NCBI GenBank assembly: GCA_007753675.1
Contig: CP036432.1
Coordinates: 7,566,233 to 7,630,232 of the forward strand
DNA: 64,000 nt
Direction: 5' to 3'
From: Stieleria magnilauensis
GTDB lineage: Bacteria; Planctomycetota; Planctomycetia; Pirellulales; Pirellulaceae
Below the pieces are notes generated by a model. The model saw only the letters and a list, made by a program, of their open reading frames with translations. It was not told the origin of the DNA and did not search any database. Below are positions 1-64,000 of this stretch, piece by piece; the stretch's first letter is position 1; each line of letters starts with the position of its first letter. The position numbers and the translations under genes were made by a program.

Positions 1-1365
1 GTAGTCCAAAATCGGGTCATAAGCACCGCCTTCGTTGGAATAGAGCGCGTGGTTGCGTGCGGTGGAAAACCATTCGCCGGTGCTCGGTCGACAGCGTTTG
101 ACGGCCGACATCAGATCACCCGTCGTGATCGGTTTGGGCAATCCCGTTTTCACTGCTTCCTTCAATTTCGTTTCAACCGCGGTGTCGACGACCGAGTTCA
201 AATCCGCACCCGAAAAGTCCGCGGTTTTGGCGGCGAGTTTTTCCAGGTTGATCTTCTCCGTCGGCTTTCCGGCAAGTGCCAGTTTCAAGATTTCGATGCG
301 AGCTTCCGCGTCCGGCGGCGGGACAAAAATGATTCGATCGAATCGGCCGGGGCGACGAAACGCGCTGTCCAAGTGCCACGGTGCGTTCGTGGCGGCGAGA
401 AACAAGACGCCGTCATTGTCCGTCTCCACGCCGTCCAGCTCGGACAAGAACTGATTGATCAGATGTCGGCCGCTGCTGCGACGCATGTCCGATCGGCTGG
501 CACCGAGCGCGTCGACTTCGTCAAAGAACACGACGCAGGGACGGTTGCGACGGGCTTGCTGGAACAGATTGTGGAGGTTCTTTTCGCTGTTGCCGACCCA
601 CATGTCCAAGACATCGCTGATTCCGATGCTCAAGAATCCCGCATCGATTTCTCCGGCCGTCGCCCGCGCGAGCATCGTTTTGCCACATCCCGGCGGCCCG
701 TACATCAAAATGCCTCCGCCGACTTTTTTTCCGTAGGCGGCAAACATCTCGGCATGTTGCAGCGGATAGATGATTTTGACGCGGATGTCTTCTTTCACAT
801 CGGTCATGCCGCCGACATCGTCGAACTTGATCGACGGGGTCTCCAGGTCCGCGAATGATTCGTCGTCGATGTCCTGTTGGTCGAACCCCGCTTCGTCAAC
901 GTCGTCCAGCCAGCTGGCCGGTGTACGCTGGGCGGACTCGTCGGACTCGGATTCGAAGTTCAGGCCGAGCAGGCTTTCGAACGCCGCATCCGACAGATCG
1001 GGGTCGGCGTCGATCGCGTCTTTGTATTGATTGATCGCCGATCGAGTTTCGCCCTGGCCATGGAGCACACGGGCGTGCAGCAACAACGCCTCGGCCGGCG
1101 GATTTTTTTCGGCGACCAATGTTTCAAGGATTGCCAGTGCGTGCGAAAGCCGATTGGCGCGTCGGTAGCTGTCGGCGAGCCCGAGTTGCAGTTGGGTGTT
1201 GCCGGGGTGATGATGGAGCGCATCTCGATAGACCTGGGCGGCTTCCTCAGCCCGCGACATTTGCAGCAGCGTTTTGGCGAGGTGGTCCGCCAACGCAATG
1301 TTCTCAGGTGCCAAACGAACGGCTTGGAGCAAGGCATCCAAGGCGACTTGGTTGGGGTCATTCAT
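1..1365 (-). CDS. TPR-containing AAA ATPase (3' end beyond window)
   Basis: Read on the minus strand from an ATG at 1365 to the window edge without a stop: 455 residues, C-terminus missing. The first ~105 residues are alanine/leucine-rich helical pairs of TPR type; an acidic linker follows. A classical AAA module starts near residue 165: Walker A GPPGCGKT near residue 221, Walker B VVFFDEVDAL near 280, then an R-rich second region of homology (AFRRPGRFDR) and the AAA lid. This resembles the FtsH/VCP-type AAA fold without protease or transmembrane parts, so a remodelling or chaperone role is likely; the substrate is unknown. A 44-residue membrane protein lies 39 bp upstream on the same strand and may be co-transcribed. 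Family assignment is secure, function is inference. Confidence 0.9.
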   Translation of the reverse strand, partial: MNDPNQVALDALLQAVRLAPENIALADHLAKTLLQMSRAEEAAQVYRDALHHHPGNTQLQLGLADSYRRANRLSHALAILETLVAEKNPPAEALLLHARVLHGQGETRSAINQYKDAIDADPDLSDAAFESLLGLNFESESDESAQRTPASWLDDVDEAGFDQQDIDDESFADLETPSIKFDDVGGMTDVKEDIRVKIIYPLQHAEMFAAYGKKVGGGILMYGPPGCGKTMLARATAGEIDAGFLSIGISDVLDMWVGNSEKNLHNLFQQARRNRPCVVFFDEVDALGASRSDMRRSSGRHLINQFLSELDGVETDNDGVLFLAATNAPWHLDSAFRRPGRFDRIIFVPPPDAEARIEILKLALAGKPTEKINLEKLAAKTADFSGADLNSVVDTAVETKLKEAVKTGLPKPITTGDLMSAVKRCRPSTGEWFSTARNHALYSNEGGAYDPILDY

Positions 1366-1404
1366 GACGTTTTTCTTGGTGGGTCGATGAACGTGGGCTT
1401 GGGC

Positions 1405-1539
1405 TTATTCACCCAGACCGGCGATCGAGTGCACACAGGCAATGGTGGCAATCAAGCCGATCAGGGACAGCACGATGATCGGCAACCATGACGGGCCGGC
1501 TTTGTCGAATCGATCGAAGAGTCGTTGGGAAGCGTTCAT
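1405..1539 (-). CDS. small single-span membrane protein (44 aa)
   Basis: ATG at 1539, stop TAA at 1405-1407. The N-terminal ~18 residues are polar and basic (NASQRLFDRFDKAGPS), followed by one hydrophobic stretch of about 20 residues (LPIIVLSLIGLIATIAC), then a short tail. It is a plausible single-pass membrane protein lying 39 bp upstream of the AAA ATPase on the same strand, which suggests one transcript. No family was recognised. Codon use is like neighbouring genes (C/G third positions). It could be a chance reading frame, but the start, hydrophobic profile and position argue for a real gene. Confidence 0.55.
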   Translation of the reverse strand: MNASQRLFDRFDKAGPSWLPIIVLSLIGLIATIACVHSIAGLGE

Positions 1540-1785
1540 GGATCGTTAGCGGTGGGAAGTTGCCGAGGAAAGGAAACCCGGTCCACGACATGCTAACAGT
1601 TGAGCATGCCAAGTACGACCGGCGGATCGCAGGATCGGTGATCCCAGGCGATGGTTCGACCGTTTTCCACCTGCAGGCCATTTTATGCTTGAGATCGGCG
1701 GTTAGAATGACACACCGGCAGTGCCCTTTCACTCAGTCCAGAGGTCTTGGAAGCGGGGCCGTGAACCACGGTCGCTGATCGCCCC

Positions 1786-2892
1786 ATGATCTATCAACGT
1801 CTCCTTCGTCCACTGTTGTTTCGCTTTGATCCGGAGTGGGCGCACGATCAAGCGATCGCCTGGGGGGCGGTGGCCACGCGAATTCCCGGTCTGCTTCGCT
1901 GTGCGTCACGGATGCATCGCGTCGAAGATTCGCGGCTAAACATCCAGGTCGCCGGAATCTCTTTCGAGAATCCTCTCGGTCTGGCCGCGGGGTACGACAA
2001 ATCGGGACGCGCGGTCGCGGCGATGGCGTCCTTGGGGTTCGGCCACCTCGAAATTGGATCGGTTTCGGCGATGCCCTCGGCGGGAAACGCCAAACCGCGT
2101 TTATGGCGATTGCCGATCGATCACGCGATCTGCGTTCATTACGGATTACCCAACGACGGTGCCGCCGCGGTCGCGAAACGATTGCAAGGCCAGTCGATCA
2201 GCACTCCGTTGGGGATCAACTTGGTCAACACCAATCATGGCGAGTGTTTGGGCGCGTTGAGCAACGACGAGATCATTCAGGACTACGTCACCGCGGCCGA
2301 AACGTTGCAGGCGTGTGCGTCGTATTTCATGCTGAATCTGAGCTGTCCCAACACCTCTGATGGCCGAGCTTTTTTTGACACGCCGGGACGCCTCCGCGAG
2401 CTACTTGATCGACTGGCATCGATTTCCATCGACGTCCCCCTGTTTCTGAAACTCTCGCCAGACTGGGACGATGCAGCAATCGATCGGATCTTGCAGACCG
2501 TTGATGGCTTCGATTCGGTCGCCGGGTTCATGTTCAATTTGTCGTCGCGGCGGAGGTCGGGTTTGGCGACGCCGCGCGAGATTTGGAACGATTGGCCCGG
2601 CGCGATATCGGGTAAGCCGACAAGGGAATGGATGGACGGGCGGATCGTCAGTCTGTACCGGAAAATGGATCGCCGGCGTTATCGGATCATCGCCGCGGGC
2701 GGAGTGGTGACCGCCGAGGATGCCTATCGCAAACTCCGCGCGGGCGCCTCGCTGGTTCAGTTGTTGACGGCGCTGGTGTACGAAGGTCCGGGAGTGGTTC
2801 GCCGGATCAATCGTGGGCTGCTGAAATTAATGGAGCGGGACGGCGTCTCGCACGTCGCGGACATCGTGGGCACGGATGCCGATCCATCGTAG
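1786..2892 (+). CDS. pyrD: dihydroorotate dehydrogenase, class-2-like with a Cys at the base position
   Basis: 368 residues. Dihydroorotate dehydrogenase oxidises dihydroorotate to orotate in pyrimidine synthesis using FMN. The N-terminal helical extension (IYQRLLRPLLFRFDPEWAH) is the membrane/quinone-binding extension of class 2 enzymes, and the AAGYDKSG, GNAKPRLWRLP, AAGGV and ASLVQLLTALVYEGPG blocks fit that family. The catalytic loop reads NLSCPNT: class 2 enzymes normally have Ser (SSPN) and class 1 enzymes Cys (SCPN) at that base position, so this protein mixes features. The usual NKDT-type segment is also altered to VNTNHG, and the ATNTT-like block to FNLSS. It stands alone between divergent neighbours. 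Likely a functional pyrD; a paralogue with altered substrate is the alternative. Confidence 0.85.
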   Translation: MIYQRLLRPLLFRFDPEWAHDQAIAWGAVATRIPGLLRCASRMHRVEDSRLNIQVAGISFENPLGLAAGYDKSGRAVAAMASLGFGHLEIGSVSAMPSAGNAKPRLWRLPIDHAICVHYGLPNDGAAAVAKRLQGQSISTPLGINLVNTNHGECLGALSNDEIIQDYVTAAETLQACASYFMLNLSCPNTSDGRAFFDTPGRLRELLDRLASISIDVPLFLKLSPDWDDAAIDRILQTVDGFDSVAGFMFNLSSRRRSGLATPREIWNDWPGAISGKPTREWMDGRIVSLYRKMDRRRYRIIAAGGVVTAEDAYRKLRAGASLVQLLTALVYEGPGVVRRINRGLLKLMERDGVSHVADIVGTDADPS

Positions 2893-2900
2893 CGCATGCC

Positions 2901-2926
2901 GTGGCGTACGCTTCCAGCTTGCGATC
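2901..2926 (-). repeat. dispersed repeat, AAGCTGGAAGC core
   Basis: Contains GTGGCGTACGCTTCCAGCTT, the reverse complement of the AAGCTGGAAGC(G/T)TACGCCAC core that is also found at 6789-6813, 41471-41493 and four times at 50037-50138. It lies just downstream of pyrD. Confidence 0.7.
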
Positions 2927-2994
2927 CGGGCCGAAGGCCCGTGGCGATGTAGGGGATGCTGTGCCCGCCATGGTTGAAGCACCGCGGTACCGAC

Positions 2995-3216
2995 TCACTT
3001 CAGTCGAATCCAACGCAGTCCGTTAAACATCTCGACGTCGTGCGGCTTGACGCGGAGCAGCCAACGACCGTCGCGAAAGACAACGGTCGATCGCGTGCGG
3101 CCGATCGGTTCGTCAAAGTGATTCGTCTTTGTTGTCTTGTAAGAAAACCACTCGGAGCGATGGTTGGCCTTGCAGATTTCCACCTGGATTCCCCTGCCCA
3201 CTCGAAACGATTGCAT
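2995..3216 (-). CDS. small hypothetical protein (73 aa)
   Basis: The start is placed at the ATG at 3216 because a GGGAGG ribosome-binding site sits about 8 bases upstream; an earlier in-frame ATG at 3249 lacks one. The product is basic with a predominantly beta character (VFRDGRWLLRVKPHDVEMF) and contains no signal peptide or membrane span. No family recognised. It stands alone between pyrD and a CBM9-like gene. Confidence 0.5.
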   Translation of the reverse strand: MQSFRVGRGIQVEICKANHRSEWFSYKTTKTNHFDEPIGRTRSTVVFRDGRWLLRVKPHDVEMFNGLRWIRLK

Positions 3217-3299
3217 CGCACATTCCTCCCTGGTTGATTGACGCGGCAATCATCCGTCGGGTGTGCGACACCCTTGGTCACTGAGCTTGGACGCGATGT

Positions 3300-3983
3300 C
3301 TACTCGGCGGCCGGCTGCAGAACCAACGTGCCGAAGTTTGACGTGTCTTGCCAGGAATCGTCGTCGGTGTGATTCCATTTGGCGACCGCGCCGCGTTCGC
3401 CGCTGCCCGGGTCGTCGTTGACTTGCAGTTCGACGCCCAACTTTCGGCCGGCGGTCAGTGGTTCGCCCTGGATCTTGATCGCCATTTCGACGACGTAGCC
3501 CGTTTTGGTTTTGCGAGCAGCCGCTTTCAAGTTGGATTCGTCAAAACCGGCGACTTGCCCCGACAGTTCGCCTTTGTAATTGACCCGGTATTGTGCGTCG
3601 TCGGATTCATAATAGGTTGTTCGTTTTTGGTTCTCATCCAAGAAGAATTCGACCGAATCCTGGGCCCATGAATCACTCGCGTCAGCGGACAGGTTCGAGT
3701 CTTTGACCTGCCAAAGTGCGTAGAGATGATCTTTGTCCCACAGCACGCGCACGGTCGCCGTCGCCATCTCGTCTTCGTCGACGGCAAGTAACCCTTCGAC
3801 GGGCTTGTTGACGTTGACGCGGGGCGCCTTCTTCCACGCTTCGTCGACCTTGCCATCGATCTCGGGAGTTCCCTGGATCGCCTTGATCGTCGGTTCCTGT
3901 GGTTTGGGTTTCGCGTCCTCCTGGGCGACGGTCGGGCTGACAAAGGCGAGGCATACGGCGGAGAGTAGGGTCAGGCGGTTCAT
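3300..3983 (-). CDS. secreted CBM9-like sugar-binding protein
   Basis: 227 residues with a cleavable signal peptide (MNRLTLLSAVCLAFVSPTVAQ). The mature part matches the family 9 carbohydrate-binding / DOMON-like beta-sandwich: IDGKVDEAWKKAP at the start, a central VRVLWDKDHLYALWQVKD strand pair, the DSVEFFLDENQ block, and a C-terminal GYVVEMAIK strand. These domains bind sugars or, in related proteins, haem. It is divergent from the sulfatase gene and shares a ~110 bp intergenic region with it, consistent with joint control. Probable role: binding of oligosaccharide at the cell surface or in the periplasm. Confidence 0.75.
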   Translation of the reverse strand: MNRLTLLSAVCLAFVSPTVAQEDAKPKPQEPTIKAIQGTPEIDGKVDEAWKKAPRVNVNKPVEGLLAVDEDEMATATVRVLWDKDHLYALWQVKDSNLSADASDSWAQDSVEFFLDENQKRTTYYESDDAQYRVNYKGELSGQVAGFDESNLKAAARKTKTGYVVEMAIKIQGEPLTAGRKLGVELQVNDDPGSGERGAVAKWNHTDDDSWQDTSNFGTLVLQPAAE

Positions 3984-4091
3984 GATTGGAATTCCAATGA
4001 CGAGGGGAGGTGAAAAGTGGAATGCCCATCGATGTTATACTGTCGCCAGGGGAGACTCTGTGTCCGAAAAGGCGTCCACTGGGGCCAATCG

Positions 4092-5669
4092 ATGAACTAT
4101 TTCCGTTTGCTTGTACTGGTGCTCTTGGGCGCGTCGTGTGTCGCCGCGGACGAGCGACCCAACATTCTGTTCATTTATACCGACGACCAGTCGTCGCGAA
4201 CGGTCGGTTGCTATCCCGATTCGTTTGACTGGGTGGAAACGCCCAATCTCGACGAACTCGCCAAGACCGGAGTCCGGTTTTCACATGCTTACATCGGGTC
4301 CTGGTGCATGCCTTCGCGGGCCACGCTGTTGACCGGGTTGCACCAGCACGGGATCGAGTCCATGCGGATGGTCGGCCAATATCCCGGCAGCGACTACGAT
4401 CCGAAACAGTGCCGATTCTGGCCAAGCGTGTTTCGTGCCAACGGATACACAACCGCTCAGATCGGCAAGTGGCACACGGGGATTGATCCCGGTTACGGCC
4501 GCGACTGGGATTATCAAATCGTGTGGAACCGGCCACGTCATCCCGAGAATTCGCCGAACTATTACGACAACCAGTTGATCAGCAAGAACGGCGGCCCGCC
4601 GAAGATGACCAAGGGCTATAGCACCGACAATTACACCCATTGGGCGGTCGAGTACATTCACGGTGAAGGCCGCGCGGCGGACAAGCCCTGGTACCTCTGG
4701 CTCTGTTACGGAGCCGTGCACGGACCGTTCACGCCGGCCGACCGCCATTTGGACGAGTACCCCGGCATCGATGTGCCGTTCCCCGCCGATGTCTATCCGC
4801 CGCGGCCGGGAAAGCCGAAGTACGTTCGCGAAATGGAGTTCTGGGAACCCGGCCCCGACGGCGTGCCGGTTGAACGCAAGGTCCGCGACTTAGGCCCTGT
4901 CGGCATGAAGGACATTCCTGGACGCCCGCTCGCCGATTGGATTCGCCAATACCATCAGGGCGTATTGGCCATCGACGAGGGAGTCGGCCGCCTGATGAAA
5001 GCACTCAAGGATTCCGGACAAGATGAAAACACCCTGGTCGTCTTTACGTCCGACCAAGGGTTTGCGTGGGGCCAAAAGGGGTTCAAGTCCAAAGTCGCTC
5101 CGTATCGGGGGACGGTCGAAGCGCCGTTGATCATTCGTCCGCCCGGAAAGATCGCTGATCGTTGTGCCGGACGGGTCATCGAGCAACCGGTCAGCGGCGT
5201 CGACTTGCCGCCGACGTTCTTTCGGTTTGCCGGAATCGATCTGCCCTGGAAGATGCACGGGTTTGATCTCAGCGAATTGTTTCAGTCGAAGGCGGAAAAC
5301 TGGAATCACCATGCCATGCTGGTCCATACCGCGAAACAATACGGATCGGCGACCGATCAAATTCCGGCAAGCGATGATCCCGATTTGTACCATGGGCCAG
5401 GCGTCCCCTGGTACGTCATGTTGTGTGAAGGGCGTTACAAGTACATCCGTAATCTGGTCGCCGGTGAAACCGAAGAGTTGTACGACACGGAAAACGACCG
5501 CGAGGAATTGATCAACCTGGCGCACGACCCGACAAACGATCCTCTTTTGGAACGATTGCGGAACGCGACGGTCGATGAATTGAAACGCACCGAAGCGGGA
5601 TTCGTCGATCAGCTTCCGCCAGTCGGGACCGAGCAAATCCGAAAAACGATGAAAGGAACTGAGGAATGA
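4092..5669 (+). CDS. sulfatase (Cys-type, formylglycine-dependent)
   Basis: 525 residues from the ATG at 4092, chosen because a signal peptide (MNYFRLLVLVLLGASCVAA) follows at once. Sulfatases hydrolyse sulfate esters of polysaccharides or small molecules. The signature CMPSRATLLTG has the Cys (residue 72) that is converted to formylglycine; the N-terminal metal site reads YTDDQ; GKWHTG carries a conserved Lys/His; TSDQGFAWGQKG is the second metal-binding block. A maturase is required but none lies in this window. It overlaps the next gene by 4 bp (ATGA), so the two are translationally coupled. Substrate class cannot be told from the sequence. Confidence 0.93.
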   Translation: MNYFRLLVLVLLGASCVAADERPNILFIYTDDQSSRTVGCYPDSFDWVETPNLDELAKTGVRFSHAYIGSWCMPSRATLLTGLHQHGIESMRMVGQYPGSDYDPKQCRFWPSVFRANGYTTAQIGKWHTGIDPGYGRDWDYQIVWNRPRHPENSPNYYDNQLISKNGGPPKMTKGYSTDNYTHWAVEYIHGEGRAADKPWYLWLCYGAVHGPFTPADRHLDEYPGIDVPFPADVYPPRPGKPKYVREMEFWEPGPDGVPVERKVRDLGPVGMKDIPGRPLADWIRQYHQGVLAIDEGVGRLMKALKDSGQDENTLVVFTSDQGFAWGQKGFKSKVAPYRGTVEAPLIIRPPGKIADRCAGRVIEQPVSGVDLPPTFFRFAGIDLPWKMHGFDLSELFQSKAENWNHHAMLVHTAKQYGSATDQIPASDDPDLYHGPGVPWYVMLCEGRYKYIRNLVAGETEELYDTENDREELINLAHDPTNDPLLERLRNATVDELKRTEAGFVDQLPPVGTEQIRKTMKGTEE

Positions 5670-6712
5670 ATCGCAGTGTGTTCGGCAATCGATGCCGTGT
5701 TGGGTTGTGGGTCGTGGTGGCCGTCTGTGCAATAGGACGATCGTCGATCGCACAAGATTATCGTCCGCCCCGGTGTGAGATCGTGCCGTTGGCCGATCAT
5801 CAAGTCTCGCTGCGAATCGATGGTCGTGAAAAGCTGCGTTGGCACTATGGTGAGCAGTACCCGCGACCGTTTTTTTATCCGTTCAACGGACCATCGGGAG
5901 AAACATTGACGCGGATGGGGCACCCGGGCGCCCAGAATCATGATCACCATCGATCCGTCTGGTTTGCCCACCACAAAGTCGACGGAATCAATTTTTGGGC
6001 CGACGGCACCGGATCAAAAATCCGACAAACCCACTGGTACCGTTACCGAGATGGAGATGAAGAAGCCGTCATGGCGACACACTTGGTGTGGATCGACGGC
6101 GAAGGTGTTGAGCGGATGCAACAGGACGTCGTCGTCGCGCTGATGGGCATCGACAACGATGCGGAATCCGCCGAGCATGCGGTCGAGTTTCAGCTCGCGT
6201 TTCGTCCGGGCGAGGGACGAGACAAAGTAACGTTGGAGCAAACCAATTTCGGTTTCTTGGCCGTCCGCGTTGCCGCCAGTCTGTCAGCCTATTTCGGAGC
6301 CGGACGGCTGACCAACGACGCCGGGGTTCAAGGCGAACCAAGCCTGCACGAAAAGCGGTCTCGGTGGATGGATTATTCCGGACCGATCGCGGTTCCGGTC
6401 CCGGAAGGACGCAAGCTGGTCGAGGAAGGGATCACGTATTTTGATCACCCCAGCAATCCAGGCTTTCCGACGCATTGGCATGTTCGTCAAGACGGCTGGA
6501 TGGGAGCGTCACCGGGGATGAAGTTCGCGATTGAGGTTACCAACGAGAATCCGCTGGTCCTTCGCTATCTGCTGTATGCCCATTCAGGTTCCGCTGATTT
6601 GGAACGCGCCGAAACGGTCCACCATGCGTTTGCCAATCGTCCGGGGTTTCGAATCCGTAAACCGAATCAAGATGAACCGCACCGGCAGTATGAGGTGGAG
6701 CGGATGCGGTAG
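5666..6712 (+). CDS. secreted PmoA-like (DUF6807) protein
   Basis: 348 residues. The N-terminus carries a signal-like hydrophobic stretch (VGLWVVVAVCAIGRSSIAQ). The mature protein has the hallmark HPGAQNHDHHRSVWFAHHKV block with many histidines, a TEWHY-like central part and a C-terminal GRPGFRIRK region, as in the so-called PmoA/DUF6807 family common in Planctomycetes and Verrucomicrobia. Members are beta-rich and unlikely to be methane monooxygenase subunits; a role in sugar metabolism is suspected. It overlaps the sulfatase stop by 4 bp, so both probably act on the same substrate. Family is clear, reaction unknown. Confidence 0.8.
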   Translation: MNRSVFGNRCRVGLWVVVAVCAIGRSSIAQDYRPPRCEIVPLADHQVSLRIDGREKLRWHYGEQYPRPFFYPFNGPSGETLTRMGHPGAQNHDHHRSVWFAHHKVDGINFWADGTGSKIRQTHWYRYRDGDEEAVMATHLVWIDGEGVERMQQDVVVALMGIDNDAESAEHAVEFQLAFRPGEGRDKVTLEQTNFGFLAVRVAASLSAYFGAGRLTNDAGVQGEPSLHEKRSRWMDYSGPIAVPVPEGRKLVEEGITYFDHPSNPGFPTHWHVRQDGWMGASPGMKFAIEVTNENPLVLRYLLYAHSGSADLERAETVHHAFANRPGFRIRKPNQDEPHRQYEVERMR

Positions 6713-6788
6713 TGGAAGGTGTTGGGGCAAGACGATGGGGGCAAGACGATGGGTGGCGTCGGGCATGAGGACGAGGTGATCCAGGAGA

Positions 6789-6813
6789 CTCGCAAGCTGG
6801 AAGCTTACGCCAC
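6789..6813 (+). repeat. dispersed repeat, AAGCTGGAAGC core
   Basis: CTCGCAAGCTGGAAGCTTACGCCAC-type copy, nearly identical to the units at 50086-50138. It lies about 80 bp upstream of the aldo/keto reductase. Confidence 0.7.
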
Positions 6814-6890
6814 TGGTTGGGGATCGTCGGCAAACGTGTTAAAAGAATGGCCGGTCGGATGGACTGTTATTCTTTCTAGTGAGCACCTCG

Positions 6891-7928
6891 ATGCAGCAAC
6901 GTAGACTTGGACGCAGCGGAATCGTCGTCAGTGATATTTGTATGGGCACGATGACGTTCGGGCTTCAGTGTGACGAACCGACCAGTCATCGCATTTGCGA
7001 CACGGCGTTCGACGCCGGAATCGATTTTTTCGACGCCGCGGAAATCTATCCCGTGCCGCCGTCGGCCGAACGATTCGGAGTGACCGAAGAGATTGTCGGT
7101 CGCTGGTTGAGCACCAAACCACGCGACTCGGTGATCGTGGCGACGAAGGTGACCGGGCCCGGGCACGGCTGGTTCAAGCCGCCGGTCCGCCACGGAAAAA
7201 CCGCTTTAGATCGCAATCAAATCATCCGCGCCTGCGAAGATTCGCTGCGCCGGTTGGACACCGATTACATCGATTTGTACCAGACGCACTGGCCCGATCA
7301 CGGCATGCCGTATGAAGAGGTGTTGGGCGTGCTGACGGAACTGCGTGACGAAGGAAAAGTCCGTGTCATCGGCGCAAGCAACGAAACCTGTTGGGGCATG
7401 ATGAAGGCTTGTTGGGCGGCGGACGTTTACGACGTCGATCGCTACGAGACGGTGCAGAATAACTTCAGTCTGATCAACCGTCGCTGTGAAAGTGAGTTGG
7501 CGCAGGTCTGCCGCCGTGAAGGCATTTCGTTGCTGCCCTATTCGCCGCTCGGCGGTGGCGTGCTGACGGGCAAGTACCAGGATGGACCGCCGCCAGGGGC
7601 TCGCTTTACCGACTACCTGACCGGCGACGGGGAACGTCAGAAACGGATGGCCAAACGCTTCGTCAACGATCGCACGCTGGAGACCACGCGACGTCTGACC
7701 GAGATCGCCGGCAGCATCGGTGTCAGTGTGACCGCACTGGCGGTGGCCTGGAGTCGCCAGCATGACTTCGTCGCGTCAACCATCATCGGCGCCACGTCCG
7801 TCGAACAATTGAACGAATCGTTGGAAGCACGCGATCTGATTCTGTCCGATGAAATCTTGGCCCGCATCGACGAGGTCGACTTCGAGATCCCGACGCCGAT
7901 GACCGAAGACGGCCTGCGGCGTCTCTAG
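6891..7928 (+). CDS. aldo/keto reductase (Tas-like)
   Basis: 345 residues from the ATG at 6891 (a GTG at 6879 is an alternative). NADPH-dependent carbonyl reductase with a TIM-barrel fold. Catalytic tetrad blocks are visible: Asp and Tyr in [11 protein letters not shown], Lys in VIVATKV, His in [10 protein letters not shown]. The C-terminal cofactor region ([16 protein letters not shown]) is conserved and length fits the Tas/YajO-like subgroup. It has no signal peptide and is a single gene after the repeat at 6789. Substrate unknown. Confidence 0.9.
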
Positions 7929-7960
7929 TACGCAGGCAATTCCGAATGGTACGGGCCTAC

Positions 7961-8124
7961 GTGCTGGTGTGCAGGCTTTAGCCGCATCGTCTCGCTGCTC
8001 CGCAGCGACCGGGGATCGCCTAAAGGCTAGACACCAACGTGCGCTGGTGTGCAGGCTTTAGCCGCATCGTCTCGCTGCGTCGCAGCGACCGGGAATCGCC
8101 TCAAGGCTAGACACCAACGTGCGC
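7961..8124 (+). repeat. two tandem 80-bp palindromic repeats
   Basis: Two 80-bp copies, starting at 7961 and 8041, differ at only a few bases. Each begins with CTGGTGTGCAGGCTTTAGCC and ends with AAGGCTAGACACCAACGT, which are imperfect inverted repeats of each other, and has a small inner hairpin (CGCTGCNNCGCAGCG). They fill the gap between aldo/keto reductase and a convergent lipoprotein gene; a transcription-end or REP-like element is likely. Confidence 0.85.
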
Positions 8125-8140
8125 TGAATCCCGTGTCCGC

Positions 8141-8554
8141 TCAATTTTCGAACGTGCCGTAGGACCAGGTGACGGTTGTCGGCGGATGCAGCACGGTTTG
8201 GCCGATGCCTTGATTGGCGAATGCACCGTCGACTTTAAAGGTCCAGCCTTGGCTGGCATCGGTTTTGATGTCGCCGATCGAATCGACAAACGCGGTCGAC
8301 CCGCTACCGGAAACGCTCACCGGCACTTGCTCCACCATCCGCATCACCGTCTCCAGCGTCGTTCCGTCGGCGACGTCAGGAACCTGAATCGACTGCGTCG
8401 CCGCATCCGCGGATTGGATTTCGAGGGTCACCACGCCGACAGCCGCATCGGACCCTGGCGGTGGAGGCGTTTGGCCGCAACCGACGGCGACCAGTCCGAT
8501 CAACAGGCAGATCGATAACGTAAAAAAAGATCGCACGAAGACAAACTCGCTCAT
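8141..8554 (-). CDS. lipoprotein with DUF4430-like domain
   Basis: 137 residues. The lipoprotein signal ends in LVAVGC (lipobox Cys at about residue 26), followed by a Pro-rich spacer (GQTPPPPGSD). The mature part has the DUF4430 / transcobalamin C-terminal-like pattern: VDSIGDIKTDASQGWTFKVDG and a final VTWSYGTF strand. In other bacteria this small beta fold is found in surface or cofactor-binding proteins. Monocistronic, convergent with the aldo/keto reductase. Domain call moderate, function unknown. Confidence 0.7.
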   Translation of the reverse strand: MSEFVFVRSFFTLSICLLIGLVAVGCGQTPPPPGSDAAVGVVTLEIQSADAATQSIQVPDVADGTTLETVMRMVEQVPVSVSGSGSTAFVDSIGDIKTDASQGWTFKVDGAFANQGIGQTVLHPPTTVTWSYGTFEN

Positions 8555-8708
8555 TTAGATGCCAGGGAAGCCAGTGACCGACTGCCACTGACTTTAGCAC
8601 ATGGCTACACGTGGCGTCAGCCAGTGGCGCGCGATGGCGGCGGGACACTACAACGCGCCGCTCGCGAACGCTTCCCGCTGGGATGTGTTGCCGCGCTGGG
8701 GGCTCGCG

Positions 8709-9065
8709 TCAGTTCGTGTGGATCGAACTTCCGTCGGAGAGTTTGCTGAGGAAATCGGGCAGGATGCCGACGTAGCAATTGCAGTGTTTGCACACGCTGG
8801 CGGCAGTGCTGATGGCAACGCCACAGCGTGAACAGGGACGCAGCTTGGGTTCACGCTCGACCGCCGGGGCGGGAGCCGCGGGGGCGTCACCGAGGATCCG
8901 CACCACGGCCGTGTCCGTCACGTCCTGACGCACCTGGTAGCCGAATACAAATTTCTCGCTGCAACGCGGACAACGTACCGTCTCGCCGATCAGATTCGTG
9001 CCGCCGCGCAGCTTGTGTCCGCGCGGGCATCGGCAGGTGATTCGTTCTTGATCGTTTTGTTTCAT
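8709..9065 (-). CDS. small protein with two zinc ribbons
   Basis: 118 residues, no signal peptide. N-terminal zinc ribbon: CRCPRGHKLRG followed by VRCPRCSEKFVFGY; C-terminal ribbon: LRPCSRCGVAIS and VCKHCNCYVG. A Pro/Ala-rich linker (APAAPAPAVE) joins them. Such proteins are common in planctomycetes, where the first motif also appears at the start of larger membrane proteins. Likely cytoplasmic, structural zinc; no function assigned. Confidence 0.65.
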   Translation of the reverse strand: MKQNDQERITCRCPRGHKLRGGTNLIGETVRCPRCSEKFVFGYQVRQDVTDTAVVRILGDAPAAPAPAVEREPKLRPCSRCGVAISTAASVCKHCNCYVGILPDFLSKLSDGSSIHTN

Positions 9066-9344
9066 CTAATCTTTTCCCCTCGTTGAAGATGCGATTCCCT
9101 TCACACTCATTACAAACCCCAAGGACCCAGGCGGGTTCCGAATCAATTCGGGGCGCGAGCGAATTCGTCTTTCGCGTCGTCTTCTTGGCGGATTCAACCA
9201 GAACACGTTGACAGCCCGCAAACCCCCGCTCGGGTGTCGGCTGCCCCTTTCCTTTATCGGACGCTCGGCGCTGGATTCTTTGTGGTGCTAAACTGAATTA
9301 AACTGACGGAATCTATCCTGCCATTGCACCTGCCGAGTCACGTG

Positions 9345-10301
9345 ATGAAGACCCGAAATCGCACTTTACCCGTTGCCGTCTTAGTGGGTGGTTCGGTGCT
9401 CTTTTCTGCCCATTCGTACATCGCGTGGGGCGAAGAAAAACGTGCGCCGGCGCCAAAGTTTTCTGCCGACGCGACCAAAGGCGTCTTCTTTGATTCAGTC
9501 GGCGATGCGATCCGCGGACAGCGGCCGACATTGCAAGCGTTGCGAAAGAAAAATGCCCAGGCGTCGAGTGTGGTTGTGGACGCACCCGAAGGCGGGGGTG
9601 GTGCGACAGCCGGACCCTGGGACAAGTTGATCTCCCCGACCTCGATCGAAGACGAGATCAAACGGATGAAGTTGCACTACGATTCCGTCGTCACTCAGCC
9701 CGGGCCGTTCAAGAGCGGAGGTTATGAGGAGGCTCGCTTGGACTTGATGGTGATGAGCAGTTTGTTTGCGATCATCAGCGAGTACGACGGCGATGTTCGC
9801 TGGAAGGAAGATGCGGCGGTCGCACGCGACCTGCTGGGGCGGACGGCGTTCAACTGCAATGCGGGAACGAATCAGGTGTTCAACGAAGCGCGGGCGCGAA
9901 AGGACGACTTGCAAGACCTGTTGTCGGGCACCGGACTGCGCGGCGGCAAGGCCGCCGAAACCAACGACTGGGCTTCGATCGCCGACCGTGCCCCGTTGAT
10001 GGAATACGCCGAATTGCTCAAGGAGCAACTTCGCAATGCGACCAGCAACGCCGATGACGTCAAAGCGGAACCGAACGATGTCCGCCGCCCGGCGGAGTTG
10101 CTGGCGATCTTGGGCCGAATCCTGGTCAAGGAAGGCATGGACGACTCGGACGATGCCGACTACGTGGCGTTCAGCGAAGCGATGACCAAAGCCGCGCAGG
10201 GAGTGACACGGGGATTGGAGCTGGATGATTACGATGCGATCGGCAGAGCCGTCGGCGCGATCACCCAGTCATGTGATGATTGTCACGGCCAATACCGTTG
10301 A
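9345..10301 (+). CDS. cytochrome c'-like secreted protein
   Basis: 318 residues from the ATG at 9345, chosen over 9324 because the basic n-region MKTRNRT directly precedes the hydrophobic signal. The protein is mostly helical and ends with a single haem site SCDDCHGQYR (CxxCH five residues from the end), the position typical of cytochrome c' / c556 proteins whose haem lies near the C-terminus. Length is about twice a normal cytochrome c' monomer, with an additional N-terminal helical half. Its stop at 10299-10301 abuts the stop of the convergent cytochrome gene with no gap. Periplasmic electron transfer or ligand binding is likely. Confidence 0.75.
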   Translation: MKTRNRTLPVAVLVGGSVLFSAHSYIAWGEEKRAPAPKFSADATKGVFFDSVGDAIRGQRPTLQALRKKNAQASSVVVDAPEGGGGATAGPWDKLISPTSIEDEIKRMKLHYDSVVTQPGPFKSGGYEEARLDLMVMSSLFAIISEYDGDVRWKEDAAVARDLLGRTAFNCNAGTNQVFNEARARKDDLQDLLSGTGLRGGKAAETNDWASIADRAPLMEYAELLKEQLRNATSNADDVKAEPNDVRRPAELLAILGRILVKEGMDDSDDADYVAFSEAMTKAAQGVTRGLELDDYDAIGRAVGAITQSCDDCHGQYR

Positions 10302-11429
10302 TCAGCCTTTCTTCTTCAGCGTCATCATGTATTCCACGATGTCGATCAAGCCCTGCCGGCCGGTGATGTGGTGCAGGTTCTCCGGCATGATGGACTTGTC
10401 GCTTTTCTTGATCGTCACGACGTCTTCGGATGGAATCTTGCGATTGATCGCATCGGCCGTTCGGATCACCACTTCATCATCGGTCTGCGAGATCTTTAGT
10501 CCCGTGATCACTTGGCCTTCTTCGGTCAACACGCTGAAGTTTTCGTAGTTGTGGCTGATGCCCGCGCTGGGCGCCAACACGGCCGTTAACATCGCTTCAC
10601 GCGAAAGCTTGGTTCCGATCTCCGACAGATTCGGGCCGACGTCCTTGCCGTAGTCGTTGACGATGTGACAGTTGGCACAAGTCCCTGCGCCGCGAAACAG
10701 TTTCTCGCCTGCGGCGACATCCCCGGTCATCTTGGCCAGTTCGTCGATCGGGGGTAAGGGCTGGGAATCTTTTTGGGCCGGTTGCGGCAACACGTTCGCG
10801 GCGGCTTTGCGAATGCCGCCGTCTTTGCTGCGCGCCAACAACGCGCCGGCAATCAGGACGGTGTCGCCGACCAGCGTTTTCTCGGTCGCTAAATCGATCA
10901 GCCGTTTTTCACCGTCCTTGGTTCGCGCCAACCCGGCGACGGCCGCGCGGCGCTGATCGTAGGGACGCTCGGCATCGGTCGCGACCTCGGACAGGAAATG
11001 ATTGGCGCGTCCGTTACCGAGTAACCCGAGCGTTTCGATCACGCCGCGGGCCTGGTCGGGCGAGGCAAGCAAGTTGCGGATTTCTCGTCGTCCGGCATCA
11101 AGTTCCAACAACAACTCCGCCGATTCCACCGCCGCCGATCGATCATCACCGACCAACGCCACCGTCAGTTGCGATTCAATGCCATCGGGTTTGAAACGTT
11201 TGACCAGTTTCATGAATTCCGGCGTGCCCTCGCTGCGCCGGATCTGCCGCATGACGGCCTCCGCCACCGCGGGGTCGGAGCGGTAGTCATAGCCATCGAT
11301 CCGCTCGATCGCCCGCACGACGATGGCGTCGCGACGAGCCTGCGCGGCATTGTCGGCAGCAGGCAAGCTTGATGGCGCGGTGAGGAGATACAGGAAGCCG
11401 ACGGTCAGGATCAACGCGTGAAGTTTCAT
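10302..11429 (-). CDS. secreted HEAT-repeat c-type cytochrome (PVC-type haem domain)
   Basis: 375 residues: signal peptide (MKLHALILTVGFLYLLTAPSSLPA), HEAT-like helical repeats up to about residue 230, then a PVC-type cytochrome c domain. The haem site is CANCH near residue 252 and GPNLSEIG follows; MPENLHHITG carries the distal Met. This domain normally forms the C-terminus of large planctomycete dehydrogenase-like proteins. Here it has its own signal peptide and lies 52 bp downstream of such a protein that lacks haem (11482-13791), so the two probably act together as donor and acceptor. Confidence 0.88.
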   Translation of the reverse strand: MKLHALILTVGFLYLLTAPSSLPAADNAAQARRDAIVVRAIERIDGYDYRSDPAVAEAVMRQIRRSEGTPEFMKLVKRFKPDGIESQLTVALVGDDRSAAVESAELLLELDAGRREIRNLLASPDQARGVIETLGLLGNGRANHFLSEVATDAERPYDQRRAAVAGLARTKDGEKRLIDLATEKTLVGDTVLIAGALLARSKDGGIRKAAANVLPQPAQKDSQPLPPIDELAKMTGDVAAGEKLFRGAGTCANCHIVNDYGKDVGPNLSEIGTKLSREAMLTAVLAPSAGISHNYENFSVLTEEGQVITGLKISQTDDEVVIRTADAINRKIPSEDVVTIKKSDKSIMPENLHHITGRQGLIDIVEYMMTLKKKG

Positions 11430-11481
11430 CGGGGGTGGGCAAAGAAGTGAAGGGAAAGGGGGACCAACAAAGCCGAGGCGT

Positions 11482-13791
11482 TCAGGGAAGCAGCCGTTTC
11501 AACGCGGCGCTGCGGACGTCCGAATCATGGAATTCGAGACTGCGAAAGTATCGATCCGTTTCACGCAGCGGTCGGTTCGGATCGGCGATCAATGAGACCA
11601 TGGCGTCTGCCGCTTTAGGGGCCCGGATTCTCCAGACCACGTCTCGGCCGGCCGCCGTGTCCCAGCGGCCGTTGACGGCATCCAGGTAGGCTTCGAAACA
11701 GGCTTCGGGGCGGACGTCGCTTCCGATCCCGAGGGCTTCCAGATACCAGCGGTCCTGGCCGTCGTAGGCCGTTGCCAGCTTGGCCCACAGCGTCGGCATG
11801 GTGTCGCTGGTGTCGTAGCGGAGCGCGACAGCCAACTCGCGTCGCACCGCCGCCGATTCATCGTCGGCGGCGTCGGCCAGCCACCGAGACGGTTGGGCGG
11901 TCAGTTGCTTGGCCAAACGGATCGCCGTGATGCGAATGTCTGGATTGGAATCGGCCAAAGCCTTGGTCACATAGTGCTCTCCGCGTCCGTCGATCTTACC
12001 GAGCAACCACAGCGCGCGGGCTCGCAGTCGCGGATTGGAATCAGCGTAGAGTTCCAGCAATTCGGGTTCGGCATCGCGGCCCATCGCGTGCAGCGTTCTC
12101 CAGGCTCGCGAGCGGACGGCCAAGTTCGGGTTTCGCAGCGCTTCGACAGCGCCGTCGGCGGTGGTGAAGTCGAACGTCGGAATCGTGTAAGCCGACCCGG
12201 GAGGTGCCAGTCGAAACAGCCGTCCCCGGTCCGAGTCGCCTTGATTGTGACCTCCCACGCCGGGATCGTACCAATCGGTCACGAACAGCGAACCGTCCGG
12301 TGCGGTGCAGACGTCGGCCGGTCGGAACCAGCGGTCGGTGGTTCCCGTCATCAATGGCTCGATCGTCGCGGTGTATCCGGCGCCATCGGGCTTGGCGGGG
12401 TAAGCGCGGACCATGTTGGGGCCGGGGTCGCAGTGGATGATCTGGTCCCAAAAACGTTGCGGCAACAACCGGCCTTCGTAAAAGCAGATGCCGCTGGGCG
12501 AGCCGGCACCGGTTTGCAGCATGTTGGGGACGACACCGGGATCGTTTAGGTGCCAGTGACGGTGCATGATTTCGTCTTCTTGGTTGATCCGTTCGTCGCG
12601 CCAACCGCCGCCGGTGATCTCATCGCGATAACCGTAGTTGCCGTGTTCCATCACAAAGTTGATTCGCGTGCCGCGGTTGCCGTCATCGTCGTTGTCACTT
12701 TGCCAGAGTGTGCCGAACGAATCGACGGTGGTTTCCCAGTTGTTGCGAAAGTTGTGCGCCAGGACTTCGAAATTGGAACCGTCCAGATCGCATCGAAACG
12801 GCATGCCGCCGTACAACGGTGCTCCGTTGTCGATGACGGGGCGGCCGTGAATGTCGATGACCGTTTCGCCATCGGCGTCTTTGACTTGCTCGCCGGTGTT
12901 GCCGAAGTTCCAGTAGAGTTTTCCGTCGGGGCCGAACAGGAACGAATGGCCGGAGTGGTCGTGTTGGGGGTTGCCGACTCCGGTGAACATCGCGGTCTTG
13001 CTGTCCGGCACGTCATCGCCATCGGTATCGACGAAACGCCAGACGTTGGGCGAGGCGGTGACGATGACATCGGTACCGGTCGCGTTTTCGAGCACGCAGA
13101 TGCCCATCGCTGAATCGATGTCGCGGCCTTGGTAAAACGTCTTGGCATCGTCCAAGACTCCATCGCCGTCGGTGTCCTCCAGGATCATGATCCGATCGCC
13201 TTCGGGGCGTGCGCCTTGATTGCGTCGATAATTCATCACGTCACAGACCCAAACGCGTCCGCGCGAATCGATATCCAGGTTGGTCAGGCTGCGGAGCAGC
13301 GGTTCGCTGGCCGCCAGGGTGGCTTCCAGACCTTCGGCGATCGTGATTCCCTTGATCGCGTTGGCAGGGTCGCGCTGGTCACCGTCGCTGGAGTTGTCCG
13401 GGGCGCTGCCCAGGGACGCCGGTGCGGCGCCGGCGTAGACGGCCAATCGGACGCTCGTGCTGGTGCCGCCGTTTTGACGCGTCCCCCCGGTGTCCAGGGC
13501 TCCGGTCGCCGTCAGCCGCGTGTAGCCCTCGGGGACCTTGAAGTGGATGACGCTGTTGGCGTGGGTCCCGATGGCGTGTTTTCCGATCACCTGGCCGTCG
13601 ACCGACCAGGGGGCTCCACTGCAGTTGAGATCCTTGCCAACGCTGCCCCAACCGGTCGTCGCGGACTGCCATCCCAAGTCGACCAGTGACAGCGATCCGG
13701 CAGGACCGTGCAGGGTCGGGTCCACCCAGTCGACCCAATCGCATGCGAATCCATCTCCGCCGTCATCGACGATCAGAAACAAGTCCGACAC
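11482..13791 (-). CDS. NPCBM + membrane-bound dehydrogenase-like propeller + HEAT repeats (probably 3' part of a frameshifted gene)
   Basis: 769 residues if read from the only near start, GTG at 13791. That start falls inside the NPCBM (galactose-binding-like) domain: FLIVDDGGDGFACDWVDWVD and IGTHANSVIHFKVPEGY are its core. The same frame is open upstream to the A10 run at 13888-13897 and encodes the missing first strands (SAKPIFLSGTLTSQTKRHRV), with no start codon or signal peptide. Next comes the PVC dehydrogenase propeller (TLAASEPLLRSLTNL, several DTDGDGV calcium-like loops, ADVCTAPDGSLFVTDWYDP), then HEAT repeats to the end. No CxxCH is present. It is best read as the continuation of the ThuA gene across the homopolymer. 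Predicted periplasmic sugar-oxidising or -binding protein. Confidence 0.85.
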   Translation of the reverse strand: MSDLFLIVDDGGDGFACDWVDWVDPTLHGPAGSLSLVDLGWQSATTGWGSVGKDLNCSGAPWSVDGQVIGKHAIGTHANSVIHFKVPEGYTRLTATGALDTGGTRQNGGTSTSVRLAVYAGAAPASLGSAPDNSSDGDQRDPANAIKGITIAEGLEATLAASEPLLRSLTNLDIDSRGRVWVCDVMNYRRNQGARPEGDRIMILEDTDGDGVLDDAKTFYQGRDIDSAMGICVLENATGTDVIVTASPNVWRFVDTDGDDVPDSKTAMFTGVGNPQHDHSGHSFLFGPDGKLYWNFGNTGEQVKDADGETVIDIHGRPVIDNGAPLYGGMPFRCDLDGSNFEVLAHNFRNNWETTVDSFGTLWQSDNDDDGNRGTRINFVMEHGNYGYRDEITGGGWRDERINQEDEIMHRHWHLNDPGVVPNMLQTGAGSPSGICFYEGRLLPQRFWDQIIHCDPGPNMVRAYPAKPDGAGYTATIEPLMTGTTDRWFRPADVCTAPDGSLFVTDWYDPGVGGHNQGDSDRGRLFRLAPPGSAYTIPTFDFTTADGAVEALRNPNLAVRSRAWRTLHAMGRDAEPELLELYADSNPRLRARALWLLGKIDGRGEHYVTKALADSNPDIRITAIRLAKQLTAQPSRWLADAADDESAAVRRELAVALRYDTSDTMPTLWAKLATAYDGQDRWYLEALGIGSDVRPEACFEAYLDAVNGRWDTAAGRDVVWRIRAPKAADAMVSLIADPNRPLRETDRYFRSLEFHDSDVRSAALKRLLP

Positions 13792-13841
13792 GCCAGCGAT
13801 CGAAGTATCGATTTCGACGCGATGGCGTTTCGTTTGGCTGG

Positions 13842-14858
13842 TCAGCGTGCCGGAAAGGAAGATCGGTTTGGCGGATTCAGTCGACTCTTTTTTTTTTGCG
13901 CCGTCAATTGAAACCGCTTGGCGGTTTCTTCTTCATCGAAATCATCGGGGCGTTCGTAATCTTGATCTTCCAGCAGACGTTTGATTCCGATCGGTTCTTC
14001 GCCCAACGAGGAGCCCTCCGGACCGATGGTTTCACCCGCGGTCCAGAGGATCGCGTTGGTCACCAAACGTCGCACGTCATCGTTGCCCCAGTTCCAATGG
14101 TAGTGTCCGCCGGTGAAGCCGAAGGACCGGCCGCCGTCGGGACGATCGTAAGCCCAGGCGACCGTTTGGGGTTCGCCCGCGGCAACACTCTTGCGAACGT
14201 GGGGATTGCCATGGTGTGGCCCGTCAGGCCGCTTCATGGTGTGATCGGGGGCGACCGCGGAAAGAATTGGCGTGACTTTGCCGAGTTCCGTAAACCGCAG
14301 GTGGAAGTACCACTCGTCGTCGGTTGCGAAGGGCTCGACGCCGCGTGTGATCGGATGGTCGGGCAGCGACTTGAATTCCGCCACCCAATGCGGATTGACG
14401 CTGTAGTTGATTTCGAAGTGGCCGCCGAGAAGCTCTTCCCAGTCTTTGCCGGGTTCACCGGGAACCATCTCGACCGCGTAGTGCAAGCACACCAACCCCG
14501 TTCCTTCGCCGAGACGTTGACGCAGTTGGTCGCGATGGTTCATCGCGACATGCCGCCCGCCGCCGTCGCAGTAAATGACGATCGTGTCGGCGGCGGCGAT
14601 TTGGTCATCCGACGGCCAGCCGCGAACGAGTGTGACCCGAGCGGTGTCGCTGCTCTGTTGGATCGCGTCTTGCAGGATGCGAAGTCCCGCAAAGTGTTCA
14701 TGAGCGCCGAATCGGTGCGACGGCGGACCGGCGACCATCAGGATCTGTTTGATCTCCGAGTCCGCGGCTGTTACCGGGGCGGCGGTCAAACCGAGGGAAA
14801 AGCAAACCGTCACGGATGCCAGGACGGTAACGAGCCAAGATCGATGTCGACGCATCAT
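13842..14858 (-). CDS. secreted ThuA domain protein (5' part of a probable ThuA-NPCBM-dehydrogenase fusion)
   Basis: About 338 residues from ATG at 14858 (14855 equally possible); earlier in-frame ATG at 14921 precedes the signal peptide by 21 unlikely residues. Signal: RRHRSWLVTVLASVTVCFSLGLTAAP. The ThuA fold (class I glutamine-amidotransferase-like, found with trehalose and other sugar-use genes) shows in KQILMVAGPPSHRFGAHEHF, IVIYCDGGGRH, LVCLHYAVEM, EWYFHLRF, VAWAYDRPDGGRSFGFTGGHYHWNWG. The last ~16 residues after the A10 run have no ThuA match. If one base is added at the run, the protein continues into the 769-residue frame to give a ~1,130-residue secreted protein. Confidence 0.88.
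   Translation of the reverse strand: MMRRHRSWLVTVLASVTVCFSLGLTAAPVTAADSEIKQILMVAGPPSHRFGAHEHFAGLRILQDAIQQSSDTARVTLVRGWPSDDQIAAADTIVIYCDGGGRHVAMNHRDQLRQRLGEGTGLVCLHYAVEMVPGEPGKDWEELLGGHFEINYSVNPHWVAEFKSLPDHPITRGVEPFATDDEWYFHLRFTELGKVTPILSAVAPDHTMKRPDGPHHGNPHVRKSVAAGEPQTVAWAYDRPDGGRSFGFTGGHYHWNWGNDDVRRLVTNAILWTAGETIGPEGSSLGEEPIGIKRLLEDQDYERPDDFDEEETAKRFQLTAQKKKSRLNPPNRSSFPAR
13888..13897 (-). other. A10 homopolymer at a gene junction, likely slippage or indel site
   Basis: Ten consecutive T on the plus strand (A10 in the mRNA). With ten A the ThuA frame passes through and stops 45 bases later after an unlikely tail (SRLNPPNRSSFPAR). With eleven A the ThuA frame runs directly into the NPCBM frame (KKKESTESAKPIFLSG). 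Runs of nine or more A are known sites for RNA polymerase slippage and for sequencing or replication indels. Confidence 0.7.
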
Positions 14859-14988
14859 TTCGAAAAGCCTCGGGAGGCAGGCGGGGCAGGAAGCGGGCAG
14901 AAGGGAGCAGTCCGACGGCACCGCATTAACGGCACCGCAACCGCCCTAGTCTAGCAGCAACGCCCGCGCCGGGGGAGTCAGAGGGGCG

Positions 14989-15100
14989 GTACCCAGTACC
15001 CAGTACCCAGTACCCAGTACCCAGTACCCAGTACCCAGTACCCAGTACCCAGTACCCAGTACCCAGTACCCAGTACCCAGTACCCAGTACCCAGTACCCA
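14989..15100 (+). repeat. heptamer tandem array, 16 x GTACCCA
   Basis: Sixteen uninterrupted perfect copies of GTACCCA. Because 7 is not a multiple of 3, all frames are open and give 7-residue peptide repeats (on the minus strand WVLGTGY); these open frames are not taken as genes. Confidence 0.97.
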
Positions 15101-15103
15101 GTA

Positions 15104-15152
15104 CCCCAAACCCCAAACCCCAAACCCCAAACCCCAAACCCCAAACCCCAAA
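15104..15152 (+). repeat. heptamer tandem array, 7 x CCCCAAA
   Basis: Seven perfect copies of CCCCAAA, separated from the GTACCCA array by three bases. The switch from one heptamer to another at the same period suggests the second array evolved from, or was copied next to, the first. Confidence 0.97.
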
Positions 15153-15237
15153 AACATTCCCCGTTGGGGGGGCTGAACCCGTCTGGTTTTCTAGTCTGTT
15201 GACGTTCTGTTTCGAATCCATGCGGGAGCGATCAAAC

Positions 15238-15708
15238 ATGGCAGGTGTGAACCGGTTTACAGAACTCTTGTTTTGGCAGAAGTCGCGAACGTGGTCGAAA
15301 GAGATTTTTCAACGAACCCGCCGCGATCCCTTTGCCTTAGACCGTCGCTTGGTCGTCCAAATCAATGACTCCTCCGAGTCCGTGATGGCAAACATTGCCG
15401 AGGGGTTTGGCCGAGGAACTCAAGGTGAATTCGTCCAGTTTCTAGGCTACTCCCTCGGCGGCCTGAATGAGACTCAGTCGCACTTGGTGGCCGCATTCGA
15501 TCGGGACTATCTGGAACGAGAGGACTACAGGACGCTGTTCGCCCAAGGCACCGAAATTCGCAAGATGATGGTCGCCTTCATGCGCTCGATGGTGAAGACA
15601 GGCTCCGGTGTCAAACACATCCGAAAATACAAATCGTGGTCGGATGAAGTCTGGGAGATGTATGAGAAGTTCGCCGGAAAACAACGCCCAGAGCTGTATC
15701 GGTCGTGA
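15238..15708 (+). CDS. four-helix-bundle protein (23S rRNA IVS-encoded protein family)
   Basis: 156 residues. The ATG at 15238 is preferred since GGGAG lies 8 bases upstream; an earlier ATG at 15199 lacks a site. The hallmark INDSSESVMANIAEGFGRGTQGEFVQFL block and the following GGLNETQSHL identify the family first found in intervening sequences of 23S rRNA genes and related to the Avd accessory protein of diversity-generating retroelements. No reverse transcriptase or rRNA gene is nearby. It sits alone immediately after the heptamer arrays, a typical place for this mobile-looking family. Function unknown; nucleic-acid binding is suspected from the basic surface. Confidence 0.88.
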   Translation: MAGVNRFTELLFWQKSRTWSKEIFQRTRRDPFALDRRLVVQINDSSESVMANIAEGFGRGTQGEFVQFLGYSLGGLNETQSHLVAAFDRDYLEREDYRTLFAQGTEIRKMMVAFMRSMVKTGSGVKHIRKYKSWSDEVWEMYEKFAGKQRPELYRS

Positions 15709-15779
15709 ATCGGGGAACTCCACCCCCCGAAACCTGCGTTGTGGTTGACTTTGGGGGCGGGATGGGTTCGAACTAATGC

Positions 15780-18758
15780 ATGGAAATCGACCGACAACGC
15801 ATTCAAGACGATTTGCGGGGCATCGTGCGCGGCGACGTGATGTGCGATGCCGTGTCGACGACGTTGTACGCCACCGATGCGAGCATTTATGAAATCCAGC
15901 CGGTCGGCGTGGTGCGGCCGCGTTCGGCCGCCGATGTGGTCGCGTTGGTGCAGTACGCCGGCGAGCAGGACTTGCCGATCCACCCGCGCGGCAGCGGCAG
16001 CGGTGTGGCGGGGGAGTCGGTCGGCCCAGGACTGGTGGTCGATTTTTCGCGCTACATGCGTCGGATGCAATTCGATCCGCTCAAGTCGCTCGCGACGGTG
16101 CAAGCCGGGCTGCCGATCGCGGAACTCAATCGCAATCTAAAACCGCTGGGCCGCTGGTACGGACCCGACCCGGCGACCCGCAGCATCACAACGATGGGCA
16201 GCGTGCTGGCGATCAACGCGTCGGGCAGCCACTACTTGCGCAGCGGTTCGGCCCGCGACAACATCGAATCGCTGCGTTTCGTCACCGTGGACGGCGAATT
16301 GCTGGACGTCTCGAAGCATCATCCCAACGATCCGGGAACGGTCGGCCGACTGGCCCGAGGGTTGCTGGAGATTCAGACGCAATATCAAGACTGTTTGGAA
16401 AAACTAAAAGACGCACCACCGGCCCGTGGCGGCTATCGGTTTGACGGCCTGGTCGACGACCTGGGACGCGTTGATTTGGCGAAATTTCTGGTGGGGACAC
16501 AAGGAACGCTGGGGCTGATCGTGGACGCCACGGTTCAGACGGAGCCGATTCCGAAGCATCGTGGGGTTGTGATGCTGTTCTTCCATCGCTTGGAATCAGC
16601 GGCGCGGTGCGCCGTGCGGTCACTGGGTTATGGGCCGGTTGCATGCGACCTGATGGGGCGGCGGTTGCTGGGGATCGCGCGGGAAACCGAGCGGCAATTT
16701 GAAGCGGTCTTGCCGCAGGAGGCCGAAGCGATGCTGTTGCTGGAGCTTCAGGGGGACTCGCTCGCTGAACTGACCGACCGCATTGAAATCTTGCGCGATG
16801 ATTTATCGCGTGGACCAGACGCCGCATTCGTCGCCAATTCGGCCACCGACCAGGCCACCCGAGACCAGTTCTGGGCGTTATGCCGTCGCGTCACGCCGCG
16901 GCTGAGTCGATTGAAGGGCCCGGGAATGCCGATTCCGTTCACCGAGGACATCGCGGTGCCGGCGGAGAAATTGCCGGAGGCGTTGGCGGCGATTCAAAAG
17001 ACGTTGCGAGACAACGAATGCACGGCCACGATTTTTGCCCATGCCGGTCATGGTCATCTGCACGTGCGGCCGTTTGTCGATTTGTCGTCCGCCGCGGAAC
17101 GCAAGAAAATTCGTCGGGTCGCCGAACAGGTCGCCGAAGTCGTCTGGCAATTCAACGGGCACGTCAGTGTCGAGCATGCCGCCGGGCTCAGCCGCAGCGC
17201 GTTGTTGCCCAAGCAGTTCGGTGAGTTCTGGCCGGCGATGGGACAGGTCAAGCGGCTCTTCGATCCACATCATCGGTTGAACCCGGGCAAGCTGTTCGGG
17301 GCCGTCCTGCAACAGCCCAACGAAAACATTCGTCCGATCGGTGAGACGATCGAAGTCACTTCGGATACGCGAACGCTGATCAAGGCCGCCGACCGGATCG
17401 TGCAGGCGGCGCGGATTCAAAACACCGCCGTTCCCGAATTGCCGGTTCTGCAGCAGTGGTCGCCCGGCCAGATGATCGACGTGGTGGCCGAGTCGTGTAA
17501 CGGGTGCGCCCGCTGCAGAACGACGGCGAATTCCGAGCGGCAATGCCCGGTGTTTCGCACCACGCGGAGCGAAGAGGCGTCGCCACGTGCGAAGGCAAAT
17601 TTGTTACGCGGCGTGTTGAGCGGCAAGATCGATGTCGAAGCGCTGACCGGTGATCGGGCCAAAGCCGTCGCGGACCTGTGTTTCAATTGCCATCAGTGCC
17701 GATTGGAATGTCCCGCCAGCGTGGATATCCCCAAAATCGTCGGTGAATTGAAGGCCCAGTATGTGGCGACCAATGGCCAACCGCTGTCGGATCGATTGAT
17801 CTGCCGGCTCGATATCATCGCCGCGATCGGCTCTCGGTTCCCTTGGTTGTCCAATCTGTTGATCCGCAACGGACTCTCACGGTGGCTGGCCGACAAGTTG
17901 TTCGGGTTGACGGCCTCACGCGAATTGCCGCCGATCGCATCGGGCAGCTTCATGCGGTATTCCGCACGTCGCCGCTGGACCAAGCAGCCGGCCGGCGAAG
18001 GCGCCAAGGTGCTTTATTTTGTCGACCATTACGCGAACTATCACGATCCCGACCTCGGTCGCGCGTTGGCCGAGATCTTGCAACAAAACGGGATCGCGAT
18101 TTACGTCCCCACGTCGCAGTCCGGCAGCGGCATGGCGCGGATCACGGCGGGGGATTTGAAAGGCGCCCGCCGTATCGCACGCCGGAATGTGCGGATGTTG
18201 GCCGAGGCGGTTCGATCGGGCTACCAGATCGTTGCCACCGAACCGGCGGCGGTGCTCTGTTTGAAACACGAGTACCCCAACCTGCTCGACGACGAAGACG
18301 CCCATCTGGTCGCCAAGAACTCTTTCGAAGCGTGCGAGTTTCTACGTGGCCTGCACGCCGAAGGAAAACTGGATCGCGAGTTTCAATCCATCGACCTGGA
18401 ATTCGCCTACCACCGGCCCTGCCATTTGCGTGTCTTGGATCCGGACATCGCATCGATCGAATTATTGAAATTGATTCCCGGCTTGAGTGTTCAACATGTT
18501 GAAGCCGGATGTAGCGGGATGGCCGGAACCTGGGGATTGCAGCGAAAGAACTATCGCAATAGTCTGCGAATCGGTTGGCCGATGATTTCGGCTCTGCGGC
18601 ACAGCGGGGCGCAACTTGCGTGTACCGAATGCAGCGCTTGTAAAATGCAGATCCAACACGGGACCGACCTCCAGACCCTTCACCCACTCAAGCTGCTCGC
18701 GTATGCCTATGGCCGATTGCCGAAGGTCGGTGAGGAGCTCGGATTGCCACCCGGATGA
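15780..18758 (+). CDS. FAD-linked oxidase / Fe-S fusion (D-lactate or glycolate dehydrogenase-like)
   Basis: 992 residues combining GlcD-like and GlcF-like halves. The FAD-binding PCMH domain spans about residues 30-220 (IHPRGSGSGVAGESVGPG, ITTMGSVLAINASGSHYLRSG), the FAD oxidase C-terminal domain 220-530 (FAHAGHGHLHVRPF, FDPHHRLNPGKLFG). Two 4Fe-4S sites follow: CNGCARCRTTANSERQCP and CFNCHQCRLECPASVDIP. C-terminal CCG domains include YHRPCHLRVL, GCSGMAGTWGL and CTECSACKMQIQHG. No signal peptide. It likely oxidises a 2-hydroxy acid and passes electrons to quinone. It is first in a run with moaD, moaE and a cysteine desulfurase and overlaps moaD by 4 bp. Confidence 0.9.
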   Translation: MEIDRQRIQDDLRGIVRGDVMCDAVSTTLYATDASIYEIQPVGVVRPRSAADVVALVQYAGEQDLPIHPRGSGSGVAGESVGPGLVVDFSRYMRRMQFDPLKSLATVQAGLPIAELNRNLKPLGRWYGPDPATRSITTMGSVLAINASGSHYLRSGSARDNIESLRFVTVDGELLDVSKHHPNDPGTVGRLARGLLEIQTQYQDCLEKLKDAPPARGGYRFDGLVDDLGRVDLAKFLVGTQGTLGLIVDATVQTEPIPKHRGVVMLFFHRLESAARCAVRSLGYGPVACDLMGRRLLGIARETERQFEAVLPQEAEAMLLLELQGDSLAELTDRIEILRDDLSRGPDAAFVANSATDQATRDQFWALCRRVTPRLSRLKGPGMPIPFTEDIAVPAEKLPEALAAIQKTLRDNECTATIFAHAGHGHLHVRPFVDLSSAAERKKIRRVAEQVAEVVWQFNGHVSVEHAAGLSRSALLPKQFGEFWPAMGQVKRLFDPHHRLNPGKLFGAVLQQPNENIRPIGETIEVTSDTRTLIKAADRIVQAARIQNTAVPELPVLQQWSPGQMIDVVAESCNGCARCRTTANSERQCPVFRTTRSEEASPRAKANLLRGVLSGKIDVEALTGDRAKAVADLCFNCHQCRLECPASVDIPKIVGELKAQYVATNGQPLSDRLICRLDIIAAIGSRFPWLSNLLIRNGLSRWLADKLFGLTASRELPPIASGSFMRYSARRRWTKQPAGEGAKVLYFVDHYANYHDPDLGRALAEILQQNGIAIYVPTSQSGSGMARITAGDLKGARRIARRNVRMLAEAVRSGYQIVATEPAAVLCLKHEYPNLLDDEDAHLVAKNSFEACEFLRGLHAEGKLDREFQSIDLEFAYHRPCHLRVLDPDIASIELLKLIPGLSVQHVEAGCSGMAGTWGLQRKNYRNSLRIGWPMISALRHSGAQLACTECSACKMQIQHGTDLQTLHPLKLLAYAYGRLPKVGEELGLPPG

Positions 18759-19015
18759 CTTCCACCGCCCCGTTGCGTATTCTGCTGTTTGCCGGTGTCC
18801 GTGATGCGGCCGGTTGCGACGTCGCCAACGTCTCGGTCGATCACCCCGTCACCGCGGCGAAAGTCATCGAGACCGTGGCGACCCAGATCCCCGCGGCGGC
18901 CCCGTTGATCGGCGTCAGCCGGTTGGCCGTTGATGGCCAGTACGTCGCGGCGGATCACGTGATCGAACGCACCGACGTGGAACTCGCGTTGATCCCGCCG
19001 GTCAGCGGCGGTTAG
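18755..19015 (+). CDS. moaD: molybdopterin synthase sulfur carrier subunit MoaD
   Basis: 86 residues of the ThiS/MoaD beta-grasp family, ending in the essential Gly-Gly (IPPVSGG) that is adenylated and then thiocarboxylated before sulfur transfer to precursor Z by MoaE. The start overlaps the preceding oxidase stop (ATGA). moaE follows after 70 bp and a cysteine desulfurase after that, giving a carrier, acceptor and possible sulfur source in order. The length is typical. Confidence 0.88.
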   Translation: MTSTAPLRILLFAGVRDAAGCDVANVSVDHPVTAAKVIETVATQIPAAAPLIGVSRLAVDGQYVAADHVIERTDVELALIPPVSGG

Positions 19016-19085
19016 CCGAGACGGTCCGCGACGTTGTTACGCGGACGGCGGTTTGCGCCGGCTTTCATTTCCCGGAAACGTGTTG

Positions 19086-19514
19086 ATGATTTTCATTCGC
19101 CTTGTTCACACAGCGATCGAACTTTCCGATTGGTCGTCCAAAATTGATGATCCGGATACCGGGGCACATGCCTGGTTCGCCGGAGTGACGCGGCGAAAAA
19201 CAACGACGGCTTCGGGGGCCGTGCGGATCACCAAGACGCTTCATTATCAGGCCCATGAATCGATGGCCGAAACACAACTGCGGCAACTCGCCGAACAGGC
19301 CAAACAAAGGCATTCCCTGGCCGCCGTGGTGATCGTGCATCGATTGGGTGAAGTCCCGATCGGCCAGGCAAGTGTCTTGGTCGGATGCAGCAGCGCCCAT
19401 CGCAGCGATGCCTTCGCCGCCCTGCCGTGGATGATGGACCGATTGAAAGCGGACGTGCCGATTTGGAAACGGGAAACCTACATGGACGAATCGACCGAGT
19501 GGATTCATCCATGA
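19086..19514 (+). CDS. moaE: molybdopterin synthase catalytic subunit MoaE
   Basis: 142 residues from the ATG at 19086; upstream in-frame residues do not match the family. Conserved blocks: AWFAGVTRRKT, LHYQAHESMAE, VVIVHRLGEVPIGQASVLVG, and the active-site MDRLKADVPIWKRE with both lysines. It converts precursor Z to molybdopterin with MoaD. Its stop overlaps the ATG of the next gene by 4 bp. No other moa genes are in the window. Confidence 0.92.
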   Translation: MIFIRLVHTAIELSDWSSKIDDPDTGAHAWFAGVTRRKTTTASGAVRITKTLHYQAHESMAETQLRQLAEQAKQRHSLAAVVIVHRLGEVPIGQASVLVGCSSAHRSDAFAALPWMMDRLKADVPIWKRETYMDESTEWIHP

Positions 19515-20692
19515 ATCGTCGCATCTACCTGGACCACGCCGCGACGTGTTTTCCCAAGCCAGCGGTCGTGCTTGATGCGATGCACGCGTACTCGGTGCGT
19601 GATGAAGCCGCCGCCGGTCGGGGAGCGTACCGGGCTTCGCGAAACGCCGGCGAGATCATCGCTCGGTTGCGGCGCGAACTTGCGGCATGGACCGGTGCCG
19701 CCAGCGACCAAGAAATCTCGCTTCATACCGGTGGCACGTCAGCCTTGAACGCCGCGCTGTTGGGGATGCTACGACCCGGCGATCACGTCGTGACCACCGC
19801 GGCCGAGCACAACAGCGTGCTCCGTCCCCTGCAGCACCTGGTCGCGAACCAAACCATCACCTGGACCGTCGTACCGGTCGATCCGCACGGTCAAGTCGAT
19901 GCGGCAGATGTGATCGCGGCCATCACACCGCAGACACGGATGGTGTCGATCGTTCATGCCGCCAACGTCAACGGAACGCTGCAGCCGGTCGAAGAGATCG
20001 GGCGACGGTTGCACGGTCAGTTCGCCGCTGCCGACAAGCCGCTGTTGATGAGCGACGCGGCGCAAACGTTTGGTCATTTACCGCTGAGCGTCTCCCAAGC
20101 TCACCTCGATGTGCTGGCCGCTCCGGGACACAAGGGCGGCGCCGGACCGTTGGGAACCGGGTTTTTGTATGTCCGTCGCGAGGTCCAGGATCGGATACGT
20201 CCGACGGTGTTCGGTGGGACCGGGACGCGTTCGGAATCGCTGGAGATGCCGCAGGAGTACCCGGCCAGTTTCGAGGCGGGCAACATGAACGTTCCGGCCT
20301 ATGCCGGATGGTTGGCCGGGCTGCGTGAACGTCGCGGGGACGGCTCACCAGAGCTGGCATTAGAACAATCGCAAGCCAAGCTGGCGGAGCTTGCGGCCGA
20401 ACTCTACCGGGGGCTGGAGTCGATTCATGGCGTTCGCGTGATCGGTCGTCCCCACGATCCGGTGTTGCCGGTTGCCAGTATCGCGATCGATGGCTTGCCG
20501 GCCGCTGACGCCGCGATGATTCTGGACAGCGAATTCGGCATCGAAGTCCGATCGGGGTTGCACTGCGCGGCGTTGATCCACCAGGCCATCGATTCGCCGC
20601 CCGATGGAACCGTGCGGATCAGTTGCGGTGAAACGACGACCACGGAGGAGCTGGACTGTTTGTTCAACGCATTGGCCGAGCTGTGTCGGTGA
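19511..20692 (+). CDS. cysteine desulfurase family aminotransferase class V (EF2568-like)
   Basis: 393 residues from ATG at 19511. The N-terminus IYLDHAATCFPKP, the PLP-binding lysine block LAAPGHKGGAGPLGTG and the C-terminal RSGLHCAALIHQ with a cysteine at the desulfurase position place it in the class V, CsdA/SufS-related subgroup. It removes sulfur from cysteine; placed directly after moaE with a 4-bp overlap, it may load MoaD with sulfur. That link is inference; supply to other thio-cofactors is possible. A second, IscS-type desulfurase is at 41506-42672. Confidence 0.85.
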   Translation: MNRRIYLDHAATCFPKPAVVLDAMHAYSVRDEAAAGRGAYRASRNAGEIIARLRRELAAWTGAASDQEISLHTGGTSALNAALLGMLRPGDHVVTTAAEHNSVLRPLQHLVANQTITWTVVPVDPHGQVDAADVIAAITPQTRMVSIVHAANVNGTLQPVEEIGRRLHGQFAAADKPLLMSDAAQTFGHLPLSVSQAHLDVLAAPGHKGGAGPLGTGFLYVRREVQDRIRPTVFGGTGTRSESLEMPQEYPASFEAGNMNVPAYAGWLAGLRERRGDGSPELALEQSQAKLAELAAELYRGLESIHGVRVIGRPHDPVLPVASIAIDGLPAADAAMILDSEFGIEVRSGLHCAALIHQAIDSPPDGTVRISCGETTTTEELDCLFNALAELCR

Positions 20693-20796
20693 TGTTGGCG
20701 GAGCTGTGTCGGTGATGCTGTGCATCACATTCCGGCGTTCTCCCATCACCGCCGGCCTGGGTCGGCAGAAGAAGGCGGGCTGAAAAAAACCAGCGT

Positions 20797-21270
20797 AAAC
20801 AACGAGACAAGAAAATAAAATGACAGGAAAATAGTTACTCCTCGCTAATCACCACGAACCCCGACTGCGGAAATTCAGTTCCGCTCGACAGATTCTGAGA
20901 CGTCCCTGAGACCGATCGGCGTTGTTCGTCGCGATGCGATGGACAAGAAGGTTGGTCAAAAAATAAGAATAGCGGCACTGCACACGTGTACGAGTGAATC
21001 AATGAGAATCAACCACATAGGCCGTGCGGAACCTCAGTGGTCGATTCACTGTCGCGTTGGGGTTCCCGACGGATACCTCCGCCTCCCCCTGACGGAACTC
21101 TTCATTTTTTGACCACCAAATTTTTTGACCGATTTCTCGTCGTCCAACGGGCGTGATGAATGAAATAGGGTGGCGTTCAGCGAGAATTGTCGGAAAAAAG
21201 CATCGAAGTGTCTGACCAAACCGGCACCGGATCCGGGTCATTTTCTTGTCACCCATTTTCCTGTCGAACC
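20797..21270. repeat. candidate repeat element bounded by inverted GACA(A/G)GAAAAT motifs
   Basis: In the 600-bp gap 20693-21294. The left edge has GACAAGAAAAT and TGACAGGAAAAT (20800-20830); the right edge holds both motifs inverted, ATTTTCTTGTC and ATTTTCCTGTC (about 21240-21268). The interior is less GC-rich than its surroundings and contains ATTTTTTGACC twice plus a minus-strand open stretch of about 90 codons from 21262 with no recognised family. The first 30 bp of the gap duplicate the end of the preceding gene (GAGCTGTGTCGGTGATG twice). Whether it is a mobile or RNA-coding element cannot be told from one copy. Confidence 0.45.
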
Positions 21271-21294
21271 ACTTCCAGACCGCCGGGATCTGAT

Positions 21295-24200
21295 TCACTC
21301 GCCGAAGACGACGGCCTGATACAGGTGGAAGGTTCCTTTGCCGTCCAGTCCGATCCGGATGTACTGCCCCTTCGTGCCTGCGGGGAAATCGATCATCCAC
21401 TCGCCCTTGAGTTTGTCGGCTTTCCAAACCTGTTCGTACGACTGGCCATCCATGCTGACCCAGACCGTCAGCCCTTCGGCTCGGGAGTAGAACTGCTGGG
21501 ACAATCGGTTTCGCAGCAACAGGTGTTTGAGCGTCGCGGGTTCCTTCAGCCGAATGGTGACGTATGGCGACTGCACGTCGTGGTCGCTGTGGAAGGCGAA
21601 ATCGAATCCCTCGCGGCCGACGGGAGTCAGCAACAGGTGGGGGTCGGAGTTCCAGGTGCCGTTGCCGAAATTCTGTCCCAGTTTGATTGCTGCATCGTGA
21701 GAGATTTCGGACACGCCGTTGTGCGACCGCAGTTTCGGCTCGGTGCGGTACTTGGCACTCGTCCATCCGCCACGCTGTGACACCTTGCTGATCGCACGTT
21801 GTGAGGACAGGTAAGCGAGCAGGTCCAACACTTGGATCGGCGCGATTTGTTTGACCAGCCCTTCGGGCATCGAGCTGGCCTTCATCGGTTTTTCGATTTC
21901 GATGTCGTCCAGGGGGATATCGACCTGTTTGCCGTTGGCGATCCCCAGCGAAAGGGTGTCATCGGTTTTCGCGATCACGAATCCGTTGAAGGTATCGCCG
22001 TCGACGGTCAGGATATTGACCGTCTCGTAGCCTTTGCTGATCTCGGCATTTGGCATCACGATCGAGCGGATGATTTTTTCTTTGTCGAACCGCGATCCGA
22101 TATCGGACAGGTCCGGTCCGAACTTCTTGCCCAGGTCGCCGATCTGGTGACAGGCCGAGCAGACTTGTTTGAATACGTCTTCGCCGCGGCCGGCGTTTCC
22201 ACCGCGCAGCCCGGCCAGGGTCTTGATGGCCGCGTTTCGGTCCGCTTCGGATGCATCGACGTCGTCGGCGATTTCAAGCGGAATGACGGCCGCGCCGCCT
22301 GGGCCGGCCATGCGTTGAAATCGCAAGAAGTAGTTCTTGGCTTGCTCGGAACTGTTCGCCAGAAAGTTGTCGGATTTTTGAGCTTCCGACCAGGCCGGCT
22401 CCAGCGCGTACAAGGTGTGTTCGAGCGTGTAATCGATCCAGTAGTCGACCGGATGATCGGTCACCGCCAACGCCAATTCGGTCGCGTCGGGGGTTTCCAG
22501 GAAGCTGATTCCACGCAGGGCTTCCAGTCGAACACGCGGGTGCGGATCGGAGGTTGCGGCTGCCAGATAGTCGTGGGCGGCATCGATCCGCAGCATTTCG
22601 TTGGTGACGGTATGGATGGCCGCGGCGCGGGCTCGATAGTCGTCCGATGCCAAGACGCGGTCGATCAGATCCGTGTCGACGCTTCGAAGACTCTCTTGAA
22701 TCCACATCGCTTCGCACAGCCGTCGCGGATCCTCCGTGTCGGCGATCCAGTTCGCCAGCGCTGCAAACACCTTGTCTTGCGGGCGGTCGCGCAAAACGCG
22801 TCGCACGCGATAGCGGGTGCGCAGTTCCGGCACCAACAGCTGATCGAGCAATTCGGCTTCGCTCAGTTCGGTCAAATCGACGATCGGTAACAGCGGTTTG
22901 TTCTTGTTGACCAGACGATAGACACGGCCGTGCGTGTGGTCTCGGTTGGGGTCCCGTTGCGAGTACTGCATGTGACCGATCAACGCGTTGCACCAGTCGC
23001 CGAACCAAACCGCTCCATCGGGTCCGATTTTGGGATCGACGGGGCGAAAGATCATGTCGGTCGAGGACAGCAGGTCGGCGACCCGTTCGCCCTCGTAGCC
23101 CGCCCCGTCGCTCTCGTAACGAAGATTGAATCGCGGCATGCCGTGCATGTTGATCACACAGGCATAAATGAATTGTCCCTGCATCTCGTCGGGCAGATGT
23201 CGTGACAACAGGAACTCGTTGCCGACCGCCGGACGCATGCCCTCGTTATCAAAGACCGGTCGCAGCGTCTTGCGGGTGTCGACCTCTTTGCCGGCCAAGG
23301 GGGCGATCCAATGTTGTTTCGCGTTCGTCCCGTCGCCGACGATCCCGTTGCCCCACTCGTCAAAGACCAGGCACCAGGGGTTGCCGTAGCCCGGTGTGCG
23401 ATAGTGGAGGACACGTTGCGAGATCGGATCGAACACGTAGGCACCGGCGGTGCTTTTGTTGCGGAACGGGCCCCAGGGCGTTTCCAGCGTGGTCGACAAC
23501 GAGACGCCTTCGAGCATGTGCAGCTGGCCGCCGTGAGAAAATTCCCAGGCTCCCATGGTGTGGTGCGTGTCGTCGGTGGCGATGCCGTCGATCAATTGAA
23601 TCACTTCATCGGCCTGGTCATCACCGTCGTTGTCCTTGAGAAACAGAATCCGCGGTTCGTCCACCACCAAAACGCCGCCGTCATAGAACTCGAATCCGGT
23701 CGGGCAGATCAGTTTGTCGTAGAACGTCTTGCAGACGTCCGCTTTGCCATCGCCGTCGGTGTCTTCGAAGATCAACAGCCGGTCGTTCGGCGCCGCCGCG
23801 CCGGGTTGCCATTGCGGGTAGTTGGCCATGCACGAGACCCACAAGCGGCCCTTGGCGTCGAAGGCGATTTGATTGGGATTGGCCAGTTCGGGGAATTCAC
23901 GTTCGGACGCGAACAGCTGGACTTCCATCCCATCCGGGACCGTCATCATGTCGATCGATTCTTCGGGCGTCGGATAAACGAGTTCCTGCGGTTCTCGCAT
24001 CTTGCGAAAGTTCTCGTCTCGCGTTCCGAACATCGTCTCGGGGGTGACGACCTGGCCGGTACCGGAATCGTCCGGCCGGTCGGCGACGGGGTTGCCCTGG
24101 GCCAGATCCCAAATGTACTGATCTCGTACCGCGACCATCTCTCGAATCTTGCGGTATTCGCTCGGGAAGGTCTCGGTGTCCCAGGTGCGGCGACCGCCGT

Positions 24201-25026
24201 AAACGTACCAGCCGTTGAGCATCCGGTAGTCTTGCAGGTGCAGCCACGATTTGTCGTTGACCCACTTTTGCACCAATTGGAACCGGTCGTCATCAAACGA
24301 TTGCGAATCACGGAACAGCGCGCGATCGAGCAATTGCGACACCCAACGGTCACCGCGTTCGTTCAGATGCAGCCCGTTGATCGTGTATTGGGTTCCCGGT
24401 TCGGCATCAAAGGCCGCTTTGGATTCGCTGAACAGGTCGATAAACGGCAGGTTTTCTTCGTCAGCGAGTTTCTCGATGGCGTCGCGGTAGATCTTCAGCG
24501 CCGCGTTCCGCTCGCCGGCATCGGGATGCAGGGGATGGCCGGTCGATTCAAACGCGATCGGGCTGATGAGCACGAATTGTGCTTTGCCGCCGGAATAGGT
24601 CGCGTTCATCTGGGCCAAGTAGTCGCGATAGGCAGCGACAAAGGCGGCGACGGTCGCGTCGTCCGTGCCGGCGTAGGATTCGTTGGCGCCGAAGAAACAC
24701 AGGTAGGCCTCGGGGCCGAAGACGGCCAGTGGGTCGTCGATCTTGGTGTAGCTGCCCGGCCGTTGGCGGTTGCCGACTTCATCGGCCGGCCAACAGAAGT
24801 TACGAAACCGGATGTTTGTTCCGGCGTGCCGCAACTGCAGTCGGGTTTCAAAGTTCCCGTACAGGTTCATCCGCTCGCCGAGCGAATTGCCGACCAGTGC
24901 CAGTTTGATTCCTTCGCGCAGCTTCAGTGCTGGGGCGTCTGCCGCTGCGATCGGGGACGCGATAAACAGCGGGCATGCCGCCAGAAAGACAAAGAGCGAT
25001 GCCGAGAGATAGCCGAGACGTCTCAT
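21295..25026 (-). CDS. SGNH hydrolase + membrane-bound dehydrogenase-like + HEAT + cytochrome c, secreted
   Basis: 1243 residues. Signal peptide (RRLGYLSASLFVFLAACPLFIASP). Domain 1 (about 35-260) is SGNH-type: nucleophile in LVGNSLGERM, FFGANESYAG, and GLHLNERGDRWV with the catalytic His. Domain 2 (about 370-780) is the PVC dehydrogenase propeller: VQLFASEREFPELANP, several DTDGDGKAD-like loops, GPDGAVWFGDWCNALIGH. HEAT repeats follow, then a PVC cytochrome c with CSACH near residue 956 and MPEGLVKQI as distal Met block. The last ~180 residues form a beta-sandwich resembling a discoidin/PA14-like module (VWVSMDGQSYEQVWK). Probably couples removal of ester groups from a sugar to its oxidation at the cell surface. 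It ends beside the candidate repeat element. Confidence 0.88.
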   Translation of the reverse strand: MRRLGYLSASLFVFLAACPLFIASPIAAADAPALKLREGIKLALVGNSLGERMNLYGNFETRLQLRHAGTNIRFRNFCWPADEVGNRQRPGSYTKIDDPLAVFGPEAYLCFFGANESYAGTDDATVAAFVAAYRDYLAQMNATYSGGKAQFVLISPIAFESTGHPLHPDAGERNAALKIYRDAIEKLADEENLPFIDLFSESKAAFDAEPGTQYTINGLHLNERGDRWVSQLLDRALFRDSQSFDDDRFQLVQKWVNDKSWLHLQDYRMLNGWYVYGGRRTWDTETFPSEYRKIREMVAVRDQYIWDLAQGNPVADRPDDSGTGQVVTPETMFGTRDENFRKMREPQELVYPTPEESIDMMTVPDGMEVQLFASEREFPELANPNQIAFDAKGRLWVSCMANYPQWQPGAAAPNDRLLIFEDTDGDGKADVCKTFYDKLICPTGFEFYDGGVLVVDEPRILFLKDNDGDDQADEVIQLIDGIATDDTHHTMGAWEFSHGGQLHMLEGVSLSTTLETPWGPFRNKSTAGAYVFDPISQRVLHYRTPGYGNPWCLVFDEWGNGIVGDGTNAKQHWIAPLAGKEVDTRKTLRPVFDNEGMRPAVGNEFLLSRHLPDEMQGQFIYACVINMHGMPRFNLRYESDGAGYEGERVADLLSSTDMIFRPVDPKIGPDGAVWFGDWCNALIGHMQYSQRDPNRDHTHGRVYRLVNKNKPLLPIVDLTELSEAELLDQLLVPELRTRYRVRRVLRDRPQDKVFAALANWIADTEDPRRLCEAMWIQESLRSVDTDLIDRVLASDDYRARAAAIHTVTNEMLRIDAAHDYLAAATSDPHPRVRLEALRGISFLETPDATELALAVTDHPVDYWIDYTLEHTLYALEPAWSEAQKSDNFLANSSEQAKNYFLRFQRMAGPGGAAVIPLEIADDVDASEADRNAAIKTLAGLRGGNAGRGEDVFKQVCSACHQIGDLGKKFGPDLSDIGSRFDKEKIIRSIVMPNAEISKGYETVNILTVDGDTFNGFVIAKTDDTLSLGIANGKQVDIPLDDIEIEKPMKASSMPEGLVKQIAPIQVLDLLAYLSSQRAISKVSQRGGWTSAKYRTEPKLRSHNGVSEISHDAAIKLGQNFGNGTWNSDPHLLLTPVGREGFDFAFHSDHDVQSPYVTIRLKEPATLKHLLLRNRLSQQFYSRAEGLTVWVSMDGQSYEQVWKADKLKGEWMIDFPAGTKGQYIRIGLDGKGTFHLYQAVVFGE

Positions 25027-25258
25027 GGGGGACCTGAGATTGGAAATCGGGGGCGGAAATCCGAGTCAAAACCACACCTGACCGTCCGCCGGTGAGTACG
25101 GTGGGCTGAATCAGAACGACGAAGACGAACGCTCTGGAGCGATTAGTATAACCGGCCGCTGAAAAAAAACGTCACCCGAACGGGCTTGGTGATTCCGATT
25201 TCCCGGCCCGTGGATCGGAAATGCAGCCCGATCGGTCGACGTGATGGGCGGCTACCGA

Positions 25259-25675
25259 TCACAGTTCACGCACGCTGAACGTATCGCCCTGGCTGAAGTC
25301 GCCGGTTTCCAGTCCTCTCCTGAACCAGCGCAGACGTTGTTCACTCGTTCCGTGAGTAAAGGATTCGGGGACCGTGTAACCTTGACTCTGCTTTTGCAAA
25401 CGATCGTCCCCGATCGCCGCTGCGGCGCGGAGTGCCTCCTCGACGTCGCCCGGTTCAATGATTTGCTTTGTCCTTTGGGTGTGATGCAACACGACACCGC
25501 CTTGTTGTGCCGCCTGCTGTTGCTGCTGCAAAAACTGCTGCGGATTTCCACCCAGAAGCATGATCACCACGGCGACGACGATGACTCCGAGCCCGCCGCC
25601 CGCTGCAGCCACACGACCTCCCGATCCACGACGGTCTTCGACATTGGTGCTTCGTGCTCTACCTCTCCAACGCAT
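25259..25675 (-). CDS. neutral zinc metallopeptidase (YpfJ/KPN_02809 family) lacking its catalytic core
   Basis: 138 residues with intact start and stop. The N-terminus [17 protein letters not shown] plus a membrane span ([15 protein letters not shown]) and the C-terminus ([42 protein letters not shown]) match the two ends of the family, whose members are about 290 residues. Everything between, including the HExxH zinc site and the third-ligand ELQAD block, is absent. The join lies between the Gln-rich stretch ([14 protein letters not shown]) and [10 protein letters not shown]. The deletion is in frame. It cannot be a protease as it stands; it may be a pseudogene or a non-catalytic membrane protein. 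Confidence 0.85.
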
Positions 25676-25899
25676 GATGATCTCCTCGACGGGGGGACAG
25701 AACCTGAGATGGCCGGTTGGTCCGACGATTGGTCCGTCACCGGTCTATTCCTATCGTATGGTTGAGGCAATCATGAGATTGGCGACTCGAGCAGGATGCA
25801 GCAGGTATACTTCCCCCGGGCGACTGGCTGAACGTCGGATTGGGGTAACGTCGTTGGTCGACATCTTTCAACTTTCTGTGCAAGGAAACACTACCAACG

Positions 25900-26847
25900 A
25901 TGGAGTCTCTTGAGGTTCCCAGTCATCAACACGAGCGGTCGCTTGAGCGTCGGGGGATCGGCAAGGCGCTCGTCGTCGGAATCCTTGCGGCGGGATTGCT
26001 GGCGGTTTCGCTGGTCGCCTTGACCGGCATTCAAGCAGGCAGGTCTCCGGCCGAGCGAGCCGCGACCAGTCTCGCGATGCCGATCGCGTTGATTTGGTTG
26101 CTGTTGTTCGCCGGTACGATCGCATGCTTCATCCGCAGACGTGTCCCGCTGGCGACCCTGTTGGCACTCGCCTGGTTGACCGTGGGGATTGCGTTCAATG
26201 GCTCGGTCGCCGGCCGATGTTTGCGTTCGCTGGAATATCCTGCGGCGTCCGATCCGGCAGCGAATCTGGAGTCAACGCTGGACGCGGTGGTCTTGCTCGG
26301 TGGTTACGCCGCCGACAATCGCTTCGAGGTTCCCCAGCTCGGCGACGACGGACAGCGGCTGTTGTTTGCCGCCCAGCTCTGGCACGCGGGGAAGACAAAA
26401 ACCCTGATCAGCACCGGAACGGCAATCGGTGATGCCCGAGATCCGTCGCTGATCGGGCGTGAACTGTTGACCTCCATCGGTGTTCCCGACCACGTCATTT
26501 TTGAGGTGCCGGGCGTCAACACCGATGCGGAAATGGTGCAGTTGAAAGCCTTTTTTGAGGATCCGCCGGATCAGTGGCTGCAGCTTGTCGGGGCGACGAG
26601 GAACAAATTCAGTGCGGGCCCTCAGGCTGGCGGCCCCTCGATCGGGCTGGTCACCTCAGCCGTCCATCTGTCCAGGGCCATGCGATTGGCGGACAAGCGG
26701 GGGCTGACCTTTACCCCGCTGGGCTGCGATTTCAATGGGAGGCCGGCTGGTCGGTTCGAGTTCCGCGATCTGATCCCCTCTTCCGGCGCGGGGAGAACGT
26801 TTGCAGTCGCATTAAAGGAGCAACTGGCGCGAATTGTGGGAAGGTGA
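25900..26847 (+). CDS. YdcF/ElyC-like membrane protein (DUF218)
   Basis: 315 residues. Three hydrophobic spans at about 21-46, 58-78 and 83-100, then a soluble domain beginning DAVVLLGGYAADNR, with ISTGTAIG, DHVIFEVPGVNTDAEM, IGLVTSAVHLSRAM and a final FTPLGCDF block, matching the DUF218 family. Related proteins act in cell-envelope metabolism (ElyC, SanA, YdcF), which is a hint only. Divergent from the truncated metallopeptidase gene, with ~220 bp between them. Confidence 0.85.
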   Translation: MESLEVPSHQHERSLERRGIGKALVVGILAAGLLAVSLVALTGIQAGRSPAERAATSLAMPIALIWLLLFAGTIACFIRRRVPLATLLALAWLTVGIAFNGSVAGRCLRSLEYPAASDPAANLESTLDAVVLLGGYAADNRFEVPQLGDDGQRLLFAAQLWHAGKTKTLISTGTAIGDARDPSLIGRELLTSIGVPDHVIFEVPGVNTDAEMVQLKAFFEDPPDQWLQLVGATRNKFSAGPQAGGPSIGLVTSAVHLSRAMRLADKRGLTFTPLGCDFNGRPAGRFEFRDLIPSSGAGRTFAVALKEQLARIVGR

Positions 26848-27564
26848 AAGGGGGGAGAGTAATACCCGCAAAACTCGCGATCACACGAGATTTCGATTGG
26901 AAATTCAGTTGTCACACCCGTAGAATGAGGTAGCAACAAACCATTGGGGCCTCTCGCGAGGTGTCATGGAGCCGCTCAGTGAGCATTTTTGGCAGGTTTA
27001 GCCGGCGGCGGCCCGCCAGCACGGATTTTTTGATTCACCAGATTGACATGTTTTCGAGAAAAGAGTGGGCATTTGGCGATTTTTGAGTACTTCGGTGACA
27101 TTTCTTGCCAACTTGCTCCCCCTTGGGGTGTGACAAGACCGTCCAGACGTAGTGACAGTATCTATTTCTGTGTGCGAATATCGGTCATACTCCCAGCCAC
27201 TCGAAATTAGTAGCAAAACACGCTCCAGGACGGATCGAGTTCCAAACTGGTGGTGTGGGGGCGGTGAGTGGCTGCAAGTCGACATTGTTGTTTTAGTAGA
27301 CGAACGTTCCGGCAGGAACGAACGACACAGGACGACGATGTGGCAGGATGCCGAGTGGTCAGGATGTTGTTCGGTTCGCCAGCCTTGGGCGGGCGAGACG
27401 AGCAGCAAAAGAGAAAGGGGTGTGGTTGGACAACAACCGAAAGCGCCCAAGCATTTGTAATTTCACATTTCTTGTCCCGCGAATCGAATTCCCCCTACTG
27501 AAGTAAGTGGTAGTGTTCGCAGGGTAGAGAGAACCCAAACCCCTGGAATCAGAAAGGAGATTCT
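26848..27564. other. 717-bp intergenic region, no gene seen
   Basis: Lower GC than the coding flanks, no convincing open frame. It holds a GC-rich inverted stretch (CCGGCGGCGGCCCGCC, about 27002-27019) followed by a T-run, which might end transcription from the YdcF-like gene. The remainder is a long leader upstream of the response regulator, whose ribosome-binding site (AGAAAGGAG) lies just before 27565. No promoter could be fixed with confidence. Confidence 0.5.
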
Positions 27565-28197
27565 ATGAGTAAGAATCTATTAGTTGTCGACGACCATTTG
27601 GTCATTCGGATGGGCCTGAAGGCGATGTTGGAAGGCACCGATTTGGTCGTCGCCGAAGAAGCCTGTAACGCGGCAGAAGCTTTGGCGGCCGTGGAGCGAT
27701 CGGTACCGGATTGTGTGCTGATGGACATTCGCATGGACGGCGGCGATGGCCTGAACACGCTGGGACGATTGAAACTGGATCATCCCGATCTGCCGATCGT
27801 TCTTTATTCGGCTTATGACAATCCGACCTACATCGCCCGTGCGGTCGCCCTCGGGGCAGCCGGCTACGTGCTCAAATCGGCACCGCGTGACCGATTGATC
27901 GACGCTTTGAACACGGCCGCAAGCGGTGAATCGGCATGGACGCGCGAAGAATTGCGACGCGTCACCGGTGCCCTGGCGACGCCGCGATTGAGCCAAGAAT
28001 TGGACGTTCCGTTGACGCATCGCGAAAGCGAAGTGCTTCGTCAGATGGCCCAGGGCTTGACCAATAAAGAAATCGCCAAGATGCTCGGCATCAGCTACGA
28101 AACGGTCAAGGAACACGTCCAGCACATCCTGCGTAAGATCGGCGTGACCGACCGCACGCAAGCAGCGGTTTGGGCCGTGCGAAAGAACTTGGTCTGA
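27565..28197 (+). CDS. NarL/FixJ-family response regulator
   Basis: 210 residues. Receiver domain: acidic pair D9/D10, phospho-acceptor D54 in VLMDIRMDGG, S82 in the switch position, K104 in GYVLKSAP. The C-terminal LuxR-type helix-turn-helix starts near residue 148: LTHRESEVLRQMAQGLTNKEIAKMLGISYETVKEHVQHILRKIGV. Strong Shine-Dalgarno AAGGAG. No sensor kinase is next to it, so it is an orphan regulator. A hairpin terminator follows 24 bp after the stop. Target genes are not evident. Confidence 0.93.
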   Translation: MSKNLLVVDDHLVIRMGLKAMLEGTDLVVAEEACNAAEALAAVERSVPDCVLMDIRMDGGDGLNTLGRLKLDHPDLPIVLYSAYDNPTYIARAVALGAAGYVLKSAPRDRLIDALNTAASGESAWTREELRRVTGALATPRLSQELDVPLTHRESEVLRQMAQGLTNKEIAKMLGISYETVKEHVQHILRKIGVTDRTQAAVWAVRKNLV

Positions 28198-28221
28198 CCC
28201 TGACGTCGAACCATCGAACAC

Positions 28222-28259
28222 AAAACGGCCGTCTCTGCCGATGCAAGACGGCCGTTTTT
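28222..28259. terminator. bidirectional rho-independent terminator
   Basis: AAAACGGCCGTCT (28222-28234) pairs with AGACGGCCGTTTT (28246-28258) around an 11-base loop; T-run on the plus side and A-run on the minus side. It lies between the convergent response regulator and DNA polymerase IV genes and can serve both. Confidence 0.88.
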
Positions 28260-29435
28260 TTATTGGCGGTTTCGCCAGCGATGGCTGGCCGCACGGTACA
28301 CCGTTTTATCGCCCAGCTGTTGCGAGAGTTGATCGACGACTTGGTCGACCTTTCGTTCGGCTTGCTGTTGCTGGAGATCGTCGAACAAGGAAAGCTGCAC
28401 CGGTCGGTCCGAGGCGACCAGCGATCCGAGTGACACCCCCAGCAGCCGCACCGCACGCGGCTCGCTGTGGCGCATTTGATCGAGCAATTCCGAGGCGATT
28501 TGAATCACGTCACCCGTCCGGTCGGTCGGTGATCCGGTGCTGCGTGATTTTGTGAACGTCTTGAAGTCTTCTCGACGGTATTTCAGCGTGATCGTGGCCG
28601 TCTTTTGTTTACTGGTGCGCAACCGCATCGTCGTCTGTTCGCACAGGAAACAGAGCACGGCGTGCAGCAGTTCGGCATCGGTCTGGTCGTCTGAGAATGT
28701 TCGCTCGTGGCTGATTTGTTTGGCGTGGCGGTCCGGCACGACGGCACGGGCGTCGATGCCGTTGGCCAATTTCCACAGATGGTCTCCCCAATCACCGAGA
28801 TGGGACACTAACAGCGTGCGATCGTAGCGGCGGATGTCGCGAATCGTCTTCAGTCCCAAGCGATGCAGCCGATGCCGTCCGACGGAGCCGACGCCCCAAA
28901 GTTTCTCAACCGGCAGCGGGTCCAAGAACGCCGTCAATTCCGACTCGCCGACGACAACAAACCCATTCGGTTTATCCAGGTCGCTGGCAATCTTGGCGAC
29001 GAACTTTCGTGGCGCGATGCCGACGCTGGCGGTCAGTTGCAGTTCGTCGTGAATCGCATCCTTGATCCGACGCCCGATCGTTTCGGCATCACCATGTAAA
29101 CGCTCGGTGCCGGAAACATCTAGAAACGCTTCGTCCAGTGACAACGGTTGGATGATCGGTGTGAACCGCCCAAAGATCTCACGAACCTGTCGACCGACGT
29201 CGACATAATGAGACATCCGGCCGCGGACGAAGACCGCATGCGGGCAAAGTTCGGCGGCACGACGGCCCGGCATCGCGCTGTGGATGCCGTACTCGCGGGC
29301 TTCATAGCTGGCCGCCGCCACCACGCCGCGCCCCGTCTTGCTGCCCCCGACGACCACCGGTTGACCCGTCAGTTCCGGGTGATCGCGTTGTTCGATCGAC
29401 GCATAAAAGGCGTCCATGTCGATGTGCAAGATCAT
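28260..29435 (-). CDS. dinB: DNA polymerase IV (Y-family)
   Basis: 391 residues from ATG at 29435. Y-family translesion polymerase: ILHIDMDAFYASIEQRD holds the first catalytic Asp residues, SLDEAFLDVSG the second acidic pair, then helix-hairpin-helix thumb (LPVEKLWGVGSVGRHRL) and little-finger domain (KTATITLKYRREDFKTFTKSR). The C-terminal QLSLFDD resembles the beta-clamp-binding motif. The ATG overlaps the stop of the upstream guanine deaminase (ATGA), so the two are coupled. It ends at the shared terminator. No LexA box was identified. Confidence 0.94.
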   Translation of the reverse strand: MILHIDMDAFYASIEQRDHPELTGQPVVVGGSKTGRGVVAAASYEAREYGIHSAMPGRRAAELCPHAVFVRGRMSHYVDVGRQVREIFGRFTPIIQPLSLDEAFLDVSGTERLHGDAETIGRRIKDAIHDELQLTASVGIAPRKFVAKIASDLDKPNGFVVVGESELTAFLDPLPVEKLWGVGSVGRHRLHRLGLKTIRDIRRYDRTLLVSHLGDWGDHLWKLANGIDARAVVPDRHAKQISHERTFSDDQTDAELLHAVLCFLCEQTTMRLRTSKQKTATITLKYRREDFKTFTKSRSTGSPTDRTGDVIQIASELLDQMRHSEPRAVRLLGVSLGSLVASDRPVQLSLFDDLQQQQAERKVDQVVDQLSQQLGDKTVYRAASHRWRNRQ

Positions 29436-30706
29436 CGTGCGGAGGATCCATTGGAGGATGCCGAAGCATATCGGATTCGACCTCGCAGGACCGTGGTCTC
29501 GAGCCAGCGGTCGTCCCAGGCAAACATCAGCGTCGACAACGGCTGGGGAGAGTCTCGCCAGGGAACGTCGGGCCGAATGACCAGCAAATCGGCGGAGCAA
29601 CCGACGGCGACGCGACCGACATCGGTCCAACCCAAGGCATCGGCATTGCCCGCGGTGATTTGGTGCCAAGCCTGGGCCGCGGTCGGGATCCACGCCGAAT
29701 CATCGACTCCACGCCCCGCGTTCATCGAAACCCGGACCGCCGTTTCAATCATCGCGCGGCCGACACGAACCATGCTCCGCTCAAACCCGGCGCCGATGTC
29801 GCTGCCGAGTGTCAACGTGATTCCATGCGAAAGGTGGGAATGACGATTCATCAGCCCGCTGCCGAGAAAGGAATTGGCCGTCGGACAATGGGCGATGGTG
29901 CCGCCTTGCCGTGCCAGACGCGTTTGTGACGCCGAATCGAGGTAGATGCCATGGCCGAAAATGCTGCGTCGCGTCGCCAGTCCGGCGGCGGCGTAGACGT
30001 CAAGATAGTCTCTGCCGCCAAAACGCTGGGCAACGGCGTCGCATTCGGCGAGCGTTTCCGCCAAATGGGTTTGAATGACGGCTCGGTGCGATGCCGCCAG
30101 TCTGCCGGCATGCTCCATCAGACGCTCGCTACAGGAGAGTGCAAAGCGGGGTGTGACGGCGGCCGCCATCCGCTGGTCGGCCGGAAACTGTTCCAGCGTG
30201 CGAGCGACCTCGTCGGCCAGCTGCTGCGGCGGACGCAAAAGTTCCGGCGGCGCGTCCCGGTCCATCATCACTTGGCCGACCACGCCGCGAAATCCAATCT
30301 CACGAAATGCTTTCAAAGCGGCCATCGTGGCGTCATGGGCCACGGTCGCGTAGGCACAAACGCCCGTGGTTCCCACTGCCAGGCACTGTCGCGCTACCCG
30401 ATCGATCATCGTTTGAGCAAAATCGAGATCGTTCCAACGTTGTTCGGCGGGGAAAATCACTTCCTGCAGCCAGGGCAACAAACGCAATCCGGCCACACCG
30501 ATGGAGTCAAATTGGGGCAGATGAAGGTGGGTGTCGATGAATCCGGGGCAAATCAGCGTGTCGGGATCACCGTGGTCGACCCGGCTCGGCACGTTTGCGA
30601 ATTCGACGCCGACGATTCGGTCGTCGGAAATCTCGACGACTCCCGGTCGGATCGTGGCATGCCCATCGGGCTGGGACTGCAGGATTTGGCCGCCAAGGGT
30701 GATCAT
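29432..30706 (-). CDS. guaD: guanine deaminase
   Basis: 424 residues from the ATG at 30706; an in-frame ATG at 30832 would add 42 residues without family similarity. Amidohydrolase fold converting guanine to xanthine. Zinc-site blocks: PGFIDTHLHLPQ, HLAETLAECDA, FGHGIYLD, HCPTANSFLGSG, and GSDIGAGFE. The LPWLQEVIFPAE block near residue 80 is characteristic of guanine deaminases. Overlap of 4 bp with dinB downstream. The region upstream of the start is shared divergently with the secretin gene. Confidence 0.88.
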   Translation of the reverse strand: MITLGGQILQSQPDGHATIRPGVVEISDDRIVGVEFANVPSRVDHGDPDTLICPGFIDTHLHLPQFDSIGVAGLRLLPWLQEVIFPAEQRWNDLDFAQTMIDRVARQCLAVGTTGVCAYATVAHDATMAALKAFREIGFRGVVGQVMMDRDAPPELLRPPQQLADEVARTLEQFPADQRMAAAVTPRFALSCSERLMEHAGRLAASHRAVIQTHLAETLAECDAVAQRFGGRDYLDVYAAAGLATRRSIFGHGIYLDSASQTRLARQGGTIAHCPTANSFLGSGLMNRHSHLSHGITLTLGSDIGAGFERSMVRVGRAMIETAVRVSMNAGRGVDDSAWIPTAAQAWHQITAGNADALGWTDVGRVAVGCSADLLVIRPDVPWRDSPQPLSTLMFAWDDRWLETTVLRGRIRYASASSNGSSAR

Positions 30707-30982
30707 CGTGACCGGATGGTTCAGTGAAAAGGGACGATTGGGAGCTTTGATGCCGGGTGAATGTCTTTCCGGATCAGAATAGTTTGCCAGGCTTGCCGAG
30801 GCTTTGGGGTCGTTACTTGTTGTGGCAATCATGCCTGATAGACGGATTCGCTACCAGTATCGCGGTCAGTTTGACTGTAGGGGATGCAAGGGGCACGACG
30901 ATCACCAGGGATGAGCGGAGGAAGCGCTCTTGGAGTTCCGTTCTGTTTGCCGTTGACCTATGTACGCCTAAAGGTGTTGCCC

Positions 30983-33900
30983 GTGCACCGTTTGAAAACC
31001 GTTGTCACCCCCGTCGCCGTCGGTCTCAGGCGAGCGATGAGTCTGAAGCTGGTCGCGGCGATTGCTGTTTCGACCGCTTGTGCCCAATCGCCACAACTTC
31101 CTCCACCCGGACGAGTCACCGGCACCGCGCCATCCCGAATGCCCTCGATGGACGCCGAAGCCTACCAGCGGTATGTGCAGCGGTCGGTGCAGGGAGCGAC
31201 CCACGGGGCTGCCAACTCGATGGTTCGGACGGTTGCCGCGACGACTCCGGCGACTTCGATCGGCGATTCCCCGCAGTTGCGCAAACTGGCCGTACCGGCC
31301 GCCCACGCCGACGCGATCGCGACGACGCTCAGTCTACGGTATCAAGATTTACCGGGCGTCACGATTTCTCCCGACCCGGCGAACAGCCAATTGGTGATCA
31401 TGGCGCCGGCCAAGACCCAGGCGGTGATCGCATCGCAAGTCAAAACACTCGTCGCCGGCGCGGTTCGCCAAGCATCCTCGGTGACCGCCAGCCCCGTCAG
31501 CGTGCGACTGCAGAACATCTCCTGGCGCGAATTCGAACGCGACTTGAAGCAGGCCGCCGGACAAGATGTTCCGATGACGACCCGCAACAACGGCAACCAG
31601 GTGACGTTCCAGATGAACGTGCCGCCGATGCAGGGGACGTTGGTCGAAGTCGACCGCCGGCAAAACCAAGTCACCGTCCGGGCACCCGATCCCGCCATCC
31701 CCGGTTGGGAAAAAATGATTCGTGCCCTCGACCGAGTGCCCAATCGCTACGACGACGTCACCCAGGTGCACCGATTGCAACAAGCCGACATGGCACCGGT
31801 GCAACGCACCATGCGATTGCTCCGCGCACTCCGCGGCGATGGGATGTCCCCTTCCAACCCCGGTGTGTTTCGCAACGCAGTGATGCAAGCCGATCAGGGC
31901 AGTGCACCGGGTGCGGGTGACCAGGGCGGATTGCCCGCCGACGTTGAAGCCGCCGTCGAAGGGGCCGGTCCGCTGGGTGATGTGCAAATCGAATACGTAC
32001 CCGAACTGGGTCAGATCATCGTCAAGGGTGCGACCCGAGACGTTCAACGCGTGATGGAATTGATCAAGGAGATCGAATCCAAAGCCCAACTGACCCAACC
32101 CGATTCGAAGGTCGTTGCCCTTCAGCATGCCGATGCCAACGCGGTGGCCGAGTTGCTCACGCAGCTTTACGACGACGTGTTGTCGACGCGCCAAGGCGAC
32201 GTCAGCATCACTTCGCTGGACAGCCCCAATGCATTGTTGTTGATCGGTCGCGCCGAAGCGATCGCGTCGCTGGAAGACTTGATCAAGAAGATCGACCAGC
32301 CCGTGGAAGAAGCCAGCCGCCTGCGTGTGTTCCGGCTTCAGAACGCCTCGGCCGTGGATGCCCAAGATGCGATTTTGACCTTCTTCAGCAACCGTCCCGG
32401 GATCGAAGAAGACGTTCGCAACGGCTTGGGACCGCGTGTTCGAATCTCGGCCGACTATCGAACCAATTCGCTGATCGTCAGTGCCGCGCCGCGTGACATG
32501 ACCGAGGTGACTCGGTTGATCAATGAACTCGATGTCGAAAAGACTCCGGCGACCAGTGAGTTGCGAGTCTTCCAGCTCAACAACGCCGTTGCCGAAGACT
32601 TGGCCACCACGCTTCAAGACGCCTTTGCGGCCGGCGAAGTCGCCACCGCCGGCGACGCCACCGCCCCGTCGACCTCGCTCTCGATTCTGACGGTCGATAG
32701 CGACGAGCGACGGATGGTGGAATCCGGCATCTTGGCCGGAGCCACGATCACCGCGGAAACAAATTCGAATTCAATCGTCGTTCGCGCCCCTTCCTCGAGT
32801 ATGCCGTTGATCGCGGAACTGATCCGTCAATTGGACAAAGCCCCCGGCATCGACTCGCTGGTGAAGGTGTTCACGATCGAAAACGGTGACGCGGCTCAGT
32901 TGGCCGCCTCGTTGGAGACCCTGTTCGGGTCCGACGCAGCCACCAGTGGAACCAGCGTCGGTGGTGCAAACGCCGCCGGATTGCCTTCGGCCACCGCGTC
33001 TGCCGACAGCTCGCTTGTGCCGCTACGTTTCTCGACCGACATCCGCACCAACAGCATCGTGGCCAGCGGATCGTCGTCGGACTTGGAAGTCGTCGAAAGC
33101 ATCTTGCTGCGATTGGACAGCGAAGGGTTCGCCGAGCGGATCACCGAAGTGATCTGGCTGAAGAACAACGAAGCGACGTTGGTCGCCGCGGCGATCACCA
33201 ACTATGTCAACGAACGTCAACAATCACAAACCACGATCCAGCAATACCAACAAGGCCTCGGCCCGTACGATCTTCTCGATCGCGACATCGTGGCGATCGC
33301 CGAAGAGAACTTCAACAGCATCCTGTTGAGCGTCTCACCGCGACTGTACGAAGAGGTTCGATTGTTGATCGAGCGACTGGACCGTCGCCGCCCGATGGTG
33401 CTGATCAAGGTCTTGTTGGCCGAGGTGTCCTTGGAAGATTCGTTTGAGATCGGCACCGAACTCGGGTTGCAGGACTCGCTGGCGTTCAGCCGTGGTCAAG
33501 CTGTTGTGGATGTTCCGGGCAGTGTGGCGGCTGGAACGCCTGGCTTTAACTTCAATAATGCAGGTGTGCAGAACGTGAATGATTTGAATCAGAATAGTCT
33601 GGCCGCCAGCACCGTCTCGACGTTCGGGCTTGGCCAAAGCAACCCGGCGATCGGCTACGGCGGATTCGTGCTCAACGCCGCCAGCGAGTCGGTCAGTCTG
33701 TTGTTCCGCACCTTGCAAGACGCCGGTCGGGCACAGATTCTCAGCCGCCCGCAGTTGATGACGGCCGACAACACGGAATCGCTGATCAACGTCGGACGAC
33801 AGATCGCCCGATTCCGTGGCAGCACGGTGACCAACAACACGGTGACGCAGAACATCGAAGACATCACCGTCGGTCTGATTCTGAACATTCGACCGCGTGT

Positions 33901-34648
33901 CGGAAGCGACGGAACGATCTTGATGGAAGTCAACATCACTCGGTCCGATCGTGATACCGCCAACGGGACGACCGTCCCGGACGGCGACGGAGGTACCGTT
34001 GTGATCGACGACATTGTCGACACCACGGCTCAAGTCACGCTGTCGACCATGAGCGGCCAAACGGTGATCATGGGAGGACTGATTCAAAAGCTTCGCGCCA
34101 ACAGGAGCCGCCGTCTCCCTTACCTGTCCAACATTCCGATCTTGGGCAACCTATTCAAGTACGACTTTGAGACCGAAGAACGCCGAGAGACGTTGATCGT
34201 GTTGACGCCGATGCTGGTCACCGGCGAACAGGACTTGGAGTACATCAAGCAAACCGAGTCGAGCCGGATGAGTTGGTGCTTGGCCGACGTGGTGGAAGCT
34301 CACGGCGACGTGGGCTTGAGCGGCGGCTACGGATTGTGGGGGCCGGCGATCGGACCGACGATCTATCCCGACGTGCACCCGACGATCGATGGAGAAGTCG
34401 TCGTCGGCGAACTGCCCCCGGGTGTCATCACCGACCAGAACAAGCCCGTCATCGGTCAGCCCGCCGGCGAATCGATTCTGAATCCGACCTTCGGAACCGA
34501 AAACCTGGCACCGGCCAACCGCAGCGATTCACTGCCTGCACCGCGGCCCGACGTGAATCAGTCGTCGTTCCAGATGCCCGCCGGCATGATCGGCAGCGAA
34601 GCCGACCAGACGCTGCCGGCCGGTTGGGTCAACCAGATCAGCCAGTAG
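30983..34648 (+). CDS. secretin (GspD/PilQ-like outer-membrane channel) with multiple N1 repeats
   Basis: 1221 residues if started at the GTG at 30983, which has TAAAGG eight bases upstream and opens a signal peptide ending near TACAQS; ATG 31037 and an upstream ATG-like start are alternatives. Five or more secretin N1-type repeats are seen, each beginning with a strand such as VVALQHADANAVAEL (~376), RVFRLQNASAVDAQD (~446), RVFQLNNAVAEDLAT (~527), VKVFTIENGDAAQLA (~627), VIWLKNNEATLVAA (~722). The secretin domain spans about 806-1085 with LRANRSRRLPYLSNIPILGNLF-type C-terminal block. A ~135-residue Pro/Gly-rich tail follows. No secretion ATPase or pseudopilin cluster is adjacent; the next gene is a lipoprotein that could be a pilotin or partner. 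Confidence 0.88.
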   Translation: MHRLKTVVTPVAVGLRRAMSLKLVAAIAVSTACAQSPQLPPPGRVTGTAPSRMPSMDAEAYQRYVQRSVQGATHGAANSMVRTVAATTPATSIGDSPQLRKLAVPAAHADAIATTLSLRYQDLPGVTISPDPANSQLVIMAPAKTQAVIASQVKTLVAGAVRQASSVTASPVSVRLQNISWREFERDLKQAAGQDVPMTTRNNGNQVTFQMNVPPMQGTLVEVDRRQNQVTVRAPDPAIPGWEKMIRALDRVPNRYDDVTQVHRLQQADMAPVQRTMRLLRALRGDGMSPSNPGVFRNAVMQADQGSAPGAGDQGGLPADVEAAVEGAGPLGDVQIEYVPELGQIIVKGATRDVQRVMELIKEIESKAQLTQPDSKVVALQHADANAVAELLTQLYDDVLSTRQGDVSITSLDSPNALLLIGRAEAIASLEDLIKKIDQPVEEASRLRVFRLQNASAVDAQDAILTFFSNRPGIEEDVRNGLGPRVRISADYRTNSLIVSAAPRDMTEVTRLINELDVEKTPATSELRVFQLNNAVAEDLATTLQDAFAAGEVATAGDATAPSTSLSILTVDSDERRMVESGILAGATITAETNSNSIVVRAPSSSMPLIAELIRQLDKAPGIDSLVKVFTIENGDAAQLAASLETLFGSDAATSGTSVGGANAAGLPSATASADSSLVPLRFSTDIRTNSIVASGSSSDLEVVESILLRLDSEGFAERITEVIWLKNNEATLVAAAITNYVNERQQSQTTIQQYQQGLGPYDLLDRDIVAIAEENFNSILLSVSPRLYEEVRLLIERLDRRRPMVLIKVLLAEVSLEDSFEIGTELGLQDSLAFSRGQAVVDVPGSVAAGTPGFNFNNAGVQNVNDLNQNSLAASTVSTFGLGQSNPAIGYGGFVLNAASESVSLLFRTLQDAGRAQILSRPQLMTADNTESLINVGRQIARFRGSTVTNNTVTQNIEDITVGLILNIRPRVGSDGTILMEVNITRSDRDTANGTTVPDGDGGTVVIDDIVDTTAQVTLSTMSGQTVIMGGLIQKLRANRSRRLPYLSNIPILGNLFKYDFETEERRETLIVLTPMLVTGEQDLEYIKQTESSRMSWCLADVVEAHGDVGLSGGYGLWGPAIGPTIYPDVHPTIDGEVVVGELPPGVITDQNKPVIGQPAGESILNPTFGTENLAPANRSDSLPAPRPDVNQSSFQMPAGMIGSEADQTLPAGWVNQISQ

Positions 34649-34785
34649 GCGATCGCCATTAGCGCAACGAGAGTGGGAGAGGTTTCCAGCCTGTCGAACC
34701 TGAACCGACAGGCGGAAAGCCTCGCCCGCTGCGTTGATCCACCACTCACTCTCCACCCGATCCTTCACGAACGATCTGAATCGAT

Positions 34786-35775
34786 ATGTCACACACAGCA
34801 CGCAGCACCAAAGCATTGGCCGTCGCCGTTCTCGCTGCCGGGTCGCTCGTCGCCGGCGGATGCACCAGCCCGGCGACTCGGGGCGATTCCAAACTCGCCA
34901 ACTTTTTCGAAACGCCGGGTTGGATGAAGAAGGCTCCCTGGTCCAAGAGCCAGGACGAGCCGCCGACTCCCTATCCCGGTCCGGTCAAGATGGCGACGAC
35001 CTGGTCGCCCGATGTGCTGGTCCAAACCGGCAAGACGCCGACGCGTGGTTTCGGCGGACGCTTGTTCTTCTTTGATGAAAAGACGAAAGCGGTTCCGGTC
35101 GAAGGCACCCTGACGGTGCACGGTTTCGAAATCGGCGCCGACGGCAAAGACGCTCAGGTCAAGCCGTTTAAGTTCACGCCGGAACAATTCACCAAGCATT
35201 TCAGCCAAAGTGATTTCGGCGCCAGCTACAGTATCTGGATTCCGTGGGACGCCGCCGGCGGAGAAGAAAAGCGGGTCTCGCTGGTTCCCACCTTCCAAAC
35301 CACCGAAGGCAAGATCGTGCAGGGTAGTCCGACCAAGGTCATTCTGCCCGGTCGTAAACCCAACCACGAGTCCGGCGTAGCCAACAGTTATCTGTCGCCC
35401 CAGTACCGCGGGCACCAAGATGCGATCGCGCAACATGCGACCCGTCCCAGCGGTCTGGTGACCACAACGATTCGGCGTCATTCCGCATCGCCTGACGGAA
35501 CAACCACACTGCCCAGCGGTTCGTTGCAAGACCGCGTCAACGCAATCGCAGCGACGTATCGCAACGCGACCGGCGAAGGCAGCACGCCGTTCATCGATGT
35601 TCCGCTGACCGCCCCGTCACTGGCCGGTCAGACCCCCGGTAGGGTGTCGACACCCGGCGTGATGCCGGCCAGTGCCGTGATGTCGGACCAGGGGGCCAAC
35701 CCGGTGCGATCGGCCGGCGCTGCGGTCACTGCACCGCGTCGCATCCAATCGCCCGTCGCAGGCAGCGACAGGTAA
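34786..35775 (+). CDS. lipoprotein downstream of the secretin
   Basis: 329 residues. Lipoprotein signal with lipobox LVAGGC. The mature part starts with a short segment (ETPGWMKKAPWSKS), then a beta-rich domain (TRGFGGRLFFFDEKTKAVPVEG, SDFGASYSIWIPWDAAGGEE) to about residue 195, then a low-complexity Ser/Thr/Pro tail. The planctomycete-type architecture is not assigned to a known family here. Position 137 bp after the secretin and just before an ion channel (3-bp gap) suggests co-transcription and a possible secretin accessory role; this is inference. Confidence 0.7.
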   Translation: MSHTARSTKALAVAVLAAGSLVAGGCTSPATRGDSKLANFFETPGWMKKAPWSKSQDEPPTPYPGPVKMATTWSPDVLVQTGKTPTRGFGGRLFFFDEKTKAVPVEGTLTVHGFEIGADGKDAQVKPFKFTPEQFTKHFSQSDFGASYSIWIPWDAAGGEEKRVSLVPTFQTTEGKIVQGSPTKVILPGRKPNHESGVANSYLSPQYRGHQDAIAQHATRPSGLVTTTIRRHSASPDGTTTLPSGSLQDRVNAIAATYRNATGEGSTPFIDVPLTAPSLAGQTPGRVSTPGVMPASAVMSDQGANPVRSAGAAVTAPRRIQSPVAGSDR

Positions 35776-35778
35776 CCG

Positions 35779-36690
35779 ATGAGCCGACGCCGATCAAAAG
35801 CCGAGCAACGTCCCGATGGTCCGCCCTGGCGCGTGACCATGCACGACGTCATCTTTGAATCGGACACGCCGGCCGGTTGGGTGTTCGACGTCGCGCTGTT
35901 GCTGGCGATTTTGTTGAGCGTCACGGTGGTGGCGGTCGAAACAATCCCCTCGGTCGCCGAGCGAAACTGGCTGATCCTGGGGCGGTTCGAATGGTTCTTG
36001 ACCGTCCTGTTCACGATCGAGTACACCGCGCGGCTGGCCTGCGCCCGACACCCGCTGCGGTACGCCGTCAGTTTCTGGGGTGTGATCGATCTGCTCAGTA
36101 TCTTGCCGACCTACATCGGGTTCTTTTTCGTCGAGAGCGACGCCAACTCCTTCGTCATCCTCCGCAGCATTCGTCTGCTGCGGGCGTTCCGCGTGCTGAA
36201 GCTGTGGCGGATGATGGACGATGCCGAAGAGTTGTCACAGGCGATTTGGAAGGCTCGGCACAAGATCATCGTGTTCCTAATCGTCGTCTTGGTCGCCGTG
36301 ACCATCAGCGGCACGTTGATGTACTTCGTCGAAAACGTGATTCCGCGGATGACGCGGGGAGAATCACCGGCGGACGATTCGGAGTTCATCGCCAGCCAGT
36401 TCGATTCCATTCCCCAGGCGATGTACTGGGCCATCGTGACGATGACGACGGTCGGCTATGGCGACATCGTCCCCAAGACCACGATCGGAAAGTTCATCTC
36501 CGCCACGCTGATTCTGCTCGGTTACAGCCTGATCATCGTGCCCAGCGGGTTTGTCACCGCTGAGCTGACGTCCAAAAAGTCCGCAGAACCCGCCGGCGAA
36601 ACGAAGTGTCCACGCTGCACGTCCGCCGAACACCATGGCGAAGCCGTCTACTGCTACCGCTGTGGCGAAAGGCTGACGGCGGAGGGCTGA
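35779..36690 (+). CDS. voltage-gated-type potassium channel with C-terminal zinc ribbon
   Basis: 303 residues. Six membrane spans of the ion-transport fold: S1 near 35-55, S4 with regularly spaced arginines (RSIRLLRAFRVLKLWRM), pore helix and selectivity filter TTVGYGD near residue 228, S6 (ATLILLGYSLIIVPSGFV). The cytoplasmic tail ends in a zinc ribbon (CPRCTSAEHHGEAVYCYRCGE), unusual for this family. It starts 3 bp after the lipoprotein stop. The last codons and stop lie in a 14-bp tandem repeat. K+ selectivity is inferred from the filter; gating is not known. Confidence 0.9.
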   Translation: MSRRRSKAEQRPDGPPWRVTMHDVIFESDTPAGWVFDVALLLAILLSVTVVAVETIPSVAERNWLILGRFEWFLTVLFTIEYTARLACARHPLRYAVSFWGVIDLLSILPTYIGFFFVESDANSFVILRSIRLLRAFRVLKLWRMMDDAEELSQAIWKARHKIIVFLIVVLVAVTISGTLMYFVENVIPRMTRGESPADDSEFIASQFDSIPQAMYWAIVTMTTVGYGDIVPKTTIGKFISATLILLGYSLIIVPSGFVTAELTSKKSAEPAGETKCPRCTSAEHHGEAVYCYRCGERLTAEG

Positions 36691-36712
36691 CGGCGGAGGG
36701 CTGACGGCGGAG
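36671..36712 (+). repeat. three 14-bp tandem repeats over a gene end
   Basis: GGCTGACGGCGGAG repeated at 36671, 36685 and 36699 with a partial fourth. The channel's stop codon lies in the second copy, so the array grew out of the coding end. Confidence 0.9.
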
Positions 36713-36863
36713 GGCTGATCGGCGCTTGATGGGGCGGACCATGATCGTGGGAAAGGCGTCCAGCTTGCGACGCGGACCTGGCTGGAAGCCCATCCCACTT
36801 GGTTTCCGCTCGTTGCTAGACTGGTGGTTTATCAAACCGACGAACCGATCGAAATTGAACCCC

Positions 36864-38282
36864 ATGAAGCCTGTGTTCCGAATCCTTTCCTCCATTCCGC
36901 TGCTGTTCTGTTTTTGTAGTTTTGCGTCGTGCGATCAGCCATCGACGACGAAGGTCGTCGGCGAGACGCCGGATGCGACTGCGGCGATCCCGCCGATGGA
37001 GCTGGAAGGTTCCGACTGGCCGCGTCTGTTGGGGAAACACTTCGACGGCGTCGCTGAGGTATCCGGCAAGGCATTCGATTGGAGCAAGACGCCGGAGATC
37101 GCCTGGCGGCTGCCCGTCGGCGATGGCTATGGGCTCGGCTGCGTCGTCGACGGACGCTACTACCACGCCGACGCCGTACGCAGCGATCAGTCGTCCGGCG
37201 GGCGGCAGACGGTCGAGCGGTTGCGGGCGTTTGATCTGAACGATGCCCGTTTGATCTGGTCGGTCGAGCGTCCGCTGGAGTACCGAGACCTGTATGGTTA
37301 TGAAACCGGTCCGCGAGGGACGCCGACCAGCGACGGCAAATCGATCATCACGTTCGGCTGTGACGGCGAATTGTGCTGTCGTGATCTCGCCGACGGAACG
37401 TTGAAATGGAGCGTCTCGACAAACAAAGCCTACGGCGTGGTCCAAAATTTCTTCGGCGTCGGATCGTCGCCGTTGCTGTTGGATTCGATGGTGATCGTTC
37501 CCGTCGGTGGCAGCCCCCCGGAAGATCAACAGATCGCGCCGGGGCGACTCGATCGGGTGATCCCCAACGGATCGGCGCTGGTCGCGTTTGATTTGGCCAG
37601 CGGAGAGGAGGTTTGGAAATGCGGTGGTGACTTGGCCAGCTACAGCAGCCCTCGCACGATGAAGATCGGTGATCAAACGGTGGTGCTGTTGTACGCCCGC
37701 AATCATCTGTTGGCCGTCGACCCTGCACTCGGCAAGGTGCTGTGGAAGGTGCCGCACCGAGCGGACATGCTGGAAAGTGTCAACGCGATGATGCCGGTCG
37801 TGGACGGCGATCGCGTGTTCATCAGCGAGTGTTATCAGGTGGGCAGCCAGCTGTTGGAGGTGTCGTTGCTGCAGCCGACCACGCTCTGGTTGGATCCGCC
37901 CCGAAATCGTCGCGCCCAGGCGATGCGTTGCCACTGGTCGACGCCGATCTTGGTGGACGGTTTCCTGTATGGCTGCAGCGGGCGAAACAATCCGGACAGC
38001 GATTTTCGTTGCGTCGAACTGGCCAGCGGCAAGGTGCAGTGGAGCGACGATCGGGGGATGCGAACGTCGGTCACCCGCGTCGGCGAGCACCTGGTCGTGT
38101 TGGACGAATACGGGCGGATCGAAATCGTGCGTCCCAATCCCGAGAAGCTGGAGATCTTGGCGGAATATGATTTCAGCGACCAGATTCGGACCCCCTGCTG
38201 GGCGGCACCGATCGTCGTCGGCAATCGAATGCTCGTCCGCGGCGACCGTCACGTCTTGTGCCTGGCGATCCCCACCCGCTGA
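36864..38282 (+). CDS. PQQ-like beta-propeller lipoprotein
   Basis: 472 residues from ATG at 36864. Signal ends FCSFASC (lipobox). The mature protein is a PQQ-binding-like propeller: repeated blades such as LRAFDLNDARLIWSVERP, LCCRDLADGTLKWSVS, LVAFDLASGEEVWKCGG, LLAVDPALGKVLWKVPH and FRCVELASGKVQWSDD. No PQQ-liganding or haem motif is evident, so a structural or BamB-like role is as likely as dehydrogenase activity. Single gene between the channel and a Nudix gene. Confidence 0.85.
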   Translation: MKPVFRILSSIPLLFCFCSFASCDQPSTTKVVGETPDATAAIPPMELEGSDWPRLLGKHFDGVAEVSGKAFDWSKTPEIAWRLPVGDGYGLGCVVDGRYYHADAVRSDQSSGGRQTVERLRAFDLNDARLIWSVERPLEYRDLYGYETGPRGTPTSDGKSIITFGCDGELCCRDLADGTLKWSVSTNKAYGVVQNFFGVGSSPLLLDSMVIVPVGGSPPEDQQIAPGRLDRVIPNGSALVAFDLASGEEVWKCGGDLASYSSPRTMKIGDQTVVLLYARNHLLAVDPALGKVLWKVPHRADMLESVNAMMPVVDGDRVFISECYQVGSQLLEVSLLQPTTLWLDPPRNRRAQAMRCHWSTPILVDGFLYGCSGRNNPDSDFRCVELASGKVQWSDDRGMRTSVTRVGEHLVVLDEYGRIEIVRPNPEKLEILAEYDFSDQIRTPCWAAPIVVGNRMLVRGDRHVLCLAIPTR

Positions 38283-38394
38283 CCGGTCGCCCGGCGGCCG
38301 GCATCGGTACACCAATCGGATCGGGCATGTTACGATCGGGCGGTTCCAACTAAACCGCTCGTTGTTATTGATTTCCCGCCCTGCCCAAGCATTC

Positions 38395-39015
38395 ATGTCC
38401 ACCCACGAAGAACACGTCCTGGTCATTCCCGCATCGGTCATCGACGAGATCGGTGTGATCGACGGATTCGAATCCGACATCGATCGATTCCTCGGACCGA
38501 TCCTGCAGAGTGACCAATTGTCCTATCGGCCACGCTCGGCGATGGAAGTCGATCCCAGTTTCAAACAATTGATCCCCTACGTCGTCTTGGAATGGACCGA
38601 CAAGTCGGGCCGACTCCATGTGTTTGCCTACACCCGCGGCGGCGGTGGCGGCGAAGAACGGTTGCACGCCAAACGAAGTATCGGAATCGGTGGGCACATC
38701 AGCCGCGAAGACGCCGCCGACGGCAACGACGCTTACGCCACCGGCATGCAACGCGAACTGGCTGAAGAAATTCAATTGGATGCCCAGTACACCGAAACCC
38801 GCGAGGGTTTGATTTACGATCCGTCCAACGAAGTCGGACAGGTTCATTTGGGCGTGGTGCATCGGTTTGTGCTCGATTCACCGCAGGTCGCCAGCAACGA
38901 AGTCGAGTTGGCCGAAGGCGGCTTCGTCTCCATCGATGAATTGCGCGAGCAACACGAGCGACTGGAGACGTGGAGCCAGTTGGCACTCGATGCGCTGTAT
39001 GGACAAGTGGGGTAA
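38395..39015 (+). CDS. Nudix-like hydrolase
   Basis: 206 residues from ATG at 38395; further upstream codons in frame lie inside the preceding gene. Nudix box region: GGHISREDAADGNDAYATGMQRELAEEIQLD, with RELAEE as the metal-binding core although the first Gly spacing is longer than standard. The C-terminal part (HLGVVHRFVL, LAEGGFVSIDEL) fits the fold. It may act on a phosphosugar or nucleotide derivative. Immediately downstream is the region into which the IS inserted. Confidence 0.78.
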   Translation: MSTHEEHVLVIPASVIDEIGVIDGFESDIDRFLGPILQSDQLSYRPRSAMEVDPSFKQLIPYVVLEWTDKSGRLHVFAYTRGGGGGEERLHAKRSIGIGGHISREDAADGNDAYATGMQRELAEEIQLDAQYTETREGLIYDPSNEVGQVHLGVVHRFVLDSPQVASNEVELAEGGFVSIDELREQHERLETWSQLALDALYGQVG

Positions 39016-39071
39016 GCTTCCTGCTTGCCTGGCAGGTTGGGGCACGACAGGTGTTAGCGGAACGGCGCGAG

Positions 39072-41064
39072 CGGCCTGTCGATTTAGTTCCTGGGGACGG
39101 TTGATTCGATTTTGGTTCCGGACGAGGCTTTTATGGTGCTATGCGGGGCATCCAGAGTCGTTGGTAAGCGTGTTGACGGGATCGTGGCGTTCGCTTGTGG
39201 CGGATTTCGTTCGAAATGCCCCCTATCTCCCCTAGTTTGCTGTTCCGAGCGATTGTGTCGCCGCGGCGGCGCGCAGCTTCGCCAAGTAACTCATGATTTT
39301 CTTCAGATTGAATCCGGTCGCCGCCCAGCGCCATTCTTGATTCACACCTGCGATACCTCGAAGCAGGAATCGCCGCATATCAAGCGTGCTCTTGATCACG
39401 GCGAAAGGCGTTTCACCGAAATGCTGACGACGAGAGTAAGCCTCTTTGGCTGCAGGCGTTTCCATTCGCGCACGCTGCCGACGTCGCGCTCCTTCATGCT
39501 CATCATGCATCGTCTCGCGACCACGTGGCGGGCCAGGCTTGCGACCACGTCGCTTGCCCGCTCGCTTGTCCGACGAGGTCGCTTCGCTGGACTCCTGGGA
39601 CGATGCCTCGCTGCTGCTTGCCTCGTCTTTTGGCTTCACGTTCTTGCGACAACGCCCAGCCAGCGTGCAGCCCTCGCATTCAAAACAGGTGTAAACCTTT
39701 CGCTGCACCGGAGAGCCGTCGCCATGCGTCGTGTTCTCGGTCGTCCGATGTGAAAGCACTTTGCCTGCCGGGCAGTAATAGCAGTCGTTCGCTTCGTCGT
39801 ACACAAACGCTGCTTTGTCAAATCGTTTGGTTTGTGGATTAACCGGCAACTGATCAATCTGATCGGCGGCAACGGGCTCAGTCAAATCCGAACGCTCGGC
39901 AGGGTTGTTCTCGCGATTGGTTTCGGCAAGCGGGCCAATCAGTTCGATCTGTTTTTCCTCAGCCGCAGTGAGGTTTTTGCCCGTCGTGTAAGCCGAGTCA
40001 GCCATGACTCGCTTAATGTCAATTCCAAAGTCGTTGGCCACACAGTCGACGATGGTGGCAAATTCGTGGTGTTCGACGTTGCCGATCAAGACGTCCGCCG
40101 CAACGATCAGGCCGCTCTGCGTTTCGGTCGTCGCCATCGGAGTAAAGTTGGCTGCGTAACCACCCTCCTTATTGGGAAGAATGCGACTGTCCGTGTCAGT
40201 CTTGGGTAACTGGGCGGGGCCCTTCGTCCCATTTTTCCTGCGGACTTCGTCCATCGCATTGACCGTCTCCAGATGAGCGGCCAGTTGTGAGCGGCGTGAC
40301 TTCAAGTTGGCGACGGCGGCGGGGAGGCGGTCCGCCGAAACGTCCTGGCCGATGAGATCTGCGTCGCATGCGTCGTTGACTTCGAAGGTTTCCAGGGCCT
40401 CATCAATTTGCGCGTCAAGTTCTTCGAGTGCTTTGGCTAATCGTTTGGCCGTCCAAGTCTTGTATTTGTTGGCGTCAGCCAGGATGCGTGTGCCGTCGAT
40501 GCACAGTTCCGAGAGATTGGCGATCCCCAGGTTGATCGCCAGCTTGACCATTTGTTTGAAGATGCCTTTGACTGCATCACTATTGTTTCGGCGGAAGTCG
40601 CTGATCGTGCTGTGATCGATGCGGCGACCGCTGCTAAGCCAGATAAAATCGATCGAATGCTTGAGTTCGTATTCAATGTTCCGGCTGGATCGGATTCGCC
40701 GAATCATGGCAAACAGCAGGATCTTTGCCATTACGCTGGGATGGATCGGCGGCTGACCGAATCCGCCGTTGTAGGCCGCCTCCCAATCAGTCCAGTCCAT
40801 CTGATCGAGAATCTCGTCGACCAAGCGAACGGGATGATCCTGAGGGATGAGTTCCTCCAGGGCGGTGGGAATGAGGACCAGTTGCCCGCGTGGTGTAGGA
40901 GCTTCCTGCCAATAGCTGGTCTTGGGTTGTCTCTGGCTCACTGGGCAAGCCTCCCTGCGTGAGAAGTGAATCGCGACGACGATCCGCCAAGAATAGCAAA
41001 CATCGTGACGATGCCTACTAAGCCACCTCCCCTCGTTTTGTGGATACACTAAACCGACAGGCCG
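39072..41064 (-). mobile_element. complete IS1182-family insertion sequence
   Basis: 1993 bp. Left terminal repeat CGGCCTGTCGATTTAG (39072-39087) and right terminal repeat CTAAACCGACAGGCCG (41049-41064) are inverted with one mismatch over 16 bp. A 4-bp direct duplication CGAG flanks it at 39068-39071 and 41065-41068. Removing the element and one CGAG restores a repeat arm GGCGCGAGCCGTCCGG identical to other copies of the adjacent 95-bp array. Transposase intact, so it may be active. Confidence 0.92.
39232..40941 (-). CDS. IS1182-family transposase
   Basis: 569 residues from the GTG at 40941, preferred since GGGAGG lies 8 bases upstream; an ATG at 41049 would start inside the terminal repeat. 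DDE-type: first Asp in LCIDGTRILADANK, second in VMADSAYTTGKN, Glu in QHFGETPFAVIKS. A Cys-rich insert (CYYCPAGK, CFECEGCTLAGRCRK) and a Ser/Lys-rich stretch lie before the last block, as in other IS1182 members with a zinc-binding insert. No frameshift or stop, full length. Confidence 0.95.
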   Translation of the reverse strand: MSQRQPKTSYWQEAPTPRGQLVLIPTALEELIPQDHPVRLVDEILDQMDWTDWEAAYNGGFGQPPIHPSVMAKILLFAMIRRIRSSRNIEYELKHSIDFIWLSSGRRIDHSTISDFRRNNSDAVKGIFKQMVKLAINLGIANLSELCIDGTRILADANKYKTWTAKRLAKALEELDAQIDEALETFEVNDACDADLIGQDVSADRLPAAVANLKSRRSQLAAHLETVNAMDEVRRKNGTKGPAQLPKTDTDSRILPNKEGGYAANFTPMATTETQSGLIVAADVLIGNVEHHEFATIVDCVANDFGIDIKRVMADSAYTTGKNLTAAEEKQIELIGPLAETNRENNPAERSDLTEPVAADQIDQLPVNPQTKRFDKAAFVYDEANDCYYCPAGKVLSHRTTENTTHGDGSPVQRKVYTCFECEGCTLAGRCRKNVKPKDEASSSEASSQESSEATSSDKRAGKRRGRKPGPPRGRETMHDEHEGARRRQRARMETPAAKEAYSRRQHFGETPFAVIKSTLDMRRFLLRGIAGVNQEWRWAATGFNLKKIMSYLAKLRAAAATQSLGTAN

Positions 41065-41414
41065 CGAGCCGTCCGGTTTCAGTTTGAAAACACGCTGACA
41101 GACCGGAGGGCTCGCGCCCTGCCGCTAACTGTGGCGCTGAGGGTGATAGCGGAACGGCGCGAGCCGTCCGGTTTCAGTTTGAAAACACGCTGACAGACCG
41201 GAGGGCTCGCGCCCTGCCGCTTACTGTGGCGCTGAGGGTGTTAGCGGAACGGCGCGAGCCGTCCGGTTCCAGTTTGAAAACACGCTGACAGACCGGAGGG
41301 CTCGCGCCCTGCCGCTAACTGTGGCGCTGAGGGTGTTAGCGGAACGGCGCGAGCCGTCCGGTTTCAGCTTGAAAACACCGTCCAAGACCGGAGGGCTCGC
41401 GCCCTGCCGCTAAC
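41065..41414 (+). repeat. 95-bp tandem array of palindromic repeats, four copies, first one split by the IS
   Basis: GAGCC cores at 41066, 41161, 41256 and 41351 give a constant 95-bp period. Each copy has an arm AGCGGAACGGCGCGAGCCGT paired with ACGGCTCGCGCC-like sequence (CCGGAGGGCTCGCGCCCTG), joined by TTTGAAAACACGCTGACAG. The left half of the first copy lies at 39050-39071, on the other side of the IS. A further single copy is at 61398-61466. Confidence 0.93.
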
Positions 41415-41470
41415 AAGTAACACGCCGATTGGAGTTAAAGTATGTGGTGTTGCGGCGCAGGCCACTTGAT

Positions 41471-41493
41471 CGCAAGCTGGAAGCGTACGCCAC
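41471..41493 (+). repeat. dispersed repeat, AAGCTGGAAGC core
   Basis: CGCAAGCTGGAAGCGTACGC followed by CAC; 13 bp upstream of the IscS-type desulfurase start. Confidence 0.7.
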
Positions 41494-41505
41494 TTTGGAG
41501 GGTCG

Positions 41506-42672
41506 ATGATTTATTTGGACAATCACGCGACGACGCCGTGTGATCCACGTGTCGCCCAACAGATGATGCCGTGGCTGGTCGAGCATTTCGGCAATCCACA
41601 CAGCACGTCTCACGAGATGGGGCGAGAGGCTAAGTCAGCGATGGATGCCGCGGTGGCGATGATCGCCTCGCATCTTGGCGTCGCCGCCGATTCGGTACTG
41701 ATCACCAGTGGGGCGACCGAGAGCAATAACTTGGCGATCGATGGGATCTGCCGCCACCCGCGACAGCGAAGGCGTCATGTGGTCACCAGCACGATCGAGC
41801 ATCCCGCCGTTTTAGATGTCGTCGCCAGACTGGAAAAGGACGGTTTTCGGGTCACGCGTGTTCCGGTCCATCGCTTCGATCACCCGCTGGCCGGACAGAT
41901 CGATCTGGAGCAACTGGCCGCAGCGATGGACGATGACACCGCACTCGTTACGGTGCATTGGGCGAATAACGAAATCGGCGTGATCCAACCGATGTCGCAG
42001 ATCGCCGCCATCGCTCATCAAGCCGGCGCACTCGTCCACAGCGATGCGACCCAGGCGGTCGGGCGGATCGCGGTTGATTTGCAACGCGTCGATGTGGATC
42101 TGATCAGCGCGTCGGCCCACAAGTTTTACGGACCCAAGGGTGTCGGCATGCTGACGATGGCCGGCGGGATTCCCGGACGTCGCGTGCGATTAAAACCGAT
42201 GATCGTCGGCGGTGGTCAACAACGAAATGTGCGCAGCGGCACGATGTCTCCGGCGAACGTCATCGCGCTGGCCACCGCGCTCGATCTGGCCGTCGCGGAA
42301 TCGGCGCAGGTCGCCCGGCGGGTCGGTGACTTGCGCGGCCAACTTTGGGACGGATTGCGACAGGGCATCGAAGGCATCTGTCTGAATGGACCGCCGCTCG
42401 ACTCGTCGATGCGAATGGAGGGCAATCTGAATTGCAAGCTGCCGGGGATCGAAGGCGAATCGTGGATGGCCGCTTGCAGCGACGTCGCGTTCAGCAGCGG
42501 GTCGGCCTGCAGCAGCGTCGACGCCAAACCCAGCCACGTGTTGACGGGATTGGGGTTGAGCGAAAGTGAAGCTCGGCGGAGCGTCCGGTTCGGAATCGGG
42601 AAATTCAACACGTCCGAGCAGATCGATCGGGCGATCGAGATCCTGGTTTCAGGCTATCGGAGTCTGGTGTGA
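41506..42672 (+). CDS. cysteine desulfurase, IscS/NifS type
   Basis: 388 residues. N-terminus IYLDNHATTPCDP, PLP lysine in SASAHKFYGPKGVG, active-site cysteine in SSGSACSSVDAKPSH. These are the IscS/NifS hallmarks, and length is typical. It provides sulfur for Fe-S clusters or tRNA thiolation. No iscU, iscR or hsc gene is adjacent. Preceded by the palindrome array and the AAGCTGGAAGC repeat. Confidence 0.94.
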   Translation: MIYLDNHATTPCDPRVAQQMMPWLVEHFGNPHSTSHEMGREAKSAMDAAVAMIASHLGVAADSVLITSGATESNNLAIDGICRHPRQRRRHVVTSTIEHPAVLDVVARLEKDGFRVTRVPVHRFDHPLAGQIDLEQLAAAMDDDTALVTVHWANNEIGVIQPMSQIAAIAHQAGALVHSDATQAVGRIAVDLQRVDVDLISASAHKFYGPKGVGMLTMAGGIPGRRVRLKPMIVGGGQQRNVRSGTMSPANVIALATALDLAVAESAQVARRVGDLRGQLWDGLRQGIEGICLNGPPLDSSMRMEGNLNCKLPGIEGESWMAACSDVAFSSGSACSSVDAKPSHVLTGLGLSESEARRSVRFGIGKFNTSEQIDRAIEILVSGYRSLV

Positions 42673-43263
42673 GCTGGACCGCCGGAGCCGGTGGGCGTTG
42701 CGATTGCAGAGCAATTTGCGTCGCCGGGAAATGAGTTTGCGTCATCGACGCCGGCCGTCGTTCTCCCGGGTGTCACAAAACGCGACGGAATCTCATTAAA
42801 CCGGTGTGAGAATGCGGGATACTCCGCGCAACCGACGATTCTTCGCTACCGTCTTGAGGGTCGACGGTGCATAATAGTGCGGCAAGAATTCAGCGGAGAG
42901 CATGCAGGTTGAACTCACGACCGGTCAACGCCTGTTTGACCCAGCGGTGTCACCGGCGTCTCCCCGCCCCCGCGTGCTTGATCCAGTTTGAATGGGTCTG
43001 TCACCGCACTGTGTCCGTCACCGTGCTGTGTCGGTTGCACAGTCCAGGCTCTCGTGCAGCCCAGGCTGTATCGCAGCCCAGGCTCTTGTGCAGCCCCTGC
43101 TGTGCATGTCGGCGTTCGGTCAGCCATGGCTTGGCCGACGTCGAGACTCCCACCTACAAAAGCTGGATAGAAAACTCAAACGGTGTTGCATCCCGACCGG
43201 ATGTGGCGCCCCGCTTTTCAATCCCACCGATAGATCTCCATCATCCGACGGACCCTACCGACA
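42673..43263. other. 591-bp intergenic region with degenerate tandem repeats
   Basis: No convincing gene. The part 43040-43110 carries degenerate direct repeats of CAGCCCAGGCT (about three copies separated by C/T-rich words). The rest shows no structure I could support. It forms the leader of the secreted redox protein starting at 43264. Confidence 0.55.
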
Positions 43264-45966
43264 ATGAAATCACTTTCCCGGAATATCTGCCTGGCTGCTT
43301 CGGCGGCGCTGGCCTGTCTGCTGCTTTCCAACTTCACCTTCGCCGCTGATCTGAAACTGCAAAAAGGCGACCACATCTGTTTGGTCGGCAACGCTCTCGG
43401 TGAGCGGATGCAGGTTCAAAATGAATGGGAAACGCTGTTGCACACCCGCTTTCCCGAGCTGGAATTGGTGGTGCGAAATCAGTGTTTTCCCGGTGACGAA
43501 CCCTACACGCGAATTCGTTCGAAAAACTTCGGCGATCCGACCAGCCACCTGACGCACAGCCAGGCTTCGGTGGTGATGTATTTCTTCGGATACAACGAGT
43601 CGTTTGCCGGCGAAAAAGGTCTTAAAAAATACAAGTCCGACCTGACCAGGTTGGTCACGGAGACAAAGACGGCGGACTACGGCAAGGGACGCCCGCAAGT
43701 CGTCTTGGTGTCGCCGATCGCATTCGAAGGATCGGACGATCCGAATCTTTCCGACGGCAAAGAACAAAATAAAAACTTGGCACTGTATACCGAAGCGATG
43801 TCGGACGTTGCGTCGCAAACCGACGTCGTCTTCGTCGATTTATTCACGCCGACCCGGGCGCTGTTCGAGAAATCACCCCAGCGTTTGACGATCAATGGGT
43901 TTCACTTGAACGACGTCGGATACGAACGGTTGGCGCCGATCTTGGATCAGGCGTTGTTTGGCAACAAGCTTGCCGCGGCGATCAATCCGGATCTGAAAAA
44001 CGAAATCGACGACAAGAACTTTCATTGGTTTCACCGCTATCGTGCCGTCAATGGATTTTCCATTTACGGTGATCGTGGCTTGGCGGGACAAGACGGAGAC
44101 CGCAAGTACAACAACCGCATCGTGATGGAACGCGAACGGGCAATCCTGGACGAGATGACGGCGATTCGCGATGCCCGCATTTGGGCGGTGGCCGCCGGCA
44201 AGCCGGTTCCGGAAACCATCGATGATTCGAAAACGTTGCCGTTCCTCAACCCGACCACCAACGTCGGCACGCCGAACGACAGGAACGCCAAAGCTGGGAA
44301 ACTCGGATCGTTGGAATACCTGCCCGCCGCCGAACAAATCAAATTGTTCGATTTGGCCGACGGGTATGAAATCCAGTTGGTCGCATCGGAAGAGCAATTT
44401 CCCGAATTGTCCAACCCGGTCGCGCTGAATTTCGACAGCAAGGGACGATTGTGGGTCGCGACGATGAAGTCGTATCCGCACTGGAAACCCAAGTCTCCGA
44501 TGAACGACAAACTGTTGATCTTTGAAGACAACGACGGCGACCATGCCGCCGATGTTTGCAAAGTCTTTGCCGAAGGGTTGCATCAACCGACCGGATTCGA
44601 ACTCGGTCACGGCGGTGCCTATGTGTCTCGCCAGCCCGACATCTGGTTTATCAAAGACACCGACGGTGATGACAAAGCCGACGAGGTGACGCGACAATTG
44701 ATCGGTTTCGATTCGGCCGACTCGCACCACGGCATCGCGGCGTTCGAATGGGGACCCGGCGGCAACCTGTACTTCGAAGAAGGCACGTTCAAATTCTCGG
44801 CCGTCGAATCACCTTACGGCGTGCGTCGTTTGGCCGAGGCCGGGATTTGGAAATACAATCCACGAACCGAACGCCTGGACGTTCACGCCTCGTTCGCGTT
44901 CGCCAATCCCTGGGGTTACTGCTACGACAAATGGGGACAAGACTTCATCGGTGATGCATCGCCTGGAAATGCCTACTGGGCCGCACCGATCACCGGGCAT
45001 GTGGAGTTCCCCAACAAGCATCCCGGCGGAAGCCAACACCGTCGTGTCGCGTCGATGGCCGGCGGAGACCCCAGTTACAAGTTCCCGACGTTCTATCCCA
45101 AGCGGATTCGACCGTTGGCCGGATGTGCGATCGTCTCCAGTCGCCATTTTCCCGATGACATGCAAGGCAACTTCCTGGTCACCAACGTGATCGGTGAACG
45201 GGCGATTCTGAATCACAAGATCATGCCCGCCGAGAACGGCAGCGGGTTCGTCGGCGAGGAAGTCGAGATGTTGCTCTCGTGTCGCGACGGCAATTTCCGC
45301 CCGGTCGATCTTCAGTTCGCCCCGGACGGCTCGCTGTACATCGTCGACTGGCACAACGCCTTGATCGGTCACTTGCAACACAACCTGCGAGATCCCAGTC
45401 GCGATCATTCCCACGGTCGCATCTGGCGTGTCACGCACAAGGAACGCCCGTTGCTGGAACCCGCCAAGATCGATGGTGCGACGATTCCCCAGTTGCTGGA
45501 ATTGCTGAAATCACCCGAAGACCGAACGCGTTATCGGGCACGTCGTGAATTGGCCGCACGCGACAGCGAACCGGTGTTGAAAGCGCTCGACGCTTGGGTG
45601 GCCGGTTTGGACGCATCGGATCCCAACGTCGAACATCAGCAAATGGAAGCCCTGTGGATGTACCAAACGCACAATCAGGTGCGGACCGATTTGCTGGACA
45701 AGCTGTCGGCTTCGGAGAACGATCGTGCCCGTGCGGCATGTGTCCGGCTGACGTCGCACATGATGCACGCGATCCCCGATCACGCCGATCGATTCGCAAA
45801 AGCCGTTCACGATGAGCATCCGACGGTTCGCTTGGAAGCCGTTCGCGCGATCAGTTTCCTGAGCGGAGACGACGCGATCGAAATGGTTCTCGGCGTGCTG
45901 GAACACGACATGGACGACTACTTGCAGTACACGCTCGATGAAACGATGCGTCAACTGGAACAGTAG
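43264..45966 (+). CDS. pseudo-SGNH + membrane-bound dehydrogenase-like + HEAT protein, no haem
   Basis: 900 residues with signal peptide (SRNICLAASAALACLLLSNFTFA). It aligns by eye with the 1243-residue protein at 21295-25026 over the SGNH and propeller parts: LVGNALGERM, FFGYNESFAG, GFHLNDVGYERL; then IQLVASEEQFPELSNP, EDNDGDHAAD, KDTDGDDKAD, APDGSLYIVDWHNALIGH; HEAT repeats at the end. Two differences: the SGNH nucleophile Ser is Ala (GNAL), and the protein stops before any cytochrome domain. The next gene encodes HEAT, blue copper and cytochrome domains and probably supplies the electron acceptor. Confidence 0.88.
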   Translation: MKSLSRNICLAASAALACLLLSNFTFAADLKLQKGDHICLVGNALGERMQVQNEWETLLHTRFPELELVVRNQCFPGDEPYTRIRSKNFGDPTSHLTHSQASVVMYFFGYNESFAGEKGLKKYKSDLTRLVTETKTADYGKGRPQVVLVSPIAFEGSDDPNLSDGKEQNKNLALYTEAMSDVASQTDVVFVDLFTPTRALFEKSPQRLTINGFHLNDVGYERLAPILDQALFGNKLAAAINPDLKNEIDDKNFHWFHRYRAVNGFSIYGDRGLAGQDGDRKYNNRIVMERERAILDEMTAIRDARIWAVAAGKPVPETIDDSKTLPFLNPTTNVGTPNDRNAKAGKLGSLEYLPAAEQIKLFDLADGYEIQLVASEEQFPELSNPVALNFDSKGRLWVATMKSYPHWKPKSPMNDKLLIFEDNDGDHAADVCKVFAEGLHQPTGFELGHGGAYVSRQPDIWFIKDTDGDDKADEVTRQLIGFDSADSHHGIAAFEWGPGGNLYFEEGTFKFSAVESPYGVRRLAEAGIWKYNPRTERLDVHASFAFANPWGYCYDKWGQDFIGDASPGNAYWAAPITGHVEFPNKHPGGSQHRRVASMAGGDPSYKFPTFYPKRIRPLAGCAIVSSRHFPDDMQGNFLVTNVIGERAILNHKIMPAENGSGFVGEEVEMLLSCRDGNFRPVDLQFAPDGSLYIVDWHNALIGHLQHNLRDPSRDHSHGRIWRVTHKERPLLEPAKIDGATIPQLLELLKSPEDRTRYRARRELAARDSEPVLKALDAWVAGLDASDPNVEHQQMEALWMYQTHNQVRTDLLDKLSASENDRARAACVRLTSHMMHAIPDHADRFAKAVHDEHPTVRLEAVRAISFLSGDDAIEMVLGVLEHDMDDYLQYTLDETMRQLEQ

Positions 45967-46093
45967 GGCTGGTGATGGAGTAATCCTGTCGGGAGCGAGG
46001 GGGGCTTGAAGATAACAAGCCCCGGTTCTCAATCTGGACGGAGTACTACGGCAGTTTTGCCGGTCCAGCCAGCTCAAATCATACCCACCGATG

Positions 46094-46146
46094 GCAGCGC
46101 GAACCCACGGATGACAGGGTGCTGAAAATCCGTGGGTTCGCGCTGC
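46094..46146 (+). repeat. 19-bp perfect inverted repeat (family copy 1)
   Basis: GCAGCGCGAACCCACGGAT (46094-46112) and its exact reverse complement (46128-46146) around a 15-base loop. Sister copies at 50515-50567 and 58045-58098. Lies between the two redox genes. Confidence 0.9.
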
Positions 46147-46270
46147 GATCCGTGGGCTCAGTGGCCATTCTCATCGCTCTGCCTCCCGCATCAATCGACA
46201 TCCCTCGGGATCCGGCGCTCACGCCAACATACCACCCCACACCACCACCAACACCATTCCAAACCAAACC

Positions 46271-48169
46271 ATGCGTTTGCTCTCACGCCTGTTGTTGCTT
46301 GTCGTCATCGCGCAGATCGCCTTCGTCGCATCTTGTCTGGCCAAGGACGCCGAGCCACCGACAATCTTTTTGGACAAGTCGCCACGCATCGTCGCGTATC
46401 AATTGGGGCGGCTCAACGACGAGCGATTGTTGCTCGTTCCTCGGTCAACGGAGGACAAGAAGTACATCCCGGTCTATGAAGCCATCGTGGGGCGACCGGC
46501 GATGGCGGCGGGTATTCGGGACGAAGCGTTTGCGGCGCTGGCCAAACTGAAAGACAGTACGGTTGCGGCGGAAATGCTGGCGACGATCACCAAGTCGAAA
46601 ATGGACACGCCGGACGCGAGGCGGTTGGTCGATCTGTTGACCGGGCTGATGTTGAAGCGTCCCGCGGCGGAATTGACGGCGCTCCAACCCGTGCTGTCCG
46701 AGCTGGCCCGCGATGACGACCCCGCGCTGCGTTCGATCGCGCTGGCGGGACTGATCGTCGCCGGCGACACGGACACGGCGCGATCGATCGCCGATACGGA
46801 CGCCGACGCCACCATCGCCATGTTGGCCGCAATCCGCAAACTGCCCAACAAGAAATTGAAAGTGGCGCAGCGCGACGACGCAGTGTCCCAATTCGAATCA
46901 GCGGATTCGCTCGACGTCAAACTCGCCGCGATCGACGCGTTGTCCCGCATTCCCGCCGATCAAGACGACACCTACCAGCGATTGATCACGCAGGTCGATG
47001 ATCCGGCAACGCGAGTCGCCGCCTGCCGCGGTCTGATGCGATTGCCACCGTCCGTTTTTCAAGCCGACAGCTCACTCGAGGCAGCCGAAGCCCTGGTTGC
47101 GTTCGCCGAAGTCACGCCGGCGGCCGAGCGGACGACCGACGCGTTCATCGATGCGATGCAGTTGGTCGATCGGCTGCTGACGAAGATCCCGCCACAGCAA
47201 TCCAGAGCATTGCGGATCCGGCTTCGCGAAGTCACCGTCCGGGTCGTGAAGATCGGGACGGTCGAAGAAGAGATGCGTTACGACGTTGCGTACTTCGCGG
47301 TCGAAGCCGGGCGTCCGGTGCAGATTCTTTTGGAAAACCACGACCTGATGCCGCACAACCTGGTGATCACCCAACCGGGCGCACTCAAGGGAGTCGCGAT
47401 GGCAGGGTTGGCGGCCGGCCCCGAAGGCAGCGGCGGATTGCCGTATGTTCCCGATTCTCCCAACGTCATCGCGGCCAGCGAGATGGTTGCGCCAGACAAC
47501 TCGACACGGATCACCCTGACCGCTCCGTCGGAGCCGGGCGAGTATCCGTATGTCTGCACGTTTCCGCAACACTGGTATCGCATGTACGGCGTGATGGTCG
47601 TGGTCGACGACCTGGATGCCTGGAACCAGAATCCGGTCGAACCGGCCAATCCTCTCGGCAGCACCCGCTCGTTCGTCCAAGCGTGGACACTGGAAGATTT
47701 CGCCGGCGACTTTGATGCGGACCTTCGCGGCCGATCACCGGAGATCGGCGAGAAAGTCTTCAATGAAGCCTCCTGCGTGGGATGCCACAAGATCAACAAC
47801 GTCGGCGGCGCGGTCGGACCCGAACTGACCGATACCTACACCAAATGGAAGTCCGATCACCTGGGGATCCTACGCGAGATCTTGGTCCCTTCGCATAAGA
47901 TCGACAGCAAGTACGCGATGCAGATCATTCTGACCGTCGATGGTAAGACTCTGTCGGGTATCGTGGTCGATGAAAATGACGACACCGTCACGTTGTTGAC
48001 CAACCCCGAAGCCAAAGAACCGGTGATCATCCTGCAGGACGACATCGAGCTGATCAAACGCAGTGCGACATCGATGATGCCCAAGGCGTTGATGGACCAG
48101 TATAGCAAAGACGAAGTGCTGGATTTGATGGCGTACCTGAAATCGGTGGCCGAGGCGAAGGTGGAATAG
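46271..48169 (+). CDS. HEAT + blue-copper (azurin-like) + cytochrome c secreted protein
   Basis: 632 residues; N-terminal signal with LVVIAQIAFVASC (possible lipobox). HEAT-like helices to about residue 310. A cupredoxin domain follows: first His in LMPHNLVI (~361), then YVCTFPQHWYRMYG (~429) holding Cys-His-Met in the azurin order C-x4-H-x3-M. The C-terminal PVC cytochrome c has CVGCH at about residue 501 and SMMPKALM as distal Met block. It thus holds a type 1 copper and a haem in one chain. It follows the haem-less dehydrogenase-like gene on the same strand, making a likely donor-acceptor pair. Confidence 0.92.
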   Translation: MRLLSRLLLLVVIAQIAFVASCLAKDAEPPTIFLDKSPRIVAYQLGRLNDERLLLVPRSTEDKKYIPVYEAIVGRPAMAAGIRDEAFAALAKLKDSTVAAEMLATITKSKMDTPDARRLVDLLTGLMLKRPAAELTALQPVLSELARDDDPALRSIALAGLIVAGDTDTARSIADTDADATIAMLAAIRKLPNKKLKVAQRDDAVSQFESADSLDVKLAAIDALSRIPADQDDTYQRLITQVDDPATRVAACRGLMRLPPSVFQADSSLEAAEALVAFAEVTPAAERTTDAFIDAMQLVDRLLTKIPPQQSRALRIRLREVTVRVVKIGTVEEEMRYDVAYFAVEAGRPVQILLENHDLMPHNLVITQPGALKGVAMAGLAAGPEGSGGLPYVPDSPNVIAASEMVAPDNSTRITLTAPSEPGEYPYVCTFPQHWYRMYGVMVVVDDLDAWNQNPVEPANPLGSTRSFVQAWTLEDFAGDFDADLRGRSPEIGEKVFNEASCVGCHKINNVGGAVGPELTDTYTKWKSDHLGILREILVPSHKIDSKYAMQIILTVDGKTLSGIVVDENDDTVTLLTNPEAKEPVIILQDDIELIKRSATSMMPKALMDQYSKDEVLDLMAYLKSVAEAKVE

Positions 48170-48323
48170 GCAGCCCTCGGTTGGTGCGGGGCATGCCATC
48201 ACGGCGAACGTTAAGAGGGCGTGGCCGAATGTGATGCACAGCATCACCTACTTGCTGCGATGCTAAGCGTAGCTGGTAGGGCATGCTGTGCATGCCATCA
48301 CGGCTTTCAGTTATAGTTGCCCA
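48170..48323. repeat. intergenic with GCATGC/GATGCACAGCATC palindromes
   Basis: Contains GATGCACAGCATCACC and GGGCATGCTGTGCATGCCATC, related words around a GATG(C/G)(T/A)GTGCATC palindrome. A similar word (GGTGATGCTGTGCATCACAT) is at about 20710. No gene. Confidence 0.5.
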
Positions 48324-49931
48324 ATGGCCACCGACAAAACCAATCCGAACGACACCCCGATCGAAGGCGATGACGCCTTGGACGAGATCTTGGCGGAGTA
48401 TCTGCAGCGTCTCGAAGACGGGCAGTCGCCCGACCCGTCGGATTATTTGGCACGCTACCCACAGCATGCCGACGAGCTGTGTAGCTTTTTTCGCAACCAT
48501 CACTGGATGGGCGAGACGCCGCCGCCGCAGATCCTGTCGCTGTGTGGTCAGGAGATCGGATCGTACCGGATCGAATCCGAGATCGCTCGCGGAGGCATGG
48601 GGGTTGTGTACCGTGCGCGTCAGACGGGACTCGATCGCCCGGTCGCGGTGAAGTTGATCAGCAACGGAGTGCTGGCCAGCGAGGAAGAACGCAAACGGTT
48701 TCGCATGGAAGCCGAATCGGCGGCCCGCTTGGATCATCCGGGGATCATTTCGATCCATGAAATCGGGACGTGGAACGGCCACGAGTACTTTTCAATGACA
48801 TTGGTCGACGGGCCGACGTTGCAGCAGTTTGTCAATGACCAGTCATTGGCGGACACCCGCGCCGCCGAACTGGTCCGCGAGATCGCCCGAGCGGTCGCCT
48901 ACGCGCATCGGGCGGGGATCGTGCATCGTGACCTCAAACCGGACAACATTCTGATCGACCAGGAAGGCCGACCGTTGGTGACCGATTTCGGGCTGGCCAA
49001 GTGGAGTCGCGAGGGGACGATGTTGACACGGACGGGACAGGTGTTGGGGACTCCCAATTACATGAGTCCCGAACAGGCGTCCGGTAACGCGGGATCGGGA
49101 GTCGCCTCGGACGTTTATTCTCTCGGCGCGATGCTCTACGCACTGATCACCGGCGTGCCACCGCACGAGGGCTCCAACCCGGCCGAAGTGATCCGAAGCG
49201 TGTTGCAAGATGAACCGTGTTTGCCACGCAGCTACCGTCCGCAATTGTCACGCGATCTGGAGAACATCTGTCTCAAAGCGATTCGGTACGAACCGGAATG
49301 TCGCTACCAATCCGCCGACGAACTGGCCGACGATCTGGATCGCTTTCTTGCCGGTGACACCATCAAGGCGGCCGGCAGCGGTTTGATCGAACGGGTGGCC
49401 CGCGAGATCGGACGTGACCAGCATCAAGGTCATTTTATGCATTGGCACGGCACGCTGCTGTTGCTGGGGGTGATCATCTTCGTCACGCACGTGTTGATTT
49501 TTGTCTTGCTGCAGATGAATTTTCCACCATCGATCGCCTATTGGATTCCGCGATTGACGATGTTCGCGCTGATCATCGGAACGATTTATCGAGCCCGCGA
49601 CGGGGCCCTGTCGCCGCGCAGTATCGCCGAACGCCCGGTCTGGTCGATCTGGCTGGGCTACCTGAGCGCATTGGCGGTCATCAATATCTTGTTGGTCATC
49701 GGCGGCATCAATCATTCCGCGTTGTTCCCGCTCGCCTCGGCACTCAGCGGATTTGCCTTTGTGGCGATGGCCGGTCACATCTGGGGCGGCTCGGCTCTGG
49801 CGGGCATCGCGTTTTTTCTGGTTGCTCCGCTGATGGCCTGGTGGCCTGAGATCGCGCCGCTGCTGTTCGGGACGATGTATCTGGTCGCGATCTTGGCGAT
49901 CAGCCAGCATTACCGCCGCCAGAACAAATGA
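48324..49931 (+). CDS. membrane-anchored Ser/Thr protein kinase
   Basis: 535 residues from ATG at 48324. The N-terminus has the planctomycete kinase preface (LQRLEDGQSPDPSDYLARYP). Kinase domain: glycine loop IARGGMGVVYRA, ATP-binding Lys in VAVKLI, catalytic loop VHRDLKPDNI (~199), DFG in VTDFGLAKW, activation end GTPNYMSPEQ. After residue 375 come four predicted membrane spans (LLLLGVIIFVTHVLIFVLL and three more) to the end. No extracellular sensor domain is seen. Complete catalytic residues, so active. Substrate unknown. Confidence 0.94.
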   Translation: MATDKTNPNDTPIEGDDALDEILAEYLQRLEDGQSPDPSDYLARYPQHADELCSFFRNHHWMGETPPPQILSLCGQEIGSYRIESEIARGGMGVVYRARQTGLDRPVAVKLISNGVLASEEERKRFRMEAESAARLDHPGIISIHEIGTWNGHEYFSMTLVDGPTLQQFVNDQSLADTRAAELVREIARAVAYAHRAGIVHRDLKPDNILIDQEGRPLVTDFGLAKWSREGTMLTRTGQVLGTPNYMSPEQASGNAGSGVASDVYSLGAMLYALITGVPPHEGSNPAEVIRSVLQDEPCLPRSYRPQLSRDLENICLKAIRYEPECRYQSADELADDLDRFLAGDTIKAAGSGLIERVAREIGRDQHQGHFMHWHGTLLLLGVIIFVTHVLIFVLLQMNFPPSIAYWIPRLTMFALIIGTIYRARDGALSPRSIAERPVWSIWLGYLSALAVINILLVIGGINHSALFPLASALSGFAFVAMAGHIWGGSALAGIAFFLVAPLMAWWPEIAPLLFGTMYLVAILAISQHYRRQNK

Positions 49932-50036
49932 ATTGGTCTACCGCCGGGCCGGACGGTTTCGGTACGCTGCAAAGTAAGCATCCTGCTCGCCCCAAGTGGG
50001 GTAAGCATCCTGCTTGCCATTGGCTGAAGAAGAATT

Positions 50037-50138
50037 CACAAGCTGGAAGCCGACACCACGCTCGTAAGCTGGAAGCTGACACTACGGATCGCAAGCTGGA
50101 AGCTTACGCCACGCTCGCAAGCTGGAAGCTTACGCCAC
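50037..50138 (+). repeat. four tandem AAGCTGGAAGC repeats
   Basis: Units of 23-27 bp at about 50037, 50060, 50086 and 50113, the last two nearly identical (CGCAAGCTGGAAGCTTACGC then CAC). Ends 15 bp before the next start codon, so the array lies in that gene's leader. Two related GTAAGCATCCTGCT words precede it. Confidence 0.9.
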
Positions 50139-50153
50139 ATGAGGGGATGGACG

Positions 50154-50435
50154 ATGGACGCACGATTAATTCGACGATGCCTTTGTGGCGGTTTGGGTCT
50201 TGCCTTGACGATGACGGGCCTGACGGGCTGTCAGAGCTTGGTCAACCGCGGCTGGGTGGCTCCGCCGGGGCCGATGAATTACCAGCAAGCCAACGCAGTC
50301 GTCCACGACCCCTTTCCACAAGCCGACATCGGTCCGGACGATAAATCCATGCGTCCCCCGGACTACCAGAACCCGTTGGCCTTGCCGGTGCGAAACCAGA
50401 TGAAAAACCAAGTCACGCCCTGGTTGTTGCCCTAG
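50154..50435 (+). CDS. small lipoprotein (93 aa)
   Basis: ATG at 50154 gives a lipoprotein signal (RRCLCGGLGLALTMTGLTGC). The mature ~68 residues are Pro-rich (VAPPGPMNYQQANAVVHDPF, MRPPDYQNPLALP) with no domain. Such small lipoproteins are frequent in planctomycetes. It lies directly after the AAGCTGGAAGC array; the repeats are close enough to affect its leader. Function unknown. Confidence 0.65.
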   Translation: MDARLIRRCLCGGLGLALTMTGLTGCQSLVNRGWVAPPGPMNYQQANAVVHDPFPQADIGPDDKSMRPPDYQNPLALPVRNQMKNQVTPWLLP

Positions 50436-50514
50436 TGCTCTGGCTACGGTTGATTTTGCGGTAGCCCTCCAGCAATCTTACCGGGCTATCCATCGAAAAT
50501 TATGCCCACCGATA

Positions 50515-50567
50515 GCAGCGCGAACCCACGGATGACAGGGTGCAATAAATCCGTGGGTTCGCGCTGC
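50515..50567 (+). repeat. 19-bp perfect inverted repeat (family copy 2)
   Basis: Same 19-bp arms as at 46094-46146, loop 15 bases and a similar outer context (CCCACCGAT before, ATCCGTGGG after). In the 303-bp gap 50436-50738 where nothing else was seen. Confidence 0.9.
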
Positions 50568-50738
50568 CATCCGTGGGCCCCGTCATCGTTTCGTCGTTCC
50601 GCAAGTTGCAGTCTGGCCACCCTATGGGGCCCGTAGGCTCGCGCCAAACGGCTGATCATCGTTTGTTATCAGCCGGTTCGCGCCAGCGCGAGCGGCGCCC
50701 CTCAGTGTCGATTGAGCGAGACGCGATTCAAGCTCACC

Positions 50739-51863
50739 TCAGCGCGTCGAGAACTTGAAGATCGTCTTGGTCGCGTATTCGTCGTCCGGTTTCAGGATCG
50801 TCGAGGGGAAGTTCGGCTGATTGGGGCTGTCGGGATAGTGTTGGGTTTCCAGACAAAAGCCGCCGCGGTGGACGTAGCTCTTTCCCGACTTTCCGGTCAG
50901 TCGTCCATCGAGAAAATTTCCACTGTAGAACTGAATGCCCGGTTCGGTGGTTGAAATCTCCAGCACCCGTCCGCTCTTGGGTTCGTAAACGGTCGCGGCC
51001 AACGTCATCTCGCCGGTTTGGCCGCCCTTGTCCAGGACCCAGTTGTGGTCGTAACCGCCGCCGAATTTCAACTGTTCGTTTTCAGCGGCGATGTCGCGGC
51101 CGATCGGTTTTGCGGTTGTGAAATCGAACGGGGTTCCCTGCACGGCCGGGGTCTTGCCGGTCGGGATCAGGGTTGCATCGACGGGGGTGAAACGGCGGGC
51201 GTTGATCATCAGTTCGTGGCCCAGAATCGTGCCCTCGCCTTCGCCTTTGAGGTTGAAGTACGTGTGCTGGGTCAGGTTGATCGGCGTCGCTTTATCGGTC
51301 GTGGCCGAGTAATCGATTTCGATTGCGTTCTCGTCGGTCAACCGATAGGTCACCGAGCAATTTAGATTTCCCGGGTAGCCTTCTTCACCGTCCTTGGCCA
51401 GGTAGGTCAGCGTCACCGCGTTGGCTTCCTCGTCGACGCTTCCGTTCCAGATGACTTTGTCAAAGCCGATGATTCCGCCGTGCAAACTGTTCGGCGGGTT
51501 GTTGATCGCCAGCGAGTACTCTTGGTCGTCGATCGTAAACTTGCCTTTCGCGATTCGATTCCCATAACGACCGACGACGGCACCAAAGTAGGGTTTGTCC
51601 ACGGCGTTGGTGTAGCTGGCGATGTCGTTATAACCGAGTGCAATGTCGGCCATGTTTCCTTCGCGATCCGGGACCACGATGGACATGATGATCGCACCAT
51701 AATTGGTGATTCGCACCGTCATGCCGTTGGCATTTTTTAGTGTATAGAGCTGAATGTCATCGGCCGTTTCGACTTCAACCGCCTTGCCGACCTGAGGAAG
51801 CAACAGGACGGACATCAGGACGAGGCCGAAGCACGGCCGAAGGAGCGCGGAGATTCGTTTCAT
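50739..51863 (-). CDS. secreted aldose 1-epimerase (mutarotase)
   Basis: 374 residues with a signal peptide (LRPCFGLVLMSVLLLPQVGKA). Galactose-mutarotase fold interconverting sugar anomers. Conserved blocks: FGAVVGRYGNRIAKGKF, NNPPNSLHGGIIGFDKVIW (with an active-site His), LTQHTYFNLKGEGEG (second His), and the GLCLET-like block GGFCLETQHYPDSPN near the end. Export suggests action on sugars in the periplasm. It is followed on the same strand upstream by a zinc alcohol dehydrogenase and a transporter, forming a sugar-related group. Confidence 0.9.
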   Translation of the reverse strand: MKRISALLRPCFGLVLMSVLLLPQVGKAVEVETADDIQLYTLKNANGMTVRITNYGAIIMSIVVPDREGNMADIALGYNDIASYTNAVDKPYFGAVVGRYGNRIAKGKFTIDDQEYSLAINNPPNSLHGGIIGFDKVIWNGSVDEEANAVTLTYLAKDGEEGYPGNLNCSVTYRLTDENAIEIDYSATTDKATPINLTQHTYFNLKGEGEGTILGHELMINARRFTPVDATLIPTGKTPAVQGTPFDFTTAKPIGRDIAAENEQLKFGGGYDHNWVLDKGGQTGEMTLAATVYEPKSGRVLEISTTEPGIQFYSGNFLDGRLTGKSGKSYVHRGGFCLETQHYPDSPNQPNFPSTILKPDDEYATKTIFKFSTR

Positions 51864-51899
51864 GATCGGAAGAATTGGGAGGGATAAATTGGGGAGAGA

Positions 51900-52943
51900 C
51901 TACGCCGACACGCCCGGTTGAATGACCACCTTCATCGCACCCTTCTCACCGGCATAAAGACGCGAGAACCATTCGGGGCCTTCTTCGAGTGTTGCCGTCG
52001 CGGTAATCAACGGTGCGACCTGAATCGCGCCGCTCCGCATCAATTCAATGCACGCAGGGTACTCACCACACGAGGCACATGTGCCAAAAACGTTCAATTC
52101 TCGGGTGACGATCGCCTGCAAGGGAACTTCAACACGAGGTGCCAGGTTGCCGACCAGCGTGATCGAGCCGCCTTTGCGCAGGCAGGCGATCGCGGTGTCG
52201 ATCGTCGCACTGGCGCCGACGACTTCCAAGGCGACGTCGGCGCCGCGGCCACCGGTCAATTTTCGAACCTCTTCGGCGACATCGACCTCGTCGGCCTTGA
52301 GTGCCACGTCGGCCCCCAGTGACAACGCGGCGTCCAAGCGGTCCTGGTCCAAATCCACCGCGATCACTCGGGCGCAGCCGGCCAGCCGGATTGCTTGGAT
52401 CGTCAACAATCCGATCATACCGCTGCCGACGACCACCGCCGTGTCGCCCAATTGAACCGGCGTTCGGTTGGCCGCGTGGACGGCCACCGAGACCGCTTCG
52501 ATCAATGCGGCATGTTCAAACGGCATCTCTTCGGGCAAGCGGTAGCAAATGTGTTGGGGCACCGAGACCAGTTCGGCGAACGCACCGTGACGGCGGTACT
52601 CGCCACACGAGACGCCCAGGACGGTGCGGTTGTCGCACAGGTTGATCTCGCCGCGGCGACAATGAAAACAATCGCCGCACGAAACGGTGGAATCGAACGT
52701 CACGTGATCGCCGACGGCAAAGCCGGTCACCTCGCTGCCAATCTCGGCAACGATCCCGGACGCTTCGTGTCCCATCACCAAGGGCGGAATCCGACGTCCG
52801 CTGCTGCCGTCGTACCCGTGGATGTCGCTGCCGCAGATGCCACACGCTTTCACTTGAACCAGCAGATCTTTCGGCCCGACCGTGGGGTTGTCCACTTCGG
52901 TGACTTCCAAGTGTTTGTATTCGGTCAACAGCATCGCTTTCAT
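51900..52943 (-). CDS. zinc-dependent alcohol/polyol dehydrogenase
   Basis: 347 residues. MDR family: catalytic zinc site in ACGICGSDIHGYDG and GHEASGIVAEIG; structural zinc cysteines in CGDCFHCRRGEINLC; NAD-binding Rossmann block VVVGSGMIGLLTIQAIRLAG. The sequence resembles sorbitol or galactitol-1-phosphate dehydrogenases. Cytoplasmic. It lies 36 bp upstream of the aldose epimerase on the same strand, consistent with one transcript for sugar use. Confidence 0.9.
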   Translation of the reverse strand: MKAMLLTEYKHLEVTEVDNPTVGPKDLLVQVKACGICGSDIHGYDGSSGRRIPPLVMGHEASGIVAEIGSEVTGFAVGDHVTFDSTVSCGDCFHCRRGEINLCDNRTVLGVSCGEYRRHGAFAELVSVPQHICYRLPEEMPFEHAALIEAVSVAVHAANRTPVQLGDTAVVVGSGMIGLLTIQAIRLAGCARVIAVDLDQDRLDAALSLGADVALKADEVDVAEEVRKLTGGRGADVALEVVGASATIDTAIACLRKGGSITLVGNLAPRVEVPLQAIVTRELNVFGTCASCGEYPACIELMRSGAIQVAPLITATATLEEGPEWFSRLYAGEKGAMKVVIQPGVSA

Positions 52944-53047
52944 GCGTCAAGATCTCGGTCAGGGGGGAGGTGAAACGGATTCGGACCGTTAGCCTAAAAG
53001 ATAACGGATTTAACGCAATGAGATGCAGCTTGGAGCGTTTGCGAGTC

Positions 53048-53947
53048 TTATCCAAACAGAATCGCGATCACGACCGAAATCGTGATCAACAGGGCTCCGC
53101 CGAGGCGAAACACCATCGTTTTTCGCGATAAATTCGCTTCGCTGCCGCCCCAGATCAACGCCGCCCCCCAGGCCAGCAAGACGCCCCAAATGCCCCGCAT
53201 CGAATAAACCACGTTCACCCGCGGTGCGTCGCCGAAGGCGGACAGGGTGAAGACGATGCACAACGCCTGTAAACCGATCAGCAGCCCGCCGATCAGCAGG
53301 GACCGCCGGACCGCCGGGATCGCAAATTTTTCCCGCTGAAAGCCGACCAAAAAGACGGTCGAGAAGCTCGCGACGAACCAGAACATGATCGGCAAGAAAC
53401 GCCCCGATGACCACGCCGCGGTCGGCGAAGAGCAGAACCGCTGGACCAGTACGTCGAAGATCGAAAACGACGTGCTGGCAACCATTGCACTGAGAATCGT
53501 GTAGCCAATGCGGCTGTGCGTGCCCGACCCCGTCCACTGAACCAGGGCGATGCCGATGGTCGCCAGTGTGGCCGCCAACCAAATCGCCGTCGGCAGACTT
53601 TGGCCACCAATCAACGTCGCCAAAATCGCCACCAACAATACTTTGATGCCGAACAGCGGCGCCGCGATCGAAACATCGCCGTGCGTGATCGCAAAAAACG
53701 TCCCCATCTGGCCGCTGATGTAAAACACCGCTACGAGCGCCGGTTGCCAGAGCAACCAAACGTTGACCGGTTCGCTTTCGAGAAACCAAAACCCCGAAAA
53801 CAGCGTCGCCGCCCACAGATTGGCGACCAAGGACACGGTCCACGGATTGGCCCCTTCGAGGGTTGCCCGTTTTAGAAAAAGCAGGCCACAAGCGAATAGA
53901 ACGCTGGCGGCGAGAGGAAACAGCAGGTGATAGGAGTCGTCGAGCAC
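53048..53947 (-). CDS. EamA/DMT-family transporter
   Basis: 299 residues from the GTG at 53947, since upstream in-frame codons are not membrane-like. About ten hydrophobic spans are visible, in two repeats of five; blocks include ANPWTVSLVANLWAATLFSG, FGIKVLLVAILATLIGG and VNVVYSMRGIWGVLLAWGAALIWGG. No signal beyond the first span. Substrate unknown; amino-acid or sugar-derivative export or uptake is typical for the family. Possibly co-transcribed with the dehydrogenase and epimerase, 104 bp downstream. Confidence 0.8.
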   Translation of the reverse strand: MLDDSYHLLFPLAASVLFACGLLFLKRATLEGANPWTVSLVANLWAATLFSGFWFLESEPVNVWLLWQPALVAVFYISGQMGTFFAITHGDVSIAAPLFGIKVLLVAILATLIGGQSLPTAIWLAATLATIGIALVQWTGSGTHSRIGYTILSAMVASTSFSIFDVLVQRFCSSPTAAWSSGRFLPIMFWFVASFSTVFLVGFQREKFAIPAVRRSLLIGGLLIGLQALCIVFTLSAFGDAPRVNVVYSMRGIWGVLLAWGAALIWGGSEANLSRKTMVFRLGGALLITISVVIAILFG

Positions 53948-54058
53948 GGCAGGCTGGGGGTGGCGGAGGGACCGATAGCCTAGCGGACCGGCGGCAAAGG
54001 GGAAGTCACGCTGCCGCGGGAGATCGGCAACGACTTGGTGATGCCATACAATCGAGTC

Positions 54059-54733
54059 ATGAAACGCTTCACCGCCGCTGGCATCCCTGTCGTTTGGTCC
54101 GCCGTGGTTTGGACCCTGTTGATCGGCTGTACCGGCTGCGGCACGTCCGCGCCGCCGGAACCGGTGGTCGTCATCGATACCCAGTCGGATTTGCGGCACG
54201 ATCACAAACATCTTCACGGTGATCCGCATCGCCATGACCACGACCATGGCGAGAACTTCAGTGGCGCTCACACGCATCCCCACGCCCATGGCCACCGCCA
54301 TTGGCCCGCTCCACACGGAGGACACGTCGTGAGTTTGCGCTGGCGGGGCGAGCCGACTTCGGCGAACCAGCCAGCGACGCGTTCCGTTCCATTGGGGCCA
54401 CATTTGGAGATCGTCGAGGGGTTTCCGGAACGATTGACGGTTCACTTCCTCTCGGAAACCGACGACGGTCGGTGGGAATCCTGGGATGTCGGTCCATCGC
54501 CGCCCGTCCTTCGCCTGACCGTCGACACCGACTCATTGACTCTGACTTTGGAAAAAAACGGTCAGGAAGGCGGATACGAAGCAACGTTGCCGCCCCAAAT
54601 ACAGACGCTGTTCGTGGAGGAAGACAGCGAAATCCGGCTCACGGAATGGACGATGGACGCGGCAGGCCACACATTTGACGTTTCAGAAAATGTCGTCTAC
54701 CGGATGGGTGAACTGGTCGTGGTTGTAGAGTAA
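54059..54733 (+). CDS. His-rich lipoprotein, probable metal binding
   Basis: 224 residues. Signal ending in a Cys cluster (LLIGCTGCG). After it comes a very His/Asp-rich segment (HDHKHLHGDPHRHDHDHG and HTHPHAHGHRH) typical of metal-binding or zinc/nickel-storage sequences, then a beta-rich domain (LTVHFLSETDDGRWE, LRLTVDTDSLTLTLEK). Family not recognised. It overlaps nothing and lies divergent from the transporter, 112 bp away. A periplasmic metal chaperone or sensor is a reasonable guess only. Confidence 0.7.
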   Translation: MKRFTAAGIPVVWSAVVWTLLIGCTGCGTSAPPEPVVVIDTQSDLRHDHKHLHGDPHRHDHDHGENFSGAHTHPHAHGHRHWPAPHGGHVVSLRWRGEPTSANQPATRSVPLGPHLEIVEGFPERLTVHFLSETDDGRWESWDVGPSPPVLRLTVDTDSLTLTLEKNGQEGGYEATLPPQIQTLFVEEDSEIRLTEWTMDAAGHTFDVSENVVYRMGELVVVVE

Positions 54734-54803
54734 TCTGTTCAGTCGCTGAGGAAATTCAGCCGCCAGATTCCCCGCCATTGTCCAACTTTGCGATTGAAAC
54801 GAC

Positions 54804-55739
54804 ATGACTCAAGCATCGCCCCGTCGGTCTGCGTTCACCCTGGTCGAATTGCTGGTTGTGATCGCGATTATCGGAATCCTGGTCGGATTGTTGCTGCCGG
54901 CGGTCCAGGCGGCGCGGGAAGCCGCTCGGCGCATGTCGTGTCAGAACAATCTAAAACAGCTGGCGCTCGGGCTCCATAATTACGAAGCGACGTTCAAAGT
55001 GTTTCCCTCCGGCTACTTGCACAAGCCCGGCCCTCAGGGAACTCCCCTTCAGCCGGCCAACCACATGGGACTGGCTTGGGGAGCGGCGATGTTGCCACAA
55101 CTGGAACAGGGGCAAGTCGCGGTGTTGTTTGATTACAACCGACCGATTTGGGCCCCCGAAAATCAAGACGCTCGAGAGATCCCGTTGGAAGTGTTCTTGT
55201 GCCCCAGCGATACGTATTCAGCCGATGCGTTTGTGATCCGCGACGAGTCGTCCGACCCGATCGAGAAGTACGCGGCGGCCAGTTACGCGGCCAACTGGGG
55301 ACCTGCCGATGCATCGACCAACCTGGACGATACCCCGACCGCAAGTCGAGGCGTCTTTTATCGCAACAGCCGGACTCGGGTGGCGGCCATCCTCGATGGA
55401 CTGTCCAACACCCTGGCGTTCGGTGAACGACACAACGGACCGATCCCATTGAGCCAAACGACCGCGGGAGGTCACAGTTCGTTTGAGAACGCTTGGAGTG
55501 CGGCGGTTCGTGATATCGATGAACTGGACGACGATCACGGACACATGGTGCTGTTCGAAACCCAATTTCGACCCAACCAGAAAGATGGCGATGACAAAGG
55601 TCTCGCCGCTCCCCACGTCGGGCTCTGCCAATTCGCCCTTTGCGACGGATCCGTCCGAGCGATCACCGAGAACATCGACGCCGAACTCTATGACGCCCTG
55701 GCGACACGTCGCGGCAATGAGATTATCGAAGAGTTTTAG
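54804..55739 (+). CDS. DUF1559 protein with type IV pilin-like N-terminus
   Basis: 311 residues. The N-terminus [28 protein letters not shown] is a prepilin signal, cut before Phe, with the hydrophobic helix of pseudopilins. The next block [27 protein letters not shown] and the C-terminal [15 protein letters not shown] (H-x9-DG-like region) define DUF1559, hugely expanded in planctomycetes. These proteins are thought to be exported pilin-like; their role is unknown. Single copy here, next to a His-rich lipoprotein and a GNAT gene. Confidence 0.94.
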
Positions 55740-55831
55740 TGACTCGGCGCGGCTCGGTTTTGCCGTAGGGGACAGCGAGTCCTTGGTTGCTTTTTCCGTT
55801 TCTATAAGACGTTGACGATCCGAGGGAGTTG

Positions 55832-56329
55832 ATGGAGGCATTGATCAGGCTTGCGGCGGACTCCGACGCGGCCGCCATCAGCGAGATCTACAACTACTAC
55901 GTTCGCACTTCCACGTGTACGTTTCACACCGATCCTGAATCGATCGAGGATCGGCTGGCCTGGCTGAGGGCGCACGGCGAGCGGCATCCGGTGACGGTCT
56001 ACTGTGTCGACGGGACCGTCGTCGGCTGGGCTTCGCTGTCTCAGTGGCATCCCCGCCCGGCGTATTCCGAAACCGCCGAAGTTTCGTTTTACATCGACAG
56101 CCGGTGGCATCGACGCGGGATCGGGCGGGCGCTGCTGATGGATCTGATCGAACGCGCGTCCTCCCTCGGGTTTCATGTCTTGATCGGTGGGGTCTGCACT
56201 GAGCACGTGGCCAGCATGGAACTTCAGAAGTCGCTCGGTTTTAAGGAAGTCGCCCGATTCACCGAAGTCGGTCGAAAGTTTGATCGCTGGCTGGACGTCG
56301 CGTACTTTCAATTGACCCTGGACCAATGA
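55832..56329 (+). CDS. GNAT-family N-acetyltransferase (phosphinothricin-acetyltransferase-like)
   Basis: 165 residues from ATG at 55832, with GGGAG 5 bases upstream. GNAT fold: ISEIYNYYVRTSTCTFH, then the acetyl-CoA-binding loop DSRWHRRGIGRALLMDLI (R/QxxGxG/A as RRGIGR) and SMELQKSLGFKEVARF. The pattern matches the Pat/MddA subgroup that acetylates amine-bearing small molecules. Cytoplasmic; no operon partner. Substrate not certain. Confidence 0.9.
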   Translation: MEALIRLAADSDAAAISEIYNYYVRTSTCTFHTDPESIEDRLAWLRAHGERHPVTVYCVDGTVVGWASLSQWHPRPAYSETAEVSFYIDSRWHRRGIGRALLMDLIERASSLGFHVLIGGVCTEHVASMELQKSLGFKEVARFTEVGRKFDRWLDVAYFQLTLDQ

Positions 56330-56423
56330 AGCCTGCAGGCCTCGGTGGGGTTGTGTCACGCGCCACTGGCTAACGCGGCGTGCTGAGATGTCAGCGGGAC
56401 GCGTGAGGGACCGGCGGGTGTTG

Positions 56424-57887
56424 CTAAACCGGTGATTCCCAGCCCTGGCGATAATCGCGGCGGACCAGTTTGCTCAGGTCATCGCGTCCTTGGATGGTCA
56501 TCGATCGGGAATCCCACTGCAGTGTTTCATCGGGGTTGCGCTGGGCGATCACGCCTAACAAGATCATCTCGGTCATCGGACCGGAGTGGCCGAAGTGCGA
56601 TTCGGCTTGATCGATCTTTCCGGAGACCGCGTCCATCCATTCGACGTAGCTGTTTTGTCCGCTGGCCCGCGGCAGCGACGGGGCCGGCCAATCAAACCCA
56701 TCGATCGACTCGCCCGTTTCCAACACCCAATTGTTGCGGGATCGATTGAAGAACAGTTTGCCAGCGTCTCCGATGATCACGCTTCCATAGCGTGAAAAAT
56801 CGACGTCCCCCAAGACTTCTTTGCTGGGATGGTTGTACTCGTCACCGTTCTTGATCAATTGCCAACTCTGGCGATCAAATTTGGCGTCGATGTAGCCGTC
56901 GTACCAGTGAAACGCGAACCCGTCTTTGGCGGAATACGGTGTCGCATCAAATTCCCATTTCAAGACCGAGTTGATCGGCGGAGAAAGATCGGTGGCGCCG
57001 GCCTGGGTGGCCCGAACACTGCGCGCCGATTTGGCATCCATCGCCCAGAAACCCATGTCCATGATGTGGCAGGCCATGTCGCCAAGGGCGCCAGTTCCAT
57101 AGTCCCACCATCCGCGCCAGGCGAAGGGTGCAATGCGTGAACTGTAATCGACAAACGGAGCCGGCCCGCACCATTGTTGCCAATCGATCGCATCGGGGAC
57201 GGGCTCTTTTGCGGGCGGCATGGCAAAGCCTTGCGGCCAGATCGGTCGGTTGGTCCAGGCGTGGATTTCTTGGACCTTGCCGACGATGCCCGCGCGGACC
57301 AGCTCGACGCAACGTCGCATGTGGTCGTTGGCGTGGGCCTGATTTCCCATTTGCGTTTTGACGCCGGTTCGGGTGGCCAGTTCGTTGAGCATCCGTGCTT
57401 CCCAAATCCCATGCGTCAACGGTTTTTGGCAATAGACATGTTTCCCCGCCAGCATCGCCATCGCGGAGGCGTGGAAGTGGTGGTGGTCGGGCGTCGAGAC
57501 GGTCACCGCATCGACCTTGTCTCCCACGTCGGCCAGCATTTCACGGTAGTCGCGATAGAACGAAGCGTCGCTGTATTGCTCTCGCACGCCGGAAAGTTTT
57601 TTCAAACGTGAGGCAGCTTTCTTGTCACCCGGAAGATCCGCCAAACGTCGTGCATCGACGACGTCCACCAGCGATACGACCTGAAACCCTGCCTTGGCGG
57701 CACCGTTGATATCTGACAATCCCTTGCCGCCGGCACCGATCGCCGCCAGCGTCGGTTTTTCAAGTTTCTTGTCGGCCAGCGCGGGAAAGAAGTGAAAGCC
57801 GGCGGCCGCCCCGAACGTCGCCGCCGCGGTTTGATGAAAGGTCCGCCGAGAGACACGCGAGGGCTTGGGGGATTGTGGTGACGTCAT
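56424..57887 (-). CDS. Tat-exported Gfo/Idh/MocA-family oxidoreductase
   Basis: 487 residues from ATG at 57887; the N-terminus has a twin-arginine signal (VSRRTFHQTAAATFGAAAGF). Rossmann domain at TLAAIGAGGKGLSDINGA, the EKP-like block is CQKPLTHGIW. The C-terminal domain includes WQQWCGPAPFVDYSS and WRGWWDYGTGALGDMACHIMD. Cofactor NAD(P) is pre-bound before Tat export in this family. Acts on sugar or polyol derivatives, exact substrate unknown. Isolated. Confidence 0.9.
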   Translation of the reverse strand: MTSPQSPKPSRVSRRTFHQTAAATFGAAAGFHFFPALADKKLEKPTLAAIGAGGKGLSDINGAAKAGFQVVSLVDVVDARRLADLPGDKKAASRLKKLSGVREQYSDASFYRDYREMLADVGDKVDAVTVSTPDHHHFHASAMAMLAGKHVYCQKPLTHGIWEARMLNELATRTGVKTQMGNQAHANDHMRRCVELVRAGIVGKVQEIHAWTNRPIWPQGFAMPPAKEPVPDAIDWQQWCGPAPFVDYSSRIAPFAWRGWWDYGTGALGDMACHIMDMGFWAMDAKSARSVRATQAGATDLSPPINSVLKWEFDATPYSAKDGFAFHWYDGYIDAKFDRQSWQLIKNGDEYNHPSKEVLGDVDFSRYGSVIIGDAGKLFFNRSRNNWVLETGESIDGFDWPAPSLPRASGQNSYVEWMDAVSGKIDQAESHFGHSGPMTEMILLGVIAQRNPDETLQWDSRSMTIQGRDDLSKLVRRDYRQGWESPV

Positions 57888-58044
57888 GGGGCAATCCTGT
57901 GGAGAGGGAGGGGATCTTGAAGATAACAAATGCCGACATGCCGTGCGTCATCTCGTTCCTCGGCTACGCCATGGGACTCAAGTCCGGACGAAGCACTCGA
58001 GCAGTTTTCCCGGACCCACCCTCGCAAAGATTAACCCACGGATG

Positions 58045-58098
58045 GCAGGGCGAACCCACGGATGGCAGGGTGCAAGAAAATCCGCGGGTTCGCGCTGC
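58045..58098 (+). repeat. 19-bp inverted repeat (family copy 3, diverged)
   Basis: GCAGGGCGAACCCACGGAT (58045-58063) with ATCCGCGGGTTCGCGCTGC (58080-58098); two mismatches versus copies 1 and 2. A partial extra left arm precedes it (AACCCACGGATGGCAGGG at 58033). In the 341-bp gap 57888-58228, nothing else seen. Confidence 0.85.
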
Positions 58099-58228
58099 TA
58101 TCCGTGGGCTCAGAGTTCCTTTCATCGCTCCGCAAGCGACAGCCTGCCCCTTCTCACGCTCGACAACCACAACCCTAAATTCAAATTTGGCCGAAGCATG
58201 AGAGTTCTGGAAGTCCTCCGTCCGACGG

Positions 58229-61200
58229 CTACCATTGCCCGGAGGGTTTTAAGCCTTCGGTTTGCCAGACGTGGACAGCGCCGGTCTGTCCGGTGGCAAA
58301 CACGCGCCCCGCATCGGTGCTGATCCCGAGCGTGAACAGGAAATCGCCCGGGGCTGCCGCCGCGGCGACCGCACCGCCGTTGTTGGTTTCGTGAATCCGC
58401 AATTGTCCGTCGGCACAGCTGCTGGCCACGCGTGTGCTGTCGCCCACAAATTCCACCGCGGTGACTTCATCGGGGAATCCGCCGATGGTGCGTTTTTGTT
58501 GGCCGGTTTCCACGTCCCATGTCTTGATCGTTCCGTCTGCGCTTCCGCTGGCGATCAGGCGACCGTCCTGTTTCCAGGCCACCGAGAGGACATGATGGGT
58601 GTGTCCGTCGAGTGCGCCGACGACTGCTTCGGTCTGCACATCCAACAATCGGATCGTCTTGTCGGCCGATGCGGTCACCAGCAGCCGGTCATCGGGCGAA
58701 AAACGAACACACAACACCGAATCACTGTGCAGATCGTCGAACCGACGTAACACGTCACCGCTGGACGTGGCGACGATCAACACTTGTCCTCGGCGACTGG
58801 GTGTCCCACTGCCGATCGCGATCGATTGCCCGTCACCGCGAAAATCCAATGACGTCACGCGGTCGGAAATAAGATCGGACTCAAGCCCACCGATCGTTCG
58901 CTCAAGTATCCATCGCTGCCGTCGATCAATCATCAGGGGAGGTCCGCTGCGACGATGGACGACCAGCTGATGTTGATCCAGGAAGTAGGCGTCGGCGAGA
59001 ACGTCGGAGCCTGTGGAGTTGGCAAACTGGATCCGTTCCAGCGGCTTTCCATCGGTCAATTGATAGGTCCGCGCGCCGCCATCGACGTCTACCACGACGA
59101 CCGACGACTCGTCGTCGGACAACGCGATGGATGCGATCGCGGCGGATTGATTCTGGCGATCCACGGCGCTGGCGTGGCGATGTTCTAGATCCGTCAGACG
59201 ATTGTTTCGCTTCCGCAGAATCTCTTGGTGCTTGGGCAGATTCGCAGACGCCCGATCACGCGTCTTTTTTGCCGTCACCAAAGCTTGCTCTCGCTCGGCT
59301 GCGTCGGCCTGTTTCTTTTCAACCTCTTTCTCCACCGCGGCAAGGGACTCAAGCTGTTTGGTGAGTGTTGCTTTGGCGGATTCGAGTTGCTTGGCCGATT
59401 CAGCCGCCGCCGCTTTGGACTTCGTCAGGGTTTCACCGGCGACGGCGCTGGATTGCGTGACGCTGGCCAGTTCGGTTTTCTTTGCTTCGACTTGCTTTGC
59501 AATGACCTCGGCGGACTGTTTCGCGGCGGCCAGCATTCGATTGGCTTCGTCGACTTTCGCCTGGGCCAATTGAACTTGCGTGACGGCCGTCGCGGATTGT
59601 TGTTCCAGCGGTTGCAACGCGGTTTTCAACGCTTCCATTTGAGCCTGATTCTTGGCGATCAAGGCTTCGGCATCCGCAGCGGCCCGCGTCGCTGCGTCGA
59701 TCTTCGCTTGGGCCTCGACGATGTTTTTTTCGGTGCCCGCGATCTGCGTGGCCGTTTCGTCTCGCTGCTTGGCTTTTTCATCGAGTTCTCTGACCGCTTT
59801 TTCACGAGCCTCGGTCACTTTGGCCAACGCCGCTTCTTCCTTTTCCAGCAATTGATTGAGTTCTTTCGTCTTGCCCTGGAGTGTTTGTAGCCACGACTGT
59901 TCGCGTTTGACGTCTCGGTCCAGCGAGGCGATTTGAAGCTGCGATTGGCGGTCACCGAGATACGTCTGCATCAGTTTTCCGTCAGCGAGGTCCCAGCGTT
60001 TTGCGATCCCATCGCTACCACCGGTGACGAGCGTCTTTCCCGCTTTGTCGATGGCGAGTGCTTGAATGCTCGAACCGTGGGCAAGTTCAAGCACAACCTT
60101 GTCAGACGCTGCGTCGATCAGTTTGACAACGCCCGATGCGGTGCCGACGACCAAGGTGCCGGGAGCGGAAAACGCAATCGAGGTGGCATCGCTGATCGCA
60201 TCGATCGTTTGCGAGGGATGCGGTTGGTCACCGTCAAACAACCGGACTTGACCGTCAATGCCGAGGGAGGCGACGAAGTTGCTGTCACGGCTCTGTGCGA
60301 CCGCAGCGATGGCATGATCCAGCTTCAGCCGTGCGATGGATGCTCCGTCTTGAGCACCGTAAATGCCAATGTCTCCGCTTTCGTATCCCACGACCAGTTG
60401 TTCGCTTTGCGACCAGGTGATCCCGGCGACCCGTCCAAGACTCGGCAGCGTGTGCCGCAATTCCTGTGACGCGGTCTGCCAGATTTCGACGTCACCGATG
60501 GCATTGACGACTGCGACCGAACCCCGGTCGGGGCTGACGGTGGTTGGCCCGGATGCGTGGCGAAGGGCGAGCGGAATGGCGGGCTCGGTCGGTTGTCGTT
60601 TCCAGATTCGAACGGTTCGGTAGCCGCCGGTGGCGATGCGATCGGCCCAGGGGGAAAATGCGATGGCTTGGACGACGTCAAAGTCCGCGACGCCGGGCTG
60701 GGGAAGGCTTTCGTCGATCAGATTTCCAACGTGCTGACCGGACTGTGCATCGCGCAGTTCAACGCGATTGGCGTGCCCGACGGCGACCAAGCGGTTGTCC
60801 GGTGAAACGGCGAGTGAATAGCTGTTGCGAATCGAATCGGGGATGGGTTGCCAATCGATCGCATTGTCAACGGAGTGTGCGTCCAAGATTGCGCCCTCGT
60901 TGATCCAGGTCCGCAGCAACGCAAGTTCCTCCGGTGTCAATCGTTTGGCGCCCACCGTGTTGTCGTCCGGTGGCATCGGATCGTCGTCATCGCTGGCGCG
61001 CAGATACAACGCACTCGAATCGGGTTGCTTGGCCACGAGTAACGATCCGCTGTCGCCGCCGGCCTGGATCGCCTCGTGTGTCTCCAGCGACAACCCACCC
61101 TCGGCTTGTTTGACGCGGTGACAGGCGACGCAGTTGCGTTGCAAGATGGGAGCGATGTCACGTGCGAAACTGACGGACTGGTCTGGATCGGTTTGCTCGG

Positions 61201-61264
61201 CAAACGCCGCGGAGCCAAGGCAGCAGAGCAAGAAGACGAGAGGCAGCGATGAAGCACGCATCAT
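58229..61264 (-). CDS. planctomycete cytochrome + WD40 propeller + coiled coil + WD40 propeller
   Basis: 1011 residues. Signal peptide (RASSLPLVFLLCCLGSAAFA). Planctomycete-type cytochrome c at 30-125 with NCVACHRV (residues 45-49) and MPPDDN distal region. A first WD40-like propeller (VRIWKRQP, VEIWQTAS, GIAKRWDLADGK) covers about 135-460. A long alpha-helical coiled coil (heptad-rich KAKQRDETATQIAGTEKNI and on) spans about 460-720. A second WD40 propeller follows (RRFDDLHSDSVLCVRFSPDD, IRLLDVQTEAVVGALDGH, IKTWDVETGQQKRTIGG). No catalytic motif is seen. It lies downstream of the PPC and DUF1553 genes on the same strand, so these probably act as one secreted complex. Confidence 0.9.
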   Translation of the reverse strand: MMRASSLPLVFLLCCLGSAAFAEQTDPDQSVSFARDIAPILQRNCVACHRVKQAEGGLSLETHEAIQAGGDSGSLLVAKQPDSSALYLRASDDDDPMPPDDNTVGAKRLTPEELALLRTWINEGAILDAHSVDNAIDWQPIPDSIRNSYSLAVSPDNRLVAVGHANRVELRDAQSGQHVGNLIDESLPQPGVADFDVVQAIAFSPWADRIATGGYRTVRIWKRQPTEPAIPLALRHASGPTTVSPDRGSVAVVNAIGDVEIWQTASQELRHTLPSLGRVAGITWSQSEQLVVGYESGDIGIYGAQDGASIARLKLDHAIAAVAQSRDSNFVASLGIDGQVRLFDGDQPHPSQTIDAISDATSIAFSAPGTLVVGTASGVVKLIDAASDKVVLELAHGSSIQALAIDKAGKTLVTGGSDGIAKRWDLADGKLMQTYLGDRQSQLQIASLDRDVKREQSWLQTLQGKTKELNQLLEKEEAALAKVTEAREKAVRELDEKAKQRDETATQIAGTEKNIVEAQAKIDAATRAAADAEALIAKNQAQMEALKTALQPLEQQSATAVTQVQLAQAKVDEANRMLAAAKQSAEVIAKQVEAKKTELASVTQSSAVAGETLTKSKAAAAESAKQLESAKATLTKQLESLAAVEKEVEKKQADAAEREQALVTAKKTRDRASANLPKHQEILRKRNNRLTDLEHRHASAVDRQNQSAAIASIALSDDESSVVVVDVDGGARTYQLTDGKPLERIQFANSTGSDVLADAYFLDQHQLVVHRRSGPPLMIDRRQRWILERTIGGLESDLISDRVTSLDFRGDGQSIAIGSGTPSRRGQVLIVATSSGDVLRRFDDLHSDSVLCVRFSPDDRLLVTASADKTIRLLDVQTEAVVGALDGHTHHVLSVAWKQDGRLIASGSADGTIKTWDVETGQQKRTIGGFPDEVTAVEFVGDSTRVASSCADGQLRIHETNNGGAVAAAAAPGDFLFTLGISTDAGRVFATGQTGAVHVWQTEGLKPSGQW

Positions 61265-61397
61265 TGCGGTGTGTGGGGTGGGAGGGAGAGGGAGGGTGTG
61301 GGCCTCATGCCGCTGAAGGAGCGTCGTCGTCCCAGGGGTGGGGCCCGAAGGCTGGCGCCAATGCTACTTACTTATACACCAGTCGGGGTGTTTTCTT

Positions 61398-61466
61398 GTT
61401 AGCGGCAGGGCGCGAGCCCTCCGGTCTTTCAAGGTCATACCGGACGGCTCGCGCCGTTCCGCTAAC
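61398..61466 (-). repeat. single copy of the 95-bp-family palindrome
   Basis: GTTAGCGGCAGGGCGCGAGC... (61398-61425) pairs with ACCGGACGGCTCGCGCC... (61439-61466), four mismatches. Same arms as the array at 41065-41414 in reverse orientation, without the spacer. Confidence 0.85.
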
Positions 61467-61522
61467 TCCCTCAGTACCAAAGTAAACGCTACGACGAGCT
61501 CCAATCCGAATCCACGCTCGGC

Positions 61523-63673
61523 TTACTGAATCTCTAGTGTGATCAAACTCATCGGGACGTAGACGGTAAAATCTCGGGCGGCGACCTGTTTTTTGATCGC
61601 TTCGATCCGCTTGTCCGTTTCCGCGATCGCCTTGTCGATTTCTGCATGATCGCCGGAGCGGTCGGGATCGGCTCGGATGGTTTTCAGGGTGTCGCGGTAC
61701 TGGGTTTCGCGCGCCAGTGCCTGCGGGTTGACGGAGAACTTGACCTTCGTTTCGCCCTGGCCCCAGAACGAGTAGCTGCCGACGGCGGTGTTGTTTTTTA
61801 CATCGATCGTCCACTCGGCTTCCGATTTGTCTTTGGCGATCGTCAGGTCACCGGCGCTGACGCCCGGTGGCAGGTGTTGAGCCCTCAAGACGACGGCCTC
61901 GGATGCTCCCTCGCGACGTGTCACCTTGATGGGGACCGTGACCTTGGTTCCCTTTTTCGCCACCACCACGTCCTGACTGGCGGGGGCGATGCTGAGCGGA
62001 CAGGTGTCGAGATCGGATGACGCGACCTTCAATGGATCGGTCAAACGCGTGTGTGCGGTGGGGCGATAGCCGTCTTGTTGCCAGATCACCGATGCCGCCT
62101 GCGCCTGTCGCGTTTCGCTTTGCCCGTCACGGGTGACTTCGCCGACCACTTGCAAGGGACTGTGTTGGGTCGGTGCCTGGTCCGTCGCGGTGATCACCAA
62201 GTCGGTGTGGTTTTGGTTGGCCGCGATCCAGGCGGGACGACAAACCAGTCCGGGAGGCAACTGGGGAATCGAAACCTGAATCGGCGCCGACATCTGGTTC
62301 CGGATCACGAAGACACGAATCGTCGTCGCCCCGCCGCGCATCAGATGCGTTCCCGAAGGTTGAGACGTCTTGGGGTCTTTGTGGAGATAGACGTGATAGG
62401 CCAGCAGTTGCCAATCCTGGTGGGGTGGGCCGATGGCAAGTTGATACCGCTGGCGTTCGCCGAGTGATTGGCCCGTGTCCAAGTCGGCGACCGTGATTCG
62501 ATAGTCGCCGTCTTCGGGTGGTTGGAAACGCAGCACGGGATCACCCGTGGCAAATCGGATGACGGAGTCCGACAGATTGGGGCCGTCTTCGGCGGTTGCG
62601 ACCCGTTGCCAGGTCTGCGTTCCCGCTGCGTCGACCAGCGATCGATCGATGATCAACCGCGCATCGGTCGGCTGGCCGATCCGATCGGACACCACTTCGA
62701 TGAAGACCGGTTGGCCCTTGGACAACTTGCAAAGGTATTGATCGGTGTCGCTGGCCGAATCAAAGTCGGCTTCCACACACGCCGGGACCGTCAGTTCGAT
62801 GGGGACATCGGTTTCGTCGACTTCGACCGTATCCCGCGTCACCACGCTGACTGATTTGGGGAACTCGGGTTGCAAGTCGGGCTGTGTCTGGATGCCTTCG
62901 GTCACCAGCAAACCGTAGGGATAGGCTGCACCGCCCCGGAACAATGCGTCGTGCACTGCGACGGTCAACGGGCCGTTGTCGGTTGCCGTCAGCGTGAGTT
63001 GCATGTCCGAATGGTCGCTGCCGATCGCACTTTCCAGCGTTTGCCCCTTGGCATCGGCGACCGAGACGGCGCCGATCAGCTGGGAATCGATGGCTTGTGC
63101 GATCACCCGAATGCTGTATTGCTTGCCGGCGACTGCGTCGAACGCATAGAAATCTCGTCGCTGTGGCGAAACGCGCCGGCAATGCGTTTGTCCAAGTTCC
63201 AGGGCAGTTGCCGTCGACGGATCGGTGCCCACCGAGGGGACGATGCGAATCTCTTTTTGAACGACAATCGAGCGCGGATTGGAGATCCCGAAGCGGCCAA
63301 CCGCGCGGACTTCATAGCGTCCTACGGGAACGTCGGGGGCGACCGTCACACTGAAGCTTCCGTAACGCGGTGCTTCGATCTTGGTCAACGGTCTGGCCGG
63401 GCCGCTCAACAAGGTCGCCGTGATGCCCGGATGCGAGAAAACAAGCTCGCGAACCTCTTCCGTGTTTGCACCTTCGGCGATAGTGACCTCGTACGATGCT
63501 CCGGGGGCAAAGAACGATTGGGAAAGCGCCCGGAGTCCGATCACGGGCAACTGTGCATCAACGTTGCCGCCTGCCATGCAGATCATGGCGAGCAGGGCGA
63601 CCAACACACGGCAAACGTAAGGCCGGTCGCCGCGCGACCGATCGGCGAAAAAAGGATTGGATGGGTGGGGCAT
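61523..63673 (-). CDS. secreted PPC-domain protein
   Basis: 716 residues. N-terminus has a hydrophobic signal-like part (VCRVLVALLAMICMAGGNVDA). Bacterial pre-peptidase C-terminal (PPC) beta-sandwich domains are visible at about 150-260 (RDFYAFDAVAGKQYSIRVI) and 295-410 (ASDTDQYLCKLSKGQPVFIEV, DYRITVADL). A C-terminal part includes another beta domain and ends with a helical stretch. No enzyme motif. Its ATG overlaps the stop of the DUF1553 gene by one base (TGATG). The trio DUF1553, PPC and cytochrome/WD40 is typical of planctomycete polysaccharide-related clusters. Confidence 0.85.
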   Translation of the reverse strand: MPHPSNPFFADRSRGDRPYVCRVLVALLAMICMAGGNVDAQLPVIGLRALSQSFFAPGASYEVTIAEGANTEEVRELVFSHPGITATLLSGPARPLTKIEAPRYGSFSVTVAPDVPVGRYEVRAVGRFGISNPRSIVVQKEIRIVPSVGTDPSTATALELGQTHCRRVSPQRRDFYAFDAVAGKQYSIRVIAQAIDSQLIGAVSVADAKGQTLESAIGSDHSDMQLTLTATDNGPLTVAVHDALFRGGAAYPYGLLVTEGIQTQPDLQPEFPKSVSVVTRDTVEVDETDVPIELTVPACVEADFDSASDTDQYLCKLSKGQPVFIEVVSDRIGQPTDARLIIDRSLVDAAGTQTWQRVATAEDGPNLSDSVIRFATGDPVLRFQPPEDGDYRITVADLDTGQSLGERQRYQLAIGPPHQDWQLLAYHVYLHKDPKTSQPSGTHLMRGGATTIRVFVIRNQMSAPIQVSIPQLPPGLVCRPAWIAANQNHTDLVITATDQAPTQHSPLQVVGEVTRDGQSETRQAQAASVIWQQDGYRPTAHTRLTDPLKVASSDLDTCPLSIAPASQDVVVAKKGTKVTVPIKVTRREGASEAVVLRAQHLPPGVSAGDLTIAKDKSEAEWTIDVKNNTAVGSYSFWGQGETKVKFSVNPQALARETQYRDTLKTIRADPDRSGDHAEIDKAIAETDKRIEAIKKQVAARDFTVYVPMSLITLEIQ

Positions 63674-64000
63674 CAGTGGTTGAACAAAAACTCTTTGGAG
63701 TTCACTAAGGCCCAGATCAAATCTTCCCAGGGCTCTTTTTGATTCTCGCGTTCCCCCAGATAGCTCAGCGTCGACTTGAGTTCTCCGTCGTTCGGTTCGC
63801 GGCTCAACGCCAGCTTGTACAGTTCTCGAATCTTGGCTTCGATCGGCCGTGAAGTGTCGGCGGCAAACGCGGCGGCTCGTCCCTGGTCATGCGTCAGCTT
63901 TTTCTGCATCTCTTCTGAATTGAGCAGGTGCAGACTTTGCGCAAGATTCGCCTCCGAGGATCGCTCGCACTCGCAGGCCGTCTTCGAATCGGGCTGACCA
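63673..64000 (-). CDS. DUF1553 (PSD1) domain protein, C-terminal end only
   Basis: The frame is open to the right window edge; 108 codons seen, 5' end missing. The motif TACECERSSEANLAQSLHLLNSEE is the C-terminal block of the planctomycete DUF1549/DUF1553 proteins, normally 700-1100 residues and often carrying a planctomycete cytochrome at the N-terminus. RELYKLALSREPNDGEL is the final helix pair. It overlaps the PPC gene by one base and is probably first in that operon. Confidence 0.9.
   Translation of the reverse strand, partial: GQPDSKTACECERSSEANLAQSLHLLNSEEMQKKLTHDQGRAAAFAADTSRPIEAKIRELYKLALSREPNDGELKSTLSYLGERENQKEPWEDLIWALVNSKEFLFNH

Follow-up and report, generated by a model that had tools for sequence, protein, structure and literature searches.

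The described systems closest to the locus considered here are genes in which RNA polymerase stutters on a run of A. In Thermus thermophilus dnaX, as outlined in PMC1088944 and PMC5009743, transcriptional slippage on A9 yields the products at a ratio of about 1:1. Other dnaX genes consist of two open reading frames, nine of them with 10 A, and their long product requires a shift, as summarised in PMC3711429. Slippage genes of insertion sequences (IS elements) have also been described (PMC1088944, PMC3711429), and the efficiencies quoted for cassettes in E. coli are 63% with 11 A, 40% with 9 A, and 10% with 7 A (PMC1088944, PMC5009743, PMC3711429). No description of slippage or programmed frameshifting of the present case in Planctomycetes or Pirellulaceae was found in the open-access literature searched; in PMC3711429, its supplementary clusters aside, the Planctomycetes appear a single time, as an entry in a table that counts genomes.

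The window, by which we mean the whole 64,000-nucleotide stretch of Stieleria magnilauensis contig CP036432.1 that was analysed, contains a ThuA-domain gene followed by a frame encoding an NPCBM domain, a dehydrogenase-like propeller, and HEAT repeats (Table 1). An earlier note on this DNA had placed the handover between the two at a run of ten A, and this was confirmed: the minus-strand junction reads GCG CAA AAA AAA AAG AGT CGA CTG, with exactly ten A, and the downstream frame is -1 relative to ThuA. A homopolymer of about nine or more A or T thus lies at the frame junction itself. The short ThuA tail does end at 13842, as had been claimed, but 15 codons after the run rather than 16 residues. 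Additionally, the downstream frame is open upstream through the run, back to a stop at 13935, and from 13887 it runs for 801 codons to its own stop at 11482. Its Pfam matches are to NPCBM (1.7e-18), DUF7133 (2e-54), and HEAT, and it matches TIGR02604 at 1e-87; the ThuA, NPCBM, and TIGR02604 model scores exceed the curated cut-offs. When compared with the sequences of solved structures, matches were confined to the NPCBM and HEAT regions of the alignment. The ThuA protein appears by eye to begin with a signal-like segment. On translation, one added A at the run gives a single ThuA-NPCBM-dehydrogenase-HEAT protein of 1125 aa, close to the roughly 1,130 residues given earlier.

Table 1. Coordinates of the features at the window's junction and of comparable junctions in other genes
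Feature	Coordinates	Strand	Basis
ThuA-domain protein, 338 aa	13842..14858	-	ORF (ATG 14858); PF06283 E 2.5e-20
A10 run, candidate transcriptional slippage site	13888..13897 (T10 on +)	-	direct sequence read
TGA, 3 codons past the run, third frame (A9 mRNA)	13877..13879	-	sequence read
NPCBM - DUF7133/TIGR02604 dehydrogenase-like propeller - HEAT frame	11482..13887	-	ORF and domain profiles
c-type cytochrome-like protein, separate neighbouring gene	10302..11429	-	TIGR02603 7.4e-30, CxxCH
PF12904/kelch A9 split gene, window's genome	L237:1501 (G000:C1:1878980)		
A9-GTAR junction loci	L276, L278, L279, L281, L282, L284, L285, L286, L294, L295, L296		

Other features of the window were also noted. 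No A or T run is present at the 11482/11429 boundary, which looks like an ordinary gene boundary, and an A8 at 25162-25169 was discarded as a candidate because it falls in no open reading frame of at least 100 aa. At 14989-15152, approximately 130-290 bases upstream of the ThuA start, lie perfect arrays of the heptamers GTACCCA (16.9 copies) and ACCCCAA (7.1 copies); at the loci of relatives, five GTACCCA copies are present in L038 and none or one in L011-L014. Further upstream of ThuA, on the other strand, lies a small open reading frame (15199-15708, plus strand), the product of which we take to resemble a four-helix-bundle protein of the 23S intervening type.

In comparison to T. thermophilus dnaX, as that gene is presented in PMC1088944 and PMC5009743, the window likewise has A9-A10 in coding sequence, nearby stops in other frames, and prospective products with a common N-terminus. 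The protein families are unrelated, and the roles of slippage are reversed: the long dnaX product is in frame and slippage gives the short one, whereas the window would depend on slippage for its long product. The two-ORF dnaX genes, going by the account in PMC3711429, share with the window the recoding for a longer product, the A10, and the -1 arrangement, but belong to replication, whereas the window's gene encodes a metabolic enzyme that is predicted to be secreted. Similarly, in the slippage genes of IS elements, so far as PMC1088944 and PMC3711429 cover them, a poly-A run joins two open reading frames; those are mobile transposase genes, in contrast to a chromosomal enzyme gene under apparent purifying selection. 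The window's genome also has its own dnaX (L122:273-2246), in which an in-frame A10 is followed, in the other frames, by stops at distances of 1 and 3 codons. This is one of only five A10 runs on both strands of the 10.77 Mb genome, which has no longer A run. Among 30 chosen genomes of the family, dnaX carries A9 or A10 in 25 and lacks the run in five, and all 25 runs are followed, no more than 4 codons on, by a stop in one or both of the other frames.

If the two frames of the window were instead expressed as separate proteins, the downstream part would begin internally at GTG or TTG and stay in the cytoplasm. The 769-residue downstream frame was correctly described as lacking an ATG in the linker, and its first start-like codon is the GTG at 13791. 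It does not, however, open in the middle of the NPCBM domain, as had been thought, since the best Pfam NPCBM stretch starts near 13689, past this GTG, as an internal start would allow. Begun at 13791, the frame would lack the segment between there and the run, which is common to relatives. Across the 15 split loci with short linkers described below, GTG or TTG occurs between the run and the dehydrogenase anchor in 10, but ATG before the anchor occurs in none, five have no start codon of any kind, and an SD-like motif precedes such a codon in only one (against a background of 766 of 7200 random positions). Internal starts would also leave the A9/A10 unexplained, and we consider two separate proteins extremely improbable.

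The junction was then compared across the family. A match at E of at most 1e-60 is present in 218 of 241 family genomes, counting matches to the dehydrogenase part alone. From 205 collected loci, 23 with identical linkers, 26 without ThuA, and 12 without a dehydrogenase anchor were removed, and the 144 distinct ThuA..dehydrogenase loci that remain are a sample from among the matches listed. The first 20 regions were chosen mostly for a broken-looking match and the share of split loci is therefore inflated, while the presence of A9/A10 in all short-linker split loci is unaffected by this choice. As to homologues of the full fusion, for which the earlier note had proposed a search, ThuA and dehydrogenase lie in one frame in 122 of the 144 loci. 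The frames differ in 20. In 15 of these the linker is at most 341 nt, and the junction of every one holds A9 (3 loci) or A10 (12 loci); no run is present in the remaining five (L166, L175, L188, L194, and L202), whose linkers measure 365-550 nt. One further locus, L152, is interrupted by an in-frame stop between the two parts and was classed as 'none'. Separate genes for the two parts, named earlier, if each has its own signal peptide, as the finding that would speak against a fusion, were seen only outside this family, in loci with longer linkers. Of the short-linker splits, 14 of 15 would be joined by one added A (or the loss of two), and L045 requires the loss of one (or the gain of two). 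The ThuA stop falls within 3 codons of the run in 11 split loci, and 11-15 codons past it in four (the window, L049, L050, and L054), a distance that counts against programmed slippage.

The run is also kept in the linkers of 13 in-frame loci, such that A9/A10 is present in 28 of the 144 loci and 116 have no run of 9. Counts in the 122 in-frame linkers are 46 (A5), 13 (A6), 2 (A7), 1 (A8), 5 (A9), and 8 (A10); from a log-linear fit of the A3-A7 counts, 0.25 runs of at least nine would be expected, and 13 were observed. Pooled, the linkers (32 kb) hold eight A9 and 20 A10; the coding sequence of the dehydrogenase has a single run of at least nine (an A10) over 269 kb, and that of ThuA has two (both A9) over 97 kb. 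Stops are likewise concentrated after the runs. A stop in at least one other frame lies within 3 codons in 24 of the 28 run loci versus 20.4% of controls (10,854 positions from 106 loci without a run), and both other frames stop within 5 codons in 11 of 28 versus 2.1%. Of the 13 in-frame run loci, 12 would meet a stop no more than 5 codons on if one A were added; by clade, this holds for 6 of 7 (p = 4e-4, a P-value that, like the others, does not correct fully for relatedness among loci). With the same incomplete correction for relatedness, the run and the frame relation recur among homologues beyond chance.

It could nevertheless be that slippage is real and the run merely tolerated, a Lys-rich linker having drifted to poly-A so that later frameshifts were rescued and the short product has no role. 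Slippage rescue of frameshifts has been proposed for insect endosymbionts. On a tree of the dehydrogenase part (143 of the 144 loci, built by a quick method without mixture), run and no-run states change at least 15 times, and the split label changes 11 times, 10 of them forced by well-supported branches; both this lability and the lack of a run in most sampled relatives are as expected of a tolerated run. In 108 of the 143 treed loci, both parts are in one frame without a run of 9, and therefore the family does not need slippage in general. In contrast, the large excess of A9-A10 over A7-A8, the proximity of slipped-frame stops even where the fusion is in frame, and the similar junctions in other genes described below are not expected of drift, and we regard mere tolerance as unlikely. 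The downstream part does not appear to be decaying either. For the dehydrogenase part, comparing the window with each of its two nearest in-frame relatives gives dN/dS of 0.067 and 0.147; the value is 0.085 between those two relatives, and 0.081 (L042/L043) and 0.062 (L047/L050) for pairs in which both members are split. These values, which are low in the ThuA part as well, indicate that the dehydrogenase part is under purifying selection in the split lineages.

A single open frame runs through the same A10 in the nearest relatives, L011 (96% identical) and L012 (95%). Where L012 reads CAA AAA AAA AAG TCG ACT, the window reads CAA AAA AAA AAG AGT CGA CT, with two extra bases after the run; possible histories are a two-base insertion beside A10, or a one-codon insertion followed by the loss of an A from A11. 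The window's sequence could be in error, the true genome having A11 and a single open frame. In favour of this, the frame is intact in both nearest relatives, a sequence of A11 and then GAG would differ from L012 cleanly by one inserted codon, and homopolymer errors are possible in single-contig genomes such as the window's. However, the public protein P0001, for which the longest contig is 6963 bases, matches the window's ThuA in length and in its split tail while differing from it at three residues, two of which belong to the tail. Moreover, the dnaX A10 of the same assembly is in frame, and there are 14 further split loci, eight of them in multi-contig genomes and one in a MAG. The sequencing indel suggested earlier is therefore quite improbable. 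Comparable ends are found in other ThuA-length proteins: from the best 120 of 6999 relatives, the ends of 111 (of at most 385 aa) were inspected, and 11 have KKK within 16 residues of the end. A looser KKK-like motif is found in 12, including P0059, which has KKT in an ordinary tail.

Phase variation, in which an A gained or lost in the DNA run would switch the fusion on or off, had also been suggested, and in-frame and out-of-frame states do occur within one genus. Run length, though, is 9 or 10 in all 28 run loci. L001 and L012 share the A10, and their frames differ through changes in its flanks; the same holds for L044 and L045, members of one genus with an identical A10 and four different bases just before it. 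In the pairs compared, tract length did not vary so as to set the frame, as it does among close relatives at a contingency locus. The near-constant run length and the frame changes in the flanks argue against phase variation, which we consider very improbable.

Alternatively, the fusion could arise by -1 ribosomal frameshifting rather than by slippage of RNA polymerase. The heptamer A_AAA_AAG is a good ribosomal shift site; it lies within the window's A10 in phase with the ThuA frame, and 14 of the 15 splits need a -1 shift. Rather stable downstream folds are also present in the split loci L037 (z -3.0) and L049 (z -2.4), where z compares the fold of 60 nt with 60 shuffles. Yet the heptamer needs only seven bases, whereas runs of 9-10 A are found at the split loci; the shift required at L045 is the opposite one; an SD-like motif precedes the run in 2 of 28 loci; and the mean fold z is -0.74 for split and -0.19 for in-frame loci. 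In the window, z is 0.91 and there is no SD-like motif, such that neither stimulator was found. Because the runs are 9-10 long, SD-like or stem-loop stimulators are inconsistent, and one locus runs in the opposite direction, slippage is favoured over ribosomal frameshifting, which appears improbable.

Overall, of the explanations offered earlier, programmed slippage is the best supported, given the recurrence of A9/A10 at the junction, the mostly fixed direction of the shift, and the nearby stops. We therefore propose, with a probability of approximately 0.7, that one transcription unit gives two products through RNA polymerase slippage on A10. Unslipped A10 mRNA would encode the secreted ThuA-domain protein, ending 15 codons past the run; mRNA with one extra A (A11, or equally A8) would be read into the NPCBM, propeller, and HEAT regions to give the 1125-aa fusion. 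In close relatives that keep A10, the fusion is in frame, and therefore slippage would there make the short ThuA product instead, as described for T. thermophilus dnaX (PMC1088944, PMC5009743). Judging from dnaX and the E. coli reporters, the ratio of the products would probably be in the tens of per cent. Slippage at the A10, expression of both products, and their secretion are predictions from sequence. The enzyme may have a role in periplasmic sugar oxidation, for which the neighbouring TIGR02603 cytochrome could be the electron acceptor or a possible partner.

Similar A9/A10 junctions are seen at three other domain boundaries in the family. The first lies upstream of ThuA, where 12 of the 144 loci carry A9/A10, not counting L157, whose listed run is the ThuA/dehydrogenase one. 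The frame is split there in L056, L057, L079, and L188, the last of which lies outside the family and needs the opposite shift, and is open across the run in L071, L109, L110, L113, L114, L175, L194, and L205. L289, from a separate search, is also split upstream of ThuA, and its upstream domain is a 3-keto-disaccharide hydrolase (PF06439, Pfam); in PMC9007349, activity on 3-keto-sugars, 3-ketotrehalose among them, is described or proposed for such DUF1080 proteins. Within one genus, G167, G168, and G169 all carry A10 upstream of ThuA, with two in frame and one split. The second boundary was found with the pattern A9-GTAR: of 30 loci fetched, 11 have an upstream open reading frame ending at the run and a -1 downstream frame. 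The upstream part is a phosphonate-binding-type periplasmic protein (PF12974) in the three tested by Pfam, and PQQ_2 was the match of the single downstream part examined. For 9 of the 11, stops follow within 3 codons in both other frames, although the search pattern itself supplies one of the two. The remaining 19 comprise three ThuA/dehydrogenase junctions already counted, L289, and 15 without such a pair. At the third boundary, the window's genome, G211, and G209 each have an A9 GTAG at which a collagen-binding-domain protein (PF12904) is split from a kelch propeller lying in the -1 frame. A search of 98 genomes with the kelch part gave nine matches: these three splits, two fused in frame without a run (G155 and G147), and four without a run.

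We give even odds to a broader proposal: that in the Pirellulaceae a 'slip or stop' cassette, made up of A9-A10 and nearby other-frame stops, serves generally for the optional joining of secreted domains. The product that requires slippage could then flip within a genus while the run stays, so that the two-product output, rather than the frame, would be what is conserved. Besides dnaX, its proposed members are ThuA/NPCBM-dehydrogenase, 3-keto-disaccharide hydrolase/ThuA, periplasmic binding protein/PQQ propeller, and collagen-binding-domain/kelch. In-frame and split members of one genus constitute a natural experiment, in which the same A10 has reversed roles and the same two proteins are predicted. 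Should the main reading hold, annotations that divide these enzymes into a ThuA protein plus a truncated dehydrogenase would be wrong, and a single bacterial family would have metabolic genes, none of them mobile, that depend on the stuttering of RNA polymerase to produce modular proteins.
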